Position numbers and translations under genes: made by a program. A stretch of DNA of 64,000 nt, taken from the NCBI RefSeq assembly GCF_900172265.1, contig NZ_FWFK01000002.1, positions 186,001-250,000 of the forward strand. Direction: 5' to 3'. This document shows, piece by piece, positions 1 through 64,000 of the stretch (position 1 is the stretch's first letter; the number at the start of each line of letters is the position of its first letter). The notes below the pieces were generated by a model, which was not told the DNA's origin, did not search any database, and was given only the letters and a program-made list of their open reading frames with translations. Source of the DNA: Roseivivax jejudonensis (GTDB taxonomy: Bacteria > Pseudomonadota > Alphaproteobacteria > Rhodobacterales > Rhodobacteraceae).

Positions 1-213
1 ACGGCCGGGCAGGCTGTCGTCGGTCGCATCCTCGAGCCCCGCGGTGTCGATCACGGTGAAGTTCAGGTCGCCCAGGCGCCCCTCGCCCTCGCGCAGGTCG
101 CGCGTCACGCCCGGCTGGTCGTCGACGAGCGCGAGCCGCTTTCCGACGAGCCGGTTGAACAGCGTCGACTTGCCCACGTTGGGTCGGCCGACGATGGCGA
201 GGGTGAAGGACAT
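1..213 (-). CDS. der: GTPase Der (EngA), N-terminal part, cut by the window edge
   Basis: Reading the minus strand from the ATG at 213 gives 71 codons of an Era-like GTP-binding domain. The P-loop GRPNVGKST lies at residues 9-17, the switch I segment with PGVTRD at 34-39 and the G3 motif DTAG at 56-59. This is the first of the two tandem G domains of Der, an essential GTPase for 50S ribosomal subunit maturation. The rest lies beyond base 1. The gene follows the BamB-like gene on the same strand (79-base gap), the order yfgM-bamB-der known from many proteobacteria, which supports Der over the related Era or MnmE. Confidence 0.93.
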
Positions 214-292
214 GGATGAAGGCTCCGGGTCGCTGCGAAGCGCCCCGTTACCCTATCGTGCCGCCGATGGAAAGAAGCCCTGCCCGACCGCG

Positions 293-1630
293 CTAGCGAT
301 AGGCCGCCAGCGCGCCGTCACCCGTCACGACATACAGCGTGCCGCCCGCAACGATCGGTTCGGTCGTGGCGCCGCCGTCGACCGGTACCTGCGCCGCGAG
401 ACGCCCGTCCGTCGGGGCGAAGCCGCGCAGCGCCCCGTCCGTAGAGGCCACCCACAACAGACCGCCGGCGAGGACGGGCCCGTGGTTCGCGACCGACTGG
501 TCGCGCCGGCGCGCCGGCCGGGCGACAGGCCGCCAGCCGGGCAGGTCCACGGCCCAGATCTGCGCGCCGGTGGCCCGATCAAGCCGCACGAGCTCATTTA
601 GATCGCTGACGAAGTAGACGGAATTGCCGACCACGGCCGGCCGGTCCAGCGCGCCCTTCTCGACGGTCCAGCGCGCCTCGCCGGTGGCCTGGTCGCGCGC
701 GGTGAAGCGGCCCGAGTGCGTGCCGATATAGACCGTGTCGCCGGCCAGGGTCGGATCGCCGGTGACGTCGTCGATGCGCGCCAGCACGCGCCCGCGGCGC
801 GACCCGGCGATGATCTCGCTCCAGACCGTGTCGCCGCCCTGGCGGAAGCGAGACTGGACGGTGCCGTCGCCGAAGGCGAACACCACGCGCTCGGGGCCGA
901 TGGCCGGCGCCGGCGCTCCGGCCACGTTGCCGACATCCGGCACGCCGTCGACGCGCCAGCGCACGCGGCCGTCGCGCGCCTCGATCGCCCAGCCGACGGA
1001 ATCACCCGACGTGATGTAGACGAGCCCGTCGCGGAAGCTCGGCGCGCCGGTCGCGGTGTCCTGCAGGTCCTGCCGCCACACCTCGCCGCCCTGCGCCGGA
1101 TCGAGCGCCACGAGCTCGCCGAAGCCGGAAGCCACGAACAGAAGTCCGCCGCCGAGCGCGAGGCCGCCGCCCTGTGCCTGGAACGCGGCGTCGCGCGCCG
1201 GGACGATCTGCCGTTGCCACAGCACCGCGCCGTTCGTCGACACGGCCGAGACGACGAAATCCGAGGACAGCGTATAGACGCGCGCGCCGTCAGTCACCGG
1301 ATCGGCGTTCAGGCGCTGGCGCTTCACATCGCCTTGCCCGATGTCGACGCTCCAGATCCGCTGCGGCGCCGACGACAGGGCCGCGTGATCGGTCCGGATG
1401 TGCGGGCTGACCGGGCTCTGCGTCCAAGCGCCGTTCTGAACGGGCGCCGGCAGGGCCGCGGGCGCAGCACGGTTGACCGGCGCCCCGGGGTCGCCGTCGC
1501 GGGTGTCGAGCACCTCGCGGATGCCCAGCCGTTCGCCCGGCAGGATGACTTCGCGCTCGCCGCAGGCGGCGAGCGCCGCGATACCCGCCAGCGCCGCCAG
1601 CCTCAGAACCTTCGACCCGTCCACGTTCAC
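293..1630 (-). CDS. bamB: Outer membrane assembly lipoprotein BamB-like, PQQ-type beta-propeller
   Basis: A 445-residue lipoprotein. The N-terminus has a hydrophobic signal ending in the lipobox LAAC (residues 20-23), so the mature protein starts at lipidated Cys23. The rest shows repeated blades with the PQQ-like signature of a hydrophobic-Trp pair (IWSVDIGQG, VLWQRQI, EVWRQDL, RVRWRVDG, EARWTVEKGA, QIWAVDLPG), consistent with an eight-bladed propeller. BamB scaffolds the BAM complex that inserts beta-barrel proteins into the outer membrane. Position between a YfgM-like gene and der is the canonical arrangement. The family also contains other PQQ-repeat lipoproteins, but the synteny makes BamB the best call. 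Confidence 0.85.
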   Translation of the reverse strand: MNVDGSKVLRLAALAGIAALAACGEREVILPGERLGIREVLDTRDGDPGAPVNRAAPAALPAPVQNGAWTQSPVSPHIRTDHAALSSAPQRIWSVDIGQGDVKRQRLNADPVTDGARVYTLSSDFVVSAVSTNGAVLWQRQIVPARDAAFQAQGGGLALGGGLLFVASGFGELVALDPAQGGEVWRQDLQDTATGAPSFRDGLVYITSGDSVGWAIEARDGRVRWRVDGVPDVGNVAGAPAPAIGPERVVFAFGDGTVQSRFRQGGDTVWSEIIAGSRRGRVLARIDDVTGDPTLAGDTVYIGTHSGRFTARDQATGEARWTVEKGALDRPAVVGNSVYFVSDLNELVRLDRATGAQIWAVDLPGWRPVARPARRRDQSVANHGPVLAGGLLWVASTDGALRGFAPTDGRLAAQVPVDGGATTEPIVAGGTLYVVTGDGALAAYR

Positions 1631-1704
1631 CTTCCGCGTCCCTGTTCCTGCCCGTCGCGTCGACCGGCGTTCGGCCCGGCCGGCGGATTGCCCGGATCCG
1701 GCGT

Positions 1705-2358
1705 TCAGGCGCCGTCCTCGATCGAGCCGCCGAGCGCCACAATCAACTGCGATGCGCGCAGGCGCAAGCCTTGGCTGGCCGCGGAATCCTGACGGATCGT
1801 CTGCAGCCGCTCGATCGCGGCCTCGGTGTCACCTGCCTCGATGTCGAGTAGCGCCAGCTGCTCCTCGGCCATCAGTTGCAGCGGCCCGCCCTGCGCCATC
1901 GCCTCGAAGCCGATGCGCCGCTCCTCGGCCGAGACGCCTTCGCGGGTCAGCGCCTTGTAGCTCGCGATCTGGCGGTAGACCGCCTCGGCCTGCATGTCGC
2001 CGACGGCGTTCAGCGTCTCGGCGACCACCGCGGGATCGGCGTCCTCGGCCGCGGCCTGCTCCGCCGCGCGCAGCATGGCGAGGATCGCCGCGGCGGATCC
2101 CTCCGGCGCCTCGATCGCGGCGAGATCGGCCGCGCGCGCCGCCGGTGTCTCGGCCTCCAGGGCTTCCAGCACCGCAGTGCCGAACGCGCGGGCGCGCTCC
2201 GTTTCCTGCGCGGCGCTCCATTCGCGCCACGCCGCACCGCCGACGATGCCGATGACGATCAGGACGGCGATCCAGCCGTAGCGGCGCAGATAGCCATAGA
2301 GGCGGTCGCGCCGGACCTCCTCGCTCACCTCGTCGATGAAACTGTCGGGATTGCTCAC
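1705..2358 (-). CDS. YfgM-like membrane-anchored TPR protein
   Basis: A 217-residue protein starting at a GTG (2358) preceded by an AAAGG ribosome site; the longer in-frame reading upstream lacks such a signal and starts in unlike sequence. Residues 1-28 are cytoplasmic and charged, 29-46 form one membrane helix, and the remainder is alanine-rich helical repeat of TPR type (TPR_21/YfgM class). YfgM-like proteins are ancillary periplasmic chaperones at the Sec translocon. The gene lies 74 bases upstream of the bamB-like gene and probably shares its transcript with it and der. Function here is inferred from family and neighbours. Confidence 0.8.
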   Translation of the reverse strand: MSNPDSFIDEVSEEVRRDRLYGYLRRYGWIAVLIVIGIVGGAAWREWSAAQETERARAFGTAVLEALEAETPAARAADLAAIEAPEGSAAAILAMLRAAEQAAAEDADPAVVAETLNAVGDMQAEAVYRQIASYKALTREGVSAEERRIGFEAMAQGGPLQLMAEEQLALLDIEAGDTEAAIERLQTIRQDSAASQGLRLRASQLIVALGGSIEDGA

Positions 2359-2621
2359 CCGCGCCCCCTTTCCTGTCCTGCCGGACGCTGCCGTTGCCGC
2401 TCCCTTATCGGACCGGGACTTGCCTGCCAAGCAGGCGCCGCGCGCGCCGGTTTCCGCCGCAAGCGTGCGATTTTCGCAATCCCGCCTTGAAGTCTGCGCA
2501 ACAGGCCCCAATCTGAACTACCGAGTTCAGTTTTTTCGTGCCATATGGTTCCAGCACCGGGAATGTTCTTGCGTTCCGCGACGGGTTCGCGGCAAGTGCG
2601 GAGGCGGACAGGAAGAATTCG

Positions 2622-3962
2622 ATGCGCGTATTTCCGCTTCTCCTCGCCGCGCTCGTCGCCGGCTTACTCTATCTTCTCGTGATCGAGCGCGACCGGGTGG
2701 TCGCGACGCTCGCCCCGGTGACGGCCGATCCTGCGCCGACCGAGAACGCGCCTGCCGACACGGCGGCGTCACCGGAGACCGACACCGCCGAAACCACCGA
2801 CCCCACGCCCGATGAACCCGCTGCCGATGGCACCGACGCCGTGCGTGTCATGGCCATGCGCAGCGTCGCGCAGGATATCGACAGCGCCGTCCTCGTCCGC
2901 GGCAAGACCGAGGCGCTGCGCGAAGTCGACGTGATGGTCGAGACGACGGGCAAGATCGTGTCGGACCCGCTGCGGCGCGGCACCTTCGTGTCCGAGGGCG
3001 ATGTCCTTTGCGAGCTCGACCCCGGAACCCGGCGCATCACGCTCGAGGAGGCGCGCGCGGCGCTTGCCGAGGCGCAGGCGAGCGTGCCCGAAGCCGAGGC
3101 GCGTGTGCCCGAGGCCGAGGCCCGCGTGGCCGAGGCCGAAGCTGCGCTGGAGGAGGCGGAGATCAATGCGACCGCCGCAAACGCGCTGTCTGGCTCGGGC
3201 TACGCGTCGGAGACGCGTGTGGCGCAGACGCGGGCCGCCGTGCGCGCCGCCGAGGCCGCAGTGTCCAGCGCGAAGGCCGGGCTCGAGGCCGCGCGATCCG
3301 GGCTCGAAAGCTCTGCCGCGCGCATCCGCTCGGCAGAGGCGGCGGTCGCACGCGCGGAGGACGAGATCGAGAAGCTGACCGTGCGCGCACCGTTCGACGG
3401 CCTGCTCGAAACCGACACGGCGGAACTCGGCGCGCTGATGCAGGCCGGCGGCATGGGCGGCGATCCCTGCGCGACGGTTCTGCAACTCGACCCGATCAAG
3501 CTCGTGGGCTTCGTTCCCGAAACCGCCGTCGCCCGCGTCGCCGTCGGCGCGCCGGCCGCGGCGCGCCTGACCGAAGGCGGCGAGGTGCAGGGCGAGGTCA
3601 CTTTCGTGTCGCGCCGTGCCGACGAAACGACGCGGACGTTCCGTGTCGAGATCCTCGTGGAGAATGACGACCTCGCGCTGTCGGCGGGCCAGACGGCCGA
3701 GATCCGCATCGCGAGCGACGGCGTCGCGGCGCATCTGGTGCCGCAATCGGCGCTCACGCTCGACGACGACGGCGCGCTCGGCGTGCGGCTGGTCGGCGAC
3801 GGCTCGACGGCCCGCTTCGCGCCGGTCGAGATCGTGCGCGACACGCCCGAGGGGCTCTGGGTGCTGGGCCTGCCCGAGACCGCAGACATCATCACGCTGG
3901 GACAGGAATACGTCACCGACGGCGTCGCGGTGGCGCCCTCGTTCGAGGACATCATCCAGTGA
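2622..3962 (+). CDS. RND efflux periplasmic adaptor (HlyD/MFP family)
   Basis: A 446-residue membrane fusion protein. An N-terminal hydrophobic anchor (about residues 3-20) is followed by an acidic Thr/Pro linker, a half lipoyl domain, a long alpha-hairpin (about 140-260) built from near-identical alanine/glutamate heptads such as VPEAEARVPEAEAR, the second lipoyl half (VRAPFDG) and beta-barrel/proximal domains. It would bridge the inner membrane pump encoded next to an outer membrane channel. ATG 2622 is chosen because an AGGAAG site lies just upstream and the anchor starts there. It overlaps the pump gene by four bases (GTGA), so the two are translationally coupled. No TolC-type channel gene is in the window. 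Confidence 0.9.
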   Translation: MRVFPLLLAALVAGLLYLLVIERDRVVATLAPVTADPAPTENAPADTAASPETDTAETTDPTPDEPAADGTDAVRVMAMRSVAQDIDSAVLVRGKTEALREVDVMVETTGKIVSDPLRRGTFVSEGDVLCELDPGTRRITLEEARAALAEAQASVPEAEARVPEAEARVAEAEAALEEAEINATAANALSGSGYASETRVAQTRAAVRAAEAAVSSAKAGLEAARSGLESSAARIRSAEAAVARAEDEIEKLTVRAPFDGLLETDTAELGALMQAGGMGGDPCATVLQLDPIKLVGFVPETAVARVAVGAPAAARLTEGGEVQGEVTFVSRRADETTRTFRVEILVENDDLALSAGQTAEIRIASDGVAAHLVPQSALTLDDDGALGVRLVGDGSTARFAPVEIVRDTPEGLWVLGLPETADIITLGQEYVTDGVAVAPSFEDIIQ

Positions 3963-6900
3963 CCGGGATCGTCGACTGGGCGGCCAGCCGGGCGCGGATG
4001 GTTCTGGCCTTCATCGTGCTGTCGCTTGTCGTCGGCACAACGGCCTATATCGCGCTGCCGAAGGAAGGCGAGCCGGACATCGAGATCCCGGCGTTGTTCG
4101 TGTCCGTTCCGTTCCCCGGCATCAGCGCCGAGGATTCCGAGCAGCTTCTCGTGCGTCCGATGGAAACCGAGATGCAGGATCTCGACGGGCTGAAGGAGAT
4201 GTCGGGCACCGCGGCCGAGAACTATGCCGGCCTCGCGCTCGAATTCGAGTTCGGCTGGGACAAGACCAAGGTCATGGCCGACGTGCGCGACGCCATGACG
4301 CGCGCCGAGGCCCAGTTTCCCGAGGGCGCCGAACAATACTCGATCAACGAGATCAATTTCTCGGAGTTTCCGATTGTCGTGGTCAACCTGACCGGCCCCG
4401 TGCCGGAGCGCACGATGGCGCGTGTCGCCAAGGATCTGCAGGACAGGATCGAGGGGCTCGACGCGGTGCTGCAGGCCGGTATCGCCGGCAATCGCGACGA
4501 GATGCTCGAGGTGCTGATCGACCCGCTCCGGCTCGAGAGCTACAACGTCACAGCGGCCGAGCTGATCAACGTCGTCCAGAACAACAACCAGTTGATCGCG
4601 GCCGGCGAGGTCGAGACCGCGCAGGGCGCCTTTGCGGTCAAGATCCCGTCCTCGTTCGACGAGGCGCGCGATGTCTACGACCTGCCGGTCAAGGTGAACG
4701 GGGACCGCGTCGTCACGCTCGGCGATCTCGCCACGATTAACCTGACCTTCGAGGACCGTACCGGAACGTCGCGCTTCAACGGCGAACGCTCGCTCGCCCT
4801 GCAGGTGGTGAAGCGCAAGGGTTACAACCTGATCGACACCGTCGACGAGGTCGAGCGGCTGGTCGCGGAGGCCGAGGCCGACTGGCCGGAAGAGCTGCAG
4901 GCGGCGGTGACCATCGGCACGTCGAACGACCAGTCGCGGCAAGTCGCCTCCATGATCAGCCAGTTGCAGGGCTCTGTTCTGACGGCCGTGGCGCTGGTGA
5001 TGATCGTGGTGCTGGCCGCGCTCGGCCTCCGGCCGGCGCTGCTTGTCGGGTTCGCGATCCCGACCTCGTTCCTGCTGTGCTTCGCGTTCCTCGCGCTGAT
5101 GGGTGTGTCGATCTCGAACATCGTGATGTTCGGACTGATCCTCGCTGTCGGCATGCTGGTCGACGGCGCGATCGTGGTCGTCGAGTACGCCGACAAGCGC
5201 ATCGCCGAGGGCGTCGGACCCATGCACGCCTATACCGACGCGGCCAAGCGCATGTTCTGGCCGGTCGTGTCCTCGACCGCGACGACGCTGTGCGCCTTTC
5301 TGCCGATGCTGTTCTGGCCCGGCGTTCCGGGCGAGTTCATGGGCATGCTGCCGGTGACGCTGATTTTCGTGCTGTCGGCGTCGTTGATTGTCGCGCTTGT
5401 CTACCTGCCGGTGATGGGCGGTGTCGTCGGCCGGCTGGAGCGGTGGCTCTCCGGAATGACCGGTGCGATCTCGCGGCTTCCGTTCCTTCTGAACCTCGCG
5501 CTCTTGCCGGTCTGCATCATCGCGATCGGGGCCGGCGCGGCGGGCATCCCGCTGCTGTTGCAGCTCGCCTCCGGCACCTACGCGGGCATCGACTCGGGTG
5601 ACATCTGGGGATCCGTCGTGCCCACCTTCGCCGGGATATTCATTCTGCTGCTGGGCGGGCTGATCCTCTTGGCCTTCGCGCTTGTGGGCGGGATGTTCCT
5701 CGTCCTGGCGCTCGCTGCGTTCTTCGGCCGGATCGGGCGCGGTGCGTCCGCGCTGCGGCGTCGGCTGACCGGCGGCGCCGGCGAGGACCGGATCAAGTCG
5801 GGCTACCGTCGTTCGCCATTCGGCCGGTTCATCGCGCTGATCGCAAAGAATCCGCTCGGGCCCATCGTGGCCGCCGGCGCGATCTTCGTCTTCGTCGGGA
5901 CGACGTTCATCTACTACGGCGAGAATCAGAACGGAGTGGAGTTCTTCGTCGAGAGCGAGCCGGAATTCGCCCTCGTCTACGTCCGCGCCCGCGGCAATCT
6001 GAGCCTCGAGGAGAAGGACGCACTGGTCCGGCGGGCCGAGGACATCGTGTTGGCCCATCCGGGCGTGCTGTCGGCGTTCGCCTTTGCCGGCGAAAGCGGG
6101 CTCGACAACAACACCGGCGGCGCGGAAGCGCCGAAGGACACGATCGGGCAGGTCCAGTTCGAGACGATCCCGTGGGAGGACCGGATCGGCGATCCGGCGC
6201 TCGACGGCGACGTGGTGATCGCCGAGCTGACCGACCAGCTCGATACGATCCCTGGGATCGAGACCGAAATCCTGAACCTCGCGCAGGGCCCGGCCGCCGC
6301 GAAGCCGCTGCACCTGCGGATCACCGGCCAGAACTGGGATGATCTGCTTGCCGTAACGACCGCGGCACGCGCGCGCTTCGACGACATTCCGGGCCTGCGG
6401 CTGGTGGAGGACACGCGGCCCCTGCCCGGCATCGACTGGCAGATCGACGTGGACGTGGAAAAGGCCGGACGCTACGGCGCCGACGTCGCAACCGTGGGCG
6501 CGATGGTGCAGTTGGTGACGCGCGGCATTCTCCTCGACACCATGCGGGTCGACACCTCGGACGAGGAGATCGACATCCGGGTGAGGCTGCCCGAAGAGGA
6601 TCGGCTTCTCTCGACGCTCGACACACTTCGGGTGCGCACGTCGGACGGTCTGGTGCCACTGTCGAACTTCGTGACCCGCCGGCCGGTCGATACGCTGGCG
6701 GAGATCAATCGTGTCGACCAGAAACGGCATTTCGACGTGAAGGCGGACGTGGCCCCCGGTCTCGCCAAGGCGGTGGACGCGGACGGCGCGATCGCCGCGA
6801 CCCTGCGCCTTGCGTCCGGGGGCGACGGAGGCGGCGGGCCGCGCATCGAGGGCCCGGACGGCAGCTACACGATCGTCTCGGCCGCCGAGGGGGTAACGCC

Positions 6901-7777
6901 TGGCTCGCTCGGCGCGGACCTCCGCGCCGGCGCGCTCTCGGTCGAGCCTGTGAACGCGAACGAGCGGATCGCCGTCCTGACCGAATGGCTCGAGGCGCAG
7001 GACCTGCCGGCCGGCATCGGCTGGGAATGGACGGGCGATCAGGAGGATCAGGCCGAGAGCACGGCGTTCCTCGGTCAGGCTTTCGGTGCCGCGCTCGGCC
7101 TGATGTTCATCATTCTGCTCGCGCAGTTCAATTCGATCTACAACGCCGGTCTCGTGCTGCTTGCCGTCGTCCTGTCGACCGCCGGCGTGCTGATCGGCAT
7201 GCTCGTCATGGGGCAGACCTTTTCGATCATCATGACAGGCACCGGCATCGTCGCGCTGGCCGGGATCGTGGTGAACAACAACATCGTGCTGATCGACACC
7301 TACCAGGAATACGAACGCTACATGCCGCGCGACGAGGCGGTGGTGCGCACGGCCGAGGACCGGATCCGCCCTGTCCTTCTGACCACGATCACGACGATGG
7401 CGGGCCTCGCGCCGATGATGTTCGGGCTCAGCCTCGATTTCTTCGGCGGCGGCTATACGATCGACAGCCCGACCGCGCTCTGGTGGAAACAGCTGGCGAC
7501 TGCCGTGGTGTTCGGCCTCGGCATCGCGACGGTCCTGACGCTTGTCTTCACGCCGGCCATGCTGGCCGCGCGCGTGTGGGTCGCGACCTACGCAACGTGG
7601 ATCGGCCGCGCGCTGTCGGCACTGTCGCTCGGCCGGGCCAGCCGCGCCGCGCAGGATTGGGCGGTGACCGCCCGCGCCCGCGACCTTCCGGCCCCGACGA
7701 TCATCTGGGACGACGAGGATGCCGGTCCGCGCCTCGAATCGACGGACACAATTCCGCCGCTGCGCGCCGCCGAGTGA
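3959..7777 (+). CDS. RND efflux permease, unusually long (1272 residues)
   Basis: Inner membrane pump of the AcrB/HAE type, driven by protons. It has an N-terminal helix, a large porter domain, a helix bundle (about 330-500), a second porter domain and a terminal bundle. The helix-4 signature reads GMLVDGAIVVVEY with Asp402 followed by Gly403 rather than the usual Asp-Asp pair. The helix-10 region reads GIVVNNNIVLID, without the lysine of AcrB. Between the two halves, residues about 500-610 contain extra hydrophobic segments not needed for the usual 12-helix plan, which accounts for part of the excess length over the usual 1000-1050. Start GTG at 3959 overlaps the adaptor stop. Substrate unknown. 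Confidence 0.9.
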   Translation: MTGIVDWAASRARMVLAFIVLSLVVGTTAYIALPKEGEPDIEIPALFVSVPFPGISAEDSEQLLVRPMETEMQDLDGLKEMSGTAAENYAGLALEFEFGWDKTKVMADVRDAMTRAEAQFPEGAEQYSINEINFSEFPIVVVNLTGPVPERTMARVAKDLQDRIEGLDAVLQAGIAGNRDEMLEVLIDPLRLESYNVTAAELINVVQNNNQLIAAGEVETAQGAFAVKIPSSFDEARDVYDLPVKVNGDRVVTLGDLATINLTFEDRTGTSRFNGERSLALQVVKRKGYNLIDTVDEVERLVAEAEADWPEELQAAVTIGTSNDQSRQVASMISQLQGSVLTAVALVMIVVLAALGLRPALLVGFAIPTSFLLCFAFLALMGVSISNIVMFGLILAVGMLVDGAIVVVEYADKRIAEGVGPMHAYTDAAKRMFWPVVSSTATTLCAFLPMLFWPGVPGEFMGMLPVTLIFVLSASLIVALVYLPVMGGVVGRLERWLSGMTGAISRLPFLLNLALLPVCIIAIGAGAAGIPLLLQLASGTYAGIDSGDIWGSVVPTFAGIFILLLGGLILLAFALVGGMFLVLALAAFFGRIGRGASALRRRLTGGAGEDRIKSGYRRSPFGRFIALIAKNPLGPIVAAGAIFVFVGTTFIYYGENQNGVEFFVESEPEFALVYVRARGNLSLEEKDALVRRAEDIVLAHPGVLSAFAFAGESGLDNNTGGAEAPKDTIGQVQFETIPWEDRIGDPALDGDVVIAELTDQLDTIPGIETEILNLAQGPAAAKPLHLRITGQNWDDLLAVTTAARARFDDIPGLRLVEDTRPLPGIDWQIDVDVEKAGRYGADVATVGAMVQLVTRGILLDTMRVDTSDEEIDIRVRLPEEDRLLSTLDTLRVRTSDGLVPLSNFVTRRPVDTLAEINRVDQKRHFDVKADVAPGLAKAVDADGAIAATLRLASGGDGGGGPRIEGPDGSYTIVSAAEGVTPGSLGADLRAGALSVEPVNANERIAVLTEWLEAQDLPAGIGWEWTGDQEDQAESTAFLGQAFGAALGLMFIILLAQFNSIYNAGLVLLAVVLSTAGVLIGMLVMGQTFSIIMTGTGIVALAGIVVNNNIVLIDTYQEYERYMPRDEAVVRTAEDRIRPVLLTTITTMAGLAPMMFGLSLDFFGGGYTIDSPTALWWKQLATAVVFGLGIATVLTLVFTPAMLAARVWVATYATWIGRALSALSLGRASRAAQDWAVTARARDLPAPTIIWDDEDAGPRLESTDTIPPLRAAE

Positions 7778-7869
7778 GCCCGGCCGCGGGCCGTCCGGGC
7801 GGGCTGTCGGCGACAATGCCTGCATGCCGCGGAGATTGTCCGTCGTTTCTCATCAAATGCGACTAAACC

Positions 7870-7898
7870 TTGGCGCAGCCGCCTGAAATCGCTAGTGT
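7870..7898 (+). promoter_or_regulatory. Possible promoter of the VPEID-CTERM gene
   Basis: TTGGCG (7870-7875) and TAGTGT (7893-7898) are separated by 17 bases and stand about 29 bases upstream of the ATG at 7927. This is only a pattern match to sigma-70-like hexamers. It is the best candidate in the 149-base gap after the RND operon. Confidence 0.3.
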
Positions 7899-7926
7899 CC
7901 CCATGGTTGGATTAGGGACGTGACAG

Positions 7927-8187
7927 ATGCTCAACACATTTTACAAAGCGCTTAGCGCCGTCGCCGTTTACGCGATGTTCACCGCACCGGCCCATGCGCA
8001 GTCCGCGGGCGGCTGGTATTCGTGGTTCCGCAGCTGGGTCGATGGTGCCGTCGGTGGTCGTACCTCCGGGCGCGAAGCCAACGCCGTGCCGGAAATCGAC
8101 GCATCGACCGGCCTGCTGACGCTCGCCGCCGTCGCGGCGGCTCTGGCGCTCGCCTACGAGATCAACCGCCGGCGCAAGTCCGCCTGA
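7927..8187 (+). CDS. VPEID-CTERM sorting-signal protein, tiny exosortase substrate
   Basis: An 86-residue protein of three parts. Residues 1-24 are a Sec signal peptide ending AHA. Residues 25-53 are a 29-residue mature segment with Trp30, Trp33 and Trp37. The C-terminal sorting tail has VPEID at 54-58, a membrane helix at about 62-77 and the basic end RRRKSA. This tripartite motif-helix-basic tail is the signature of PEP-CTERM-like substrates, and VPEID is the variant paired with the exosortase E/protease family. The exosortase gene lies 18 bases away on the opposite strand, tail to tail. If cut at the motif, only about 30 residues would be released or transferred; the role of that peptide is unknown. 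Confidence 0.88.
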   Translation: MLNTFYKALSAVAVYAMFTAPAHAQSAGGWYSWFRSWVDGAVGGRTSGREANAVPEIDASTGLLTLAAVAAALALAYEINRRRKSA

Positions 8188-8205
8188 GCGGATCCGGCGC
8201 GGGGC

Positions 8206-9777
8206 TCAGATCAGCGACCAGTCGCCCGACAGCAGCGCCGCGCCCGCGATCACGAGGTTCGCGCTCGCATGGGCGACGATGGCGTCGGACAGCCGGCCCT
8301 GTCGCAGCATGACGAGCGCGAAGACCAGACCGGCGACACCGGCGGCCACAGGCCGCCCGTGGAGCGCCGCAAACAGACCGGCCGAGGCGGCGACGGCGCC
8401 GGCACGGCCCCACCCTGTCCCGGGATCGAGACGGGTCAGCACGTATCCGCGAAAGAACGCTTCCTCGACCACCGGCACCAGGAGGCCGGTGCCGATGACG
8501 CGTGCCGCGATCCAGAGCGCGAGCGCCGCGCCCGACAGCGCCCCGATTCCGATATCGCCGCCGGGGCCCGCCGTGATCAGCCAGACCGCCCCGACCCCGA
8601 TGCCAGCCGCCAGGGCGACAGGGTCGATCCGCCAGTCGATGGCCATCAAGGGACGCCGCACGTACCACAGAGCCGCCGCGATCGCCGCGGCCTGCAACGG
8701 ATAGCCCACTGCCGGCGCGGTGAACGCCATGTGCACGATGATCCCCGAGAGCATGCAGACGATGAACGGCAGGATCCGGGCAACGGCCCAATCCTCGCGC
8801 ATCGTGCCCTCATCGCTGCCGCGCGGCCTCGGATCGCGGTGCAGCCACGGCACCGCCTGTACGCCCGCGATCACGCCGAGCGCGAGGATGGTGAAGTAGA
8901 ACCAGCCGGCGAAACTGTGAAAACCGTTGACCGCGAGCTCCGGCGACACGTGCGCGCCGATCAGGATCAGCGCCGCGATCCGCACGACGTTGAGCGCCCA
9001 TGACAGCAACAGGCCCAGCGGCCAGACCACCAGCCAGAACCGCCCCCAGCGGATGATATCGCGAAAGATCACCGCGTAGATGGCGAGAAAACCGGTCAGC
9101 AACGCGAAGCCCTCGATGCCCGAGCATTGGCTTGCGACGATCACCGCGAAACCGTCGAGCCCGATCGTCGCCATGCCCGGATCGACGTTCACCGCAGGCG
9201 CGATCAGGCGCAGGAGGCCGGCCGTCGCACCGAACGTGCCCTCGACCAGCGGATCGAGCGCCCAGAGCGGGGCGAGCAGCGCCGCGAGATCGGGAATCAG
9301 CAACGCGAGCACGCAGACACCAAGGATCGACGTCCCGTCGCGGCGCAGCCAGTCGCGCCATGCGCGTGCCGGCATCACCCAAAGCAGTCCGGCGACGGCG
9401 GCGAGGAGACCGCCGCCGAGCAGGCCCGCGAACACGCGCGCGAAGCCGTCGTGGATCGTCGCCGGTGTCACCGTCAGAAGCGGGGCGAAGATGGCGAGCA
9501 CGCCGATGCCGTGCAGGAGCGGCCACACCCACCGGCGCGCCACGACCTTGCCCGAGGCTCCGACGAAGCGGTGGCGCAGGTCCGGCTTGGCCCAAAGCAG
9601 CACCGCAACGCCCGAGCCGAGACTGATCGCGCGCACCAGCGCACCCCGCAGCGCCCGGCAGGCGCCTTCGATATCGGTCAGCCGACACTCGACCGAGGCC
9701 AGCACCTGGAAGACCAGCACGATCAGCACGGCCTCGAGGGCGAAAAGCGTGGCGATGAAGGCGAGGCGTCGACCCAT
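8206..9777 (-). CDS. Exosortase E / CPBP intramembrane protease fusion (VPEID-CTERM system)
   Basis: A 523-residue polytopic membrane protein with two fused enzyme domains. The N-terminal two thirds is an exosortase: Cys218 in SQCSGIEGF, Arg266 in ALNVVRIAAL and His287 in NGFHSFAGW form the expected Cys-Arg-His set. The C-terminal third is a CPBP (Abi/Rce1-like) protease: EEAFFRG (Glu438, Glu439, Arg443), His473 in FAALHG and His503/Asn507 in AHASAN. The exosortase would cut the VPEID motif of a membrane-inserted substrate and pass it to an acceptor; the job of the CPBP part is not known. ATG 9777 is chosen since the first membrane helix begins there; 9829-9831 is an alternative start. Confidence 0.9.
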   Translation of the reverse strand: MGRRLAFIATLFALEAVLIVLVFQVLASVECRLTDIEGACRALRGALVRAISLGSGVAVLLWAKPDLRHRFVGASGKVVARRWVWPLLHGIGVLAIFAPLLTVTPATIHDGFARVFAGLLGGGLLAAVAGLLWVMPARAWRDWLRRDGTSILGVCVLALLIPDLAALLAPLWALDPLVEGTFGATAGLLRLIAPAVNVDPGMATIGLDGFAVIVASQCSGIEGFALLTGFLAIYAVIFRDIIRWGRFWLVVWPLGLLLSWALNVVRIAALILIGAHVSPELAVNGFHSFAGWFYFTILALGVIAGVQAVPWLHRDPRPRGSDEGTMREDWAVARILPFIVCMLSGIIVHMAFTAPAVGYPLQAAAIAAALWYVRRPLMAIDWRIDPVALAAGIGVGAVWLITAGPGGDIGIGALSGAALALWIAARVIGTGLLVPVVEEAFFRGYVLTRLDPGTGWGRAGAVAASAGLFAALHGRPVAAGVAGLVFALVMLRQGRLSDAIVAHASANLVIAGAALLSGDWSLI

Positions 9778-9970
9778 GACTGTCCCATTCGTCCGTTCCG
9801 GGCCGTGGCGATACCGCGCAAACGTGGTCATGTCATGCCCAAGGTGGCACCGTTTCGTGATCCCGTGCCAACGCTGCCGCGCACCGCGGCGTCGCGAGCC
9901 TCGCTCGAGTCGGTCTTGTGCGCGTGACCCCACGATTGCATGCCGCCGGCGTTAGCGCTATCAGCTGGAC

Positions 9971-10855
9971 ATGCATCGGACCCGAAACCTCTCCGGCAGC
10001 GTGCTCGATGGCGTCGGCCTGCGCCTGCTCGCGGTCTTTCTGCTGACGGCGATGTCGGCTGCTGTCCGCGAAGCGAGCCAGACGGTGCCGGTCGGCCAGA
10101 TCGTGTTCGTCCGGTCGGCGCTGGCGCTCTTGCCGATCCTTCTCTGGCTTCGCTGGCGCCATGGCCTGCGCGCCGGGCTGACCACCGAACGGCCGGCCGC
10201 GCACCTCTTGCGCGGGCTTCTCGGCGCGGTCTCGATCACGTTGTCCTTCATCTCTCTGGCCGCGCTGCCAGTGACCAGCGCCAAGGCGCTTTCGTACCTC
10301 GCACCGGTCCTGTCGGTGCCGCTCGCCGCGATGGTGCTGCGAGAGCGCGTGGGCGCTGCGGCGCTCGTGGCGCTGGCCGTCGCGCTCGCCGGAACGGCGG
10401 CAATGCTGCACGGCGCACTTGTCCTGCCCGGCCCCGGCGCCGCAATCGGCATCGCGGCGGGGCTCGGCTTCGCGCTCACGATGGCGGTCGTGCGCGTGCT
10501 GGTGCGCGACATGACCCGGACCGAGGCGCCGGCGGCGATCGCGGCCAGCATGGCGGCGATTTCGGCGCTCTGTGCGCTGCTGTCGCTGCCATTCGGATGG
10601 GTGATGCCCGAAGGTGGTGCCTGGGTGTCGCTGCTGGCGACGGGCCTTCTCGGTGGCTTCGCGGCCATCGCGGGAACGGAGGCGATCGCCCGCGCGCCGG
10701 TGGCGGCGCTGGCCCCGGTCGAGTATTCGGGTCTTGTCTGGGCCCTGCTCTTCGACGTTCTGCTGTTTGCGACCCTGCCCGACCGCTGGGCGCTGGCGGG
10801 CGCGGGCCTGATCCTCGTCGCTGCGCTGATCGTGACGCTGCGCGGCGCGCGCTAG
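9971..10855 (+). CDS. DMT-superfamily transporter with two EamA domains
   Basis: A 294-residue membrane protein with about ten helices arranged as two EamA repeats, the usual drug/metabolite transporter form. Residues near the start (AVREASQ, then an Arg-rich turn RWRHG) and the paired LAPVLSVPLAAMVLRER and LAPVEYSGLVWALLFD segments match the conserved ends of each repeat. Such proteins export amino acids, nucleobases or similar small solutes; the substrate cannot be read from sequence. Its TAG stop is shared, on the palindrome CTAG at 10852-10855, with the stop of the convergent small gene on the minus strand. Confidence 0.87.
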   Translation: MHRTRNLSGSVLDGVGLRLLAVFLLTAMSAAVREASQTVPVGQIVFVRSALALLPILLWLRWRHGLRAGLTTERPAAHLLRGLLGAVSITLSFISLAALPVTSAKALSYLAPVLSVPLAAMVLRERVGAAALVALAVALAGTAAMLHGALVLPGPGAAIGIAAGLGFALTMAVVRVLVRDMTRTEAPAAIAASMAAISALCALLSLPFGWVMPEGGAWVSLLATGLLGGFAAIAGTEAIARAPVAALAPVEYSGLVWALLFDVLLFATLPDRWALAGAGLILVAALIVTLRGAR

Positions 10856-11193
10856 CCGCCGGCCGCCGCGCGCGCAGCGGGGTCGAGCGCCTCCCACCAA
10901 TCGGCGTAGCCTGTGTTCTTCGGGTGCTTGCCGCCCTCGTCCGGCGCGCCGTCGCTCCACCAGACCGGGCCGCGCTCTCCGAGGCGCCGCTTGGCCGCAT
11001 CGACCGCGTCGCGCGCCTCCCGTTCAGCGGCCGCCTCCGTGGCCTGCCCGACCGCGCGCCGGGCCTGCATCAGCGCCTTGATCGCCGCCCGGCGTTCGCT
11101 GTCGTCGAGCCGCGGGTCGGTCTTGCGCCAGAGCCGCCCCTTGGCCACGAAGTAGCGTCCGTCGGGCGTTTCGGGATAGTCCTTGCGGCTCAC
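10852..11193 (-). CDS. Small hypothetical protein coupled to the Atm1-type exporter
   Basis: A 113-residue, charged, soluble-looking protein. GTG 11193 is the start, because the GTGA overlap with the exporter stop (11190-11192) indicates translational coupling. The first part (RKDYPETPDGRYFV, GRLWRKTDP) and a helical Arg/Ala-rich middle are followed by a Trp-rich end (PVWWSDGAPDEGG, YADWWEALDP). I recall similar short proteins of unknown function in alphaproteobacteria but cannot name a family. There is no signal peptide or membrane segment. Stop codon shared with the convergent EamA gene on CTAG. Confidence 0.75.
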   Translation of the reverse strand: MSRKDYPETPDGRYFVAKGRLWRKTDPRLDDSERRAAIKALMQARRAVGQATEAAAEREARDAVDAAKRRLGERGPVWWSDGAPDEGGKHPKNTGYADWWEALDPAARAAAGG

Positions 11194-13028
11194 GCTGCAT
11201 CCTCGCGTTCCGCCGCCTGCCGCGCCCAGAGCCCGGCATACCGGCCGCGCCGCGCGAGAAGCTCGGTATGGGTGCCCTCTTCGACCACGACGCCAGCCTC
11301 CAGCACCACGATCCGGTCGGCATCCGCGATGGTCGACAGCCGGTGCGCAATGGTAAGGACGGACCGGCCCTCGGCGGCGCGGGCCAGCGCGCCCTGGATC
11401 TCCTGCTCGGTGTCGGTGTCGAGCGCGGAGGTCGCCTCGTCCAGAAGCAGGATCGGCGGGTCCTTCAGAAGCGTCCGGGCGATGCCAACGCGCTGCTTCT
11501 CGCCACCCGACAGCTTGAGCCCGCGTTCGCCCACCTGCGTGTCGTAGCCGTCTGGCAGCGACGCCACGAAATCGTGGATCTGCGCCGCCCGCGCCGCCGC
11601 CTCGATCTCTTCCTGCGTCGCGTTCTCGCGACCGTAGGCAATGTTGTAGCGGATCGTGTCGTTGAACAGCACCGTGTCCTGCGGCACCACGCCGATCGCG
11701 GAATGCAGGCTCTCCTGCGTCACGTCGCGGATGTCCTGCCCGTCGATGCGGATCGCGCCGTCGGAGACGTCGTAGAACCGGAAGAGCAGCCGCCCGATCG
11801 TCGACTTCCCCGATCCGGACGGCCCGACGAGCGCGACGCTCTCGCCCGCCCCGACGGTCAGCGATACGCCCTTCAGGATCGCCCGATCGCTGTCGTAGCC
11901 GAAGCGGATCGCGTCGAACTCGACGACGCCGTCGCTCACCCGCAGCGCCGGCGCGCCCGGCTTGTCGGCGACCTCCGCCGGCTGCTCCAGCAGGTCGAAC
12001 ATCTGGCCCATGTCGACGAGGCTCTGGCGGATCTCGCGGTAGACCGTGCCGAGGAAGTTCAGCGGCATGGTGATCTGGATCATGTACGCGTTGACCATCA
12101 CGAAGTCGCCGACGGTCAGCGTGCCCGCCGCGACGCCCCGCGCGGCCATCACCATGACACCGACGAGCCCCGAGGTGATGATGAGCGCCTGCCCGAAATT
12201 GAGCGCGGCGAGCGACACCTGCGTCTGGATCGCCGCCCGCTCGTAGCCCCGCATCGCCATGTCGTAGCGCGCCGCCTCGCGCGCCTCGGCGCCGAAATAC
12301 TTCACGGTCTCGAAATTCAGCAGCGAATCGATCGCCTTCTGGTTCGCGTCGGTGTCCTGATCGTTCATCCGGCGCCGCAGGCGGACCCGCCACTCGGTGA
12401 CCTTGAAGGTGAACCCCACATATGCCGCGATCGTCGCCGTCACGACCACGAGGTACCACGGATCGAACAGCACGAAGAGGACACCCGCGATCAGCACCAA
12501 CTCCAGAACCAGCGGCCCGATCGAGAACAGAAGGAAGCGCAACAGGAACTCGACGCCCTTCACGCCGCGCTCGATGATACGGCTGAGCCCCCCGGTGCGC
12601 CGTGTCAGGTGGTAGCGCAGGCTGAGCCGGTGGATGTGGCGGAAAGTCTCGAGCGCGATGGTCCGCAGGGCGCGCTGCCCGACGCGCGAAAACACCGCGT
12701 CGCGCAGCTGCTGGAACCCCGTGTTCATGAGCCGGGCCATGCCGTAGGCCACCGTCAGGGCGACCGCCCCGGCCCCGAGCGCCCAGGCGGGCGTGATCTC
12801 GCCCTCGGTCAGCGCATCGACCGCGGCCTTGTAGAACAGCGGCGTGCCCACCGCGATGATCTTGGCGATCACCAGCAACGACAGCGCGACGACGACCCGC
12901 CGCTTCACCCAGGGCTGACCGTCTGGCCAGAGATAGGGGGCCACGCGCCGGATCGTACGCAGCCCCGAGCGCCGCTCGCCGGCGGCGAGGGCGCGGTCAT
13001 CGTCGGACTGGCTGGCGTCGGGCGGCAT
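11190..13028 (-). CDS. ABC exporter of the Atm1/HMT1 (ABCB7) type
   Basis: A 612-residue half-transporter: six membrane helices in the first 330 residues, then one ATPase domain. Walker A GPSGSGKST is near residue 404, the signature LSGGEKQR near 504, Walker B ILLLDEATSALD near 528 and the H-loop IAHRLSTI near 564. The membrane part carries family-typical stretches such as RTGGLSRIIERG, DQDTDANQKAIDSLLNFE and TVKYFGAE, which mark the Atm1 group that exports glutathione-linked sulfur or metal adducts. It acts as a homodimer in the inner membrane. The following 113-residue gene overlaps its end by four bases. Confidence 0.88.
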   Translation of the reverse strand: MPPDASQSDDDRALAAGERRSGLRTIRRVAPYLWPDGQPWVKRRVVVALSLLVIAKIIAVGTPLFYKAAVDALTEGEITPAWALGAGAVALTVAYGMARLMNTGFQQLRDAVFSRVGQRALRTIALETFRHIHRLSLRYHLTRRTGGLSRIIERGVKGVEFLLRFLLFSIGPLVLELVLIAGVLFVLFDPWYLVVVTATIAAYVGFTFKVTEWRVRLRRRMNDQDTDANQKAIDSLLNFETVKYFGAEAREAARYDMAMRGYERAAIQTQVSLAALNFGQALIITSGLVGVMVMAARGVAAGTLTVGDFVMVNAYMIQITMPLNFLGTVYREIRQSLVDMGQMFDLLEQPAEVADKPGAPALRVSDGVVEFDAIRFGYDSDRAILKGVSLTVGAGESVALVGPSGSGKSTIGRLLFRFYDVSDGAIRIDGQDIRDVTQESLHSAIGVVPQDTVLFNDTIRYNIAYGRENATQEEIEAAARAAQIHDFVASLPDGYDTQVGERGLKLSGGEKQRVGIARTLLKDPPILLLDEATSALDTDTEQEIQGALARAAEGRSVLTIAHRLSTIADADRIVVLEAGVVVEEGTHTELLARRGRYAGLWARQAAEREDAA

Positions 13029-13156
13029 CGGGGCTCCGGGCTGGCGGTCGGCGCGCGGGGGCTGGCCTGCGCGATGTTCCGCTTACCTAGCCGCCGACGC
13101 GCCGCTTGGCCAGCAGCGGCCGGGCCGGCCCCCGCACCCCGGTGGCCGCAGCCTGG

Positions 13157-13930
13157 TCAGAGCGCCGTCCAGCCGCCATCGACGCTGATCGTCGTGCCTG
13201 TGATCTGCGCTGCCGCGTCCGAGCACAGGAATACGGCGGTCCCGCCGATCTGCTCGGTCGTCGCGAACTCCTTGGAGGGCTGGCGCGCGAGAATCACCTG
13301 CTCGACCGCCTCCTCTTCGCTCATGTCGTATTCCTTGGCCGTGTCGGGGATCTGTGCCTCGACGAGGGGCGTCTTCACGTAGCCCGGGCAGATCGCGTTG
13401 ACCGTGATCGGCTCCTTCGCGGTCTCGAGCGCGACCACCTTGGTCATGCCGACGACGCCATGCTTGGCTGACACGTAGGCGACCTTGTAGGGCGATGCCG
13501 TCAGCCCGTGCGCCGACGCGATGTTGACGACCCGGCCCCAACCGGCCTTGCGCATCAGCGGCAGCGCCGCGGCGGTGGTGTGAAACGCGGCAGACAGCAT
13601 GATCGCGATGATCTGGTCCCATTTCTCGGTCGGGAAATCCTGGATCGGCGCAACGTGCTGGATCCCGGCATTGTTCACGAGGATGTCACAGGCTCCGACC
13701 GTTTCGATCAGGCCGCGCGCCTCCTCGGGCTTCGACAAATCGCCCTTGACGTAGCGCGCGGTCACGCCGTGCTCGGCGCCGAGATCCTTGGCGATCTGGT
13801 GATCCTCCTCGCGGTCGGTGAACGAGTTCAGCACGACGTCCGCCCCGGCCCGGGCCAGTTCGTGCGCGACGCCGAGCCCGATCCCGGAATTCGATCCGGT
13901 GATGATGGCGGTCTTTCCCTTGAGCGACAT
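13157..13930 (-). CDS. bdhA: D-3-hydroxybutyrate dehydrogenase
   Basis: A 257-residue classical short-chain dehydrogenase. The cofactor motif TGSNSGIG sits at residues 11-18, NNAG near 84, the catalytic Ser in NIASAHG and the YxxxK pair in AYVSAKHG near residue 152-156. The sequence around the active site (IQHVAPIQDFP, SAHGLTASPYKVAYVSAK) and the C-terminal lid (RQPSKEFAT) are typical of NAD-dependent 3-hydroxybutyrate dehydrogenases of the polyhydroxybutyrate cycle, which convert 3-hydroxybutyrate to acetoacetate. ATG 13930 is preferred over longer readings as it opens directly before the Rossmann strand and gives the family length of 257-260. Confidence 0.9.
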   Translation of the reverse strand: MSLKGKTAIITGSNSGIGLGVAHELARAGADVVLNSFTDREEDHQIAKDLGAEHGVTARYVKGDLSKPEEARGLIETVGACDILVNNAGIQHVAPIQDFPTEKWDQIIAIMLSAAFHTTAAALPLMRKAGWGRVVNIASAHGLTASPYKVAYVSAKHGVVGMTKVVALETAKEPITVNAICPGYVKTPLVEAQIPDTAKEYDMSEEEAVEQVILARQPSKEFATTEQIGGTAVFLCSDAAAQITGTTISVDGGWTAL

Positions 13931-14023
13931 GAGGTGCCTCCGTTTCGCGGTCGCGGCGAGAGTTGCCGCAAGTGCGAAAGAGTGCAAGCCTGCGGGCCGT
14001 CGACCCGCGCACCAGAAATCGGC

Positions 14024-14054
14024 ACAAAAAAAACGCCGGCACAAGGCCGGCGTT
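14024..14054 (-). terminator. Rho-independent terminator, minus strand
   Basis: Inverted repeat AACGCCGG / CCGGCGTT (14032-14039 and 14047-14054) with a 7-base loop. Read on the minus strand it is followed by an unbroken T run from the A tract at 14025-14033. It faces away from the plus-strand solute-binding gene and can only serve a minus-strand transcript starting within the gap. Confidence 0.85.
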
Positions 14055-14101
14055 CAGTTATTGAGGCAGGTTTCATACAGGCAAGAAACCTATCGAGCAG
14101 T
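14024..14101 (-). ncRNA. Candidate small regulatory RNA, about 77 nucleotides
   Basis: In the 285-base gap between bdhA and the divergent solute-binding gene, the minus strand shows a complete small transcription unit. It has promoter hexamers (14108-14136), a 7-bp hairpin (14068-14074 paired with 14085-14091, 10-base loop) and a short single-stranded linker. An 8-bp GC-rich hairpin (14032-14039 with 14047-14054) followed by a run of nine U residues completes it. No open reading frame explains this structure. Spacing gives a predicted RNA of about 75-80 nt. It could instead be a terminated leader of bdhA, which starts about 95 bases further on. I cannot assign it to a known RNA family. Confidence 0.6.
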
Positions 14102-14107
14102 ACGTCT

Positions 14108-14136
14108 TACATAGCCCCTCTACCTCAGGAAGCCAA
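14108..14136 (-). promoter_or_regulatory. Predicted sigma-70-type promoter of the small RNA
   Basis: On the minus strand TTGGCT (14131-14136) is followed after exactly 17 bases by TATGTA (14108-14113). The predicted start is near 14101. Its alignment with the hairpins and terminator downstream is what makes it credible. Confidence 0.5.
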
Positions 14137-14215
14137 GCTAAAAGTTTGATGTCGCTCCCTGCCGCGCTTAGAAACGGGGTCAGGCAGACACGGGCAGAGA
14201 AGGAATGTCGCCATC

Positions 14216-16039
14216 ATGGACCCCCGGATTTTCCGTGCGATCGCCATCGGCGCCGCCGCTCTCTCGTTCGCCCTGGCCGGATCGGATGCGGCCGCCGAAC
14301 CGCGCCATGGCATCGCTATGTATGGCGAGCCCGCGCTGCCACCCGATTTTGTGTCGCTGCCCTACGCCAATCCGGACGCGCCCAAGGGCGGCCGGATCGT
14401 CGTCGGCGAGGTCGGCAGCTTCGACAGCCTCAACCCCCACATCCTGAAGGGCGTTGTGCCGTGGCAATGGCGCTTTCTCGGCTACGAGAGCCTGATGGGG
14501 CGCAGCTACGACGAACCCTTCACGCTCTACGGCCTGCTCGCCGAATCGATAGAGGTCGCCGAGGATCGCTCCTGGGCGGAGTTCACCCTGCGCGAGGAGG
14601 CCGCGTTCTCCGACGGCACGCCGGTCACGATCGAGGACGTGATGTGGTCGTACGAGACCCTCGGGACCGAGGGGCATCCGCGCTATCTCGGCACCTGGAA
14701 CCTCGTCGAGACGATGGAGCAGACCGGCCCCCGGTCGGTGCGCTTCACCTTCGCAACGGACAACCGTGAACTGGCGTTGCTGATCGGCATGCGCCCGATC
14801 CTGAAAAAGGCGCAGTGGGCGGACAAGGACTTCACCCGCTCGGGCCTCGACACCATTCCCATCGGCACAGCGCCCTACGTGGTGAGCGACTACGAGGCCG
14901 GCCGCTTCGTCGAACTCAGCCGCAATCCCGATTACTGGGGCAGCGACCTGCCGTTCATGCGCGGCCAGGCCAATCTCGACACGATCCGCATGGAGTTTTA
15001 CGCCGACGCGCAGGTGCTCTTCGAGGCGTTCAAGGCCGGCCAGATCACGTCGATCCGCGAGACCAACGCCGAGAAATGGGCGACGCAGTACGATTTCCCG
15101 GCCGTGCGCTCCGGCGACATCGTCAAGTCCGAGATCCCGCACGAGCGGCCCACCGGCATGACCGGTTTCGTGATGAACACCCGCCGCTCGGCTTTCTCGG
15201 ACTGGCGCGTGCGCGCGGCGATGATCCACGCCTTCAACTTCGAGTTCATCAACGAGACGCTGACCGGCGGACGCCAGCCGCGGATCACCTCGTATTTTTC
15301 CAACTCGCTGCTCGCGATGGCGGACGGGCCGGCGGACGAGGGCGTGCGCCGGCTGCTCCAGCCGCACGTGGACGCGCTCGTGCCCGGGGCGCTCGACGCC
15401 TACGCCCTGCCGCAGGGCGACGGGTCGGCGGCGAACCGGCGCAACCTGCGCACCGCCATGCGCCTGATGGAAGAAGCGGGCTTCACCATCGAGGAAGGCC
15501 GGATGACCACGCCCTCGGGCGAGCCCTTCGGCTTCGAGATCCTTCTGCCGCAATCGACGCCGGAGGCCGAGGTCGGTACCATCGTCGACCTGTTCCTCCC
15601 GGCGCTCGAGCGCATGGGCATCGATGTGCGCGTGGCCCGCGTCGACCGCGCTCAGTTCGAGGAACGCACCGATGCCTTCGATTTCGACATGACCTTCTAC
15701 ACGCGCGGCCTGTCGCTCAGCCCCGGCAACGAACAGAAGCTCTACTGGGGCTCGGCCGCCGCCGAAGCGCAGGGCTCGCTCAACTGGATGGGCGTTCAGT
15801 CGCCGGCGGTCGACGCGATGATCGACGCGATCCTCACCTCCGAATCGCGCGCCGATTTCGTGACCGCGGCCAAGGCGCTCGACCGCGTGCTCACCACCGG
15901 CCGCTACGTCATCCCGATCTACCAGTTCCGCGAAAGCCGGATCGCCCACGACGCCAACCTGCACTTCCCCGACGACCTGCCGATCTACGGCGACTTCATC
16001 AACTTCCACCCCGACGTCTGGTGGTACGAGCCGGACTGA
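14216..16039 (+). CDS. Extracellular solute-binding protein, family 5 (YejA-like)
   Basis: A 607-residue periplasmic binding protein with a Sec signal peptide (residues 1-27, ending AAA). The pattern HGIAMYGEPALPPDF, then NPDAPKGGRIVVGEVGSFDSLNP at about 50-75, and the downstream LRNPDYWG-like block SRNPDYWGSDLP are hallmarks of the SBP_bac_5 family, and the opening resembles YejA, the microcin C/oligopeptide binding protein. It would feed a peptide ABC transporter, but no permease or ATPase genes follow; the next gene is a convergent regulator. So this is an orphan binding protein in this window. ATG 14216 opens the signal peptide; AGAAGGAA is the ribosome site. Confidence 0.88.
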   Translation: MDPRIFRAIAIGAAALSFALAGSDAAAEPRHGIAMYGEPALPPDFVSLPYANPDAPKGGRIVVGEVGSFDSLNPHILKGVVPWQWRFLGYESLMGRSYDEPFTLYGLLAESIEVAEDRSWAEFTLREEAAFSDGTPVTIEDVMWSYETLGTEGHPRYLGTWNLVETMEQTGPRSVRFTFATDNRELALLIGMRPILKKAQWADKDFTRSGLDTIPIGTAPYVVSDYEAGRFVELSRNPDYWGSDLPFMRGQANLDTIRMEFYADAQVLFEAFKAGQITSIRETNAEKWATQYDFPAVRSGDIVKSEIPHERPTGMTGFVMNTRRSAFSDWRVRAAMIHAFNFEFINETLTGGRQPRITSYFSNSLLAMADGPADEGVRRLLQPHVDALVPGALDAYALPQGDGSAANRRNLRTAMRLMEEAGFTIEEGRMTTPSGEPFGFEILLPQSTPEAEVGTIVDLFLPALERMGIDVRVARVDRAQFEERTDAFDFDMTFYTRGLSLSPGNEQKLYWGSAAAEAQGSLNWMGVQSPAVDAMIDAILTSESRADFVTAAKALDRVLTTGRYVIPIYQFRESRIAHDANLHFPDDLPIYGDFINFHPDVWWYEPD

Positions 16040-16075
16040 CCGGACCTCGCGCCCGCAGGCCGGCCCTGCCCCGGC

Positions 16076-16142
16076 TTCTTCTTGGCGCAGAATACTCCGG
16101 GGTGAATTGGCCGCGCAGCGGCCAAGAGGGGCAGCGCCCCTC
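16076..16142. repeat. Dispersed intergenic repeat, copy 1
   Basis: The opening TTCTTCTTGGC, then AATACTCCGGGGT, and the closing stem AGGGGC-AGC-GCCCCT (16127-16141) recur at 38801-38845. This copy has an extra hairpin in the middle, TTGGCC...GGCCAA. It lies just after a gene end, as expected of a REP-like or terminator-like element. I recall similar motifs in other Rhodobacteraceae intergenic regions. Confidence 0.7.
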
Positions 16143-16177
16143 CGACCATTCCCGTGGATCGCTCGAGACGGCGCAGG

Positions 16178-16801
16178 TCAGGCCAGCGAGGTGACCCACA
16201 GGATCGTGGCATCATCCTCGCTGACCGAGATGACGTTATGGCCCATCGTGGCGTCGTAATAGGCGCTGTCGCCGCGGCGCATCTCGATCGGCTCGTAGAA
16301 CTCGGTGTAGAGCCGGATCACGCCGGTCAGCACGTAGAGGAATTCCTCTCCGTCATGGCGCACCCAGCCGTCGAACTCGGCCATCGACCGAGCGCGGACG
16401 CGCGCGCGGTAGGGCAGCATCTGCTTCTTGCTCAGCGTCTCGGCCAGCAGCGTGTGCTCGTAGGTGGCCGTCGCCTGCGGCACGCCGGAGCCGTCCTTGG
16501 TGATCGACAGCCGCCCGTTCACCTTGTCGCGCGTTGGCGGGGTAAAGAGCTGCGGCACCGAGATCTCGAGCCCCGTGGCGAGCTTCTTCAGCGCGTCGTA
16601 GGTGGGCGACATCTGCCCGTTCTCGATCTTCGACAGCGTCGAGCGCGCGAGCCCCGCCTGCCGGGCCGCCTGTTCCAGCGTCCAGTCGCGCGCCTTGCGC
16701 AACTCGCGCACGCGTTCGCCGAGGTTGAGCGGCTCGCCCTCTTCCGACGGGCCCGCCTCGCGGGCGATGCGGATGAGGCTCTTGGGATCCTGACCGGACA
16801 T
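16178..16801 (-). CDS. XRE-family transcriptional regulator with C-terminal cupin
   Basis: A 207-residue regulator. Residues 27-82 form a helix-turn-helix of the XRE/Cro type, with the recognition region LARSTLSKIENGQMSPTYDA. Residues about 130-200 form a small cupin barrel (DGEEFLYVLTGVIRLYTE, RRGDSAYYDATMGHNV) likely to sense a small molecule. Regulators of this build often control nearby catabolic or polyamine genes; here the divergent neighbour is an acyl-CoA synthetase with a 67-base gap, a plausible target. ATG 16801 is preferred over the in-frame start at 16921, which would run into the neighbouring coding region on the other strand. Confidence 0.88.
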   Translation of the reverse strand: MSGQDPKSLIRIAREAGPSEEGEPLNLGERVRELRKARDWTLEQAARQAGLARSTLSKIENGQMSPTYDALKKLATGLEISVPQLFTPPTRDKVNGRLSITKDGSGVPQATATYEHTLLAETLSKKQMLPYRARVRARSMAEFDGWVRHDGEEFLYVLTGVIRLYTEFYEPIEMRRGDSAYYDATMGHNVISVSEDDATILWVTSLA

Positions 16802-16868
16802 GACCAAGCGTCTTAGGGCGCGGCCCGCCACCTTGCAAGGCGGGCGCGGGCGCGGATAACTCGCTGCC

Positions 16869-18380
16869 ATGACCGCGATCTTCGATGCCGGGCGCCCGGC
16901 GCCCTGTCCCGCGCCGTTCAACCTCGCGCATCACGTGCTGACCGCGGGCGATCCCGATCCCGACCGGATCGCGCTGGCGGTGCTGGCGCCGACCGGCGCC
17001 GAACGCTGGAGCTATGCGCGGCTGACCGCCGCCGTGCGCGGCACCGCGACGGGCCTGCGGGCGGCCGGCCTTGCGCCCGGCGACCGGGTGCTCATGCGAC
17101 TCGGCAACAACGTCGATTTTCCCCTCGCCTATCTCGGCGCAATCGCGGCGGGTCTCGTCCCGGTCCCGACCTCGGCGCAACTGACGGCGCCCGAGGTCGC
17201 GCGCGTCATCGCTCACCTCGCGCCCGCGGCGATCCTGCGCGCGCCGGATATCGCCTGCCCGGACACGTCTCGTCCGGTCTTCGGAACCGACGCGATGCGG
17301 GGCTGGCGGGATCTGCCGCCGGCCGAGTGGGACATGGGCGATCCCGAGCGCCTGGGCTACATCGTGATGACCTCGGGGACCTCCGGGCGGCCACGGGCCG
17401 TCGGCCATGCCCATCGCGCGATCTGGGCGCGGCGCATGATGATCGACGGCTGGTACGGGCTCGGGCCCGCGGACCGGCTGCTTCATGCCGGCGCCTTCAA
17501 CTGGACCTTCACGCTCGGGACCGGCCTTCTCGACCCGTGGAGCGTCGGTGCCACCGCTCTCGTGCCGGCCTCCGGCGTGTCTCCAGCTCAGCTGCCGCTC
17601 TTGCTGCGGCGGCACGAAGCGACGCTCTTTGCCGCGGCGCCGGGACTCTATCGTCAGGTGCTGCGCGCCGCGCCGTTCACGGTGCCGAAGCTGCGCCACG
17701 GCCTCTCGGCGGGCGAAAAGATGCCGGCCCCGCTGCGACACGCCTGGGAGGAGACGACCGGCACCCAGATCTTCGAAGCTTACGGCATGTCCGAATGCTC
17801 GACCTTCATCTCGGCCGCGCCGGGCGCGCCCGCGCCGCCGGGCACGCTCGGACGGCCGCAGCCCGGCCGACGCGTGGCGATCCTCGGTCCCGACGGGCCG
17901 GTCGCGCTCGGCGTGGCCGGCGACATCGCGGTGGACCGGTCCGATCCGGGTTTGATGCTCGGCTATGTCGACGATCCGGAGGCGACCGCCGAGAAGATGC
18001 GCGGCGACTGGTTCGTGACCGGAGACCGCGGATCCATGGATGCGGACGGCCATGTCACCTTCCTCGGGCGCAGCGACGACCTGATGAACGCCGGCGGACT
18101 GCGGGTCGCGCCGCACGAAGTCGAGGATGCGCTGCTCGCCCATCCGGGCATCGCCGAAATCGGCGTGACCGAGGTCGAGGTGAAGGCCGACACTCGGGTG
18201 ATCGCCGCGTTCTGGACCGGTCCGGACGACATTCCGGCGTCCGAACTCGACGCGTTCGCGGCCGAGCGGCTGGCCCGCTACAAGTGTCCGCGGCTCTGGC
18301 TCCGCGCCGAGGCCCTGCCCCGCAGCGCCAACGGCAAGCTCTTGCGCCGGCAGCTGCCAGCCCTCCTCGCGCGGCACTGA
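16869..18380 (+). CDS. Acyl-CoA synthetase / AMP-binding ligase (benzoate-CoA ligase-like)
   Basis: A 503-residue ANL-superfamily enzyme that adenylates a carboxylate and joins it to CoA. Core motif A3 MTSGTSGRP is at about residues 167-175, A5 EAYGMSEC near 304, A7 WFVTGDRG near 380 and the catalytic lysine motif SANGKLLRR near 487. The stretch between A3 and A5 (HAGAFNWTFTLGTGL, LFAAAPGLYRQVLR) resembles benzoate- or medium-chain acyl-CoA ligases more than long-chain ones. Substrate is not decided by sequence alone. It is divergent from the XRE-cupin regulator and followed after 66 bases by a DsbA-like gene. Confidence 0.88.
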   Translation: MTAIFDAGRPAPCPAPFNLAHHVLTAGDPDPDRIALAVLAPTGAERWSYARLTAAVRGTATGLRAAGLAPGDRVLMRLGNNVDFPLAYLGAIAAGLVPVPTSAQLTAPEVARVIAHLAPAAILRAPDIACPDTSRPVFGTDAMRGWRDLPPAEWDMGDPERLGYIVMTSGTSGRPRAVGHAHRAIWARRMMIDGWYGLGPADRLLHAGAFNWTFTLGTGLLDPWSVGATALVPASGVSPAQLPLLLRRHEATLFAAAPGLYRQVLRAAPFTVPKLRHGLSAGEKMPAPLRHAWEETTGTQIFEAYGMSECSTFISAAPGAPAPPGTLGRPQPGRRVAILGPDGPVALGVAGDIAVDRSDPGLMLGYVDDPEATAEKMRGDWFVTGDRGSMDADGHVTFLGRSDDLMNAGGLRVAPHEVEDALLAHPGIAEIGVTEVEVKADTRVIAAFWTGPDDIPASELDAFAAERLARYKCPRLWLRAEALPRSANGKLLRRQLPALLARH

Positions 18381-18446
18381 GCCGCCGGCGTGCATCTGCG
18401 GCGCGGCTTTGCTACACATTCCGAAACGCGACAAAGGAGAGCGCTC

Positions 18447-19085
18447 TTGGTCAAGCTCGACATCCTGTCCGACCCGATCTGCCCGTGGTGCTACATCGGC
18501 AAGGCGCAGCTCGATCGTGCGCTGGAGCAGACGCCGGATCACCCGTTCGAGATCGAATGGCACCCGTTCCAGCTCAATCCCGAGATGCCCGACGGCGGCA
18601 TGGATCGCCGGGAATATCTCGAGGCCAAGTTCGGTGGCCGCGACGGCGCGCTCGAGGCCTACCGACCCGTGGTCGAACAGGCGGAGGCCGCCGGGCTCGA
18701 CCTCGCGCTCGACCGGATCGACCGCACGCCCAACACGCTCGATGCGCATCGCCTGATCCACTGGGCGGGAATCGAGGGACGGCAGACCGCCGCGGTCTCT
18801 GCGCTCTTTCGGGCCTATTTCAAGGATGGTCGCGACATCGGCGATCGCGAAACGCTGGCCGACATCGCCGACGGCATCGAGCTCGACGCCGCAGTGATCC
18901 AGCGCCTGCTGGCCTCGGACGCTGACCGCGACGAGATTGCCGAACGCGACCGTGCTGCGCGCGAAATGGGCGTGCAGAGCGTGCCGACCTTCATCGTCGC
19001 CGGCAAGCACGCCGTGCCGGGGGCCCAGCCGCCCGAACTCTGGCTCAAGGTCATCGCGGAGCTGCGCGCCGGCGCGGAAACCTGA
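18447..19085 (+). CDS. DsbA-family thiol oxidoreductase (FrnE-like)
   Basis: A 212-residue thioredoxin-fold protein with helical insert. The redox motif CPWC is at residues 12-15 directly after the first strand, with no signal peptide, so it is cytoplasmic, as in the FrnE group. The cis-proline loop is SVPTFIVAG near residue 181. The start is a TTG at 18447 behind a strong AAAGGAGA site (18433-18440), six bases away; the earlier in-frame GTG gives an unlike leader. FrnE-type proteins act as cytoplasmic disulfide isomerases; a 2-hydroxychromene-2-carboxylate isomerase-like role is less likely given the intact CxxC. Confidence 0.87.
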   Translation: MVKLDILSDPICPWCYIGKAQLDRALEQTPDHPFEIEWHPFQLNPEMPDGGMDRREYLEAKFGGRDGALEAYRPVVEQAEAAGLDLALDRIDRTPNTLDAHRLIHWAGIEGRQTAAVSALFRAYFKDGRDIGDRETLADIADGIELDAAVIQRLLASDADRDEIAERDRAAREMGVQSVPTFIVAGKHAVPGAQPPELWLKVIAELRAGAET

Positions 19086-19303
19086 GCCCACCCGTCATGT
19101 CGTCGGTGCATGGCCGGGCTGCATCGGCCACGGCCAGGAAGATCCGCGTTGCGTAAGTCGCTGACGGCGCGCCATCTTTCGGTTCCGCAAAAGGTCTGCG
19201 CGCATGCGCACAGGCCAGACGCAGCGCACAGGTCGGGCGCGCGGCTGGCGGATCGTTGAACGGAGGTCTACGTCGTTCGGACAAGACCGAAAGTCCCGTC
19301 CGC

Positions 19304-20521
19304 ATGTCCTCGCTCCCCATTCGCCGCACCGAACTCGTCGCACTCATAGCGATGATGTTCGCGACAATCGCCTTTTCCATCGACTCGATGCTGCCGGCCC
19401 TGCCGGAGATTGCCGAAGCGCTGACGCCGGACAATGTGAACGCGGCGCAACTCATCCTGACCGTCTTCGTCCTCGGCATGGGCGTCGGCACCTTCTTTAC
19501 CGGACCTCTGTCAGATGCCTACGGGCGCAAACCGATGGTCCTCGGCGGCGCTGCGCTCTATTGCGTCGCGGCTGCCATCGCGGCGCAGGCGCAGACGCTC
19601 GAGGTTCTGCTCGCCGCGCGGCTCGTGCAGGGCTTGGGCGCGGCGGGGCCGCGGGTCGTGGCGCTGGCGATCATCCGCGACCTCGTGTCGGGGCGCGAAA
19701 TGGCGCGCATCATGTCCTTCGTAATGATCGTCTTCACACTCGTACCGGCGCTGGCGCCAAGCCTCGGCGCGCTGATCATCGCGTTCGCCGGCTGGCGCGG
19801 GGTCTTTGGCGCCTTCGTGCTGTTCTCGGTGATCTCGGCGCTGTGGATGTGGGTGCGGCTGCCGGAAACCCACCCGCCCGAGATGCGCCGACCCTTCCGT
19901 CCGGGCGCCATCGCCGCGGCGGCGCGCGAGATGGCGAGCTATCCGATGGTGCGGCTGTCGATCGTGGTGCAGGCGCTGACCTTCGGCATGATGTTCTCGA
20001 TGCTGTCCACCGTGCAGCCGGTCTATGACGTCACCTTCGGCCGGGGCGACGAGTTTCCGTTCTGGTTCGGCGCCGTCGCGATCTGCGCCGGGTCTGCCAG
20101 CTTCCTCAACGCCGTGATCGTGGTGCGTGTCGGCATGCGCCGGATCGTTACGGCGATCCTGGCCGTGCAGCTTGCGATGTCGGGCACGATGGTGGCGCTC
20201 AGCCTCGCCCCCCTGCCCGAGACGCTCTATTTCGCGGCCTTCGTGGCATGGCAGGGGACGGTCTTCTTCATGGCCGGGCTGTGCATCGGCAATCTCAACG
20301 CGCTGGCGATGGAGCCGCTCGGCCATATCGCGGGCCTCGCCGCAAGCCTGATCGGCGCGATCGCCACGGTCGCAGCGGTCCTGCTCGCGATTCCGGTCGG
20401 GCTGATGTTCGACGGCACGCCGTTGCCGCTCGCCGCGGCCATGTCCGTCGAGGCCGCGATCGCGTTGATCCTGATGCTGCAGATGCGGCACATGAGCCAT
20501 ACAGTGCCTGCCTCGGCCTGA
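19304..20521 (+). CDS. MFS drug transporter, Bcr/CflA type
   Basis: A 405-residue protein with 12 predicted helices. The first helix carries the IDSMLPALPEI signature of the Bcr/CflA subfamily, and motif A GPLSDAYGRKP is at about residues 66-76. Motif C-like glycine/proline features follow in helix 5. Such pumps expel bicyclomycin, chloramphenicol, dipeptides or other small solutes by proton antiport. ATG 19304 is chosen over an upstream in-frame TTG because the hydrophilic lead to the first helix is then of normal length. The 218 bases upstream show no other gene. Confidence 0.87.
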   Translation: MSSLPIRRTELVALIAMMFATIAFSIDSMLPALPEIAEALTPDNVNAAQLILTVFVLGMGVGTFFTGPLSDAYGRKPMVLGGAALYCVAAAIAAQAQTLEVLLAARLVQGLGAAGPRVVALAIIRDLVSGREMARIMSFVMIVFTLVPALAPSLGALIIAFAGWRGVFGAFVLFSVISALWMWVRLPETHPPEMRRPFRPGAIAAAAREMASYPMVRLSIVVQALTFGMMFSMLSTVQPVYDVTFGRGDEFPFWFGAVAICAGSASFLNAVIVVRVGMRRIVTAILAVQLAMSGTMVALSLAPLPETLYFAAFVAWQGTVFFMAGLCIGNLNALAMEPLGHIAGLAASLIGAIATVAAVLLAIPVGLMFDGTPLPLAAAMSVEAAIALILMLQMRHMSHTVPASA

Positions 20522-20599
20522 GCCGCGAGACCGGCAGCGCTCATGGAACGGTCACAGCGCCCGGGCAGCGCGCACCTGCGGCACTTCGGTCCGGGCATT

Positions 20600-20627
20600 T
20601 TGGTATGCAACGGCATACACATATTTT
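20600..20627 (+). promoter_or_regulatory. Predicted icd promoter overlapped by a palindromic operator
   Basis: TTGGTA (20600-20605) and TATTTT (20622-20627) are 16 bases apart. Within them lies a perfect inverted repeat GTATGC-AACG-GCATAC (20603-20618). A protein bound there would cover the -35 box and spacer, so repression of icd is the simple expectation. The arm and spacer lengths suit a dimeric regulator such as a GntR-family protein. This assignment is inference. Confidence 0.45.
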
Positions 20628-20691
20628 CTTCACCCGGGACATGCGATAGAGCGCCGGTACGCCCACGCAGCCAGAAACGGAGCCGCGCCCG

Positions 20692-21921
20692 ATGTCGAAG
20701 ATCAAGGTCGACAATCCCGTCGTCGAGATGGACGGAGACGAGATGACCCGCATCATGTGGGACATCATCAAGCAGAAGCTGATCCTGCCGTATCTCGACA
20801 TCGACCTGCTCTACTACGACCTCGGGATCGAGGAGCGCGACCGGACCGACGACAAGATCACCGTCGAAGCAGCCGAAAAGACACGTGAAATCGGCGTCGC
20901 GGTGAAGTGCGCCACGATCACGCCCGACGAGGCGCGGGTCGAGGAGTTCGGGCTCAAGAAGATGTGGCGCTCGCCCAACGGGACGATCCGCAACATCCTC
21001 GGCGGTGTGGTGTTCCGGGCGCCGATCATCTGCCGCAACGTTCCGCGCCTCGTGCCCGGGTGGACCCGGCCCATCGTGATCGGCCGCCACGCCTTCGGCG
21101 ACCAGTACCGCGCGACGGATTTCCATTTTCCCGGCAAGGGTTCGCTGACCATGAAGTTCGTGGGCGAGGACGGCACGGTGATCGAAAAGGAGGTGTACGA
21201 TGCGCCGTCGTCCGGCGTGTTCATGGGCATGTACAACCTCGACGACTCGATCCGCGACTTCGCCCGCGCCTCGTTCAATTACGGGCTCAAGCTCGGCTGG
21301 CCGGTCTACCTGTCCACGAAGAACACGATCCTGAAGGCCTACGACGGCCGTTTCATGGAGATCTTCCAGGAGATTTACGACGCCGAATTCGCGGAGGCGT
21401 TCGAGGCCAAGGGGATCGGCTACCAGCACCGCCTGATCGACGATATGGTCGCCTGCGCAATGAAGTGGAACGGCGGCTTCGTCTGGGCCACCAAGAACTA
21501 CGACGGCGACGTGCAGTCGGACACCGTCGCGCAGGGCTTCGGGTCTCTGGGGTTGATGACCTCGCAGCTGATGACCCCCGACGGGCAGATCGTCGAGGCC
21601 GAGGCCGCGCACGGAACGGTCACGCGACACTACAGGCAGCACCAGCGGGGCGAGGCGACATCGACGAACTCCGTCGCCTCGATCTTCGCCTGGACCGGCG
21701 GGCTGCGCCACCGCGCCACGCTCGACGGCAACGCGGCTCTCACCGAGTTCGCCGAAACGCTCGAACGGGTCGTCGTCGACACCGTGGAGGCGGGGCACAT
21801 GACCAAGGACCTGGCGCTTCTGGTGGGGCCCGAGCAGGGCTGGCTCACCACGACCGGCTTTCTCGAGAAGATCGATGCGAATCTCGACAAGGCGCTCGGC
21901 GGTGCGCGGGCCGGAGGCTGA
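20692..21921 (+). CDS. icd: NADP-dependent isocitrate dehydrogenase
   Basis: A 409-residue homodimeric enzyme of the type shared by alphaproteobacteria and eukaryotes. It oxidises isocitrate to 2-oxoglutarate with NADP in the TCA cycle. The isocitrate site residues Arg100, Arg109, Arg132 and Tyr139 and the loop SPNGTIRN (94-101) are at the same numbers as in human IDH1. [14 protein letters not shown] near the start is family-specific. It stands alone on the plus strand after a regulatory gap with a palindrome (20603-20618). The 2-oxoglutarate it makes is the substrate of the glutamate dehydrogenase encoded 0.8 kb downstream. Confidence 0.97.
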
Positions 21922-22039
21922 GCCGATCCCGCGGAAAACGCCCCACGTTTGAGCATCGGCGCGCGGCGCCTGCCGATGCCGGCGCCGCGACGCCGGGTCG
22001 GCCCTTGCAATCCGGTGCGCACGATCCAGAACGCGTCCC

Positions 22040-22660
22040 ATGATCATTCTCGACACGCCGCCGCCCGATCGCCACACCCTGTCCGAAGACGTGCAGGGCA
22101 TGCTCATCGGCTGCACGCTCGTCGCGCTGTCGATCCAGTTCCTGCGCGCGTCCGAGCTGATTACCGGCCAGATCGCGGGCCTCGCACTCGTGGTGTCTTA
22201 CCCGACCGGGATCAGCTTCGGCATCGCGTTCTTCGTGCTGAACCTGCCGTTCTACTGGCTTGCGATCCGGCAGATGGGCTGGCGCTTCACAATCAAGAAC
22301 TTCGTTGCGGTCACGACCATGTCGGTGATGGCCGACCTCATGCCCTACGTGCTGCGGGTGGAGCCGCTGCACCCGGCCGTTGGCGCGGCGCTCTTCGGTT
22401 TGTGCGCCGGGATGGGTCTGCTCGGGCTCTTCCGGCACGGCGCCACGCTGGGCGGTGTCGGCATTGTCGCGCTGTGGCTGCAGGACACGCGCGGGATCAA
22501 GGCCGGCAACGTGCAACTCGCCTTCGATCTCTGCGTCTTCGCGCTCGCGCTGTTTCTGTTCCGGTGGGAAATCGTTGCGTGGTCGCTGCTCGGCGCGGTG
22601 ATCCTGAACGTCATCATCACCATCAATCATCGCCGCGACCGCTACATCGCGCGATCCTGA
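22040..22660 (+). CDS. YitT-family membrane protein
   Basis: A 206-residue protein with five or six hydrophobic helices and the YitT pattern: GQIAGLALVVSYPTGISFG near residues 48-66, NLPFYWLAIRQMG, and the glycine-rich GLFRHGATLGGVGIVALWL near 133-151. The family is widespread and its transport or other function is unsettled. It lies between icd and gdhA on the same strand, 118 bases after icd, and may be co-transcribed with either; nothing in the sequence shows a functional link. Confidence 0.8.
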   Translation: MIILDTPPPDRHTLSEDVQGMLIGCTLVALSIQFLRASELITGQIAGLALVVSYPTGISFGIAFFVLNLPFYWLAIRQMGWRFTIKNFVAVTTMSVMADLMPYVLRVEPLHPAVGAALFGLCAGMGLLGLFRHGATLGGVGIVALWLQDTRGIKAGNVQLAFDLCVFALALFLFRWEIVAWSLLGAVILNVIITINHRRDRYIARS

Positions 22661-22716
22661 TCGGACCTGTCCGGCCGCCCGCGCGTTGACCGCGGAACCC
22701 GATTGAGGAGACCGAG

Positions 22717-24060
22717 ATGGATCGACGCGACGCGCTGGTCGAAAGCTTCATGGAGGCGGTGCGCGCCCGCAATTCCGGCGAGGACGAATTCCTGCAGGCC
22801 GTCGAGGAGGTCGCGCGCGACGTCCTGACTGTCGAGAAGGCGCATTCCGGCTATACCGACGCCCGGGTACTCGAGCGGCTGACGGAGCCTGACCTCATGG
22901 TTCAGTTCCGTGTCGTCTGGGAAGGCGACGACGGCGCGACGCAGGTCAACCGCGGCTGGCGCGTGCAGATGTCGAACGCGATCGGGCCATACAAGGGCGG
23001 TATCCGCTTCCACCCGTCGGTGTCGCCGTCGGTCCTGAAGTTTCTCGCCTTCGAGCAGTGCTTCAAGAACGCCCTGACCGGCCTGCCACTCGGCGGCGCA
23101 AAGGGCGGCGCGGACTTCGATCCCTCCGGCCGCTCGCCGGCAGAGATCATGCGCTTCTCGCAGGCCTTCATGGCCCACCTCGCGCCGTTCATCGGTCCGG
23201 ACCTCGACGTTCCCGCCGGCGACATCAATGTGGGTCAACGCGAGATCGGCTGGCTCTTCGGCGCCTACAAGCGCCAGCAGGGCGTGTTCAACGGCGCGTT
23301 GACCGGAAAGGGCGAGGCGTTCGGCGGTTCGGCCCTGAGGACCGAGGCAACGGGCTTCGGCCTCGTCTATTTCGTCTGCGCGATGCTCGCGCATCGCGGA
23401 GAGGAGATCGCCGGCAAGCGGATCGCGATTTCGGGCAAGGGCAACGTGTCGACCCATGCCGCGCTCAAGGCGATCGACGAGGGCGCGCGCGTGGTCACGC
23501 TGTCGGACACGTCCGGCACGCTCCACGCGCCCGACGGCTTCTCGCGCGAGGGCGTCGAATGGGTGATGGAGCGCAAGGCCGCAGGCGAGGATATCGCCAC
23601 GCCGCCGGCCGCGCTGGGGCTTCAATGGCACGAGGACACGCTTCCGTGGGGAATGGAGGCGGACATCGCCCTGCCCTGCGCGACGCAGAACGAGATGGAC
23701 GAGGACGCTGCCAAGGCGCTCGTCGATGGCGGCGCGTCGCTCCTCGCCGAGGGCGCGAACATGCCGCTGACCTCCAGTGCGATCTCCGTCCTCGATCGCG
23801 CCGGCCTGCTGCAGGGTCCGGGCAAGGCGGCGAACGCCGGGGGCGTCGCGGTGTCCGGCCTCGAGATGAGCCAGAACGCGCAGGGCCGTTTCCTGACACG
23901 CGAAGACGTGGACCGGAACCTGCGCGACATCATGTCGGACATTCACCGCACCGTCCTTGACGAGGCCGGGTCAGCCGACGCGCCGGATTACCGTCAGGGC
24001 GCCAACGTCGCCGGATACCGCCACCTCGCGCGGGCGATCGCGTCCTACGGGATCATCTGA
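22717..24060 (+). CDS. gdhA: NADP-specific glutamate dehydrogenase
   Basis: A 447-residue hexameric enzyme that aminates 2-oxoglutarate to glutamate. Conserved blocks are YKGGIRFHPSVSPSVLKFLA near residue 90, the catalytic-lysine loop LGGAKGGADFDP near 125-135, PAGDINVGQREIGWL near 167-181 and the cofactor glycine motif GKGNVSTHAA near 239-248. The length matches the assimilatory (NADP) class of about 450 residues rather than the larger NAD forms. ATG 22717 follows a GAGGAGA site by six bases. Its closeness to icd, source of its substrate and of NADPH, is biochemically sensible. Confidence 0.95.
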   Translation: MDRRDALVESFMEAVRARNSGEDEFLQAVEEVARDVLTVEKAHSGYTDARVLERLTEPDLMVQFRVVWEGDDGATQVNRGWRVQMSNAIGPYKGGIRFHPSVSPSVLKFLAFEQCFKNALTGLPLGGAKGGADFDPSGRSPAEIMRFSQAFMAHLAPFIGPDLDVPAGDINVGQREIGWLFGAYKRQQGVFNGALTGKGEAFGGSALRTEATGFGLVYFVCAMLAHRGEEIAGKRIAISGKGNVSTHAALKAIDEGARVVTLSDTSGTLHAPDGFSREGVEWVMERKAAGEDIATPPAALGLQWHEDTLPWGMEADIALPCATQNEMDEDAAKALVDGGASLLAEGANMPLTSSAISVLDRAGLLQGPGKAANAGGVAVSGLEMSQNAQGRFLTREDVDRNLRDIMSDIHRTVLDEAGSADAPDYRQGANVAGYRHLARAIASYGII

Positions 24061-24163
24061 GTCGGCGCCCATCGCGCCGGCGCCGCCGATCCGATACTCA
24101 GGGTGGGCCAGTGGCCCACCGCTGACCCGCGCGGGCGCCCGCATCGGCAGGAGGAAACATCGC

Positions 24164-25147
24164 ATGACAGGACAGCTCGTCGGCCAAACGCCCGAGGGGC
24201 GCGAGATCCACGAGATCGGGATCGCGAGCGACGCGCTCGAGGCGCGGATCCTCACTTACGGCGCCTCCATTCGCGATCTGCGTCTGGCCGGCGTCGCGCA
24301 TCCGCTCGTTCTCGGTTTCGACGATGCCGCGGATTACGCGCGCGAGATGCCCTACATGGGCGCCATCGTCGGCCGGGTCGCCAACCGCATCGCCGAAGGC
24401 ACGGCCGAGATCGCCGGCGAGACCTGCCGGTTCGACCTCAACGAACGTGGCATGCAGACCTTGCACGGCGGCTCGGACGGCGCCGGTCGCCGCGTCTGGC
24501 GGATCGAGGAGACGGGCCCCGCTCACGCGGTTCTGGCCGACACCCTGCCGGACGGTCACATGGGGTTTCCCGGCGCGCTGGAGGTGCAGGTCCGCTACAC
24601 GATCGAGGGCGGCACGCTGACGGTGGAGATCACGGCCACGACCGATGCGCCGACGCTCTGCGCCTTCGCGCCGCACTGCTACTTCAACCTCTCCGGGGCC
24701 GAGACGATCGACGACCATCTGCTGGAGATCGCCGCCGAGACGTTTCAGCCGGTCGATGCCCGCAAGATCCCCGACGGGCCGCCGATCTCGGTCGCGGACA
24801 CCGGCTTCGACCTGCGAGAGCCGGCCACACCTCCGTGGGGCGTCGATCACAATTATTGCCTCGCGGAGATCCGCCGCGCGCCGCGCGACGTGCTGACGCT
24901 GCGCGCCGGCGGCGTGGAGATGCGGATCGAAACCTCCGAGCCGGGGATGCAGGTCTACGACGGCGGCGGCCTCGACATCACGGGCGCTCGCGGGCTCGGC
25001 GGGCGCAATTACGGCGCGCGCGGGGGCCTCGCGCTCGAACCGCAGGCGTGGGTCGACGCGGCGAACCAGGGCATGCGTGCGCAGGTCGACCTGTTTCCCG
25101 GCGAACCCTATCGCGCGCTGTCGCGGTTTGCCTTCGCGCGGGTCTGA
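24164..25147 (+). CDS. galM: Aldose 1-epimerase
   Basis: A 327-residue galactose mutarotase. The two histidines of the active site are in LHGGSDG (near residue 101) and APHCYFNLSG (near 170), and the catalytic glutamate in ALEPQAWVDA (near 291). The enzyme interconverts alpha and beta anomers of hexoses. ATG 24164 is preceded by a perfect AGGAGG site (24149-24154); the longer in-frame reading from 23957 would overlap gdhA. No sugar kinase or transporter lies nearby, so its specific pathway is not indicated by context. Confidence 0.92.
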   Translation: MTGQLVGQTPEGREIHEIGIASDALEARILTYGASIRDLRLAGVAHPLVLGFDDAADYAREMPYMGAIVGRVANRIAEGTAEIAGETCRFDLNERGMQTLHGGSDGAGRRVWRIEETGPAHAVLADTLPDGHMGFPGALEVQVRYTIEGGTLTVEITATTDAPTLCAFAPHCYFNLSGAETIDDHLLEIAAETFQPVDARKIPDGPPISVADTGFDLREPATPPWGVDHNYCLAEIRRAPRDVLTLRAGGVEMRIETSEPGMQVYDGGGLDITGARGLGGRNYGARGGLALEPQAWVDAANQGMRAQVDLFPGEPYRALSRFAFARV

Positions 25148-25236
25148 GACGGTGAACATGGACAGCCCGCATGCGCTCTGCCATGTCTGTCGCGATCCGT
25201 TTTCCGCCGATCCAGCCCGGACAGGAGCGCGCCCGA

Positions 25237-25380
25237 ATGACCAACGGTATCGCCCTTTTCCTCGGTCTCGCGGTGCTCACCGCGATCGTGGCCGACATGG
25301 TTCTGTGGCAGTCCGAACACCTGACGTTTCTCGCGCGCCGGTCGCTGGCGCTGATCGACTGGATCGCGGTCTGGCGTTGA
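25237..25380 (+). CDS. Small single-helix membrane protein, unknown
   Basis: A 47-residue protein with one hydrophobic helix (about residues 4-24, IALFLGLAVLTAIVADM) and a basic, amphipathic end containing two tryptophans. ATG 25237 follows an ACAGGAG site with suitable spacing. It lies directly before gap on the same strand. Its intact reading frame, ribosome site and helix argue that it is real; I recall equivalents before gap in relatives but cannot name a family or function. Confidence 0.65.
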   Translation: MTNGIALFLGLAVLTAIVADMVLWQSEHLTFLARRSLALIDWIAVWR

Positions 25381-25402
25381 TCCGGGGGCGTCCGGGCCCA
25401 CC

Positions 25403-25454
25403 TTGACTTGGCGCCGCGCGCGCCTGTAGCCAGAAGACGATTGTTAGCGGTAAC
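25403..25454 (+). promoter_or_regulatory. Predicted gap promoter with LacI-type operator
   Basis: TTGACT (25403-25408) precedes TGTAGC (25425-25430) by 16 bases. Just downstream, at about +6 to +18, is GTTAGCGGTAAC (25443-25454), a 12-mer palindrome centred on CG with a single mismatched pair. Such CG-centred sites are typical of LacI-family regulators, and its place over the start region suits repression. CceR, a LacI-family regulator of central carbon metabolism in Rhodobacter, is a natural candidate but not proven here. Confidence 0.45.
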
Positions 25455-25497
25455 GAACCAACAGAACCAGAGTCCACCGGAGCCAAGGAGACATGCC

Positions 25498-26502
25498 ATG
25501 ACCACCAAGGTCGCCATCAACGGGTTCGGCCGCATCGGCCGCAACGTGCTGCGCAGCATCGTGGAGTCGGGCCGCACCGATATCGAGGTGGTCGCGATCA
25601 ACGATCTCGGCCCGGTCGAAACCAACGCCCACCTGCTGCAATACGACAGCGTTCACGGGCGCTTCCCGGCCGAAGTGAAGGTCGACGGCGACACGATCGA
25701 CGTGGGCCACGGGCCGATCAAGGTTACCGCCATTCGTGAACCGAAGGACCTGCCCTGGTCGGATGTCGATGTCGCGCTGGAATGCACGGGCATCTTCACC
25801 GCCCGCGACAAGGCCGCGGTGCATCTCGAGAACGGATCGACCCGCGTCCTGATCTCGGCCCCCGGGGCGGATGCGGACAAGACGATCGTCTACGGGGTGA
25901 ACCACGACATGCTCGGAGCCGACGACAAGGTCGTGTCGAACGCGTCGTGCACGACGAATTGCCTCGCCCCAGTCGCCAAGGTCCTGCACGATTCCATCGG
26001 GATCACGCGCGGCTTCATGACCACGATCCACTCCTACACCGGCGATCAGCCGACACTCGATACGATGCATAAGGATCTCTACCGCGCGCGCGCGGCGGCG
26101 CTGTCGATGATCCCGACATCGACCGGGGCAGCCAAGGCCGTGGGCCTTGTCATGCCCGACCTGAACGGCAAGCTCGACGGTGTCGCGATCCGGGTGCCGA
26201 CGCCGAACGTGTCGGTCGTGGACTTCACGTTCGAGGCGTCGCGCGACACCTCGGCCGAAGAGATCAACGAGGCGATCAAGGCCGCGGCGGCCTCGGGCCC
26301 GCTGAAGGGCATCCTCGGCGTCACGGACCACAAACTGGTCAGCCAGGACTTCAACCACGATTCCCATTCCTCGATCTTTGCCACCGACCAGACCAAGGTA
26401 ATGGACGGCAATTTCGTCCGTGTCCTGAGCTGGTACGACAACGAATGGGGCTTCTCGAACCGGATGGCCGACACTGCCGTCGTGATGGGCAAGCTCGGCT
26501 GA
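25498..26502 (+). CDS. gap: Glyceraldehyde-3-phosphate dehydrogenase, type I
   Basis: A 334-residue glycolytic/gluconeogenic enzyme. The NAD-binding start is [16 protein letters not shown], the catalytic Cys151 lies in [13 protein letters not shown] and the partner histidine in [10 protein letters not shown] some 27 residues later. The phosphate-site segment is near [18 protein letters not shown] 25498 follows an AAGGAG site. A strong terminator follows at 26547. The leader carries a candidate operator (25443-25454), suggesting control by carbon source. Confidence 0.96.
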
Positions 26503-26546
26503 CGGCAAACGCTCCTCGGGCTGGCGCCTCCACAAGATCGGCCAAA

Positions 26547-26580
26547 GGCGCGGAGGCTTCCCTCCGCGCCATTTTCATTT
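26547..26580 (+). terminator. Rho-independent terminator after gap
   Basis: A 10-bp perfect stem GGCGCGGAGG / CCTCCGCGCC (26547-26556 and 26561-26570) with loop CTTC, followed by ATTTTCATTT. It ends the gap transcript. Confidence 0.9.
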
Positions 26581-26706
26581 CATGTCAGGACCTTCCGCAC
26601 CGCAAACGATGCCGAGGGCGATTGCGCCTTGCAAACCATGCATGGCGGCATCCGCACTTCCGTGATTGTGCTGCGGCGCAGCATGGCCAAGTTGAGTGGT
26701 GAAACG

Positions 26707-26718
26707 GTTACCGCTCAC
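26707..26718 (+). promoter_or_regulatory. Possible second LacI-type site before the DUF1127-like gene
   Basis: GTTACCGCTCAC differs at one base from the reverse complement of the 12-mer found in the gap leader. It lies about a dozen bases upstream of the ATG at 26730 and close to its ribosome site. May be chance. Confidence 0.25.
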
Positions 26719-26729
26719 AGGAGGAAGCC

Positions 26730-26885
26730 ATGAGCCTTCTAGACACCCTGACGACCCGCCTGCGCAAACACGGCGCCTATCGCCGCACCTACAACGAACT
26801 GCGCGCCCTGCCCCTCGACACCCGTCTCGACCTCGACATCGCCGGGGCCGAACGCGAGACCGCCCGCCGCGCCGTTTACGGCTGA
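26730..26885 (+). CDS. DUF1127-like mini-protein, 51 residues
   Basis: A short gene behind a strong CAGGAGGAAG ribosome site. The protein starts MSLLDTLTTRLRKHGAYRRT and continues into YNELRALPLDTRLDLDIAG, close to the DUF1127 pattern (a conserved leucine/arginine helix-turn with a DIG-like step), with an Arg-rich end. In Rhodobacter, DUF1127 proteins such as CcaF1 bind RNA and are tied to small-RNA control of stress responses, so an RNA-related role is possible. It ends inside the convergent coaD: bases 26876-26885 are coding on both strands. Confidence 0.7.
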   Translation: MSLLDTLTTRLRKHGAYRRTYNELRALPLDTRLDLDIAGAERETARRAVYG

Positions 26886-27376
26886 GCGGCGAAGCGGCGC
26901 TCCAGCGCGTCGCGCACCGGTGGCGTGACGAAGTTCGACACGTCGCCCCCCAGCCGGGCGATCTCCTTCACCAGCTTGGAGGCGATCGCCTGATGCCGGG
27001 CCTCGGCCATGAGAAACACAGTCTCGATCGACTGATCGAGTGCACGGTTCATGCCGACCATCTGGAATTCGTACTCGAAATCGGCCACGGCCCGCAGACC
27101 CCGCACGATGATTTGCGCCCCGACGTCGCGGGCACAATCGATGAGCAGGTTCTCGAACGGGTGCACGACGATCTCGGTGCCGGTTTCCTCGCTCAGCGTC
27201 TTGCACTCGGCTTCGATCATCGTGACGCGCTCGTCGAGATCGAAGAGCGGGCCCTTGTCGCGATTGATCGCGACGCCGATCACCAGGCGATCGACGAGGA
27301 TCGCGGCGCGGCGGATGATGTCGATATGCCCGAGCGTGATCGGATCGAACGTTCCGGGATAGAGTCCGGTCGTCAT
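26876..27376 (-). CDS. coaD: Phosphopantetheine adenylyltransferase
   Basis: A 166-residue nucleotidyltransferase for the penultimate step of coenzyme A synthesis. The N-terminal strand-loop GLYPGTFDPITLGH (residues 4-17) contains the TxGH nucleotide-binding motif. The C-terminal segment KLVKEIARLGGDVSNFVTPP is typical of bacterial CoaD. Length matches the family (about 160). It is convergent with and overlaps by ten bases the DUF1127-like gene at its 3' end. Confidence 0.95.
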   Translation of the reverse strand: MTTGLYPGTFDPITLGHIDIIRRAAILVDRLVIGVAINRDKGPLFDLDERVTMIEAECKTLSEETGTEIVVHPFENLLIDCARDVGAQIIVRGLRAVADFEYEFQMVGMNRALDQSIETVFLMAEARHQAIASKLVKEIARLGGDVSNFVTPPVRDALERRFAAQP

Positions 27377-27451
27377 CGTCGCGCCTCCCTCTTGGCCGTC
27401 GCCGCACGCAACGATATTGCGCGAGCGATTTCAAGAGGGGGCGCAACCGTA

Positions 27452-27889
27452 TCACCAGTTGCTGGTGATCATGCCCTCGAGCGCGTCCTTCTCCATCGCC
27501 AGCTCGGTCAGGCGCGCCTTCACCGCGTCGCCGATCGTGATAAGACCGACCATCTTGCCGTCCTCGACCACCGGCAGGTGACGGAACCGGCCCTCGGTCA
27601 TGCGGGACAGAACGGCGTCCGCTGCCTCGTACCGGTCGCAGGTCTGAAGCTCGCGCGTCATGTGGGTCTCGACCGGCTCACTGAGGCAACTGGGCCCGGT
27701 CACCGACAGGCAGCGCACGATATCGCGCTCCGACAGGATGCCCTGCGCGGTGACACCGTCCGCCGACACCACGACCGTACCGATGCGTCGTTCCGCGAGG
27801 ATCCGCGCAGCCTCCAGCAGGGTCGTTCCGGGTGTCACCGACACGACCCCATCGTCGGCTTTGCTCTTCAGGATGTGTTGAACCTGCAT
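27452..27889 (-). CDS. Tandem CBS-domain protein
   Basis: A 145-residue soluble protein consisting of two CBS motifs, about residues 1-65 and 75-140. Typical core stretches are ILAERRIGTVVVSADG, GILSERDIVRCL and RFRHLPVVEDGKMVGLITIGD. Stand-alone CBS pairs bind adenosine nucleotides and act as regulators of partner enzymes; the partner is unknown. ATG 27889 is chosen because GGGAGG lies seven bases upstream; the ATG at 27904 would bury that site. It is followed by coaD after a 75-base gap. Confidence 0.87.
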   Translation of the reverse strand: MQVQHILKSKADDGVVSVTPGTTLLEAARILAERRIGTVVVSADGVTAQGILSERDIVRCLSVTGPSCLSEPVETHMTRELQTCDRYEAADAVLSRMTEGRFRHLPVVEDGKMVGLITIGDAVKARLTELAMEKDALEGMITSNW

Positions 27890-27949
27890 CGAAGGGCCTC
27901 CCATGTTCCTCGCCCGTACCGGCAGCGTCCCTGTGGCGGGCCGCTTCTG

Positions 27950-28843
27950 TCAAGCGCTACCTTCGAGGCGCGCGACCTCGCGGCGGAGTCCGCCAACCAG
28001 CGTCTCCGCGAAGCGGTTCATGCGCGGCAGGCGCCGGTCATCCGCGTGGCGGACGAGGTAGAACGCGCGCGTCAGCGCGATCGTGTCGGGCAGCACGCGA
28101 ACGAGATCGGGCGCTGCAGGCAGAGCGAAGTCATGCACGATGCCGATCCCGGCACCCTGCCGCAACCACTGGAACTGCACCGCCACCGAGTTGGAGCCGA
28201 GCCGGACCGTCGACAGCCCGAGATCGGCAAGGTAGTCCAGTTCCTTGTCGAAGATCATGTCGGGGATGTAGCCGACGATCCGGTGCCCGCGCAGATCCTC
28301 GAGCGTCGCCACGGGGCCGTGCTCGGCCAGGTAGGCGCGGGTCGCGGCCAGGTGCAGCCGGTATTCCGTGATCTTCTGCACCGCGAGCCGCCCCGCCGTG
28401 GGCGGCGAGACCGCGATCGCCATGTCCGCCTCGCGCTTTGACAGGTTCACGACCCGCGGCAGCGCGACGATCTGCAGTTCGAGCGCCGGGTTGTCCGCCG
28501 CGATCGCGGCACAGACCTGCGGCAGGAGGAAGTTGGCGCACCCGTCCGGGGCGCCGATGCGAACCTGTCCCGAAAGCCCTTCCGTCGTGCCTGCCACCGC
28601 CTCGCCGGCCGCCTGCATGGCGGCCTCCGCCGTCTCGGCGTGCCGCAGGAGCCGATCCCCCGCCTCCGTCAGCGCGTACCCTTGCGGGCTCTTGGCGAAG
28701 AGCGGCGCGCCGAGATCCTGTTCGAGACGCGCCACGCGGCGCCCGACCGTCGCGGGATCCATCCGCAGCGCCCGGCCCGCAGCCGAGAGGCTCTCTCCCC
28801 GCGCGGTGGCGAGGAAGATGCGCAGGTCGTCCCAATCGGTCAT
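27950..28843 (-). CDS. LysR-family transcriptional regulator, divergent from mmsA
   Basis: A 297-residue LysR-type regulator. The winged helix-turn-helix (residues 1-60) reads WDDLRIFLATARGESLSAAG then PATVGRRVARLEQDLGAPLF. The co-inducer domain begins near residue 90. Its 172-base divergent gap to mmsA is the classic arrangement for a LysR protein controlling its neighbour, so methylmalonate-semialdehyde or valine metabolism is the likely target. ATG 28843 gives the standard distance to the HTH. The coding start upstream (28888) adds an unlike leader. Confidence 0.87.
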   Translation of the reverse strand: MTDWDDLRIFLATARGESLSAAGRALRMDPATVGRRVARLEQDLGAPLFAKSPQGYALTEAGDRLLRHAETAEAAMQAAGEAVAGTTEGLSGQVRIGAPDGCANFLLPQVCAAIAADNPALELQIVALPRVVNLSKREADMAIAVSPPTAGRLAVQKITEYRLHLAATRAYLAEHGPVATLEDLRGHRIVGYIPDMIFDKELDYLADLGLSTVRLGSNSVAVQFQWLRQGAGIGIVHDFALPAAPDLVRVLPDTIALTRAFYLVRHADDRRLPRMNRFAETLVGGLRREVARLEGSA

Positions 28844-29015
28844 CGTTTGCTTTCCCGACGCGCTCCGGGCCTGCGATCCTGCGACCAACCCGCAGGTCGG
28901 AGTTTGGGCGACGGAACCTCGTCACTCGATTTTCGCAAAGCCTTTTTGAGATATTGCCCCTGTATCCCGCATTTCTGCAAGCCTATGGTCCCGCCAGATC
29001 CCAAGGAGGAGTCTC

Positions 29016-30515
<1,500 letters not shown>

Positions 30516-30550
30516 ATGATTGACGGTGCGACAAAGTCGCGCCGCAGAAA

Positions 30551-30576
30551 AAAGGCGGGGCAATGGCCCCGCCTTT
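30551..30576. terminator. Bidirectional Rho-independent terminator
   Basis: An 11-bp stem AAAGGCGGGGC / GCCCCGCCTTT (30551-30561 and 30566-30576) with loop AATG. It lies between the end of mmsA and the end of the convergent secreted-protein gene. On the minus strand it is followed by a T run (A tract at 30548-30553), so it can stop both transcripts. Confidence 0.88.
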
Positions 30577-30600
30577 ACTCGTTAAATCTATTGGACCGGA

Positions 30601-31050
30601 TCAATCGCCCGTGTCGGGGCCTTCTAGCTCGCTCTCGGGCGACGCTGCGGTGCCGTTGCTGGGCGTGGTCGGGTTCGGCTGGCCTGCGCCACCGGTCACG
30701 TCGGAGCCTTCGCTGCCGACGACCGCGCCCGGCTCACCGACCGGATCGCTTGCGACGGTGCCGCCGCCGATGTCGCCATCACTGAACGTGCTCTGCTCTT
30801 CAAGCGCGTCCTCTTCGTCCGGCGCCTCGGCCATCGCGTCGGTTGCGAGGCCGTCCGGGTTCTCGGCGCAGTACTGATTGATTGCCGCGATGTTCATCTC
30901 GTCACCGAACATCTCCACCTGCTCTTCCGAGTCCATCAGGCGCAGGTCCGCGCAGCTGACGTCTTCGGACATGGCGTCTTGCGCCAGGGCGGACGTGCCG
31001 CCGAGGGCAACGGTGCCTGCGAGGACGAGTGCGAGTTTCGAACGGGTCAT
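30601..31050 (-). CDS. Secreted acidic protein with HdeA-like core (first of two)
   Basis: A 149-residue precursor with a Sec signal (about residues 1-23, ending ALA). The core has two cysteines about 30 residues apart in VSCADLRLMDSEEQV and INQYCAENPDG, a spacing and context like HdeA-type periplasmic acid chaperones (Cys, a leucine-aspartate helix, then CxxNP). The last 80 residues are a low-complexity, strongly acidic Gly/Ser/Thr/Pro tail. GGAGAGAAC precedes ATG 31050. The neighbouring gene encodes a similar protein, so this is a tandem paralogous pair. HdeA kinship is a judgement by eye. Confidence 0.7.
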   Translation of the reverse strand: MTRSKLALVLAGTVALGGTSALAQDAMSEDVSCADLRLMDSEEQVEMFGDEMNIAAINQYCAENPDGLATDAMAEAPDEEDALEEQSTFSDGDIGGGTVASDPVGEPGAVVGSEGSDVTGGAGQPNPTTPSNGTAASPESELEGPDTGD

Positions 31051-31217
31051 TTTGTTCTCTCCGTAGTCTGTCTCTGCTTCGACGCGCCGGCTGCGCATCG
31101 TATTGGGTAAACAACCGGGACAGACGAGCTTTCGTTCCTGTCGTACGCGATCCTCTCGCGCACGTGATAATTGGTGAGCGCGCCGGTCCCACTCGGGTCC
31201 GGCGCGCCGACGTTGCG

Positions 31218-31330
31218 TCAGCTGTCGCTGTCGCCGCCATCACCACCATCGCCGCCATCGCCGCCGTCGCTATCGCCACCGTCGCTGTCGCCGCCGTCAC
31301 TGTCACCGCCATCCGTGTCGCCACCGGCGT
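31218..31330 (-). repeat. Tandem codon repeat in the Asp/Gly-rich tail
   Basis: A short repeat unit encoding Gly-Gly-Asp-Ser-Asp (15 bases, with trinucleotide variants) is repeated in tandem up to the stop codon. Such runs change length by slipped replication, so tail length probably varies between strains. Confidence 0.75.
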
Positions 31331-31877
31331 CTGCATCGCCACCCGCATCGGTGTCCGAGTCGGCGCCATCGGAGTCGGGTCCGGCGCCGCCGCCTGCAGT
31401 GCCGTCGACGTCAGCGCCCGCATCGACGTCCGTGTCGCTGTCGACGTCCGTGCCGGTTCCGCCCGCGGCTCCGTCCACCGCGGGATCGTCGGAGCCATCG
31501 ATGTCGGTCGTGTCAGTATCGGGGTCTTCTTCCGGCGCGTTCGACGCCTCGACCTCGGCTTCACCCGGCGGCACGCCACCGCTTTCGTCGTCATTGAAGA
31601 TCTGCTCGGCGATCTCGGCCGTCGTGAGGTTCGGGTTGGCCTCGCACGCCGTGATGAGGCCTTCGACGGTGCCGACCGCGACGCCGCCCTCGACTTCGGT
31701 CGTGGTGGCGAGACCGCCCTCCGTCTCGACCAGTTCGAGCGCGATCATGCCTTGCTGCTGGTCGTCGAGCAGAAGGTAGTCGCTGCAGAGGATCTCTCCG
31801 CTCTGTTGCGCCGTCGCGATGGTGCCGGCGCCGGCAAGCGCGCCGGCCAAGGCCAGGATGGACGTGGTGCGTTTCAT
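31218..31877 (-). CDS. Secreted Asp/Gly-rich protein with HdeA-like core (second of two)
   Basis: A 219-residue precursor with signal peptide (about residues 1-24, ending ATAQ). The core repeats the arrangement of its downstream neighbour: EILCSDYLLLDDQQQ and, some 50 residues on, LITACEANPNLTTAEIAEQ. From residue about 105 the protein is a tail of Asp, Gly, Ser, Thr and Ala, ending in near-perfect GGDSDG units (about residues 185-219). The tail is far more acidic than the core and may bind cations or stay disordered. AAGGAGAAG precedes the ATG. Transcribed toward its paralogue, 167 bases away. Confidence 0.72.
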   Translation of the reverse strand: MKRTTSILALAGALAGAGTIATAQQSGEILCSDYLLLDDQQQGMIALELVETEGGLATTTEVEGGVAVGTVEGLITACEANPNLTTAEIAEQIFNDDESGGVPPGEAEVEASNAPEEDPDTDTTDIDGSDDPAVDGAAGGTGTDVDSDTDVDAGADVDGTAGGGAGPDSDGADSDTDAGGDADAGGDTDGGDSDGGDSDGGDSDGGDGGDGGDGGDSDS

Positions 31878-32164
31878 GGTCTTCTCCTTTCAAACTCGGG
31901 TCCGACGCGGCACCGCGCCGGGATTGTGCAGCGAACCGCCCTGGCGACCGGACCGTTCCCGTTCACGGCGCCGAGTCGCCGGTTCTGGCGGAAAGGCGCC
32001 CATGCGGGACGAGCCGCCTTCACGGCATGTTTCCGGACGGACATGCACACCCCTGGCGCGAAGGAGGCACGTCTCGGGCGTGACGCGCTTGCGAACGCTG
32101 CCTCCGCCTGAGACAAGCCTTTGAGGGAGATCGGAGCCGCGATGCCGAGGGAGGATGCTTACAG

Positions 32165-33307
32165 ATGGATTTCAGTCTGACGGAGGAACAAGACGCCATC
32201 TTCGACATGGCGCGTGACTTCGGCGCGGCCGAGATCGCGCCGCACGCTTTGGCGTGGGAAAAGGACGGCACCATCCCCCGCGCACTCTGGCCGCAGCTCG
32301 CCGAGCTCGGCTTCGGCGGATTGTTCGTGTCCGAAGCGTCGGGCGGCGCCGGCCTCGGCCGATTGGACGGCACGCTCGTGTTCGAGGCGCTGTCGATGGC
32401 CTGCCCGTCGGTTGCGGCCTTCTTGTCGATCCACAACATGTGCGCGGCGATGATCGACCGCTACGGGTCCGAAGAGATGCGAGAGCGTGTCCTGCCGCCC
32501 GCGCTGTCGATGGACACGGTGCTGTCCTACTGCCTGACGGAGCCGGGATCCGGGTCGGACGCCGCGGCGTTGCGCACTCGCGCCGAACGGACGAATTCCG
32601 GCTGGCAACTCACCGGAACCAAGGCCTTCATCTCCGGCGGCGGGTATTCCGACACCTACATCGTTATGTGCCGCTCGGGCGGCGACGGCGCCGACGGGAT
32701 CTCGGCGATGCTCGTGAACGACGGCACCGACGGCCTGACCTTTGGTGGGCTCGAAGACAAGATGGGATGGCGTGCGCAGCCCACCCGGCAGGTGCAGTTC
32801 GACGGCTGCGAGGTGCCGGCCGAGAACCTCCTCGGCGAAGAGGGCCGCGGGTTCCGCTACGCCATGGCCGGGCTCGACGGCGGCCGGCTGAACATCGCGG
32901 CGTGTTCGCTCGGGGCGGCCCAGGCCGCGCTGGACGCGACGCTCGCCTACATGCGCGAGCGCAAGGCCTTCGGACAGCCGATCGACCAATTCCAGGCACT
33001 GCAATTCCGTCTCGCCGACATGGAGATCGAACTGGAGGCCGCCCGTGTCTTCCTGCGGCAGGCGGCCTGGGCTTACGACACCGGCGCGCACGACGCGACG
33101 AAGCGCTGCGCGATGGCCAAGAAATTCGTGACCGAGGCCGGAAGCCGCGTGGCGGACCAGTGCCTACAGCTTCACGGCGGGTACGGTTATCTCGCCGACT
33201 ACGGGATCGAGAAGATCGTCCGCGACCTGCGGGTGCACCAGATCCTCGAGGGCACGAACGAGATCATGCGCCTGATCGTGGCGCGCAAGATGCTGGAGGC
33301 GGCATGA
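32165..33307 (+). CDS. Isobutyryl-CoA dehydrogenase (acyl-CoA dehydrogenase family)
   Basis: A 380-residue FAD flavoprotein. Signature 1 is CLTEPGSGSDAAALRT near residues 125-140, the C-terminal catalytic glutamate is Glu362 in ILEGTNEIMR, and QLHGGYGYLADYGIEK precedes it. The subfamily (close to human ACAD8) oxidises isobutyryl-CoA to methacrylyl-CoA in valine breakdown. This is supported by the two genes that follow with ATGA overlaps: a 3-hydroxyisobutyryl-CoA hydrolase and 3-hydroxyisobutyrate dehydrogenase. GGGAGG lies upstream of the ATG. Confidence 0.92.
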   Translation: MDFSLTEEQDAIFDMARDFGAAEIAPHALAWEKDGTIPRALWPQLAELGFGGLFVSEASGGAGLGRLDGTLVFEALSMACPSVAAFLSIHNMCAAMIDRYGSEEMRERVLPPALSMDTVLSYCLTEPGSGSDAAALRTRAERTNSGWQLTGTKAFISGGGYSDTYIVMCRSGGDGADGISAMLVNDGTDGLTFGGLEDKMGWRAQPTRQVQFDGCEVPAENLLGEEGRGFRYAMAGLDGGRLNIAACSLGAAQAALDATLAYMRERKAFGQPIDQFQALQFRLADMEIELEAARVFLRQAAWAYDTGAHDATKRCAMAKKFVTEAGSRVADQCLQLHGGYGYLADYGIEKIVRDLRVHQILEGTNEIMRLIVARKMLEAA

Positions 33308-34356
33308 GCCACCTGACGATCCGCAAGGACGGCCGTGCCGGCCGGATCACCCTGACGCGGCCCGAGGCGCTGAACGCGCTCGATCACGAGATGTGCCTCG
33401 AGATCACGCAGACGCTTCTGGATTGGCGGAGCGATCCGGAGATCGACCTCGTGATCCTCGACGCCGAGGGCGAGCGGGCCTTCTGCGCGGGCGGCGACGT
33501 CGCGCGTGTCTACCGCGAAGCGCAGGCCGGAAACGGCGACGCGGTGCGGCTCTTCTGGCGCGACGAATACCGGATGAATGCGATGATCGCGGAGTATCCG
33601 AAGGCCGTGTTCTCCTTCCTGCAGGGCTTCACGATGGGTGGCGGCGTCGGCCTGGGCTGTCATGGCTCGCACCGCGTGGTCGGCGACAGCTCGAAGATCG
33701 CGATGCCGGAATGCGCCATCGGGCTCGTGCCAGATGTCGGCGGCAGCTACCTGCTGGCGCGCTGCGAGGGCCGGCTCGGCGAATATCTGGGCCTCACCGG
33801 CGCGCGCCTGAGCGCCGGCGATGCCATCCAGACCGGCTTTGCCGAATTCTATGTGCCCGAGGACCGCTGGGAGGCGCTGAAGGCCCGACTGGCCGAAACC
33901 GGCCAGCCGGACAGCGTGACCGAATGGGCCGAGCCGGCGCCCGAAGCGTCCCTGCCGGCGCAGCGCGGCGACATCGACGCGCTCTTCGGCGGCGAGAGCC
34001 TCCGCGACATCGTGAACGCGCTGCGCACCGACGACAGCGCCTTCGCGGCCGAAACGCTCCCGGTGATCGAGCGGTCCTCGCCGTTGTCGATGGGCGTGAC
34101 GCTCGACATCATTCACCGGCTGAAGCTCGGCTCCGCCGACATCCGCAAATCGCTCGATTTCGAGTATCGGTTCACCCATCGCGCGCTCGACAAGGCGGAC
34201 TTCCTCGAAGGGGTGCGCGCGCAGATCATCGACAAGGACCGCACGCCCCGCTGGCGGCACGAGCTGGACACACTGCCGCTCGCCGATGTCGCCGCGATGC
34301 TGCAGCCCGTGCGCGAGGTGAGCCTCGACTTTCACGACTGGGAGACTGACACATGA
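33304..34356 (+). CDS. 3-hydroxyisobutyryl-CoA hydrolase (crotonase family)
   Basis: A 350-residue enzyme of the crotonase fold. The oxyanion-hole region ERAFCAGGDVARVYREA and the segment MPECAIGLVPDVGGSY, with Glu136 and Asp144 as expected for the HIBCH hydrolase group, separate it from simple hydratases, as does the extra C-terminal domain. It frees 3-hydroxyisobutyrate from CoA. The start ATG 33304 overlaps the preceding stop (ATGA), and its own stop overlaps the mmsB start in the same way. A long open frame upstream of 33304 in this phase is a shadow of the dehydrogenase gene. Confidence 0.9.
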   Translation: MSHLTIRKDGRAGRITLTRPEALNALDHEMCLEITQTLLDWRSDPEIDLVILDAEGERAFCAGGDVARVYREAQAGNGDAVRLFWRDEYRMNAMIAEYPKAVFSFLQGFTMGGGVGLGCHGSHRVVGDSSKIAMPECAIGLVPDVGGSYLLARCEGRLGEYLGLTGARLSAGDAIQTGFAEFYVPEDRWEALKARLAETGQPDSVTEWAEPAPEASLPAQRGDIDALFGGESLRDIVNALRTDDSAFAAETLPVIERSSPLSMGVTLDIIHRLKLGSADIRKSLDFEYRFTHRALDKADFLEGVRAQIIDKDRTPRWRHELDTLPLADVAAMLQPVREVSLDFHDWETDT

Positions 34357-35225
34357 AGATCGCGTTCATCGGGCTCGGGAACATGGGCGGGCCGATGGCC
34401 CGCAACCTTGCGACGGCCGGACACGAGGTCACCGGCTTCGACACCGCGGGCGTCAGCGTCGACGGCGTGACGATGGCCGCCAGCGCGTCGGAGGCCGTCG
34501 CGGGCGTCGAGGTCGCGATCACGATGCTGCCGAACGGCGACATCCTGCGCCGCGTCGCGGACGAGATCGTGCCCGCGATGACGGCCGACGCGGTGTTTCT
34601 CGACTGCTCGACCGTGGACGTGGCCAGTGCCCGCAAGGTCGGTGAGCAGGCGCTGGCCGCGGGCCTGTCGGCGCTCGACGCGCCCGTCTCCGGCGGTGTC
34701 GGCGGCGCAGAGGCCGGCACGCTGACCTTCATGGTCGGCGGCGATGCCGCGGGCTTCGAAAAGGCAAAGCCGCTCTTTGACATCATGGGCAAGAAGGCCG
34801 TGCATTGCGGTCCGTCCGGCAACGGCCAGGCGGCGAAGATCTGCAACAACATGATCCTCGGCATCACCATGATCGGCACCTGCGAAGCCTTCGCGCTCGC
34901 CGACAAGCTCGGCCTCGACCGGCAGGCGATGTTCGACGTGGTTTCGACGTCATCGGGGTCCTCGTGGTCGATGAACACCTATTGCCCCGCGCCCGGCGTC
35001 GGGCCGACATCGCCGGCCGACAACGACTACACGCCCGGCTTCGCCGCCGATTTGATGCTGAAGGACCTGCGGCTGGCCATGCAGGCCGCCGAAGAGGCCG
35101 ACGCGGACACCCCGCTCGGGGCCGCCGCGGCGGACCTCTACCGCCGCTTCGTCGAGGAGGAGAACGGCGCGGGCCGCGATTTCTCCGCCATGCTCCCGCG
35201 CTTCGTCGACCGCGGGCGGGGCTGA
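34353..35225 (+). CDS. mmsB: 3-hydroxyisobutyrate dehydrogenase
   Basis: A 290-residue beta-hydroxyacid dehydrogenase. The NAD motif GLGNMGGPMARNL starts at residue 7, the substrate motif DAPVSGGVGGAEAGTL lies near 110-125 and the catalytic lysine is Lys162 in GNGQAAKICNNM. It oxidises 3-hydroxyisobutyrate to methylmalonate semialdehyde, which MmsA (29016-30515) then converts to propionyl-CoA. Four-base overlap with the hydrolase gene implies one mRNA. A strong hairpin follows at 35269. Confidence 0.95.
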   Translation: MKIAFIGLGNMGGPMARNLATAGHEVTGFDTAGVSVDGVTMAASASEAVAGVEVAITMLPNGDILRRVADEIVPAMTADAVFLDCSTVDVASARKVGEQALAAGLSALDAPVSGGVGGAEAGTLTFMVGGDAAGFEKAKPLFDIMGKKAVHCGPSGNGQAAKICNNMILGITMIGTCEAFALADKLGLDRQAMFDVVSTSSGSSWSMNTYCPAPGVGPTSPADNDYTPGFAADLMLKDLRLAMQAAEEADADTPLGAAAADLYRRFVEEENGAGRDFSAMLPRFVDRGRG

Positions 35226-35268
35226 CCAGCGGCGCGGCACATTCACGTTCAGGTGAAGCATATGAGTA

Positions 35269-35299
35269 CCCGTAGCTCGCCGAATGCGCGAGCTACGGG
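35269..35299 (+). terminator. Strong hairpin after the valine cluster
   Basis: An 11-bp perfect stem CCCGTAGCTCG / CGAGCTACGGG (35269-35279 and 35289-35299). No T run follows at once, but TTTT occurs 13 bases on, so it is a probable transcript end or stabilising structure rather than a textbook terminator. Confidence 0.55.
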
Positions 35300-35385
35300 C
35301 CACAACGCGCTGTTTTAAAAAAATTTCAGCCTTTTGATCCGCACGCGGCGCCCGGGCCCCGCCACGTCGCCGAACCCGGCATGAC

Positions 35386-35424
35386 GGCGCAAATCATTGC
35401 GCCGTTACGCATCGTCCGTAGCGT
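35386..35424 (+). promoter_or_regulatory. Candidate promoter and inverted repeat before cytochrome c'
   Basis: A perfect 7-bp inverted repeat GGCGCAA-ATCA-TTGCGCC spans 35386-35403. Its right arm overlaps a possible -35 (TTGCGC, 35397-35402), and TAGCGT (35419-35424) stands 16 bases further. The arms are reversed relative to the TTG...CAA order of FNR/NnrR boxes, so the binding protein is unknown. Confidence 0.35.
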
Positions 35425-35469
35425 GAAAGTCCTGAGCCACGTGTTCTGATCCCAGCTACGGAGCCACAC

Positions 35470-35925
35470 ATGATCCGCACCAGTGCCGCCGCCGCCCTCG
35501 TGCTCGCCCTCGCGAGCCCTGCCGTCGCGCAGGATTTCGAGGGCCACATCAAGGCCCGTCAGGGCATGTTCCGCATCATGGCGATCAACCTCGGCATCAT
35601 TGGCGACATGGCCAAGGGCGAAACGGAGTACGAGGCGGAGATGGCGCAGACAGCGGCCGACAACCTCGTCGCGGTGAGCGGGATCAACCCGCTGGTTCTC
35701 TTCCCCGAAGGCTCGTCGAACGAGGCGGTCGAGGGCACGCGCGCCCTGCCCGCGATCTGGGAGAACACCGGCGACGTCGGCGACAAGTGGGCCGCCTTCG
35801 GAACTGCCGCCAGCGATCTGCAGGCGGTGGCCGGCGACGGGCGCGAGGCGCTCGGTCCGGCGCTCGGCCCGGTCGGCGACGCCTGCTCCAGTTGCCACGA
35901 CGAGTATCGCGAATCGAACGATTGA
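35470..35925 (+). CDS. Cytochrome c' (class II c-type cytochrome)
   Basis: A 151-residue periplasmic haem protein. Residues 1-20 are a Sec signal peptide ending VAQ/A. The haem motif CSSCH lies at 139-143, close to the C-terminus, as in four-helix cytochromes c'. The start of the mature part (FEGHIKARQGMFRIMAINLG) is characteristic. Cytochrome c' binds NO and protects against nitrosative stress, or may act in electron transfer. It overlaps the following dihaem cytochrome gene by one base (TGATG), which suggests that the two work together. Confidence 0.9.
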   Translation: MIRTSAAAALVLALASPAVAQDFEGHIKARQGMFRIMAINLGIIGDMAKGETEYEAEMAQTAADNLVAVSGINPLVLFPEGSSNEAVEGTRALPAIWENTGDVGDKWAAFGTAASDLQAVAGDGREALGPALGPVGDACSSCHDEYRESND

Positions 35926-36806
35926 TGCGGCGGACCGTCGGTGCCGCGCTGGCCGCGCTCCTCCTCGCGGGGGGCGTCGGGCTCTGGCTCACGCGGGCGA
36001 CGCCCGCGGACGCCGCGTTGTACGAGGATCTGGACGGCGACGCGGAGGCGGGCGAACAGGTCTTCGTCGCCGCCGGCTGCGCCTCCTGCCACCATGCGCC
36101 GGACGCCGAGGGCGAGGCCAAGCGCGTTCTCTCCGGCGGCCAGCGGTTCGCCTCCGACTTCGGAACCTTCGTGGCGCCCAACGTGTCGCCACACCCCGAG
36201 GCCGGCATCGGCGACTGGAGCCTTGCGGAGTTCGCGAGCGCGGTCACGCGCGGCGTCTCGCCCGGCGGCGCGCATTACTACCCCGCCTTCCCCTACACCG
36301 CCTATGTCCGGCTCGAACCCGCAACCGTCGCCGATCTCTGGGCCTTCTGGCAGACGCTGCCGCAGGACGCGACGCCGTCCGAGACGCACGAGGTCGGTTT
36401 CCCGTACAACATCCGGCGTGGCGTCGGCCTCTGGAAGACACTCTACCTGTCGGAGGACTGGATCCGGCCCGCCGACACGCCGGAGCTGGAACGCGGCCGC
36501 CAACTTGTCGAGGCATTGGCGCATTGCGGCGAGTGCCACACGCCGCGCGGCGCGCTCGGGGCCCTCGACACCGATCGCTGGCTCGCAGGGGCCGAAAACC
36601 CCTCGGGCGACGGCCGGATCCCCTCGCTGCGGCCCGCCGACCTCGACTGGTCGAAAAGCGATATCGCCTACTACCTCGAATCGGGCTTCACGCCGGACTA
36701 CGACACCGCGGGCGGCCACATGGTCGCGGTCGTGGAGAACTTCGCGCAGTTGCCCGCGGCCGACCGCGAGGCCGTCGCGGCCTATCTCGAGGCTCTGCCG
36801 GAGTGA
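35925..36806 (+). CDS. Dihaem c-type cytochrome, membrane-anchored
   Basis: A 293-residue protein with an N-terminal hydrophobic segment (about residues 6-22) that may stay as an anchor. Two class I haem sites are present: CASCH at 52-56 and CGECH at 201-205. Methionine and loop segments such as GGQRFASDFGTFVAPNVSPH and FPYTAYVRLEPATVADLWAF resemble the cytochrome c subunits of alcohol, aldehyde or gluconate dehydrogenases. ATG 35925 shares its A with the previous stop. It probably passes electrons with the cytochrome c' encoded before it. No dehydrogenase partner gene is in sight. Confidence 0.88.
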   Translation: MRRTVGAALAALLLAGGVGLWLTRATPADAALYEDLDGDAEAGEQVFVAAGCASCHHAPDAEGEAKRVLSGGQRFASDFGTFVAPNVSPHPEAGIGDWSLAEFASAVTRGVSPGGAHYYPAFPYTAYVRLEPATVADLWAFWQTLPQDATPSETHEVGFPYNIRRGVGLWKTLYLSEDWIRPADTPELERGRQLVEALAHCGECHTPRGALGALDTDRWLAGAENPSGDGRIPSLRPADLDWSKSDIAYYLESGFTPDYDTAGGHMVAVVENFAQLPAADREAVAAYLEALPE

Positions 36807-36836
36807 TCGCCCGAGCGCCCGGCGGTCGGGAATGTC

Positions 36837-38666
36837 TCAGGAGGCCTCTGCCTTTTCCGCCAGCGCCAGCCATTCCTCTTCGGCCGCGGTGAGCTTCGCC
36901 TCGCGTTCGGCCAGCGCCTCGGTCGCCTTGCGGAACTTGACCGGCTCCCGGTCATAGAGCCCGGGATCGGTCAGCAGCGCGTTGAGCTTGGCGATCTCCG
37001 CCTCCAGCCGCTCGATCACCGCCGGCAATTCCTCCAGACGGTGCTTCTCGGTGAAGCTGAGACCGGCCGACCCTCGGCCGGCCTTCGCGCCGCCGCCGGA
37101 TGCCTTCTGCTTCGACGCCGCCCGCTTCGGCGCGGCGGCCTGCGCCGGCGCCTCGGAGGCCGCGCGCTGACTGCGATAGTCCGACCATCCGCCGGCATAG
37201 ACGACGGCCCGGCCGTCGCCCTCCATCGCCACCGTCGTGGTCGCCGTGCGGTCGAGAAAATCCCGGTCGTGGCTGATCAAGAGCACCGTGCCGTCGTACT
37301 CGCCGATCAGGTCCTGCAGGAGATCCAGCGTCTCGATGTCGAGATCGTTGGTCGGCTCGTCGAGCACCAGGAGGTTCGATTCGGCCGCCATGATCTTGGC
37401 CAGCAGAAGCCGCGCCTTCTCGCCGCCCGAGAGCGAGCGCACCGGTGCCCGCGCCTGCCGCTCGTCGAACAGGAACTCCTTCAAATACGCGACCACGTGC
37501 TTTGGCTGTCCTCGCACAAGCACCTGGTCCGCCTTTCCCGAGACCCGCATCTCCGGGTCGCCGGTCAGGCTCTCCCAGAGCGTCATGTCCGGATCGAGCC
37601 GCGCCCGCGCCTGGTCGAACACCGCCGGCACGAGGTTGGTGCCGAGCGTCACCCGCCCGGCATCCGGCGCGATCTCGCCCGTCAGCATCTTGATCAAGGT
37701 CGTCTTGCCCACGCCGTTCGGCCCCACGAAGGCGACGCGATCGCCCCGCAGCACCCGCAAGGAGAAGTCGCGGACGATCGCGCGGTCGCCGAAACCCTTG
37801 GACAGCCCCTCGGCCTCGATCACCTTCTTGCCCGAGGCCGGCCCCGAGGCGAGCTCCATCGCCGCGGTGCCCTGGCGCCGGATCATCGCCGCGCGCTCGG
37901 CGCGCAGCGCCTCCAGCGCCCGCACCCGGCCCTGGTTGCGCTTGCGCCGCGCGCTGATGCCTTCGACCGCCCACCGCGCCTCGGCCCGAATCTTGCGGTC
38001 CATCTTGTGGCGCTGCTGATCCTCTTCCTGCCAGACCTTGTCGCGCCATGCCTCGAACGAGGCGAACCCCTCCTCGTTCCGGCGCACCGCCCCGCGGTCG
38101 ATCCAGAGCGTCGCGCGTGTCAGGTCCGACAGGAACCGCCGGTCGTGAGAGATCAGCACGAACGCCTTGCGCGTCGCCGCGAGCTCGCGTTCGAGCCAGC
38201 CGATCGCCGTGATGTCGAGATGGTTGGTCGGCTCGTCGAGCAGCATCAGGTCCGGATCCTCGGCCATCAGCCGCGCCAGCGCTGCGCGCCGCCGTTCGCC
38301 GCCCGACGCCGCCGCGACCGGCGTCTCCAGATCGAAGGCCAACCCCTCGGAGGCCGCCTCGACCCGGTACGTCTCGCCGGGCCCCAGCGTGGCGGTGGCA
38401 AAATCGCCCAGCGTGTCGTGGCCCGACAGATCCGGATCCTGCTCCATATAGCCGATCGTCGCCCCGGGCGGCACCACGCGCCCCCCGCGATCGGGCTCGA
38501 CGAGCCCCGCCATGACCCGCATCAGCGTCGATTTGCCAGAGCCGTTGCGCCCCACGAGCGCGACGCGGTCGCCGGGCTGCACGACCAGGGAAAGCGCGTC
38601 GAAGACCGGCTCACCGCCGAAGGTGAGCGAGACATCGGAGAGCTGCAGGAGCGGGGGCTGGGCCAT
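36837..38666 (-). CDS. uup: ABC-F ATPase, Uup-like
   Basis: A 609-residue soluble protein with two ATPase domains and no membrane part. The first Walker A is GRNGSGKST (39-47), the second GPNGVGKTT; both have signature (SGGERRR, LSGGEKAR) and Walker B (LLDEPTNHLD, VLDEPTNDLD). The linker between the domains is the basic ABC-F type. A lysine/alanine-rich hinge then leads to a coiled-coil C-terminal domain (from about residue 540), as in Uup. ABC-F proteins act on the ribosome; Uup also affects DNA repair and transposon excision. Runs alone on the minus strand, convergent with the cytochromes. Confidence 0.9.
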   Translation of the reverse strand: MAQPPLLQLSDVSLTFGGEPVFDALSLVVQPGDRVALVGRNGSGKSTLMRVMAGLVEPDRGGRVVPPGATIGYMEQDPDLSGHDTLGDFATATLGPGETYRVEAASEGLAFDLETPVAAASGGERRRAALARLMAEDPDLMLLDEPTNHLDITAIGWLERELAATRKAFVLISHDRRFLSDLTRATLWIDRGAVRRNEEGFASFEAWRDKVWQEEDQQRHKMDRKIRAEARWAVEGISARRKRNQGRVRALEALRAERAAMIRRQGTAAMELASGPASGKKVIEAEGLSKGFGDRAIVRDFSLRVLRGDRVAFVGPNGVGKTTLIKMLTGEIAPDAGRVTLGTNLVPAVFDQARARLDPDMTLWESLTGDPEMRVSGKADQVLVRGQPKHVVAYLKEFLFDERQARAPVRSLSGGEKARLLLAKIMAAESNLLVLDEPTNDLDIETLDLLQDLIGEYDGTVLLISHDRDFLDRTATTTVAMEGDGRAVVYAGGWSDYRSQRAASEAPAQAAAPKRAASKQKASGGGAKAGRGSAGLSFTEKHRLEELPAVIERLEAEIAKLNALLTDPGLYDREPVKFRKATEALAEREAKLTAAEEEWLALAEKAEAS

Positions 38667-38800
38667 GCGCCGCCGCTATCCCGCGCCGCGCGTCCCGTCA
38701 ACGCCCGCGTCCCGTCCGCAGGCCCGCATGCCCACCCCGCCCCGCTTCCGACACCGGACACGCGCCGCGCATCCCTGCTCGCCAGTTCCCGACCCGGTCC

Positions 38801-38845
38801 TTCTTCTTGGCCGAAATACTCCGGGGTCCGGGGCAGCGCCCCGGG
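38801..38845. repeat. Dispersed intergenic repeat, copy 2
   Basis: Shares TTCTTCTTGGC, AATACTCCGGGGT and the stem core GGGGCAGCGCCCC with 16076-16142. The hairpin here is CCGGGGC-AGC-GCCCCGG (38828-38844). It lies between the start of the ABC-F gene and the end of olsB, and lacks the middle hairpin of copy 1. Confidence 0.7.
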
Positions 38846-38880
38846 TGTCCGGGCCATGCGCCCTCGGCGGGACGACCGCG

Positions 38881-39615
38881 CTACCCCGCGACCGCCCGCA
38901 GGAGCCTCTTGCGCGCTGGCGGGATGCGGCCGATCTCCACCCCGGTGAAGACGTGCAGCGTGTTCAGGTCCGGATCGACGACGGCGTGGTCGCTGACCCA
39001 GCCGCCCATCATCAGGTAGGTCCGGAGCAGCGGCGGCATGCCGAGCGTCGCCTTCTTGGCATCGGGCGCGCGCCGCAGCCGCTGCGCGAAGCGGACGACG
39101 GTGGGCGCCTTGATCTTCGGCAGCCAGCGCACGGGCCCGAGATGGCGCGCGCGCAGCATCGCGAAGGCGTCGAGATGCGCGCGCCAGTCGGTTCCGGCGA
39201 ACGACGCGCAGCCAAAGAGCATCTGCGTGCCCGACCGGTCGACGTAATCGGTCATCGCCCCCCAGGCCACGCGCAGCACGTCGGCGTCGCGAACTTCGGG
39301 GTGGATGCAGAAGCGCCCGAGCTCGAGCATCGGCCCGTCGAAGGTCTCGAGCCCGGCGAGGTTGTAGAATTGCGCGGCGTAGGAGCGCCCGATCTCCGAC
39401 CCGCCGGCCAGCGGCAGGAGCCGGAAACACCCAACCAGCCGCTCCCCCGCCCGCTCCTCGACCAGAACATGCACGCAGAGAGGATCGAAGCGATCGCGAT
39501 CGAGCCCGTCGTCGCGGCCGCGAAAGCACAGATGACGCAGGCGCTGCGCGGCGGCGATGTCCGCGGCGCTCTCGGCCACGCGCACGCGGTAGCGCCCCTT
39601 GACGAGGTTCAGCAT
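38881..39615 (-). CDS. olsB: L-ornithine N(alpha)-acyltransferase (ornithine lipid synthesis)
   Basis: A 244-residue GNAT-fold acyltransferase. The order of conserved blocks matches OlsB: RYRVRVAESAADIAAAQRLR near the start, CHVLVEE-like CVHVLVEE, FRLLPL, YAAQFYNL, and ELGRFCIHPEVRD. OlsB joins a 3-hydroxyacyl chain from acyl carrier protein to ornithine, giving lyso-ornithine lipid. The second enzyme OlsA is often adjacent but is not seen here. ATG 39615 is chosen because the family motif starts six residues later; the longer in-frame reading runs into the next gene's sequence. Confidence 0.85.
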   Translation of the reverse strand: MLNLVKGRYRVRVAESAADIAAAQRLRHLCFRGRDDGLDRDRFDPLCVHVLVEERAGERLVGCFRLLPLAGGSEIGRSYAAQFYNLAGLETFDGPMLELGRFCIHPEVRDADVLRVAWGAMTDYVDRSGTQMLFGCASFAGTDWRAHLDAFAMLRARHLGPVRWLPKIKAPTVVRFAQRLRRAPDAKKATLGMPPLLRTYLMMGGWVSDHAVVDPDLNTLHVFTGVEIGRIPPARKRLLRAVAG

Positions 39616-39707
39616 GAGGTCTGCCTCGATTGTCCTGCCCTGGCGGGCAGTCTGCGACGCCTTCGCGACACCGGCATGACAGGGCCGACGCCGCCCCGGC
39701 GGCGCGT

Positions 39708-40178
39708 TCAGTTCGAGCCGAGGAAGTCCGCGGCCTGCAGGCGTCCGATGTTGCCGAAGAGCCGCCGGATGAACCCGATGTCGCCACCGGCATTGTCCGT
39801 GACCCGGCGCGTCAGCGGAACGACCCGCCCGTCCTCGAGCCCGTAGCGTTCGATGCCGCGCACGATCCCGGCCTGGTCGAAGGAGATCGCGACGACCTCG
39901 CGCTGGACCACCTGCGGCCGCTGCCACGCGAAGGTGCGCATCCGGCTCGAGACCCAGTAGTAGCCGTCGTTGTTCAGGATGCCCTGCGATGTCGGCACGC
40001 CGACCAGGTCCTCGACTGTCGCGCGCGTGTCCACGCCCGGCACGATCCGCGCGAGGTCGGACTCGGGCGGCGTGTAGCCGTGATCGCGGAACTGCGCGGT
40101 GCAGCCGGTCAGCGCCGCGGCCGCGATCGCCGCAAGCATCACGCCGCGCGCGCCTGATGTCACAGCCCTGCCCGTCAT
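39708..40178 (-). CDS. bamE: BAM complex lipoprotein BamE (SmpA/OmlA)
   Basis: A 156-residue lipoprotein with lipobox LTGC (residues 23-26). The BamE fold pattern is clear: a motif with PGVDTRATVEDLVGVPTSQG, then DGYYWVSSRMR and a strand pair ending in GIVRGIERYGLEDG. BamE helps the BAM machine insert outer membrane proteins, together with the BamB-like protein encoded at 293-1630. It is divergent from the yceD gene with a 90-base gap, a common placement in Rhodobacteraceae. Confidence 0.9.
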   Translation of the reverse strand: MTGRAVTSGARGVMLAAIAAAALTGCTAQFRDHGYTPPESDLARIVPGVDTRATVEDLVGVPTSQGILNNDGYYWVSSRMRTFAWQRPQVVQREVVAISFDQAGIVRGIERYGLEDGRVVPLTRRVTDNAGGDIGFIRRLFGNIGRLQAADFLGSN

Positions 40179-40268
40179 CGTTCGCCCCTTGTCATCGGTC
40201 TTTTCCGACTTTTATTGCCGATATACGCCACGAGACAAGCAATCAAGTCGAGGGGGGCCGTTCCGCCC

Positions 40269-40823
40269 ATGACCGCATCACCCGGCCCGTTCCGCACCGC
40301 CGACCTGTCACCGAGCCGCAGAACCGCGTTTTCCGTTGTCCCGGACGCCGATGGACGCGCCGCACTGGCCGAGTCACTGGGTCTGCGCGGTGTGCGCAAG
40401 CTGTCGTTTTCCGGAGAGATCGTGCCCGCAGGAGCACAGGGGTTCCGGCTCGAGGGGCAACTCGGCGCGACGCTCGTTCAGGATTGCGTCGTGACGCTGG
40501 CCCCGGTGACCACACGGATCGACACGGTCGTGCGGCGCGAGTTTCGCCCCGAGGCCCGGATGGAGACGCCCGAGGCCGGGTCCGAGGTGGAGATGCCCGA
40601 GGACGACACCGTCGAGGCCCTCGGCGCCGAGATCGCGCCCGAGACCGTCATGCGCGAAGCGCTGATGCTGGAGATCCCGGATTATCCGCGCAGCCCCGAG
40701 GCCGAGTTCGCCGGCGCGACCGCCGAGCCCGAGGGCGCGGCACCGATCACCGACGCCGACGTCAAGCCGTTCGCCGGCCTCGCCGCCCTGCGCGACCGGA
40801 TGAACGACGACACGCAGGACTGA
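40269..40823 (+). CDS. yceD: YceD family protein (DUF177), precedes rpmF
   Basis: A 184-residue acidic protein. The conserved DUF177 core is LEGQLGATLVQDCVVTLAPVTTRID, with the characteristic cysteine, followed by a very acidic region (EVEMPEDDTVEALG). YceD proteins almost always sit before rpmF and are linked to 23S rRNA and ribosome assembly. ATG 40269 is chosen over the in-frame start at 40215 because it lies at the usual distance from the core. Confidence 0.87.
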   Translation: MTASPGPFRTADLSPSRRTAFSVVPDADGRAALAESLGLRGVRKLSFSGEIVPAGAQGFRLEGQLGATLVQDCVVTLAPVTTRIDTVVRREFRPEARMETPEAGSEVEMPEDDTVEALGAEIAPETVMREALMLEIPDYPRSPEAEFAGATAEPEGAAPITDADVKPFAGLAALRDRMNDDTQD

Positions 40824-40852
40824 CGCGCGCCCTCGCGCACCGGACTATCCGC

Positions 40853-40880
40853 TTGTCTTTTGCGAATTCGCGCGTATGTT
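40853..40880 (+). promoter_or_regulatory. Predicted promoter for rpmF-plsX-fabH
   Basis: TTGTCT (40853-40858) and TATGTT (40875-40880) stand 16 bases apart, 140 bases before rpmF. The 197-base gap after yceD makes an own promoter reasonable. Confidence 0.4.
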
Positions 40881-41020
40881 CGCGCCTTCACGGGAGATTC
40901 AGGGTTGTCACCGCCCCTCTCGGGGCACTATGTGCGCGGTGATTTCCGACATTCACGAGGGCTCCGGGCGCCGGGTGCGCCGCGATCCTGCCCGCAGACA
41001 GCAAGCACCGAGGTTGAGAC

Positions 41021-41227
41021 ATGGCCGTCCAACAGAACAAAGTATCGAAGTCGCGCCGCAACAACCGCCGGGCCCATGACGGGCTGGTGGCCGCGAACCG
41101 CAACGAGTGCGACAATTGCGGCGAGCTCAAGCGTCCGCACCACATCTGTGCGTCCTGCGGCCACTATGCCGAACGTGAAGTGATCGCGCAGACCGACGAG
41201 ATCGATCTCGACGACGACGCCGCCTGA
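41021..41227 (+). CDS. rpmF: 50S ribosomal protein L32
   Basis: A 68-residue basic protein. The start [20 protein letters not shown] is typical of alphaproteobacterial L32. Two Cys pairs (Cys30/Cys33 and Cys43/Cys46) form a zinc site, so this is the zinc-bearing form. It lies between yceD and plsX, the standard operon that ties ribosome and fatty-acid synthesis. Confidence 0.97.
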
Positions 41228-41256
41228 ACTGATCCCCGCCGGATAGGCCCGTTGCC

Positions 41257-42387
41257 ATGAGTTCCCAGCCGGAAATCTCCGAGGCGGGCCAAGGCGAGGT
41301 GGTGATCTCGGTCGACGCCATGGGCGGAGACCGCGGCCCGTCGGCCGTGATCGCGGGCATCGCCAAATCGGCGCGCAAGAACCCGGACATCCGCTTCATC
41401 CTGCACGGTGACGCGGACGAGTTGCGCCGCCTCGCGGCCAAGCGGCTCTACGCGCGATACCTCGACGGGCGATGCGAGTTCCGCAATGCGCCGGATGTCG
41501 TCACGATGGACGACAAGCCCAGCCAGGTGATGCGGCGCGGACAGGACACCTCGATGTGGTCCGCGCTCGAATCGGTTCGCAACAAGGAAGCCACCGTTGC
41601 GGTGAGCTGCGGCAACACCGGCGCGCTGATGGCGCTTGCCATGGTGCGGCTGCGCAAGCTGCCGGGCGTAAACCGCCCCGCGATCGCGGTGCTCTGGCCC
41701 TCGCGCAATCCGCAGGACTTCAACGTCATGCTCGATGTCGGCGCCGATGTGCGGGCCGATGCCGAGGATCTGCTGCAATATGCGCTGATGGGAGCGTCCT
41801 ACGCCCGCAACGGCCTCGCGCTCGACCGGCCGCGCGTCGGCCTTCTCAATGTCGGCACCGAAGAGCACAAGGGTCGCCCCGAGATGCGCGCGGCGCACGA
41901 TCTCATCGCCTCGACCGCGCAGGATTCGCATTTCGACTTCGTCGGCTTCGTCGAAGGCGGCGACATTCCGGGCGATCGCGCCGACGTGATCGTCACGGAC
42001 GGCTTCACCGGCAACATCGCGCTCAAGACCGGCGAAGGCACGGCAAGCCTGATCGGGGACCTCTTGCGGGAGGCGTTCGCCTACTCGCCGCTGTCGCGCA
42101 TCGCCTCGGTGCTGGCGCTCACCTCGCTGCGGCGGCTGAAAAAACGGATCGATCCGCGTCGCGTGAACGGCGGCGTCTTTCTCGGCCTCAACGGCACGGT
42201 CGTGAAGTCGCACGGCTCTGCCGACTCGACCGGCGTGTCGGCGGCGGTCAAGCTTGCCTTCCGGCTGGCGCAGTCGGGCTTCTCCGACCGTCTGGCAGCG
42301 CGGGTTGCATCCGCCGCCGAGCAGGCACAGGATGCCGCTGCGGCCCACGCCAACGAGGATGCCGCGAAGGACGGAACACACGCATGA
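41257..42387 (+). CDS. plsX: Phosphate acyltransferase PlsX
   Basis: A 376-residue peripheral membrane enzyme that makes acyl-phosphate from acyl-ACP for phospholipid synthesis. Family blocks are [19 protein letters not shown] near the start, [13 protein letters not shown] near 125, [12 protein letters not shown]-like [16 protein letters not shown], and [18 protein letters not shown] near 245-262. Its stop overlaps the fabH start by four bases (ATGA). Confidence 0.96.
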
Positions 42388-43355
42388 CCACGCGCGCGGT
42401 CGTCACCGGATGCGGCCACTACCTCCCCGAGCGGATCGTGGAGAACACCGAGTTCGAGAAGACCCTCGACACCACGGATGAATGGATCCGCTCGCGATCC
42501 GGCATCGAACGGCGGCATTTCGCGGCCGAAGGACAGACCACCTCCGACCTCGCCACGCGCGCTGCCCGCGCCGCGTTGGCCGACGCCGGTCGTGACCCGT
42601 CCGAGATCGACGCCATCATTCTCGCCACGTCGACCCCGGACCTGACCTTCCCTGCGGCAGCGACGATCGTTCAGGCCGAACTCGGCATGACCAAGGGCTT
42701 CGCCTTCGACGTTCAGGCGGTCTGCGCGGGCTTCGTTTACGCGCTCGCCAATGCCGGCGCGATGATCTCTTCCGGCCAGGCGCGGCGCGTCCTGGTCATC
42801 GGCGCAGAGACGTTCAGCCGCATCATGGACTGGAGTGACCGCGCGACCTGCGTCCTCTTCGGGGACGGCGCCGGGGCGGTCGTTCTCGAGGCTCAGGAGG
42901 GCGACGGCACGTCCGACGATCGCGGTATTCTCGCCACCGACCTCAATTCCGACGGCCGCCACCGCGACATTCTCTACGTGGATGGCGGAGTATCCACGAA
43001 CTCGACCGGGCATCTGCGCATGCAGGGGCGCGAAGTCTTTCGTCATGCGGTCGAAAAGCTGGCCCAGACCGCTGAGACCGCGCTCGAACGCGCCGGTGTC
43101 GGCAGCGACGAGGTCGACTGGGTGGTGCCGCACCAGGCAAATATCCGGATCATCCAGGGCACCGCGAAGAAGCTCGGACTCGGCATGGACAGGGTCGTTG
43201 TGACCGTTCAGGATCACGGCAATACCTCGGCCGCCTCTATCCCCCTTGCCCTGTCCGTCGGCCGCGCGCGCGGCCAGATCAAGCAGGGCGATCTCATCGT
43301 CACGGAAGCGATCGGCGGCGGTCTGGCCTGGGGCTCGGTCGTTCTGCGCTGGTAG
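42384..43355 (+). CDS. fabH: Beta-ketoacyl-ACP synthase III
   Basis: A 323-residue thiolase-fold enzyme that starts fatty-acid elongation from acetyl-CoA and malonyl-ACP. The catalytic triad is Cys114 ([10 protein letters not shown]), His250 (VPHQANIRI) and Asn280 ([10 protein letters not shown]). ATG 42384 overlaps plsX; the long open frame upstream in this phase is a shadow of plsX. The active-site start segment [15 protein letters not shown] is normal for the family. Confidence 0.97.
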
Positions 43356-43472
43356 GCGTCTCGAACGCCCGAATCCGCTTGCAGACGGCGACTTAAAAGT
43401 CCTTTCACAACCCGTTGATATTGACTCGGAAAAGCCTCGGGGCCAGTCTCGTCGCAAATCCGGGAGGGTAGG

Positions 43473-43775
43473 ATGGGCGAAAAAACGTTGACGCGCATGG
43501 ACCTGAGCGAGGCCGTCTTCCGTGAAGTCGGCCTGTCGCGCAACGAAAGCGCCGAGCTCGTGGAATCGGTTTTGACGCACATGTCGGACGCGCTCGTCGC
43601 CGGCCAGCAGGTCAAGATCTCGTCCTTCGGCACGTTCTCCGTGCGGGACAAGGCGGCGCGTGTCGGTCGCAATCCGAAGACCGGCGAAGAGGTTCCGATC
43701 CAGCCGCGCCGGGTGCTTACCTTCCGCCCGTCGCACTTGATGAAAGAGCGCGTGGCGGCCGGCAACAAGGCCTGA
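43473..43775 (+). CDS. ihfA: Integration host factor alpha subunit
   Basis: A 100-residue DNA-bending protein of the HU/IHF family. [20 protein letters not shown] forms the first helices; [20 protein letters not shown] then [15 protein letters not shown] is the beta-arm region with the intercalating proline. The start ATG 43473 follows GGGAGG. It forms a heterodimer with IHF-beta. The AT-richer 117 bases upstream (with TTGATATTGAC) probably hold its promoter. merR follows after eight bases. Confidence 0.96.
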
Positions 43776-43783
43776 GGACACGA

Positions 43784-45343
43784 ATGGCGAAGTCACCCGA
43801 CGCCTTCCGCACGATCAGCGAGGTCGCGGAGTGGCTCGACACCCCGGCGCACGTCCTGCGCTTCTGGGAAAGCAAGTTCACGCAGGTCAAACCGGTCAAG
43901 CGCGCGGGTGGACGGCGCTATTATCGGCCGTCGGACATGGAGCTTCTCGGCGGCATCAAGAAGCTCCTCCACGATGACGGCATGACCATCAAGGGCGTGC
44001 AGAAGATGCTGTCGGAAAAGGGCGTGAAGTCCGTCTCTGCGCTGTCGCAGCCCGTGGACATGACGGCGATCGAGGCCGAACCCGCCCTGCCGGAGGCGGA
44101 CGAGCCGCTTGCACGCATCGCCGACACGCCCCACACCGACGATACGGCCGACCGCCCGACCGACGAGAGCCACGACGAAGAGGTCGCCTCGGCCGGGTTC
44201 ATCGCGGACGCGGTCCCCGAGGAGCATAGTGGTCACGTCGTGCCCTTCGCCCCGCAGAAGCGCGCGACGGCGCGCGATGCCGAGGTGCCCGTATCCGAGG
44301 ACGCGGCGGAGGAGACGGCCGCCGGCCCGGACGCACCCGAAACGATCGCGGATGAGGCAGACGTCCCGGCACCGGTCGATGCCGGCACGACGCCGGACGA
44401 CGCCGACAGCATCGCAGCGTCGGAAGACCCGGCCACGTGGTGGCTCGGGGACGACGATGTACCGGCCGAAACGCCGATGGACGCACCGGCCGAGCCGACC
44501 TCCCTCGATCCGGTCGGCGAGCCGCTCGACACTGCCGAGCCGGCCGAAGATGCCGGCCCCCCGACTCTGGCCGAGGAGGAGCCCGCCGAAACCGACATCG
44601 GGGACACGCCCGACGTCCGCGACCCTGACCTCACCGAAGACGCGACCGCGGAGGGAGTCGAGCCGGAGCCGGGCTTTCCGGCCGAAGCCGTCGAGACGGG
44701 CCTGACAGAGAGTCCAAGCGAGCTTGCACAGGACCCGGAGATGCCCGAGCCTCTGGCCGAGCCCGACGAGACCGTGGACGAGATCGACGAAGCGGAGGAC
44801 TCCGACATGGAGGCCCCGCGCACCGACGAGGACGTATCGCAGGGCGAGTTGTTCCCCGAAGCCGAGAGCCCTGTTCCGTCCTTTCTCAGCCAGACTCTTG
44901 CCGACCGGCTTCGCGATGCCGGGGTCGGACCTGAGCCGCAGGAGGATGCGGCATCGGCCGAGGCAGACCCGGTTGTGGCCGAGAGCATCGGCATGTCCGA
45001 GCCGGAGCCCGAGGAGGATGCCGCCGGCGCAGACACGGTCGAGCCCCTTGTCGAAGAGCCGCTGACCACGTTGCCCGAAACCGACGATGGCGACGCGGCC
45101 GACGACGACACGGCCCCGGCAGTAGACGAGGAGCCTCTGCCGACGGTGCCGACGACCGAGGAGGCCGAGGCGGCCGAGCCTGCGCTTGCCGGCGCAAGCC
45201 CCGGCCCGCCGCCTGAGGACGACCACGCCGAGCCCCCGCCAGGTCCGCTCTTTCATGTCGCCCGGATCGCCCGGCTGACGCCTGCGCAGGCGGCGCAGAT
45301 CGCGCCGCTGGCCAAGCGCCTGCGCGCGCATCTCGAACATTGA
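43784..45343 (+). CDS. MerR-type regulator with a long acidic tail
   Basis: A 519-residue protein. Residues 10-80 are a MerR winged helix ([20 protein letters not shown] then [14 protein letters not shown] and [11 protein letters not shown]). From about residue 90 to 475 the chain is low-complexity and strongly acidic, rich in Glu, Asp, Pro and Ala, with no predicted fold. The last 40 residues ([17 protein letters not shown], then KRLRAHLEH) are helical and basic and look conserved. The gene follows ihfA by eight bases, as in other Rhodobacteraceae, where the tail is usually shorter. There is no metal-binding cysteine set, so it is not a classical metal sensor. Function unknown. Confidence 0.85.
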
Positions 45344-45426
45344 GCCATGAGCGAGAGGCCCCCCAAATTTCCCCGGCGGAGGGGTTGCGACGCCGCGCAA
45401 ACCCTGTATGACACCGCTCACCAATT

Positions 45427-45503
45427 CGGGCTATGGCGCAGCCTGGTAGCGCGTCCGTCTGGGGGACGGAAGGTCGCAGGTTCGAGTCCTGCTAGCCCGA
45501 CCA
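45427..45503 (+). tRNA. tRNA-Pro (anticodon GGG)
   Basis: A 77-base cloverleaf. The acceptor stem CGGGCTA pairs with TAGCCCG, followed by A and an encoded CCA. The D arm is GCGCAGCCTGGTAGCGC. The anticodon stem TCCGT/ACGGA encloses the loop CTGGGGG with anticodon GGG, reading CCC and CCU proline codons. The T arm CGCAGGTTCGAGTCCTGCT is canonical. Confidence 0.97.
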
Positions 45504-45588
45504 AATCACCCCGCCATCCGATTTTCTACGACCCGCGTCGGCCGCGTGCCGCGGGATCCGATCGCGCGCGCTGCGCCGGAGCCGTGGC

Positions 45589-46662
45589 GTGACCGGGGTT
45601 CTTGCCAGCCAACAGATCGAGGCGCTCTTCGACGCCGAAGCGGTGTCGTCGGATGCGCCACTGGCCGAGGGCCAGATCCAGCCGGCGAGCCTCGATCTGC
45701 GGCTCGGACAGGTGGCCCACCGCGTGCGCGCCTCGTTCCTCGCCGGTGCCGGACGCAGCGTCGCGGACCGGCTCTCCGAATTCGAGATGCACCGGATCGA
45801 CCTGTCCGAAGGCGCGGTGCTCGAGAAAGGCTGCGTCTACCTCGTGCCGCTTATGGAGCGGGTCGCGCTCCCGCCCGAGATCAGCGCTGTCGCGAATGCC
45901 AAGTCGTCGACCGGGCGGCTGGACCTGCTGACCCGCACGATCACGGATGGCGGCACCGAGTTCGACCGCATCGTCGCCGGCTACGATGGCCAGCTTTATG
46001 CCGAGATTTGCCCCCGCTCCTTCTCGGTCCTTGTCCGGCCCGGGATGCGGCTGAACCAGATCCGCTTCCGCTCCGGGCGCTCGGTTCTCGACGATGCGGA
46101 ACTGACCGCGCTTAACGAAGCCGAGACTCTGGTCAACGGAAAGGCCGTGATCGGCGACGGCCTCGGTTTCTCGGTCGATCTCACGGCCGGGCCCGGAGGT
46201 CTGGTCGGCTACCGCGCAAAACCCCATACGGGCGTCATAGATCTCGACCGGATCGGCCACTACGACCCTGCCGAGTTCTGGGAAGAGATCCGCACCGAGG
46301 ACCGGCGCATCATCCTCGATCCCGACGCATTCTACATTCTCGTAAGCCGAGAGGCCGTGCACATTCCGCCGGGCTACGCGGCGGAAATGGCCCCCTACCT
46401 CGCGATGGTCGGAGAGTTCCGCGTGCACTACGCCGGTTTCTTCGATCCGGGCTTCGGTCATGCAGGGGCCGGCGGAACGGGATCGCGCGGGGTTCTGGAG
46501 GTCCGCTGTCACGAGGCACCCTTCGTTCTCGAGCACGGGCAGGTCGTCGGCCGGCTGGTGTTCGAGCGCATGGACGCTGTACCGCGCACGCTATACGGCG
46601 CCGGGATCGCGTCGAACTACCAGGGTCAGGGGCTCAAGCTCTCGAAGCATTTTCGAGCGTAA
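45589..46662 (+). CDS. dcd: 2'-deoxycytidine 5'-triphosphate deaminase, long form
   Basis: A 357-residue protein of the dUTPase-like superfamily, about twice the length of the usual 190-residue Dcd. The first half has GQIQPASLDLRLG near residues 25-37 and KSSTGRLDLLTRTITDGG near 103-120, the second half repeats the fold with AMVGEFRVHYAGFFDPGFG. This tandem form is the type found in alphaproteobacteria. It deaminates dCTP to dUTP for thymidylate synthesis. The start is GTG 45589; no better ATG lies near. Confidence 0.87.
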   Translation: MTGVLASQQIEALFDAEAVSSDAPLAEGQIQPASLDLRLGQVAHRVRASFLAGAGRSVADRLSEFEMHRIDLSEGAVLEKGCVYLVPLMERVALPPEISAVANAKSSTGRLDLLTRTITDGGTEFDRIVAGYDGQLYAEICPRSFSVLVRPGMRLNQIRFRSGRSVLDDAELTALNEAETLVNGKAVIGDGLGFSVDLTAGPGGLVGYRAKPHTGVIDLDRIGHYDPAEFWEEIRTEDRRIILDPDAFYILVSREAVHIPPGYAAEMAPYLAMVGEFRVHYAGFFDPGFGHAGAGGTGSRGVLEVRCHEAPFVLEHGQVVGRLVFERMDAVPRTLYGAGIASNYQGQGLKLSKHFRA

Positions 46663-46839
46663 GATCCTGTTTTGACTGGGAACCGGCGTCAATCCGCCCA
46701 TGCGCGCTCACGCGCGGACGTCTCTTTGCGCATTCCCTGAAACATGGTCGGACTCCGCCGGAACGGACCGACGCCGTACCGACTTCTTTCGCCACGACGC
46801 CCCCGGTGTGGGCGCCCTGAACGCGAAAGGAGAAAGACC

Positions 46840-47499
46840 ATGAAAACCAGAATCATCGTTCTGTCTACGGCCGTTGCCGGCATCCTCGCCACCCCGCTGG
46901 CCGCGCAGATGACCGCCTCGACCACGACCGACCTCAACTTCCGCGCCGGCCCCGGGCCCCAATACGCCGCGCAAGGCGTGATCCCGGCCGACACGGCCGT
47001 GGACGTCGCCGGTTGCCTCGAGGGCGGGGAATGGTGCGAGGTCACCTATGACGGCGCGACCGGCTGGGCGTACTCGGCCTACCTGACCACGCCGGTCGAG
47101 AACGAACCGGTCGTGCTTTATGAGGCGCCGTCGACGGTCGAGATCGAGACGGTGACCTACGAAGAGGGCAATGCCGGTGTCGGCGGCGCGGCTGGCGCCA
47201 CCTGGGGCGCGGCCGCGGGCTCGCTTCTCGTTGGGGGGCCCGCAGCGGTTGCCGCGGGCGCGGTGCTCGGCGCAGCGACCGGCGCGTCCGGCGCGGTCGA
47301 GGAAGAGACGGTGACCTATGTGCGCGAGAACCCGGTGGAGCCGGTCTATCTGAACGGCGAAGTTGCGGTTGGCGCCGGCGTGCCCGAGACGGTCGAGGTC
47401 TACGAAGTGCCCGAAGCGGGGTACTCCTATCTCAACGTGAACGAGCAGACGGTGGTCGTGGACCCCGAGACGCGCCGCATCGTGCAAGTGCTGCGCTGA
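46840..47499 (+). CDS. Exported SH3b / DUF1236 protein
   Basis: A 219-residue precursor. Residues 1-20 are a signal peptide (ending LAAQ). Next comes a bacterial SH3 domain (about 25-82, with NFRAGPGPQY and GWAYSAYL), a glycine/alanine hydrophobic stretch (about 110-145, GAAAGSLLVGGPAAVAAG) that may associate with membrane, and a C-terminal DUF1236 segment (YLNVNEQTVVVDPETRRIVQ). Proteins of this kind are envelope proteins of unknown task. AAAGGAGAAAG before ATG 46840 fixes the start. Confidence 0.85.
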   Translation: MKTRIIVLSTAVAGILATPLAAQMTASTTTDLNFRAGPGPQYAAQGVIPADTAVDVAGCLEGGEWCEVTYDGATGWAYSAYLTTPVENEPVVLYEAPSTVEIETVTYEEGNAGVGGAAGATWGAAAGSLLVGGPAAVAAGAVLGAATGASGAVEEETVTYVRENPVEPVYLNGEVAVGAGVPETVEVYEVPEAGYSYLNVNEQTVVVDPETRRIVQVLR

Positions 47500-47570
47500 C
47501 ACCTACTGAGACCACTGCGATGATCCCGGCGCGCGTGGCCGGGGTCGTCGCCCTGTTCCGAGTGCCGGGT

Positions 47571-47786
47571 CTAGAGACGTCCGGCACGCCGCGCGACGCG
47601 CATCGCCCGCTTTGCCTGCCGGCTGGTCTTCTTGGCGGATCGGGCCTGCTGCCGCTCTTCGGGAGTCATGTCCTTCGGCGCCTTGCCCTTGCCGAAGGCG
47701 GTGTCGATCCCGGCGTTGACGCCTCTCGATATAAGGCGCCGCATGACCATGCGGCCGATCATGCTGATGATCTGGTTGGCGTTCAT
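47571..47786 (-). CDS. Small basic protein, unknown
   Basis: A 71-residue protein starting MNANQIISMIGRMVMRRLIS behind GAGGAGG. The first 30 residues are an amphipathic, methionine-rich helix; the rest is lysine/arginine-rich (PEERQQARSAKKTSRQAKRA). There is no signal peptide. It may bind nucleic acid or membrane; I cannot name a family, though I recall similar short proteins in Rhodobacteraceae. It lies 83 bases past the end of scpB on the same strand. Confidence 0.65.
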   Translation of the reverse strand: MNANQIISMIGRMVMRRLISRGVNAGIDTAFGKGKAPKDMTPEERQQARSAKKTSRQAKRAMRVARRAGRL

Positions 47787-47869
47787 CGCCGCCTCCTCAT
47801 GTCTGCTCCGCGCGGAGCATAGGCTGTAATTGTGCGCAATGTTGGGCGCATGCCCGCGCGCCGCGCCCG

Positions 47870-48562
47870 TCAATCCTCGAACAATTCGCTCTGGCCGGCA
47901 TCGCTCGCCTCGTCCGCGTCGACGTCGCCCTCGCCCGCCTGGGGCGCGTCCCCGGGCGGCGGACGGCTTTCGAGCAGGCCCGCCGCGCGCAGTTCTTTCA
48001 GTCCCGGCAGATCGCGCGCACTCTCGAGCCCGAAATGGTCGAGGAATGTCTCGGTCACCACGAAGGTGACCGGCCGGCCCGGCGTCATCTTGCGCCGCCC
48101 GAAGCGGATCCACTCCATCTCCAGCAGCTGGTCCACGGTGCCCCGCGACACCGACACGCCTCGGATCTCCTCGATCTCGGCACGGGTCACCGGTTGATGA
48201 TAGGCGATGATCGCCAGCGTCTCGATCGCCGCACGGCTGAGCTTCCGGGTTTCCTCGGTCTCGGCGCGCATGAGAAAGCCGAGATCGGGCGCCGTCCGGA
48301 TCGCCCAGGAATCGCCGACGCGTACGACATGCACGCCACGGCCCTCGTAGCGCCGGCGCAGATGCACCAGCGCCTCGGCTGCGTCGCAGCCATGCGGCAT
48401 CCGCGCTTCGAGCTCCTTGACGGTGACCGGTTCGCTCGCGGCGAACAGCATCGCCTCGACCATTCGCTCCTGCTCGGCCATCACCGGCGCGTCGAACAGG
48501 CTCTCGCGCGGCGCTGCGGTGTCCGGTTCTTCCGGCTCAGGCGCGTCGGTGTCGTTGCTCAT
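47870..48562 (-). CDS. scpB: Segregation and condensation protein B
   Basis: A 230-residue subunit of the SMC-ScpAB condensin. The winged-helix pair is evident in MVEAMLFAASEPVTVKELEA near residues 34-53 and in ETLAIIAYHQPVTRAEIEEI, GVSVSRGTVDQLLE. The ends are acidic and low-complexity. ATG 48562 overlaps the scpA stop by four bases, so the two subunits are translated together. Confidence 0.93.
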   Translation of the reverse strand: MSNDTDAPEPEEPDTAAPRESLFDAPVMAEQERMVEAMLFAASEPVTVKELEARMPHGCDAAEALVHLRRRYEGRGVHVVRVGDSWAIRTAPDLGFLMRAETEETRKLSRAAIETLAIIAYHQPVTRAEIEEIRGVSVSRGTVDQLLEMEWIRFGRRKMTPGRPVTFVVTETFLDHFGLESARDLPGLKELRAAGLLESRPPPGDAPQAGEGDVDADEASDAGQSELFED

Positions 48563-49353
48563 GAGCGGCCGTCCGTGCGCCGGATCTCGATGGGAGCAAA
48601 CGTCTCCGACTGACGTATGTGAACGCGCCCCTCCTTCACCAATTCGAGCGATGCGGCAAAGGTCGCCGCCGTGGCCGAACGCCGCTTCACCGGATCGTCG
48701 TGCCATCCGTCGGGCAGGTAGGCGGAGATGTCCGTCCACGTGCCCGCGAAGCCGATCATGCCCCGCATCCGGTCAAGCGCCTGCTCCATCGTCCAGACGC
48801 GATCCCGGTCCATCACGAAGGGGCGGAACTCGTCCCGGGTGCGGATGCGGGCATAGGCCTGCATCAGGTCGAGAAGATTGGCGGTGTAGCTGACCCGCTT
48901 CACCCGCTCGATCCGCTCGGGCAAGCCGCGGGCAAAGACATCGCGGCCGAGCCGGTCGCGCGCCATCAGCTGCGCGGCGCGTTCGCGCATGGCCTGCAGA
49001 CGCTCGAGCTGGAACGCCAGGTGCGCGGCCATTTCCTCGCCCGAGGGCCCCTCTTCCTCCGGATCGGGGGGCAGCAGGAGCCGCGACTTCAGGAACGCGA
49101 GCCACGCGGCCATGACGAGATAATCCGCTGCCAGCTCGATCCTGAGCGCCTTCGCCTGTTCCACGAAGGCGAGGTATTGCCGGGCGAGGTCGAGCACGGA
49201 GATCTTGCGCAGATCGACCTTCTGCGTCCGCGACAGCGTCAGAAGAAGGTCGAGCGGCCCCTCGAAGCCGTCCACGTCGACGATCAGCGCCTCGGCATCG
49301 AGGCGCTCGGCAACGCTCATATGCGCGATCTGCGGCTCGGTGTCGTCGCTCAT
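48559..49353 (-). CDS. scpA: Segregation and condensation protein A
   Basis: A 264-residue kleisin that bridges the SMC heads. The family signature FEGPLDLLLTLSRTQKVDL lies near residues 30-48, followed by LARQYLAFVEQAKAL and AADYLVMAAWLAFLKSRLLL. ATG 49353 is chosen over the longer in-frame start (49443), which would overlap nagZ. It lies five bases after nagZ. Confidence 0.94.
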   Translation of the reverse strand: MSDDTEPQIAHMSVAERLDAEALIVDVDGFEGPLDLLLTLSRTQKVDLRKISVLDLARQYLAFVEQAKALRIELAADYLVMAAWLAFLKSRLLLPPDPEEEGPSGEEMAAHLAFQLERLQAMRERAAQLMARDRLGRDVFARGLPERIERVKRVSYTANLLDLMQAYARIRTRDEFRPFVMDRDRVWTMEQALDRMRGMIGFAGTWTDISAYLPDGWHDDPVKRRSATAATFAASLELVKEGRVHIRQSETFAPIEIRRTDGRS

Positions 49354-49357
49354 GGCC

Positions 49358-50359
49358 TCAGGCAGGACGTTCCGTGGGAAGCGCCTCAAGCTGCGCCGCG
49401 AGGTCGGCGATGTCAACGTCCGGTGCCGGACGGCGGGCGGCAAGCGCGGCCTCGGCCCGGGTTTGCGCCGCGTCCGTCATCTCTCCGACAGCCCGCATCA
49501 GGCCCAGCATTTCGGTCATGTCGCCGTTGCAATGCAGCACCGCATCACACCCTGCGGCGATCGAGGCCGCGCCGCGCTCGCGCACTGTTCCCGAAAGTGC
49601 CTCCATCGAAATGTCGTCGGTCATCAGGAAGCCGTCGAAGCCGAGCCGGTCGCGGATGAGCGCGATCATCGTTTTCGACACGGTAGCCGGCGCCGTGTCG
49701 AGCGCCTCGAACACGAGGTGCGCGGTCATGCCGAGCGGTTGGTCGGAGAACGGCCGGAACGCCGCAAAATCGGTGTCCTCCAGCGTATCGAGCCCGGCCT
49801 CGATCCGCGGGAGCGCCAGGTGGCTGTCGAGCTGCGCGAGACCGTGGCCGGGCATATGCTTGATCACCGGCAGCACCCCGCCGTCGAGATGCGCCTGCGC
49901 CACGGCGCGGCCGATCTCGATCACCAGGTCCGCGGTTTCGCCGTAGCAGCGGTTTCGCAGGAACCGATGCGTATCGGGGCGCGCCACGTCAAGCATCGGC
50001 GCACAGTTGCCGTCGATGCCGTAGCTGCGCAGTTCCGCCGCGATGACGCGGTAGCGCAGGTACATCGCGCGCCCGGCATGGGCCCGATACTGCCGTACAT
50101 GGTCGAGCGGCGCCGGCCAGTCGCGTGCGAGCGGCGGGCGCAGGCGCTGCACGCGCCCTCCCTCCTGGTCGATAAAGATCGGGGCGTCGCGTCCGACGCT
50201 TTCGCGCAGTTCCCCGGTCAGTGCACGCAGTTGCGCGCCGTCTTCGATGTTCCGCGCGAACAGGATGAAGCCGAACGGATCAGCATCACGGAAAAAACGT
50301 GTTTCGGCGCCCGACAGCCTCGGCCCGGCGCAGCCGAGGATGGCGGCGCCGAACGTCAT
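49358..50359 (-). CDS. nagZ: Beta-N-acetylhexosaminidase (glycoside hydrolase family 3)
   Basis: A 333-residue cytoplasmic enzyme of peptidoglycan recycling that removes GlcNAc from anhydro-muropeptides. Blocks are FIDQEGGRVQRLRPP near residue 63, VIKHMPGHG near 163 with the mobile-loop histidine, and the nucleophile Asp in FLMTDDISMEAL near 246. In other bacteria NagZ products induce AmpC; no ampR or ampC gene is in the window. The start overlaps the SPOR gene stop by four bases. Confidence 0.94.
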   Translation of the reverse strand: MTFGAAILGCAGPRLSGAETRFFRDADPFGFILFARNIEDGAQLRALTGELRESVGRDAPIFIDQEGGRVQRLRPPLARDWPAPLDHVRQYRAHAGRAMYLRYRVIAAELRSYGIDGNCAPMLDVARPDTHRFLRNRCYGETADLVIEIGRAVAQAHLDGGVLPVIKHMPGHGLAQLDSHLALPRIEAGLDTLEDTDFAAFRPFSDQPLGMTAHLVFEALDTAPATVSKTMIALIRDRLGFDGFLMTDDISMEALSGTVRERGAASIAAGCDAVLHCNGDMTEMLGLMRAVGEMTDAAQTRAEAALAARRPAPDVDIADLAAQLEALPTERPA

Positions 50360-51381
50360 CGCGCGACGACCGGGATACAGTCCGCGTTGCCGGCGACAAA
50401 GGCCGCGCAGAAGCGGCGCGCGTCCGAAAGGGAGTCAAAGCCGTGTGCCCGCAGCCGGTAGAAGATCTTGCCACCCGACGAGGCACGCTCGATAACCCGG
50501 TCGTGGCCGTCGAGATACTCGCTGAAGCGCCCGGCCAGCCTGCTCCATTCCTCGCGCGCGGTCTCGGGGCTGTCGAAGGCGCCGAACTGCACGAGCCGCG
50601 TGCCTTCGGCGATCTGGTCCGCCGCGATCTCGCGCGTGTCTGGCGCACTCGGCGGCGCCGCCGCGGCGATCCGGTTCGCGAGCGCGACCGGCCGCAGCGC
50701 CGGCCGGCGCGACGTGGAGACGCCGGGAACGCTCGCGGGGATGACGCGGAATTCCGGCTCGGCCGGATCAACGGCGCCAAGAGCCTCGGCGACGACACGG
50801 TCGATGGCCGCGGCCTCGCGCTCCTCGGGCGTCGCCTCCGCCGTCTCGGCCTCCGCCACGGTGTCCTCGGAGAGATCGGACAACGGCGCAGCGCCTTCGG
50901 CCAACTGATCGGCCAGCGCCCGGATCGCCGTCTCCGGATCGTCCGAGCTCGCCGTCAGTTCGGCCAGCGTCGGAAGCGGCCCGGGCGCCACTGCACCGGA
51001 GGGCGCCGGCGGCGGCGCGATCTCGGCGAAGGCCACGTCCTCTTCCGTCAGGTCCGGCTCCGACGGTGCGAGTCGCAGGGTGTCTGCGGGTTTCGACGCG
51101 GTGCCCGTGCCGGCCACGGCGTTCACCGACAGTCCCTGGTGATCCGCGGGCCGCCCGCCGGGGCGTTCGGGCGCCATGCGCATCGGCCCCTCGGCCGCCA
51201 GGACAACGGGAATGTCGCCCACGTCGCGCAGGATGATCTTGGTGCCCCACACGCCGATTCCGATCACGAGGCCGAGCGACATCGCCGCCCCGGCGTAGTT
51301 CGTCCACCGGGCGAGTCGTGCCTGCATTGTCGCGAGAAAGCCCGGATCCGCCTCCGGACCCGAAAGGTCATTGTCCGCCAT
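50356..51381 (-). CDS. SPOR-domain membrane protein
   Basis: A 341-residue single-pass protein. A cytoplasmic lead of about 27 residues, a membrane helix (28-47), a long acidic periplasmic linker and a C-terminal SPOR domain (about 265-341: RLVQFGAFDSPETAREEW to the end). SPOR domains bind denuded glycan strands at the septum. The gene is followed by nagZ with overlap and preceded by argS, a conserved Rhodobacteraceae order. The ATG at 51381 is preferred to the GTG three bases before it. Confidence 0.88.
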   Translation of the reverse strand: MADNDLSGPEADPGFLATMQARLARWTNYAGAAMSLGLVIGIGVWGTKIILRDVGDIPVVLAAEGPMRMAPERPGGRPADHQGLSVNAVAGTGTASKPADTLRLAPSEPDLTEEDVAFAEIAPPPAPSGAVAPGPLPTLAELTASSDDPETAIRALADQLAEGAAPLSDLSEDTVAEAETAEATPEEREAAAIDRVVAEALGAVDPAEPEFRVIPASVPGVSTSRRPALRPVALANRIAAAAPPSAPDTREIAADQIAEGTRLVQFGAFDSPETAREEWSRLAGRFSEYLDGHDRVIERASSGGKIFYRLRAHGFDSLSDARRFCAAFVAGNADCIPVVAR

Positions 51382-51465
51382 CACTGCCCTTTGCCGGCCT
51401 TTTTGGCGGATCTGGCCCGCCGCCGGTCACCTGCTCTGCCAAGTCACCGGCGGCGCGTTGTTTTG

Positions 51466-53211
51466 TCAGCGCATTTCTTCTGCCGGCGTGACACCCAAGA
51501 TACCCAAACCGGCCGAGATGACAACCGAGACGGCCCGCGCCAAAGCGATTTTCGAGCGGCTCGTGTCCGGATCGTCCTCCTGCAGGAAGCGCAGTGCCGT
51601 TTCGTCGTTGCCGCGGTTCCACAGCGTGTGGAGCGACGAGGCCAGTTCGTAGAGGTAGAACGCCACGCGGTGCGGCTCCGACGTTCGCGCCGCGATCTCC
51701 ACGAGTCGCGGCCATTCGGCGAGTTTCCGGGCCACGTCGAGCTCGGCCGGATGATCTGTACCGGACAAATCGGCGTTGGCGAGCACCGGATCGTCGACGT
51801 GGATCCCGGCCTCGCGCGCCTTGCGCAGAACGGAATGCACCCGTGCGTGCGCGTATTGCACGTAGAAGACCGGGTTGTCCTTCGACTGCTCCAGCACCTT
51901 GTCGAAATCGAAGTCGAGCGGCGCGTCGTTCTTGCGGGTCAGCATCACGAAACGGGTGACGTCCGGGCCCACCTGCTCGACCACGTCGCGCAGGGTCACG
52001 AAGGTCCCTGCCCGCTTGGACATCTTGAACGGCTCGCCGTTCTTGTAGAGCTTCACCAGTTGGCACAGCTTGATGTCGAGTGGCACGCGGCCGTCAGACA
52101 GAGCCGAAACCGCAGCCTTCATCCGCTTGACGTAGCCGCCGTGATCGGCGCCGAACACGTCGATCAGCAGATCGTAACCCCGGCCGACCTTGTCCCAGTG
52201 ATACGCGATGTCGGGAGCGAAATAGGTCCAACCGCCGTCCGACTTCATGATCGGGCGGTCTACGTCGTCGCCGTGCGCGGTCGAGCGGAACAGCGTCTGC
52301 TCGCGCGGCTCCCAGTCCTCGGGCGTCTTGCCCTTGGGCGGCTCCAGCGTTCCGCGATAGATCAGGTCCTTTGCGCGCAGCGTCTCGATCGCCTCTTCGA
52401 TCCGGCCGGTACCGTAGAGCGACTTTTCGGAGAAGAAGCGATCCATCTCGACGCCGAGAAGCGAAAGATCGCCGCGAATGAGGTCCATCATCGCGGCGGT
52501 CGCGAAATCGCGGACGGGCTCGAGCCACTCGGCCTCGGGCGCCTCGACATAGGCATCGCCGACCTTCGCCTTCAGGGCCTCGCCCACGGAGATCAGGTAT
52601 TCGCCGGGATACGTGCCGTCGGCGAACTCGACCTGGTGGCCATGCGCCTCGAGGTAGCGAAGGTAGACGGACCGCGCGAGCGTATCGACCTGGGCACCGC
52701 CGTCGTTGATGTAGTACTCGCGCGTGACCGAGTAGCCGGCATAGGCCAGGAGCGCGGCGAGCGCGTCGCCGAACACGGCGCCGCGCGTGTGGCCGACATG
52801 CAGTGGTCCGGTCGGGTTGGCCGAGACGTATTCCACGTTCACCGCCTTGCCCTGCCCCAGCCCGGAGCGGCCGTAGTCCGCGCCTTCGGTCAGCACAGTA
52901 CGGGCGACCTCCTGCCAGACGACGTCGGACAGGCGCAGGTTGATGAAGCCCGGTCCCGCAACCTCGGCCGACGCGACGCGCGGATCGGCCGCGAGCTTCG
53001 GGGCCAGCGCCTCGGCGATGTCGCGCGGCTTCTGTCCGGACGGTTTGGCCAGCACCATCGCCGCGTTCGTGGCCATGTCGCCATGCGCGGGATCGCGCGG
53101 CGGCTCGACGGTCACCGGCCCGAGGTCGAGCCCCGCGGGCAGCGTGCCCTCGTCGGTCAGCGTTCCGATCGCGCCGTGGACGAGCGCGCCGATATCGGTG
53201 AAGAGGTTCAT
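51466..53211 (-). CDS. argS: Arginyl-tRNA synthetase
   Basis: A 581-residue class Ia enzyme. The HIGH-type motif is [12 protein letters not shown] (near residue 140), preceded by [10 protein letters not shown]. The KMSKS-type loop is [11 protein letters not shown] (near 395). The N-terminal additional domain and the C-terminal DALR anticodon-binding domain ([15 protein letters not shown] and on) are both present. It probably heads the transcript running through SPOR, nagZ, scpA and scpB. Confidence 0.96.
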
Positions 53212-53285
53212 CTTGGGTGTCCCGGATATGTCGGCGCTCGTCTATCCACGCGCGGACGAAGCGTCAACGCGGCGCCGTCACCCGC

Positions 53286-55103
53286 TCATCCGGTGCGCCG
53301 CTCCTCGCGCCGCGGCGACAGCGAGACCAGCCGCAGGCCGGCGCGATCCTCGGGCGCGTCTTCGGGCCCCAGAAAGCGCAGGGCGCCGCCCTCGCTCAGT
53401 GTCGCGACGGGGACCGCGTCGGGATTTCGGGTGCGCCAATCCTCCAGCCCGAACTCCTCGGACAAGGTGGTGGCCCGGAACTCCCAGCCGTCGCGCAGCC
53501 GCGCCTGCGCCTCGTCGAATGTCTCGTCAGCCGCGATGGCGCGCCCGCCGAGCGTCGCCGGCAGCGCGTGGCGGCGTGACGTGTCTTTCGTTCGACGCAA
53601 CTGGTAGACGTTCTCACGGCCGAACTCCGGCGCGAGGTCGGTGGTGACCAGCGTGTTGTAGGCGTCGTTGTCGGTCGCGGCGACCACCTGTTCGTAGCGC
53701 ACGAGGTCGAGCCGGTGCTCGGCCTCCTCCGAGAGCACGTCGCCGAAGAAGGTCTCGATGCCCGCTTCTCGCGCCGCGCGCAGGTGGGCGTGGTTCGGAT
53801 CCGCGATCATCACCGGCAGATCGAGCTTGGACAGCGCCGAGGCAAGCGCCACCGACCAGCGCGACCCGCCGACAATCAAGACGCCGGGCCGGTCCGCGGC
53901 CGTCAGGCCGAGCGCGCGGGCCATCGGCGCGAGCGCGAAGCCGTGCAGCACCACCGTCGCGCCGACGAGCGCGAAGGCGAGCGGCGCCATCGCCTCGCCA
54001 TCCGGCACGCCGAGCTCGGCCAGCCGCTCTCCGAAGAGGCCCGCCACCGCGACCAGCACCACGCCGCGCGGCCCGGTAAAGGCCACCAGCAGCCGCTCGG
54101 CCCACGGCACGTCGGAAAAAGCCAGCGACAGCAGTACGGCGAGCGGCCGCGCGAGGAAGACCACGGCAAGCACGAAGAGAAGCGCGCGCAGATCTAGGCT
54201 CGCCAGGGTCGCGCGGTCCATGTTCGCCGCCAACAGGATGAACACGCCCGACACCAGCAGCACGGTCGCATGCTCCTTGAAGCGGCGCAGCTCGACATAC
54301 GAGGGCAGCTCCACGTTCGCGATCCAGAGGCCCATGAGCGTCACGGCGAGCAGGCCGGATTCGTGCAGAACGTGATCCGACGCCGCGAAGACCGCCAGAA
54401 CCGCGGCGAAGAGGACCGGCACCTTCATGTATTCCGGCACCCTGCCCCGCGCGAAGGCGCGCGCAAGGCCCCAACCCGCAACGAGGCCAAGGACCGTCGC
54501 CGTCGCGATCCCGATGAGCAGATCGGCCGCCGCAGCCCCGGCGCCGGTCGCCGTGCGCAGGACCAGCACGACCTCGAAGGCGAGAACCGCGGCGAGCGCA
54601 CCCACGGGATCGTTGACGATCGCCTCCCATTGCAAAAGCGCGGCGGGCCGGCGGCGCAGCCGCGCCTGCCGCAGCAGCGGCGCGATCACCGTGGGGCCGG
54701 TGACGATCATTATGCCGCCGAACACCGCCGACGTCTCCCACGTCAAGCCCGCGCCCCAATGCAGTGCCGCGGCCGACGCGATCCAGCCGAGCGGCGCGCC
54801 GAGGACAACGAGGCGCCGCACGCCCGAGGCGGCATCGCGCAGCCCGTGGATGTCGAGGCTCAGCCCGCCTTCGAAGAGGATGATCGCCACCGCGATCGCG
54901 ACCATCGGCTGCAGAAGATCACCGAAGTCCCGAGAGGGATCGAGCAACCCCAGCCCCGGCCCGACGATCAGACCCGCGAGCAGCATCAGAACGATCGCCG
55001 GCATACGAAGCCGCCACGCCAGCCACTGCGCCCCGACGCCGAGCGCGCCCACGAGCGCAAAACCCAGAAGCGGGGCAAGACCCGGATCGGCGGGGGTGGC
55101 CAT
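53286..55103 (-). CDS. Cation/proton antiporter (CPA family) with Rossmann-like C-terminus
   Basis: A 605-residue protein: about 12 membrane helices (residues 10-400) of the Na+/H+ exchanger fold, with PAIVLMLLAGLIVGPGLGLL and IILFEGGLSL in the first part. It then has a soluble TrkA-N-like region (VLIVGGSRWSVALASAL near 415, then DVLSEEAEHRLD). The soluble part would sense nucleotide. The NhaP-like group exchanges Na+ or K+ for H+; the ion cannot be fixed by sequence. It lies between dgt and argS. Confidence 0.88.
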   Translation of the reverse strand: MATPADPGLAPLLGFALVGALGVGAQWLAWRLRMPAIVLMLLAGLIVGPGLGLLDPSRDFGDLLQPMVAIAVAIILFEGGLSLDIHGLRDAASGVRRLVVLGAPLGWIASAAALHWGAGLTWETSAVFGGIMIVTGPTVIAPLLRQARLRRRPAALLQWEAIVNDPVGALAAVLAFEVVLVLRTATGAGAAAADLLIGIATATVLGLVAGWGLARAFARGRVPEYMKVPVLFAAVLAVFAASDHVLHESGLLAVTLMGLWIANVELPSYVELRRFKEHATVLLVSGVFILLAANMDRATLASLDLRALLFVLAVVFLARPLAVLLSLAFSDVPWAERLLVAFTGPRGVVLVAVAGLFGERLAELGVPDGEAMAPLAFALVGATVVLHGFALAPMARALGLTAADRPGVLIVGGSRWSVALASALSKLDLPVMIADPNHAHLRAAREAGIETFFGDVLSEEAEHRLDLVRYEQVVAATDNDAYNTLVTTDLAPEFGRENVYQLRRTKDTSRRHALPATLGGRAIAADETFDEAQARLRDGWEFRATTLSEEFGLEDWRTRNPDAVPVATLSEGGALRFLGPEDAPEDRAGLRLVSLSPRREERRTG

Positions 55104-55202
55104 ATGTGTCGTCTCCTGTCACGCGCGGGCTGAGCGTGGTTTAGCACGGTCGTCCGCCGTGGCGAGTCCCGGTGGGCGGGGGGCGCCCGGCCCGGTGCGG
55201 GG

Positions 55203-56363
55203 TCAGGTGGCGTCGGCCAGCACGTCGCGTCCGGTCAGGCGCGCGTGGCTCTGCAGCGCGTAGCGATCGGTCATCCCGGCGATGTAGTCGGCCACGAGGC
55301 GGGCGCGCGTCGTCTCGTCGGTCGCGGCCCGGATCTCGGGCTGCCAGCGGCCCGGCAAAAGGTCGGGCCGCGCCATGTAGATAGGGAACAGCTCCTCAAC
55401 GACCTCGGTCACGCGGGCCCGCTGCGCCATCACCGACGGCGCACGGTACATCTGGTGAAACAGGAAGGCGCGGATCTCTGTGATCGCGGCCGTCATGCCC
55501 GAAGAGAAAGCGATCACCGGGTGCCCGAGGCGGCGCAGCGCATACGCGTCGCGCGGCTCCGCCGTGTCGAGCGCGACGCGCGCGGTGTCGATCACGTCGG
55601 CCACCATTGCGCCGAAGACCCGGCGCAACGCCTCGTGCCGTCGGCGCGACGTATCGGTCTGCGGATAGAGGCGGTCGACCTCGGCGTAGCAGTCGCGCAC
55701 CACCGGCAGGTCGGCGATGTCGCCTTCGGTGAACAGGCCCGCACGCAGCCCGTCGTGCAGATCGTGGTTGTTGTAGGCGATGTCGTCGGCAAGGGCCGCG
55801 ACCTGCGCCTCCGCGCTCGCATGGGTGTCGAGTTCCAGCGACTGGCGGGCCTCGTATTCAGCAAGGGCATACGGCAGCGGCGGGGCGACGGGGCCGTTGT
55901 GCTTGGCGATGCCCTCGAGGGTCTCCCACGTAAGGTTGAGACCGTCGAATTCGGCGTAGTGCCGCTCGAGCCGGGTGACGATGCGGATGGTCTGCGCGTT
56001 GTGATCGAAGCCGCCATGCGGCGCCATGAGCGCGTCGAGCGCATCCTCGCCGGTGTGGCCGAACGGCGTGTGCCCGAGGTCGTGCGCCAGCGCCACCGCC
56101 TCGGTCAGATCGGTATCGAGCCCCAGCGCGTTCGAGATCGTGCGCGCCACCTGCGCCACCTCGATCGAATGCGTGAGCCGCGTCCGGAAGAAGTCGCCCT
56201 CGTGCTCGACGAAGACCTGCGTCTTGTGCTTGAGCCGCCGAAAGGCGGAGGCGTGGATGATCCTGTCCCGGTCGCGCTGATAGCAGGAGCGGAAGGCGCT
56301 TTCCTCCTCCGAGTGAAGGCGGCCGCGCGAACGGGCCGGGTCGCAGGCATGAGGCGCGCGCAT
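55203..56363 (-). CDS. dgt: dGTP triphosphohydrolase-like HD protein
   Basis: A 386-residue HD-domain enzyme that releases triphosphate from dNTPs. The metal site is formed by FRTRLTHSIEVAQVART, ALAHDLGHTPFGHTGEDAL and ADDIAYNNHDLHDG. The first residues (SRGRLHSEEESAFRSCYQRD, then RIIHASAFRRLKHKTQVF) are the standard lead-in. ATG 56363 gives the family length; the longer frame upstream enters the divergent neighbour. It is divergent from an A-type Fe-S carrier gene, a conserved pair in this order of bacteria. Confidence 0.92.
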   Translation of the reverse strand: MRAPHACDPARSRGRLHSEEESAFRSCYQRDRDRIIHASAFRRLKHKTQVFVEHEGDFFRTRLTHSIEVAQVARTISNALGLDTDLTEAVALAHDLGHTPFGHTGEDALDALMAPHGGFDHNAQTIRIVTRLERHYAEFDGLNLTWETLEGIAKHNGPVAPPLPYALAEYEARQSLELDTHASAEAQVAALADDIAYNNHDLHDGLRAGLFTEGDIADLPVVRDCYAEVDRLYPQTDTSRRRHEALRRVFGAMVADVIDTARVALDTAEPRDAYALRRLGHPVIAFSSGMTAAITEIRAFLFHQMYRAPSVMAQRARVTEVVEELFPIYMARPDLLPGRWQPEIRAATDETTRARLVADYIAGMTDRYALQSHARLTGRDVLADAT

Positions 56364-56544
56364 GAGATCGGGTCCTGACGTTCGAAGGGCCGTTCTTGTG
56401 ACCGGGTCGCGCGGTCCATATATTGGGTTTTGCGGTGAAGGGGAACCGCTGGTACCGCTTGGCCGTGCCGCCCCGCCGGGTCCTGCCCGGACGACCGCCG
56501 CACCGACATGTCGCATGACCCGAAAGATCCCGGAGCTTCGCCAG

Positions 56545-56868
56545 ATGCACCTGCCGCCCAAAGTCACCGACCGCGCCTTCGCCCGGCTCGCCGAGATCGG
56601 CGCCGCGAAGGATGGCACCGCGCTGCGAGTCGCCGTCGAAGGCGGCGGCTGTTCGGGGTTCCAGTACGATATCCGCCTCGACGCCCCCGAAGACGGCGAC
56701 CTCGTGCTCGAGGGCCAGGGCCAGAAGGTGATCATCGACGAAGTCTCGCTGCCGTTCCTGGAAAACGCCGTCATCGACTTCACCGAAGAGCTGATCGGCG
56801 CGCGCTTCGTCATCGAAAACCCGAATGTGGCGAGTTCCTGCGGCTGCGGCACCAGCTTCGCGATGTGA
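56545..56868 (+). CDS. A-type iron-sulfur cluster carrier (ErpA/IscA family)
   Basis: A 107-residue HesB-like protein. The three cluster ligands are Cys36 (GGGCSGFQY), Cys99 and Cys101 (SSCGCGTSF). It accepts Fe-S clusters and inserts them into target enzymes. ATG 56545 (with GGAG ten bases upstream) gives a protein starting MHLPPKVTDRAF, the usual family start; the ATG at 56515 adds ten residues. Other Fe-S traffic proteins (BolA, Grx4) are encoded 2.5 kb further. Confidence 0.9.
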   Translation: MHLPPKVTDRAFARLAEIGAAKDGTALRVAVEGGGCSGFQYDIRLDAPEDGDLVLEGQGQKVIIDEVSLPFLENAVIDFTEELIGARFVIENPNVASSCGCGTSFAM

Positions 56869-57080
56869 GGTCGGAACGGCCCGCGCGGTGACGTGACGGG
56901 CCGCCACATTCGTGGTCCGGGCGAAGCTGATCGGCCGCTTCGCGAACGTGCCGATGCGGCCACTTTCATCTAAATCACACGAAATCCGCTACGTTACCAC
57001 GACGTCAGAACACTTCGCTAACGGCTTGCCGATACGAGCGGAGTGCGCGACGCCCCGCCCGTGTCACACACGTGATCGGA

Positions 57081-58105
57081 ATGGGGGATTCGGTGTTATC
57101 AAGGCTTAAGGCGACGCGCACGGCCGGGCTGGAGGTCGAGAATGACGTTCTCATCGGACGCAACGGGACGCTGTTCATCTTTCAGGGCGGGCACAAGCTA
57201 TACGAGCAGGCTCAGGGCAAGCACCCGCTGACCGCGGAAGCGCGGGATGCCTTCGCGCAGAATCTCCGAAGCCGTCGCGCATTGTGCGCCGAGCGTGGGA
57301 TAGGCTTCGCCCACCTCTTTCCGCCGGACAAGCAGGTGACCGTGGCCGAGGATTACCCGCTGCGCGACGTCTATTCGATTGGCGCGGCGGTGCGCGAACA
57401 GCTTGATGCGCCGTTCATATGGGGTGGCGATATGCTGACGCGCTCCGACTTCCACCGAACCGACAGCCATTGGAACATCCACGGGCAATTCAAGATGATG
57501 CCCCCGCTCCTACACGAGCTCGGCCTCGATGACCTTCTGCCGGAGGTTCTGGGCTGGCGCGACGGGCTGGCGGAACGGAAATTCACGGGCGACCTCGGCG
57601 TGAAGTTGAGCGCGCAACCGTCGGAGATCGCCTCGGTCCTTCCGCCGAATCCCGACACGACGCGCTACGGAAATGGACTGAAGCCCGCGGGCAACGAGGG
57701 CACGATAGAGGTCGTGCTGAACCGCAAGCCGCTTGTCCGGCGCACGCTCCTCGTCTTCGGAACCAGCTCCACGCAGGTCTGATGCCGCTCTTGTCACGCA
57801 TCTTCGAGGTGACGGTGCATTGCCGTGCACGTTTCCTGCACCGCGACGTGCTCGACATGGTAAAGCCGGATTTCTGCGTGACCCAGAACCTTGAGCGGTA
57901 TTTCTGGTCGACCCGCAGCGATCTCAACGCGCTGCCCTTCTTCCTGATCCCGCATCTGCGGGACCGCGAGCCGGCTTATTCGCAAAAGGCACTGGAGATC
58001 ATCGGCGCCACGTTCAGCCACGGATCGTTGCGCCACGACGCGATGTTGAGGATGTTGCGTCGAGGCCGGTTTCCCGGCGCCCATCTCAGACGGATCCAGC
58101 CATGA
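57081..58105 (+). pseudogene. AlgX/AlgJ-like SGNH protein, interrupted by a frameshift
   Basis: Two reading frames together make one protein. 57081-57782 (233 residues) has LIGRNGTLFIFQGG, FLFPPDKQ-like HLFPPDKQVTVAEDYPL, the RTDSHWNIHGQF block (DxHW motif of the AlgX/AlgJ sugar O-acetyltransferases) and ends in VFGTSSTQV before TGA. 57782-58105 (107 residues, shifted by -1) continues with MPLLSRIFEVTVHCRARFLH and KPDFCVTQNLERYF, as expected of the same domain. Loss of one C in a CC pair near 57778 would explain the break. So it is a pseudogene, a sequencing error, or (less likely) two coupled parts joined by TGATG. The upstream 212 bases are AT-richer than the surroundings. Confidence 0.7.
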
Positions 58106-58911
58106 AGATCGCGACCTTCAACATCAACGGCGTCAAGGCGCGTATTCAGACGCTTCTGGACTGGCTCGACCGGGCCGAACCGGACGTGGTCCTGCTGCAG
58201 GAGATCAAGTCCGTCGACGAGGCGTTTCCGCGCGAGGCGATCGAGGACAAGGGCTACAACGTCGAGACGCACGGCCAGAAAAGCTTCAACGGTGTCGCGA
58301 TCCTGTCGAAACATCCGCTCGAGGACGTAGTGCGCGGTCTGCCGGGGGACGACGACGACGAACAGGCGCGCTGGATCGAGGCGACGGTGACAGGGGACGC
58401 CCACGCCGTGCGCCTCTGTGGGCTCTATCTGCCGAACGGCAACCCCGTGAGCTTCGATTCCGAGGGTCGTCCCGAGCGCAACGGAAAGTATGGCTACAAG
58501 CTCGACTGGATGGCCCGGATGGAGGCGCGGGCGCGCGATCTTCTCGCCGCCGAGATGCCGGCGCTCATGGCGGGCGACTACAACGTCATACCCCAGCCCG
58601 AGGACGCGAAGCGCCCGGACGCCTGGGCCGAGGATGCCCTGTTCCTGCCCGACAGTCGCGCGGCCTTTCGGCGCGTCCTGAACCTCGGCTTCACCGAAGC
58701 GTTCCGCGCCCGGGTCCGCGGCCCCGGGCACTATTCGTTCTGGGACTACCAGGGCGGCGCTTGGAACCGGGACAACGGCATCCGGATCGACCACGTTCTT
58801 CTCACGCCACAAGCTGCGGACCTGATGACGGATGTCGGCATCGACCGCGAGGAGCGCGGGTGCGAGAAACCCTCGGATCACGTGCCGGTCTGGGTCGAAC
58901 TCGCCGCCTGA
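58102..58911 (+). CDS. xthA: Exodeoxyribonuclease III
   Basis: A 269-residue AP endonuclease of the exonuclease III family. The metal and catalytic residues are in TFNINGVKAR (Asn7), LLQEIK (Glu34), AGDYNVIP near 157 and SDHVPVW (Asp259, His260). It cuts at abasic sites and removes 3' blocks in base-excision repair. ATG 58102 overlaps the end of the AlgX-like remnant by four bases (ATGA), so it may rely on that transcript or on coupling with it. Confidence 0.93.
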   Translation: MKIATFNINGVKARIQTLLDWLDRAEPDVVLLQEIKSVDEAFPREAIEDKGYNVETHGQKSFNGVAILSKHPLEDVVRGLPGDDDDEQARWIEATVTGDAHAVRLCGLYLPNGNPVSFDSEGRPERNGKYGYKLDWMARMEARARDLLAAEMPALMAGDYNVIPQPEDAKRPDAWAEDALFLPDSRAAFRRVLNLGFTEAFRARVRGPGHYSFWDYQGGAWNRDNGIRIDHVLLTPQAADLMTDVGIDREERGCEKPSDHVPVWVELAA

Positions 58912-58982
58912 GCGCTCCCTTGTTCCCCGCCGGACGCTCGCATACATTCCGGCTTCGAGGACAGCAGGGAGTCACGCCGCAC

Positions 58983-59225
58983 ATGGCCATCGAGGCGACA
59001 GAGATCGAGGCGCTGATCCGCGAGGCGTTTCCCGACGCCCGGATCACGATCACGGACCTAGCCGGAGACGGCAATCACTATGCCGCCGAGGTCATCGACG
59101 AGAGCTTTCGCGGCCAGAACCGGGTGCAGCAGCAGCGCGCCGTCTACTCCGCGCTGAAGGGCAAGATGGACGGCTCGCAAGGCGAACTCCACGCGCTTGC
59201 GCTCACCACCAAGGCGCCGGAATGA
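58983..59225 (+). CDS. BolA family protein
   Basis: An 80-residue protein with the BolA pattern: IEALIREAFPDARITITDL, then HYAAEVIDESFRGQNRVQQQ and SALKGKMDGSQGELHALAL. It lacks the long C-terminus of E. coli BolA and is nearer IbaG. With a monothiol glutaredoxin (next gene) such proteins form a 2Fe-2S complex that reports or traffics iron. The start ATG 58983 is at the edge of the conserved domain. The longer in-frame reading upstream is a shadow of xthA. Confidence 0.9.
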   Translation: MAIEATEIEALIREAFPDARITITDLAGDGNHYAAEVIDESFRGQNRVQQQRAVYSALKGKMDGSQGELHALALTTKAPE

Positions 59226-59291
59226 CCCGGGCCGCGACGTAGCGGCCACACACAGATCACGGGGCGCCAGCCCCAGAGACCGGAGGCAGAG

Positions 59292-59660
59292 ATGACCACC
59301 ACCGACGCGCACAGCCGGATCGAGGAAACCGTGAAGGCCAATGACGTGGTGCTCTACATGAAGGGCACCAAGACCATGCCGCAATGCGGGTTCTCCTCGC
59401 GCGTGGCGGGCGTTCTCAACTACATGGGCGTGGAATACGCCGACGTGAACGTGCTCGCCGACGAGACGATCCGCCAGGGCATCAAGGATTATTCCGACTG
59501 GCCGACGATCCCGCAGCTCTACGTCAAGGGCGAGTTCGTGGGTGGCTGCGACATCATCACCGAGATGACGTTGTCGGGCGAGCTCGATCAGCTGTTCGAG
59601 AAGGAAGGCGTCGCCTATGACAAGGACGCCGCCGAAAAGATCCGCGAAGCGAACGGCTGA
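59292..59660 (+). CDS. grxD: Monothiol glutaredoxin, Grx4 type
   Basis: A 122-residue CGFS glutaredoxin (Cys32-Gly33-Phe34-Ser35). Further hallmarks are [11 protein letters not shown] before the motif, [19 protein letters not shown] and the end KIREANG. CGFS proteins bind a 2Fe-2S cluster with glutathione. It lies 66 bases after bolA on the same strand, and both end at the terminator at 59685. Together with the A-type carrier, this is a small Fe-S neighbourhood. Confidence 0.95.
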
Positions 59661-59684
59661 GACCGAAAGACCGCTTTGAGCAAG

Positions 59685-59716
59685 GGACGTGCCGAGGCGA
59701 TCGGCACGTCCTTTTT
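59685..59716 (+). terminator. Rho-independent terminator after bolA-grxD
   Basis: An 11-bp stem GGACGTGCCGA / TCGGCACGTCC (59685-59695 and 59701-59711) with loop GGCGA, then TTTTTCGTTTT. Confidence 0.92.
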
Positions 59717-59779
59717 CGTTTTACGCTACATGAGCCGCCCGCATCCCGCCGCAGGGCGCGCGCTGCCTCGGCGCCAATA

Positions 59780-60175
59780 CTAGTCGCGAGTCTTTTCCTC
59801 GACCTCTTCGGCAAGGGCCTCGGCCCGCGCTGCAAGTTCGGCCAGTGCATCGGTCATTTCGGCGGGAACGACCGGCACCTCGATACGCTCGGGCTCGGGC
59901 GGCGCGGCGTCTTTCAGAGCAACGAGCTCGGCGTTGAGTGCCGCGACTTTCTCTTCGGCCGCCTCGGCACGCTCTTCCATGCCGGCGGTCTTGTCGGCGA
60001 GCATCAGTCCAGCCATCAGCAGCATCCGAGCCTCGGGCACACGGCCGAGCTGGTTCACCAGGACCTGCGCCTCACCGTCCAGCATGGCGGCAGCCGAGTG
60101 AAGATAGGCTTCCTCGCCGTCCTGGCAGGCCACGGTGAAGCTGCGCCCCCCGATATGGATGTCGACCTCGGGCAT
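59780..60175 (-). CDS. zapA: Cell division protein ZapA
   Basis: A 131-residue protein. The N-terminal ZapA domain reads VDIHIGGRSFTVACQDGEE and the following helix carries ARMLLMAGLMLADKTAG. The C-terminal half is a coiled coil with a Pro-rich break. ZapA bundles FtsZ filaments at mid-cell. Its ATG shares one base with the stop of the upstream coiled-coil gene (TGATG), so the two are translated together. Confidence 0.88.
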   Translation of the reverse strand: MPEVDIHIGGRSFTVACQDGEEAYLHSAAAMLDGEAQVLVNQLGRVPEARMLLMAGLMLADKTAGMEERAEAAEEKVAALNAELVALKDAAPPEPERIEVPVVPAEMTDALAELAARAEALAEEVEEKTRD

Positions 60176-60711
60176 CAGGCGTCCTCCTCGGTTTCGGCGC
60201 CGGTCTCGGCCGCGGTCCCTTCGGCGGCCTCGGTCAGAAGCGGCTCCAGCGCCGCGAGCAGCGCGGCGCCCTCGGCCTTGTCGGTCGCCCGCGCGGCACG
60301 GATCGACTCGAGCTCCGCCAGCATCGCCTTGTTGATCAGGTGCGGCTCGCCCACGTTCTCGGCGACGGCGCGGCTCAGTTCCTCGTTCGTATCCCGCAGC
60401 ATGTCGTTGGCCCGGCGCAGACGGCCGAGCTCGCCATCGAGCTGCGCCAGCGCCTCCCGGCTCGCCGCCACCTGTTCGCGCAGTTCGGCGACCTGTCGCT
60501 CCTGCTTGTCACGGATGCCGCGCACGCGCTCCTCGAGCTGGGCGTTGGCGAGACGCTCGTCTTCGAGCGCGGCGCGCAGATCCTCCAGTTCCGCGGGATC
60601 GGCCTCGGGCGCGGCGGGCGGCGGCGTTGGACGGTCGAGCTGCCCGACCCCCTTTCCGATCCGCTCCAGCGCGGCGGCGATGCGGCCCTGAAGCTCGTCG
60701 ATATCGCTCAT
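60175..60711 (-). CDS. Coiled-coil protein coupled to zapA
   Basis: A 178-residue protein made mostly of helix. It has a short N-terminus (DIDELQGRIAAALERIGKG), a Pro/Ala linker, then about 100 residues of heptads (ALEDERLANAQLEERVRGIR, REQVAASREALAQLDGELGR). Its end is acidic. The one-base overlap with zapA implies a role in Z-ring assembly, perhaps analogous to ZapB, which is also a pure coiled coil, but sequence similarity to ZapB is not evident. ATG 60711 gives the natural start. Confidence 0.8.
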   Translation of the reverse strand: MSDIDELQGRIAAALERIGKGVGQLDRPTPPPAAPEADPAELEDLRAALEDERLANAQLEERVRGIRDKQERQVAELREQVAASREALAQLDGELGRLRRANDMLRDTNEELSRAVAENVGEPHLINKAMLAELESIRAARATDKAEGAALLAALEPLLTEAAEGTAAETGAETEEDA

Positions 60712-60938
60712 CTCTCTGCCTCTCGTTCTGCGGGCGGCCCCGGCCCGTGCGTGTCGTCCGCCACATTGGCCCGTTGACCGACCGGCGAATCGCGGTTGCG
60801 CGGCCGTGACGTCGGGCGCGCCCCGATGCAAGAGTGCTCCTGCTGGCCTGTCAAGGCCTTGTGGGCCGAGCTTGAACTTCGGTCCCGCCCTGATATGAGC
60901 GTCGCGACAGGATGAAATCGCGAGAAGGACCGCGCGAG

Positions 60939-62954
60939 GTGGATATCGAGACGCTGCGCAGCCGCGCCCCCGATCACTGGATGACCGCCGCGGCCATCCG
61001 CACGCTGACGCTCGATGCGGTCGCGGCCGCGAATTCGGGCCATTCGGGCATGCCGATGGGCATGGCCGACGTCGCGACCGTGCTGTGGTCGAAACACATG
61101 AAGTACGACGCGGCCCACCCGGACTGGCCGGACCGCGACCGCTTCATCCTGTCCGCCGGGCACGGATCGATGCTGCTCTATTCGCTGCTCTACCTGACCG
61201 GTGATCCCGAGATCACGCTCGAGGAGATCCGCAACTTCCGCCAGCTCGGATCGCAGACGGCGGGCCACCCCGAGAACACGCTCGCCCGCGGGATCGAGGT
61301 CACCACCGGCCCGCTGGGCCAGGGGCTCGCGATGTCGGTCGGTTTCGCCATCGCCGAGGAGAGCCTGCGCGCGCGGTTCGGCAAGAAGCTCGTCGATCAC
61401 CATACCTGGGTTATCGCCGGCGACGGCTGCCTCATGGAAGGCGTGAGCCACGAGGCGATCGCGCTGGCCGGACGCCAGCAGCTCGGCCGGCTCATCGTGT
61501 TCTGGGACAACAACGCGATCACCATCGACGGCAGCGTCGATATCGCCGACCGGGTCGATCAGCCGGCGCGCTTTGCCGCCGCCGGCTGGCACGTGCAGGA
61601 GATCGACGGCCACGATCCCGAAGAGATCGACGCGGCGATCACGGCAGCCAAGAGCGACCCCCGCCCGTCGATGATCGCCTGCAAGACGCATATCGCGCTT
61701 GGCCACGCGGCGCAGGACACCTCCAAGGGGCACGGCGCGCTGACCGACGGCCAGCAGCTGATCGATGCCAAGGAAGGCTACGGCTGGGGCTACGGCCCGT
61801 TCGAGATCCCGACCGAGATCAAGGAGCGCTGGGAAGGCTATGGCCGTCGCGGCGCCGAAGACCGCACCGCGTGGGAAGAGCGGCTCGCCGCCGCATCCGC
61901 CGCGCGCCAGGCCGAGTTCCGCCGCACCTTCGCGGGCGATGCGCCCAAGAAGCTGTCGGCCACGATCAAGGCGCTCAAGAAACAGGTCTCCGAAACCCAG
62001 CCGAAGGTCGCGACGCGCAAAGCCTCCGAGATGGTGCTCGAAGTCGTGAATCCGATCGCGCCCGAAACCCTCGGCGGGTCCGCCGACCTGACTGGCTCGA
62101 ACAACACCAAGACGGCCGATCTGGGCGTGTTCGACATCGAGGAGCGCAAGGGCCGTTACATCTACTACGGCATCCGCGAGCACGGCATGGCGGCCGCGAT
62201 GAACGGCATGGCGCTGCACGGGGGCATCCGGCCCTACGGCGGCACGTTCATGTGCTTCACCGACTATGCCCGCCCGGCGATGCGCCTTGCTGCGCTGCAG
62301 GAAGTTCCGACCGTATTCGTGATGACCCACGATTCGATCGGCCTCGGCGAGGACGGTCCGACCCACCAGCCGATCGAGCATCTCGCCATCAGCCGCGCGA
62401 CGCCGAACATGCGGGTATTCCGCCCCGCCGACGTGGTGGAGACCGCGGAGGCCTGGGAACTGGCGCTCACCGCGCACGAAACCCCGTCGGTCCTGTCGCT
62501 CACCCGCCAGGGCCTGCCGACCGTGCGCACCGCACACAAGACCAAGAACCTGACCGCGCAGGGCGCCTATGTCCTCGCCGAGGCCGAGGGCAAGCGCCAG
62601 GCGATCCTGCTCGCGACCGGTTCCGAGGTCTCCGTCGCGCTCGCCGCACGCGACAGGCTGCAGGCCGAGGGAATCGGCACGCGCGTCGTCTCCATGCCCT
62701 GCTGGGAGCTTTTCGCCGAGCAGGACGAAAGCTACCGTCGCAAGGTGCTTCCGGCCGGCCCGGTCCGCGTCGGCGTCGAGGCCGCCTGCGGCTTCGGCTG
62801 GGATCGCTGGCTGTGCGGCGAGCGGGGGCGCGAGAAGAAGGCGGGCTTCGTCGGGATGGACAGCTTCGGCTCGTCAGCCCCTGCAGAGGAACTCTTTGCG
62901 CATTTCGGCATCACCGCCGAGGCGGTCGCCGCGCGCGTGACCGCCCTGCTCTGA
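60939..62954 (+). CDS. tkt: Transketolase
   Basis: A 671-residue thiamine diphosphate enzyme of the pentose phosphate and Calvin routes. The blocks include [20 protein letters not shown], the ThDP motif [13 protein letters not shown] with the usual NN pair ([10 protein letters not shown]), and the substrate loop [13 protein letters not shown]. The start is taken as GTG 60939 behind GAGAAGGA, which gives the family start [14 protein letters not shown]; the ATG at 60912 adds nine unlike residues. No other Calvin-cycle gene is nearby, although gap is on the same window. Confidence 0.94.
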
Positions 62955-62966
62955 GGTCAAACGGCG

Positions 62967-63827
62967 ATGCCCACCGCGCCGAAATCGGGGCCCGGGCCAA
63001 CCGCGCGCATGGTCGCCGGCGCCCGGCGCCTGCTGGGCCGGCTGGCCGCTCCGGCGAGTGCCGGCAGCGTGCTGTCGCCACCGGCCGGCGGCGACGCGTC
63101 GTACGAATACAAGCGCGTGACGCTCGTCGTGAATCCGGGGCTGCTGGCCGAGAGGCTCGGGCGCGAGACGCTCGTCTGTTGCGGGGCGGCGCGCGGCATG
63201 ACGTCGGTCGTCGCCTACACGCTGTTCGATCAGGGCTACTTCCTGGGTGAGCGGCTTCAGCACCGCAACTTCGAGGACGTGGACATGCGCCGCGCGATCC
63301 CGCCGCGCGACCAGATGCTGCGCCCCCTGGCGAACCGGCCGGACTTCACCACGCTCGTCGCCGCGCGGAACGCCGACTACACGCGCTGGGGATTCAAGAT
63401 CCCGCACGCGGTCGAGCACGTGCCCGAGCTCTGCCGCCTTCTGCGCGACCCCGTCATCCTGCTGTGCGTGCGCAACCCGGTGGGCACCGGCAAGTCCATC
63501 GTCCAGCGGTCGGAGACCGAGACCGGCGGCATCGACCAGATCATGCACGCGTCGCTGCGCTGGGTGCCGGCGCTGCAATACCTCGTCGGCCAGGCGGATG
63601 TCCCTGCCCTCATATGCGACATGGACATCGTGCGCCGGCGCCCCTTTGCCTTCGTGCGCGACCTCAAGGAGGCGCTGGACCTCGAGGGCGACGCAGACGC
63701 CATCGCCGAGACGATCGGAACCGCGGGATACAAGCGCGCCGAGGCGCGGCCCGGCATGACCTTCGTCAGCGACGACGCGCCGGCGAGCGACGCCGCCCCG
63801 GACGACGCGGACCGACCCGCGCCGTAA
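62967..63827 (+). CDS. Sulfotransferase-like P-loop protein
   Basis: A 286-residue soluble protein. After a low-complexity lead, TLVCCGAARGMTSVVAYTLF (near residue 68) looks like the 5'-phosphosulfate loop of sulfotransferases, and VILLCVRNPVGTGKSIVQRS (near 165-183) like the 3'-phosphate-binding strand and helix. The C-terminus is acidic and Ala/Pro-rich. This points to the P-loop sulfotransferase superfamily, but the canonical PKSGTT loop is altered, so activity is uncertain. It follows tkt by 12 bases, an order not typical of relatives, where gap often follows. Confidence 0.6.
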   Translation: MPTAPKSGPGPTARMVAGARRLLGRLAAPASAGSVLSPPAGGDASYEYKRVTLVVNPGLLAERLGRETLVCCGAARGMTSVVAYTLFDQGYFLGERLQHRNFEDVDMRRAIPPRDQMLRPLANRPDFTTLVAARNADYTRWGFKIPHAVEHVPELCRLLRDPVILLCVRNPVGTGKSIVQRSETETGGIDQIMHASLRWVPALQYLVGQADVPALICDMDIVRRRPFAFVRDLKEALDLEGDADAIAETIGTAGYKRAEARPGMTFVSDDAPASDAAPDDADRPAP

Positions 63828-63941
63828 GCCCGCGACCGCCGCGGTCGATGCCGCCGCACCGGACGCCGCGCCTGATACGGTTGTGATGTGCTGCGACAGA
63901 TCGCCCGCCTACCTCCCGGGCAGTTTTCGGAGGATATCACC

Positions 63942-64000
63942 ATGCGCCGCTTCGCCATCCTGCTTGCCGGAACATCCACGCTGACCGCCGCCTGCGCGAC
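63942..64000 (+). CDS. Start of a lipoprotein gene, cut by the window edge
   Basis: Twenty codons from ATG 63942, behind GGAGG. The peptide MRRFAILLAGTSTLTAAC has the basic-hydrophobic start and a lipobox (LTAAC, Cys18) of a bacterial lipoprotein. Nothing more can be said of its function. Confidence 0.6.
   Translation, partial: MRRFAILLAGTSTLTAACA

Follow-up and report, generated by a model that had tools for sequence, protein, structure and literature searches.

The 64,000-nucleotide stretch of Roseivivax jejudonensis DNA analysed here (the window) contains a gene for an exosortase E (XrtE) fused to a CPBP/CAAX protease and, facing it, a gene for a miniprotein with a VPEID-CTERM tail. With moderate confidence, we regard the two as an exosortase E system dedicated to a single surface peptide. 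This reading is based on the two genes themselves, on the kept active sites of the enzyme, on the one-to-one pairing of enzyme and tail, on a tail that is kept while the segment before it varies, and on the clean presence or absence of the pair.

The enzyme, the miniprotein and their genome

The start of the enzyme gene was set at the ATG at 9777 (523 aa), the mechanically called ORF extending upstream to 9933 (575 aa). Against TIGR04162 the protein scored 563 bits (cut-off 150, E 5e-169) over positions 3-516 of 516. Both halves also passed the cut-offs of their own models: TIGR03008 (107 bits; cut-off 81) and PF02517 (59 bits) for the CPBP half, and PF09721 (45 bits) and TIGR04178 for the exosortase half.

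The initial annotation had placed an exosortase site at Cys218, Arg266 and His287 and a CPBP site at Glu438/Glu439, His473, His503 and Asn507, and all of these residues were found at those positions, the last two forming an HxxxN motif. In an alignment of 36 enzyme sequences, representing at most 35 genomes since L042 and L110 are one contig, the three exosortase residues were kept in 36/36, as was Arg443, and the other CPBP residues in 35/36. The single exception was L049, a short metagenome contig in which the frame is apparently broken. An AlphaFold2 model of the enzyme (15 sequences) reached a mean pLDDT of 85.7 and a pTM of 0.70; a Foldseek search of the PDB with the whole model returned no solved structure at E<=0.001, so the model gives neither fold independent support.

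The miniprotein matched TIGR04161 with 54.9 bits (cut-off 33, E 6e-15) over residues 54-83 of 86. It consists of a predicted signal peptide (approximately residues 1-24), a Trp/Gly/Ser-rich segment (approximately 25-53), the VPEID motif (54-58), a hydrophobic membrane helix and the terminal sequence NRRRKSA. The helix and basic tail after VPEID in an 86-residue ORF, and the convergent arrangement of the two genes with 18 bases between them, had been described before and were borne out from the ORFs of the window. The signal peptide was assigned by eye and with a rough script; the cut preferred by eye falls between AHA and Q (AHA/Q), two residues after that given by the script, and cleavage there is predicted to leave 29 residues (25-53) before VPEID. 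A promoter and terminator scan of the window gave results near chance level.

Table 1. Coordinates in the window of the two genes, the presumed active sites of the enzyme and the surrounding features.
Feature	Position	Strand	Evidence or remark
VPEID-CTERM miniprotein, 86 aa	7927..8187	+	TIGR04161 match; sole such tail found in the genome
Exosortase E (XrtE) fused to CPBP/CAAX protease, 523 aa	8206..9777	-	TIGR04162, PF09721, PF02517, TIGR03008
Codons 218-219 (Cys218-Ser219), presumed exosortase nucleophile	9121..9126	-	Conservation; coordinates counted from start 9777
Codons 438-443 (EExxxR), presumed CPBP active site	8449..8466	-	Conservation; coordinates counted from start 9777
2.2-kb unit holding the pair alone, between RND and EamA genes	7778..9970	.	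Absent at the site in 7 congeners
RND transporter, flank, not thought part of the system	3959..7777	+	PF00873, 484 bits
EamA transporter, other flank, not thought part of the system	9971..10855	+	PF00892, 71 bits

Profile searches of the whole genome (4.31 Mb, 21 contigs, 99.98% complete) found one match to TIGR04162, one match to the exosortase family and one VPEID tail over the TIGR04161 cut-off, the runner-up scoring 13.3 bits. A broader model, made from 40 tails, returned the known tail alone (next best E 0.89), and a search for PEP-CTERM tails with TIGR02595 came up empty at E 10. The scan for further tails of the VPEID-helix-basic type, on which the initial annotation had made its one-enzyme, one-substrate reading depend, thus yielded one tail and not dozens. 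With a single exosortase, a single VPEID tail and no PEP-CTERM tail found, that reading holds. The idea of many hidden targets in this genome was rejected, as neither the curated nor the broader nor the PEP-CTERM tail model found any others.

Distribution and genomic setting of the pair

Genomes were sampled at one per species, drawn evenly, giving 149 of the family and 385 of the class. The full enzyme was present over the TIGR04162 cut-off in 22/149 family genomes. The class-level search with the same model (E<=1e-20) matched 4/385 genomes: that of the window, one already counted (G075), one more of the same family (G170) and one of another family (G200). The 22 genomes and G170 make up the 23 family genomes with a full enzyme.

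In the 22 enzyme genomes the curated tail model detected one tail in 18, four in G027 and none at E<=0.01 in G007, G017 and G141. At E<1e-5 the broader model found exactly one tail in 21 of the 23 genomes, four in G027 and six in G141; since most of the tails it recovered had also been used to build it, this count tests for extra copies rather than for presence. The tails of G141, G170 and G200 were not in the model, nor were ten enzyme-free control genomes, which were hand-picked and not a random draw: none of these ten had a tail at E<1e-5, and eight gave a match at E 0.04 to 1. With one tail in 21/23 family genomes, the dedicated pairing in the window is nothing special. Enzyme and tail were separated by <=0.5 kb in 20/23. 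The distant pairs were those of G034, with the tail 2.5 Mb off, of G146, on different contigs near their ends, and of G141, where the nearest tail lies 1.4 kb away.

The exosortase E class can have several targets, as seen in G027 and G141. The six tails of G141, found by the broader model at E 1e-9 to 2e-6, all lie in frames of 203-539 aa; five of these larger, VPEV-type-tailed proteins are clustered after a divergent exosortase E (L127, 11474-17574) and the sixth lies elsewhere, which makes this a many-to-one relative of the system. In G027, three VPEID miniproteins in a row adjoin the enzyme (L114, 10558-11540, minus strand) and show no recognisable signal peptides; the fourth, which has one, is in L134. 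The broader model gave three tails in G200. In G142 the enzyme is cut by the contig end, and one tail is present.

One tail each was found in G048 and G134 (miniproteins of loci L131 and L132), with no TIGR04162 match in either genome; the general exosortase model gave one match in G048 and none in G134 or G142. The G134 contig ends inside a gene of the thioester-domain-like (TED-like) type described below. G048 and G134, the four tails of G027, the six of G141 and the distant tail of G034 were all counted against the explanation by a dedicated system. G104 was dropped as a chance match (20.9 bits inside a 510-aa frame). In the enzyme tree, the exosortase E of a contig labelled Nocardioides marinus (L040, JAHVJD010000006.1) stood next to that of the window among Rhodobacteraceae rows; this assembly is probably contaminated or mislabelled.

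The neighbours scanned (window 293-13028) were PQQ/BamB-like, TPR-like (below cut-off), HlyD, RND, EamA and ABC genes, with no polysaccharide genes among these six. Within the genus, a VPEID tail was found at E<=0.01 in 2/9 genomes, that of the window and G531 (31 bits, below the cut-off of 33). The G531 pair occupies a different locus of the TED-linked type, made up of a large protein, the VPEID gene and the enzyme; its enzyme is 60% identical to that of the TED-linked locus L123 and 42% identical to that of the window. The RND gene of the window was present in 7/8 congeners at 73-83% identity, the match in G538 being split in two; G533 gave only a 49% match. It is followed by EamA in G536, G535 and G531 and by the ABC gene in G534, G537, G532 and G538. 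Within about 8 kb beyond the RND gene in these seven congeners, neither the miniprotein nor the enzyme was matched (E 1e-5). A functional link of the pair to the RND/EamA/ABC flank was rejected, the congeners keeping the flank without the pair.

The RND flank is common to 12/36 rows of the enzyme tree, including that of the window and others from different genera. These rows stood on one side of a branch with support 98/96 against the other labelled rows; the group tests set aside 10/36 rows, some of them inside the RND group. L042 and the broken L049 were left out of the tree, and L037 and L041, on the contigs of L114 and L111, out of the neighbourhood set. We read the flank in the 12 rows as an inherited position. 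Since the pair lies beside the same flank in other genera, its absence in the congeners is more likely the result of loss than a sign of new insertion in the window; the unit may also have been regained by exchange.

Among 72,556 plasmid records, 12 matched the enzyme at E 1e-20, and all 12 were annotated as xrtE, exosortase E/protease, VPEID-CTERM system. Six plasmid loci, all from Rhodobacterales, were inspected: L179, L183 and L184 lie among polysaccharide-type genes, L180 and L184 have a TED-like protein, and a VPEID tail was found in five of the stretches and not in L179.

A near-palindrome, GTTAGCGCTATC, was seen just before the EamA gene at window 9951-9962, with similar words before EamA in G536, G535 and G531. 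It looks like a repressor operator, although the three matches in the window exceed chance only weakly.

Mature segments and the TED-linked branch

Forty-four substrates were compared, leaving out the six tails of G141, which are on larger proteins, and L042, on the same contig as L110. The rough script assigned a signal peptide to 39/44, with a predicted segment of 5-39 aa before the VPEID-type motif; cuts were placed only <=60 residues from the motif, so that longer segments could not be returned, and the start codons of substrates with a long open frame (e.g. L116, L123) are uncertain. No signal peptide could be recognised in the other five (three in G027, one in G017, one in G142), which was counted against the dedicated-system explanation. 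The small size of the substrate, pointed out earlier for the window, proved common in the family, being found in all substrates collected except those of G141.

The segments were of two styles. Those in the RND context (11 peptides), to which the pair of the window belongs, have 25-33 residues with 12.3% Trp, 21% Gly and 22% Ser, and those linked to TED-like genes (8 peptides) have 8-18 residues with no Trp and 11.7% Cys. Pairwise comparison with shuffled sequences (z>3) was made within each group; L114, L149 and substrates lacking a signal peptide were left out, and 8/13 TED-linked loci were covered. The tails were alike in 55/55 RND-context and 28/28 TED-linked pairs, the segments in 14/55 and 1/28, and the signal peptides in 11/55 and 9/28. 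Length and composition of the segment are thus kept more than its sequence, and strong sequence conservation of the mature segment was rejected. The short segment, which is conserved no better than the signal peptide, may serve for spacing only and have no further function, a point against the dedicated-system explanation. That the partners in relatives are mostly peptide-sized and quick to change hints at an unusual job.

At 13 loci (L119, L121-L126, L132, L135 and L048, followed by L171, L180 and L184) a large protein with a TED-like C-terminus is encoded beside the VPEID gene. SdrD_B repeats exceeded the Pfam cut-off in 4/4 large proteins scanned; for Pfam TED (PF08341), one of the same four was over the cut-off, two were below it and one was unlisted at E 0.1. 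In the shared C-terminal region, Tyr-Cys ... Gln-x-Ala-x-Trp was invariant in 10/10 sequences (the first ten loci); a Cys/Gln pattern of this kind is characteristic of thioester domains. CxC occurs at or near the end of 12/13 large proteins, that of L184 being the exception. By eye, no obvious signal peptide was seen in these proteins. When the TED-like alignment was searched against PDB profiles, no match appeared at E 1, and a single-sequence structure model of the region was unusable (pLDDT 36).

Full-length TED-like matches (>100 bits) were found in 11/149 genomes, namely in 8/22 with the enzyme vs 3/127 without it (Fisher p 8e-6, uncorrected for relatedness). The enzyme-free genomes were G001, G063 and G134, the last of these with a VPEID gene. 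In G063, the TED-like relative (L163, 3381-8783) is without the conserved Cys; there is no exosortase E and no VPEID tail in this genome, which has two other exosortase-family matches. Other genomes gave weaker matches (20-70 bits), most of which cover the first 40-80 positions and were taken to be a putative common repeat domain. Nine TED-linked enzymes stood on one side of a branch of the tree with support 97/96. The VPEID peptide has exactly two Cys at 7/13 TED-linked loci and none at 6/13. No match to the TED-like protein was found in the genome of the window. That one branch of the enzyme is repeatedly linked to TED-like proteins would suggest a role in adhesion.

Proposed function and relation to known systems

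In the proposed dedicated system, Sec would export the miniprotein, and the C-terminal helix would keep it in the inner membrane. The Cys-Arg-His site of the exosortase would then cut it at or near VPEID, and the new C-terminus would probably become attached to an acceptor in the envelope, an amino lipid or some other molecule. The glutamic protease fused to the exosortase would also take part in this pathway, perhaps by removing the helix that is left over or by cutting a second time. The expected product, about 29 residues long, is a short peptide that stays anchored and has a head rich in Trp, followed by a spacer rich in Gly and Ser. Export, cleavage at VPEID, anchoring of the C-terminus and the role of the CPBP half are suggested by analogy with known systems: PMC7157517 argues for C-terminal processing and lipidation with archaeosortase ArtA, and PMC11980579 describes the cleavage of a C-terminal tag by the CPBP enzyme MrtX. 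The function of the peptide at the surface is a guess.

The peptide could instead be released as an outside signal or an antagonist of other cells, the two halves of the enzyme making the two freeing cuts. Two fused proteases, peptide-sized and variable segments that are Trp-rich in one context and Cys-rich in the other, and the tandem set of three variants adjoining the enzyme in G027 are compatible with such a role. We consider it unlikely, however: the unit has two genes only, with no immunity gene, receptor or exporter of its own evident, congeners keep the flanking transport genes without the pair, and the products of exosortases are said in PMC11980579 to stay anchored. It is very improbable that the enzyme also processes proteins with tails outside the models used. 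The divergent VPEV tails on the larger proteins of G141 were missed by the curated model at E<=0.01, which would allow for such targets, but the broader model, which was made without the G141 tails and yet finds them, gave the known tail alone in this genome, and the PEP-CTERM model gave none.

The miniprotein could have drifted until little more than a shell was left, and the pair could be what remains, in decay, of a larger system linked to exopolysaccharide, in line with segments of down to 5 residues (G200), with the patchy presence of the tail in the genus and of the enzyme in the family, and with the three plasmid loci among polysaccharide-type genes. The active-site residues and the tail, however, are kept over deep divergence, and adjacency is kept in most family genomes, which makes decay distinctly doubtful. 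The miniprotein could also be a helper, the real surface product of the TED-linked branch being the large TED-like protein and the VPEID peptide its anchor or catch. The 13 neighbouring TED-like genes, their enrichment in enzyme genomes, the grouping of the nine enzymes, the very short segments of this branch and the Cys pairs in its peptides favour this role. TED-like matches are nevertheless lacking in the genome of the window and in 14/22 enzyme genomes, G001 and G063 have relatives of the protein but no VPEID tail, the Cys pair is missing at 6/13 loci, and the link may be an inherited neighbourhood; we hold the helper role to be quite unlikely. There is only a slim chance that the miniproteins are tiny, fast-evolving peptide catches fixed on the envelope by the enzyme, to which a separately exported partner (the TED-like protein in the TED-linked branch) is bound covalently, with the Trp-rich peptide of the window's relatives serving another, unlinked partner; if true, Gram-negative bacteria would have a system in two parts for anchoring adhesins.

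That most exosortases serve many large targets is, to our knowledge, part of what makes their surface product hard to establish. A two-gene pair with one target and a peptide-sized product, present or cleanly absent within a genus, is small and tractable enough to help identify what an exosortase makes chemically and to tell apart what the exosortase half and the CPBP half each do. In one open-access literature library the term VPEID-CTERM was not found, and the small-substrate rule, the two peptide styles and the TED-like link were not among the matches listed there.

The pair of the window exceeds both cut-offs of the VPEID-CTERM / exosortase E system (TIGR04161 and TIGR04162), and nothing was found that would set it outside that family; it is an ordinary member of a family modelled by NCBI and named xrtE in public records. 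It resembles PEP-CTERM / exosortase (EpsH) systems in its motif-helix-basic tail and its exosortase half (PF09721, TIGR04178), and differs from them in having one target, a fused protease and no polysaccharide genes among its six neighbours. The protease modelled by TIGR03008 is frequently encoded on its own in PEP-CTERM loci. The large neighbours in the TED-linked branch are like TED (PF08341) fibrillar adhesins in the SdrD_B repeats of the four scanned and in the C-terminal Cys/Gln pair; only one of these four passed the TED cut-off, and the genome of the window has no match. That a sorting enzyme may be dedicated to a single target is already established, as presented for rhombosortase systems in PMC3237569, and the pair of the window is similar to them in that one enzyme and one target are co-encoded, although the enzyme family differs. 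The same likeness, again with a different enzyme family, applies to the two-gene MrtJ / JDVT-CTERM system as outlined in PMC11980579.
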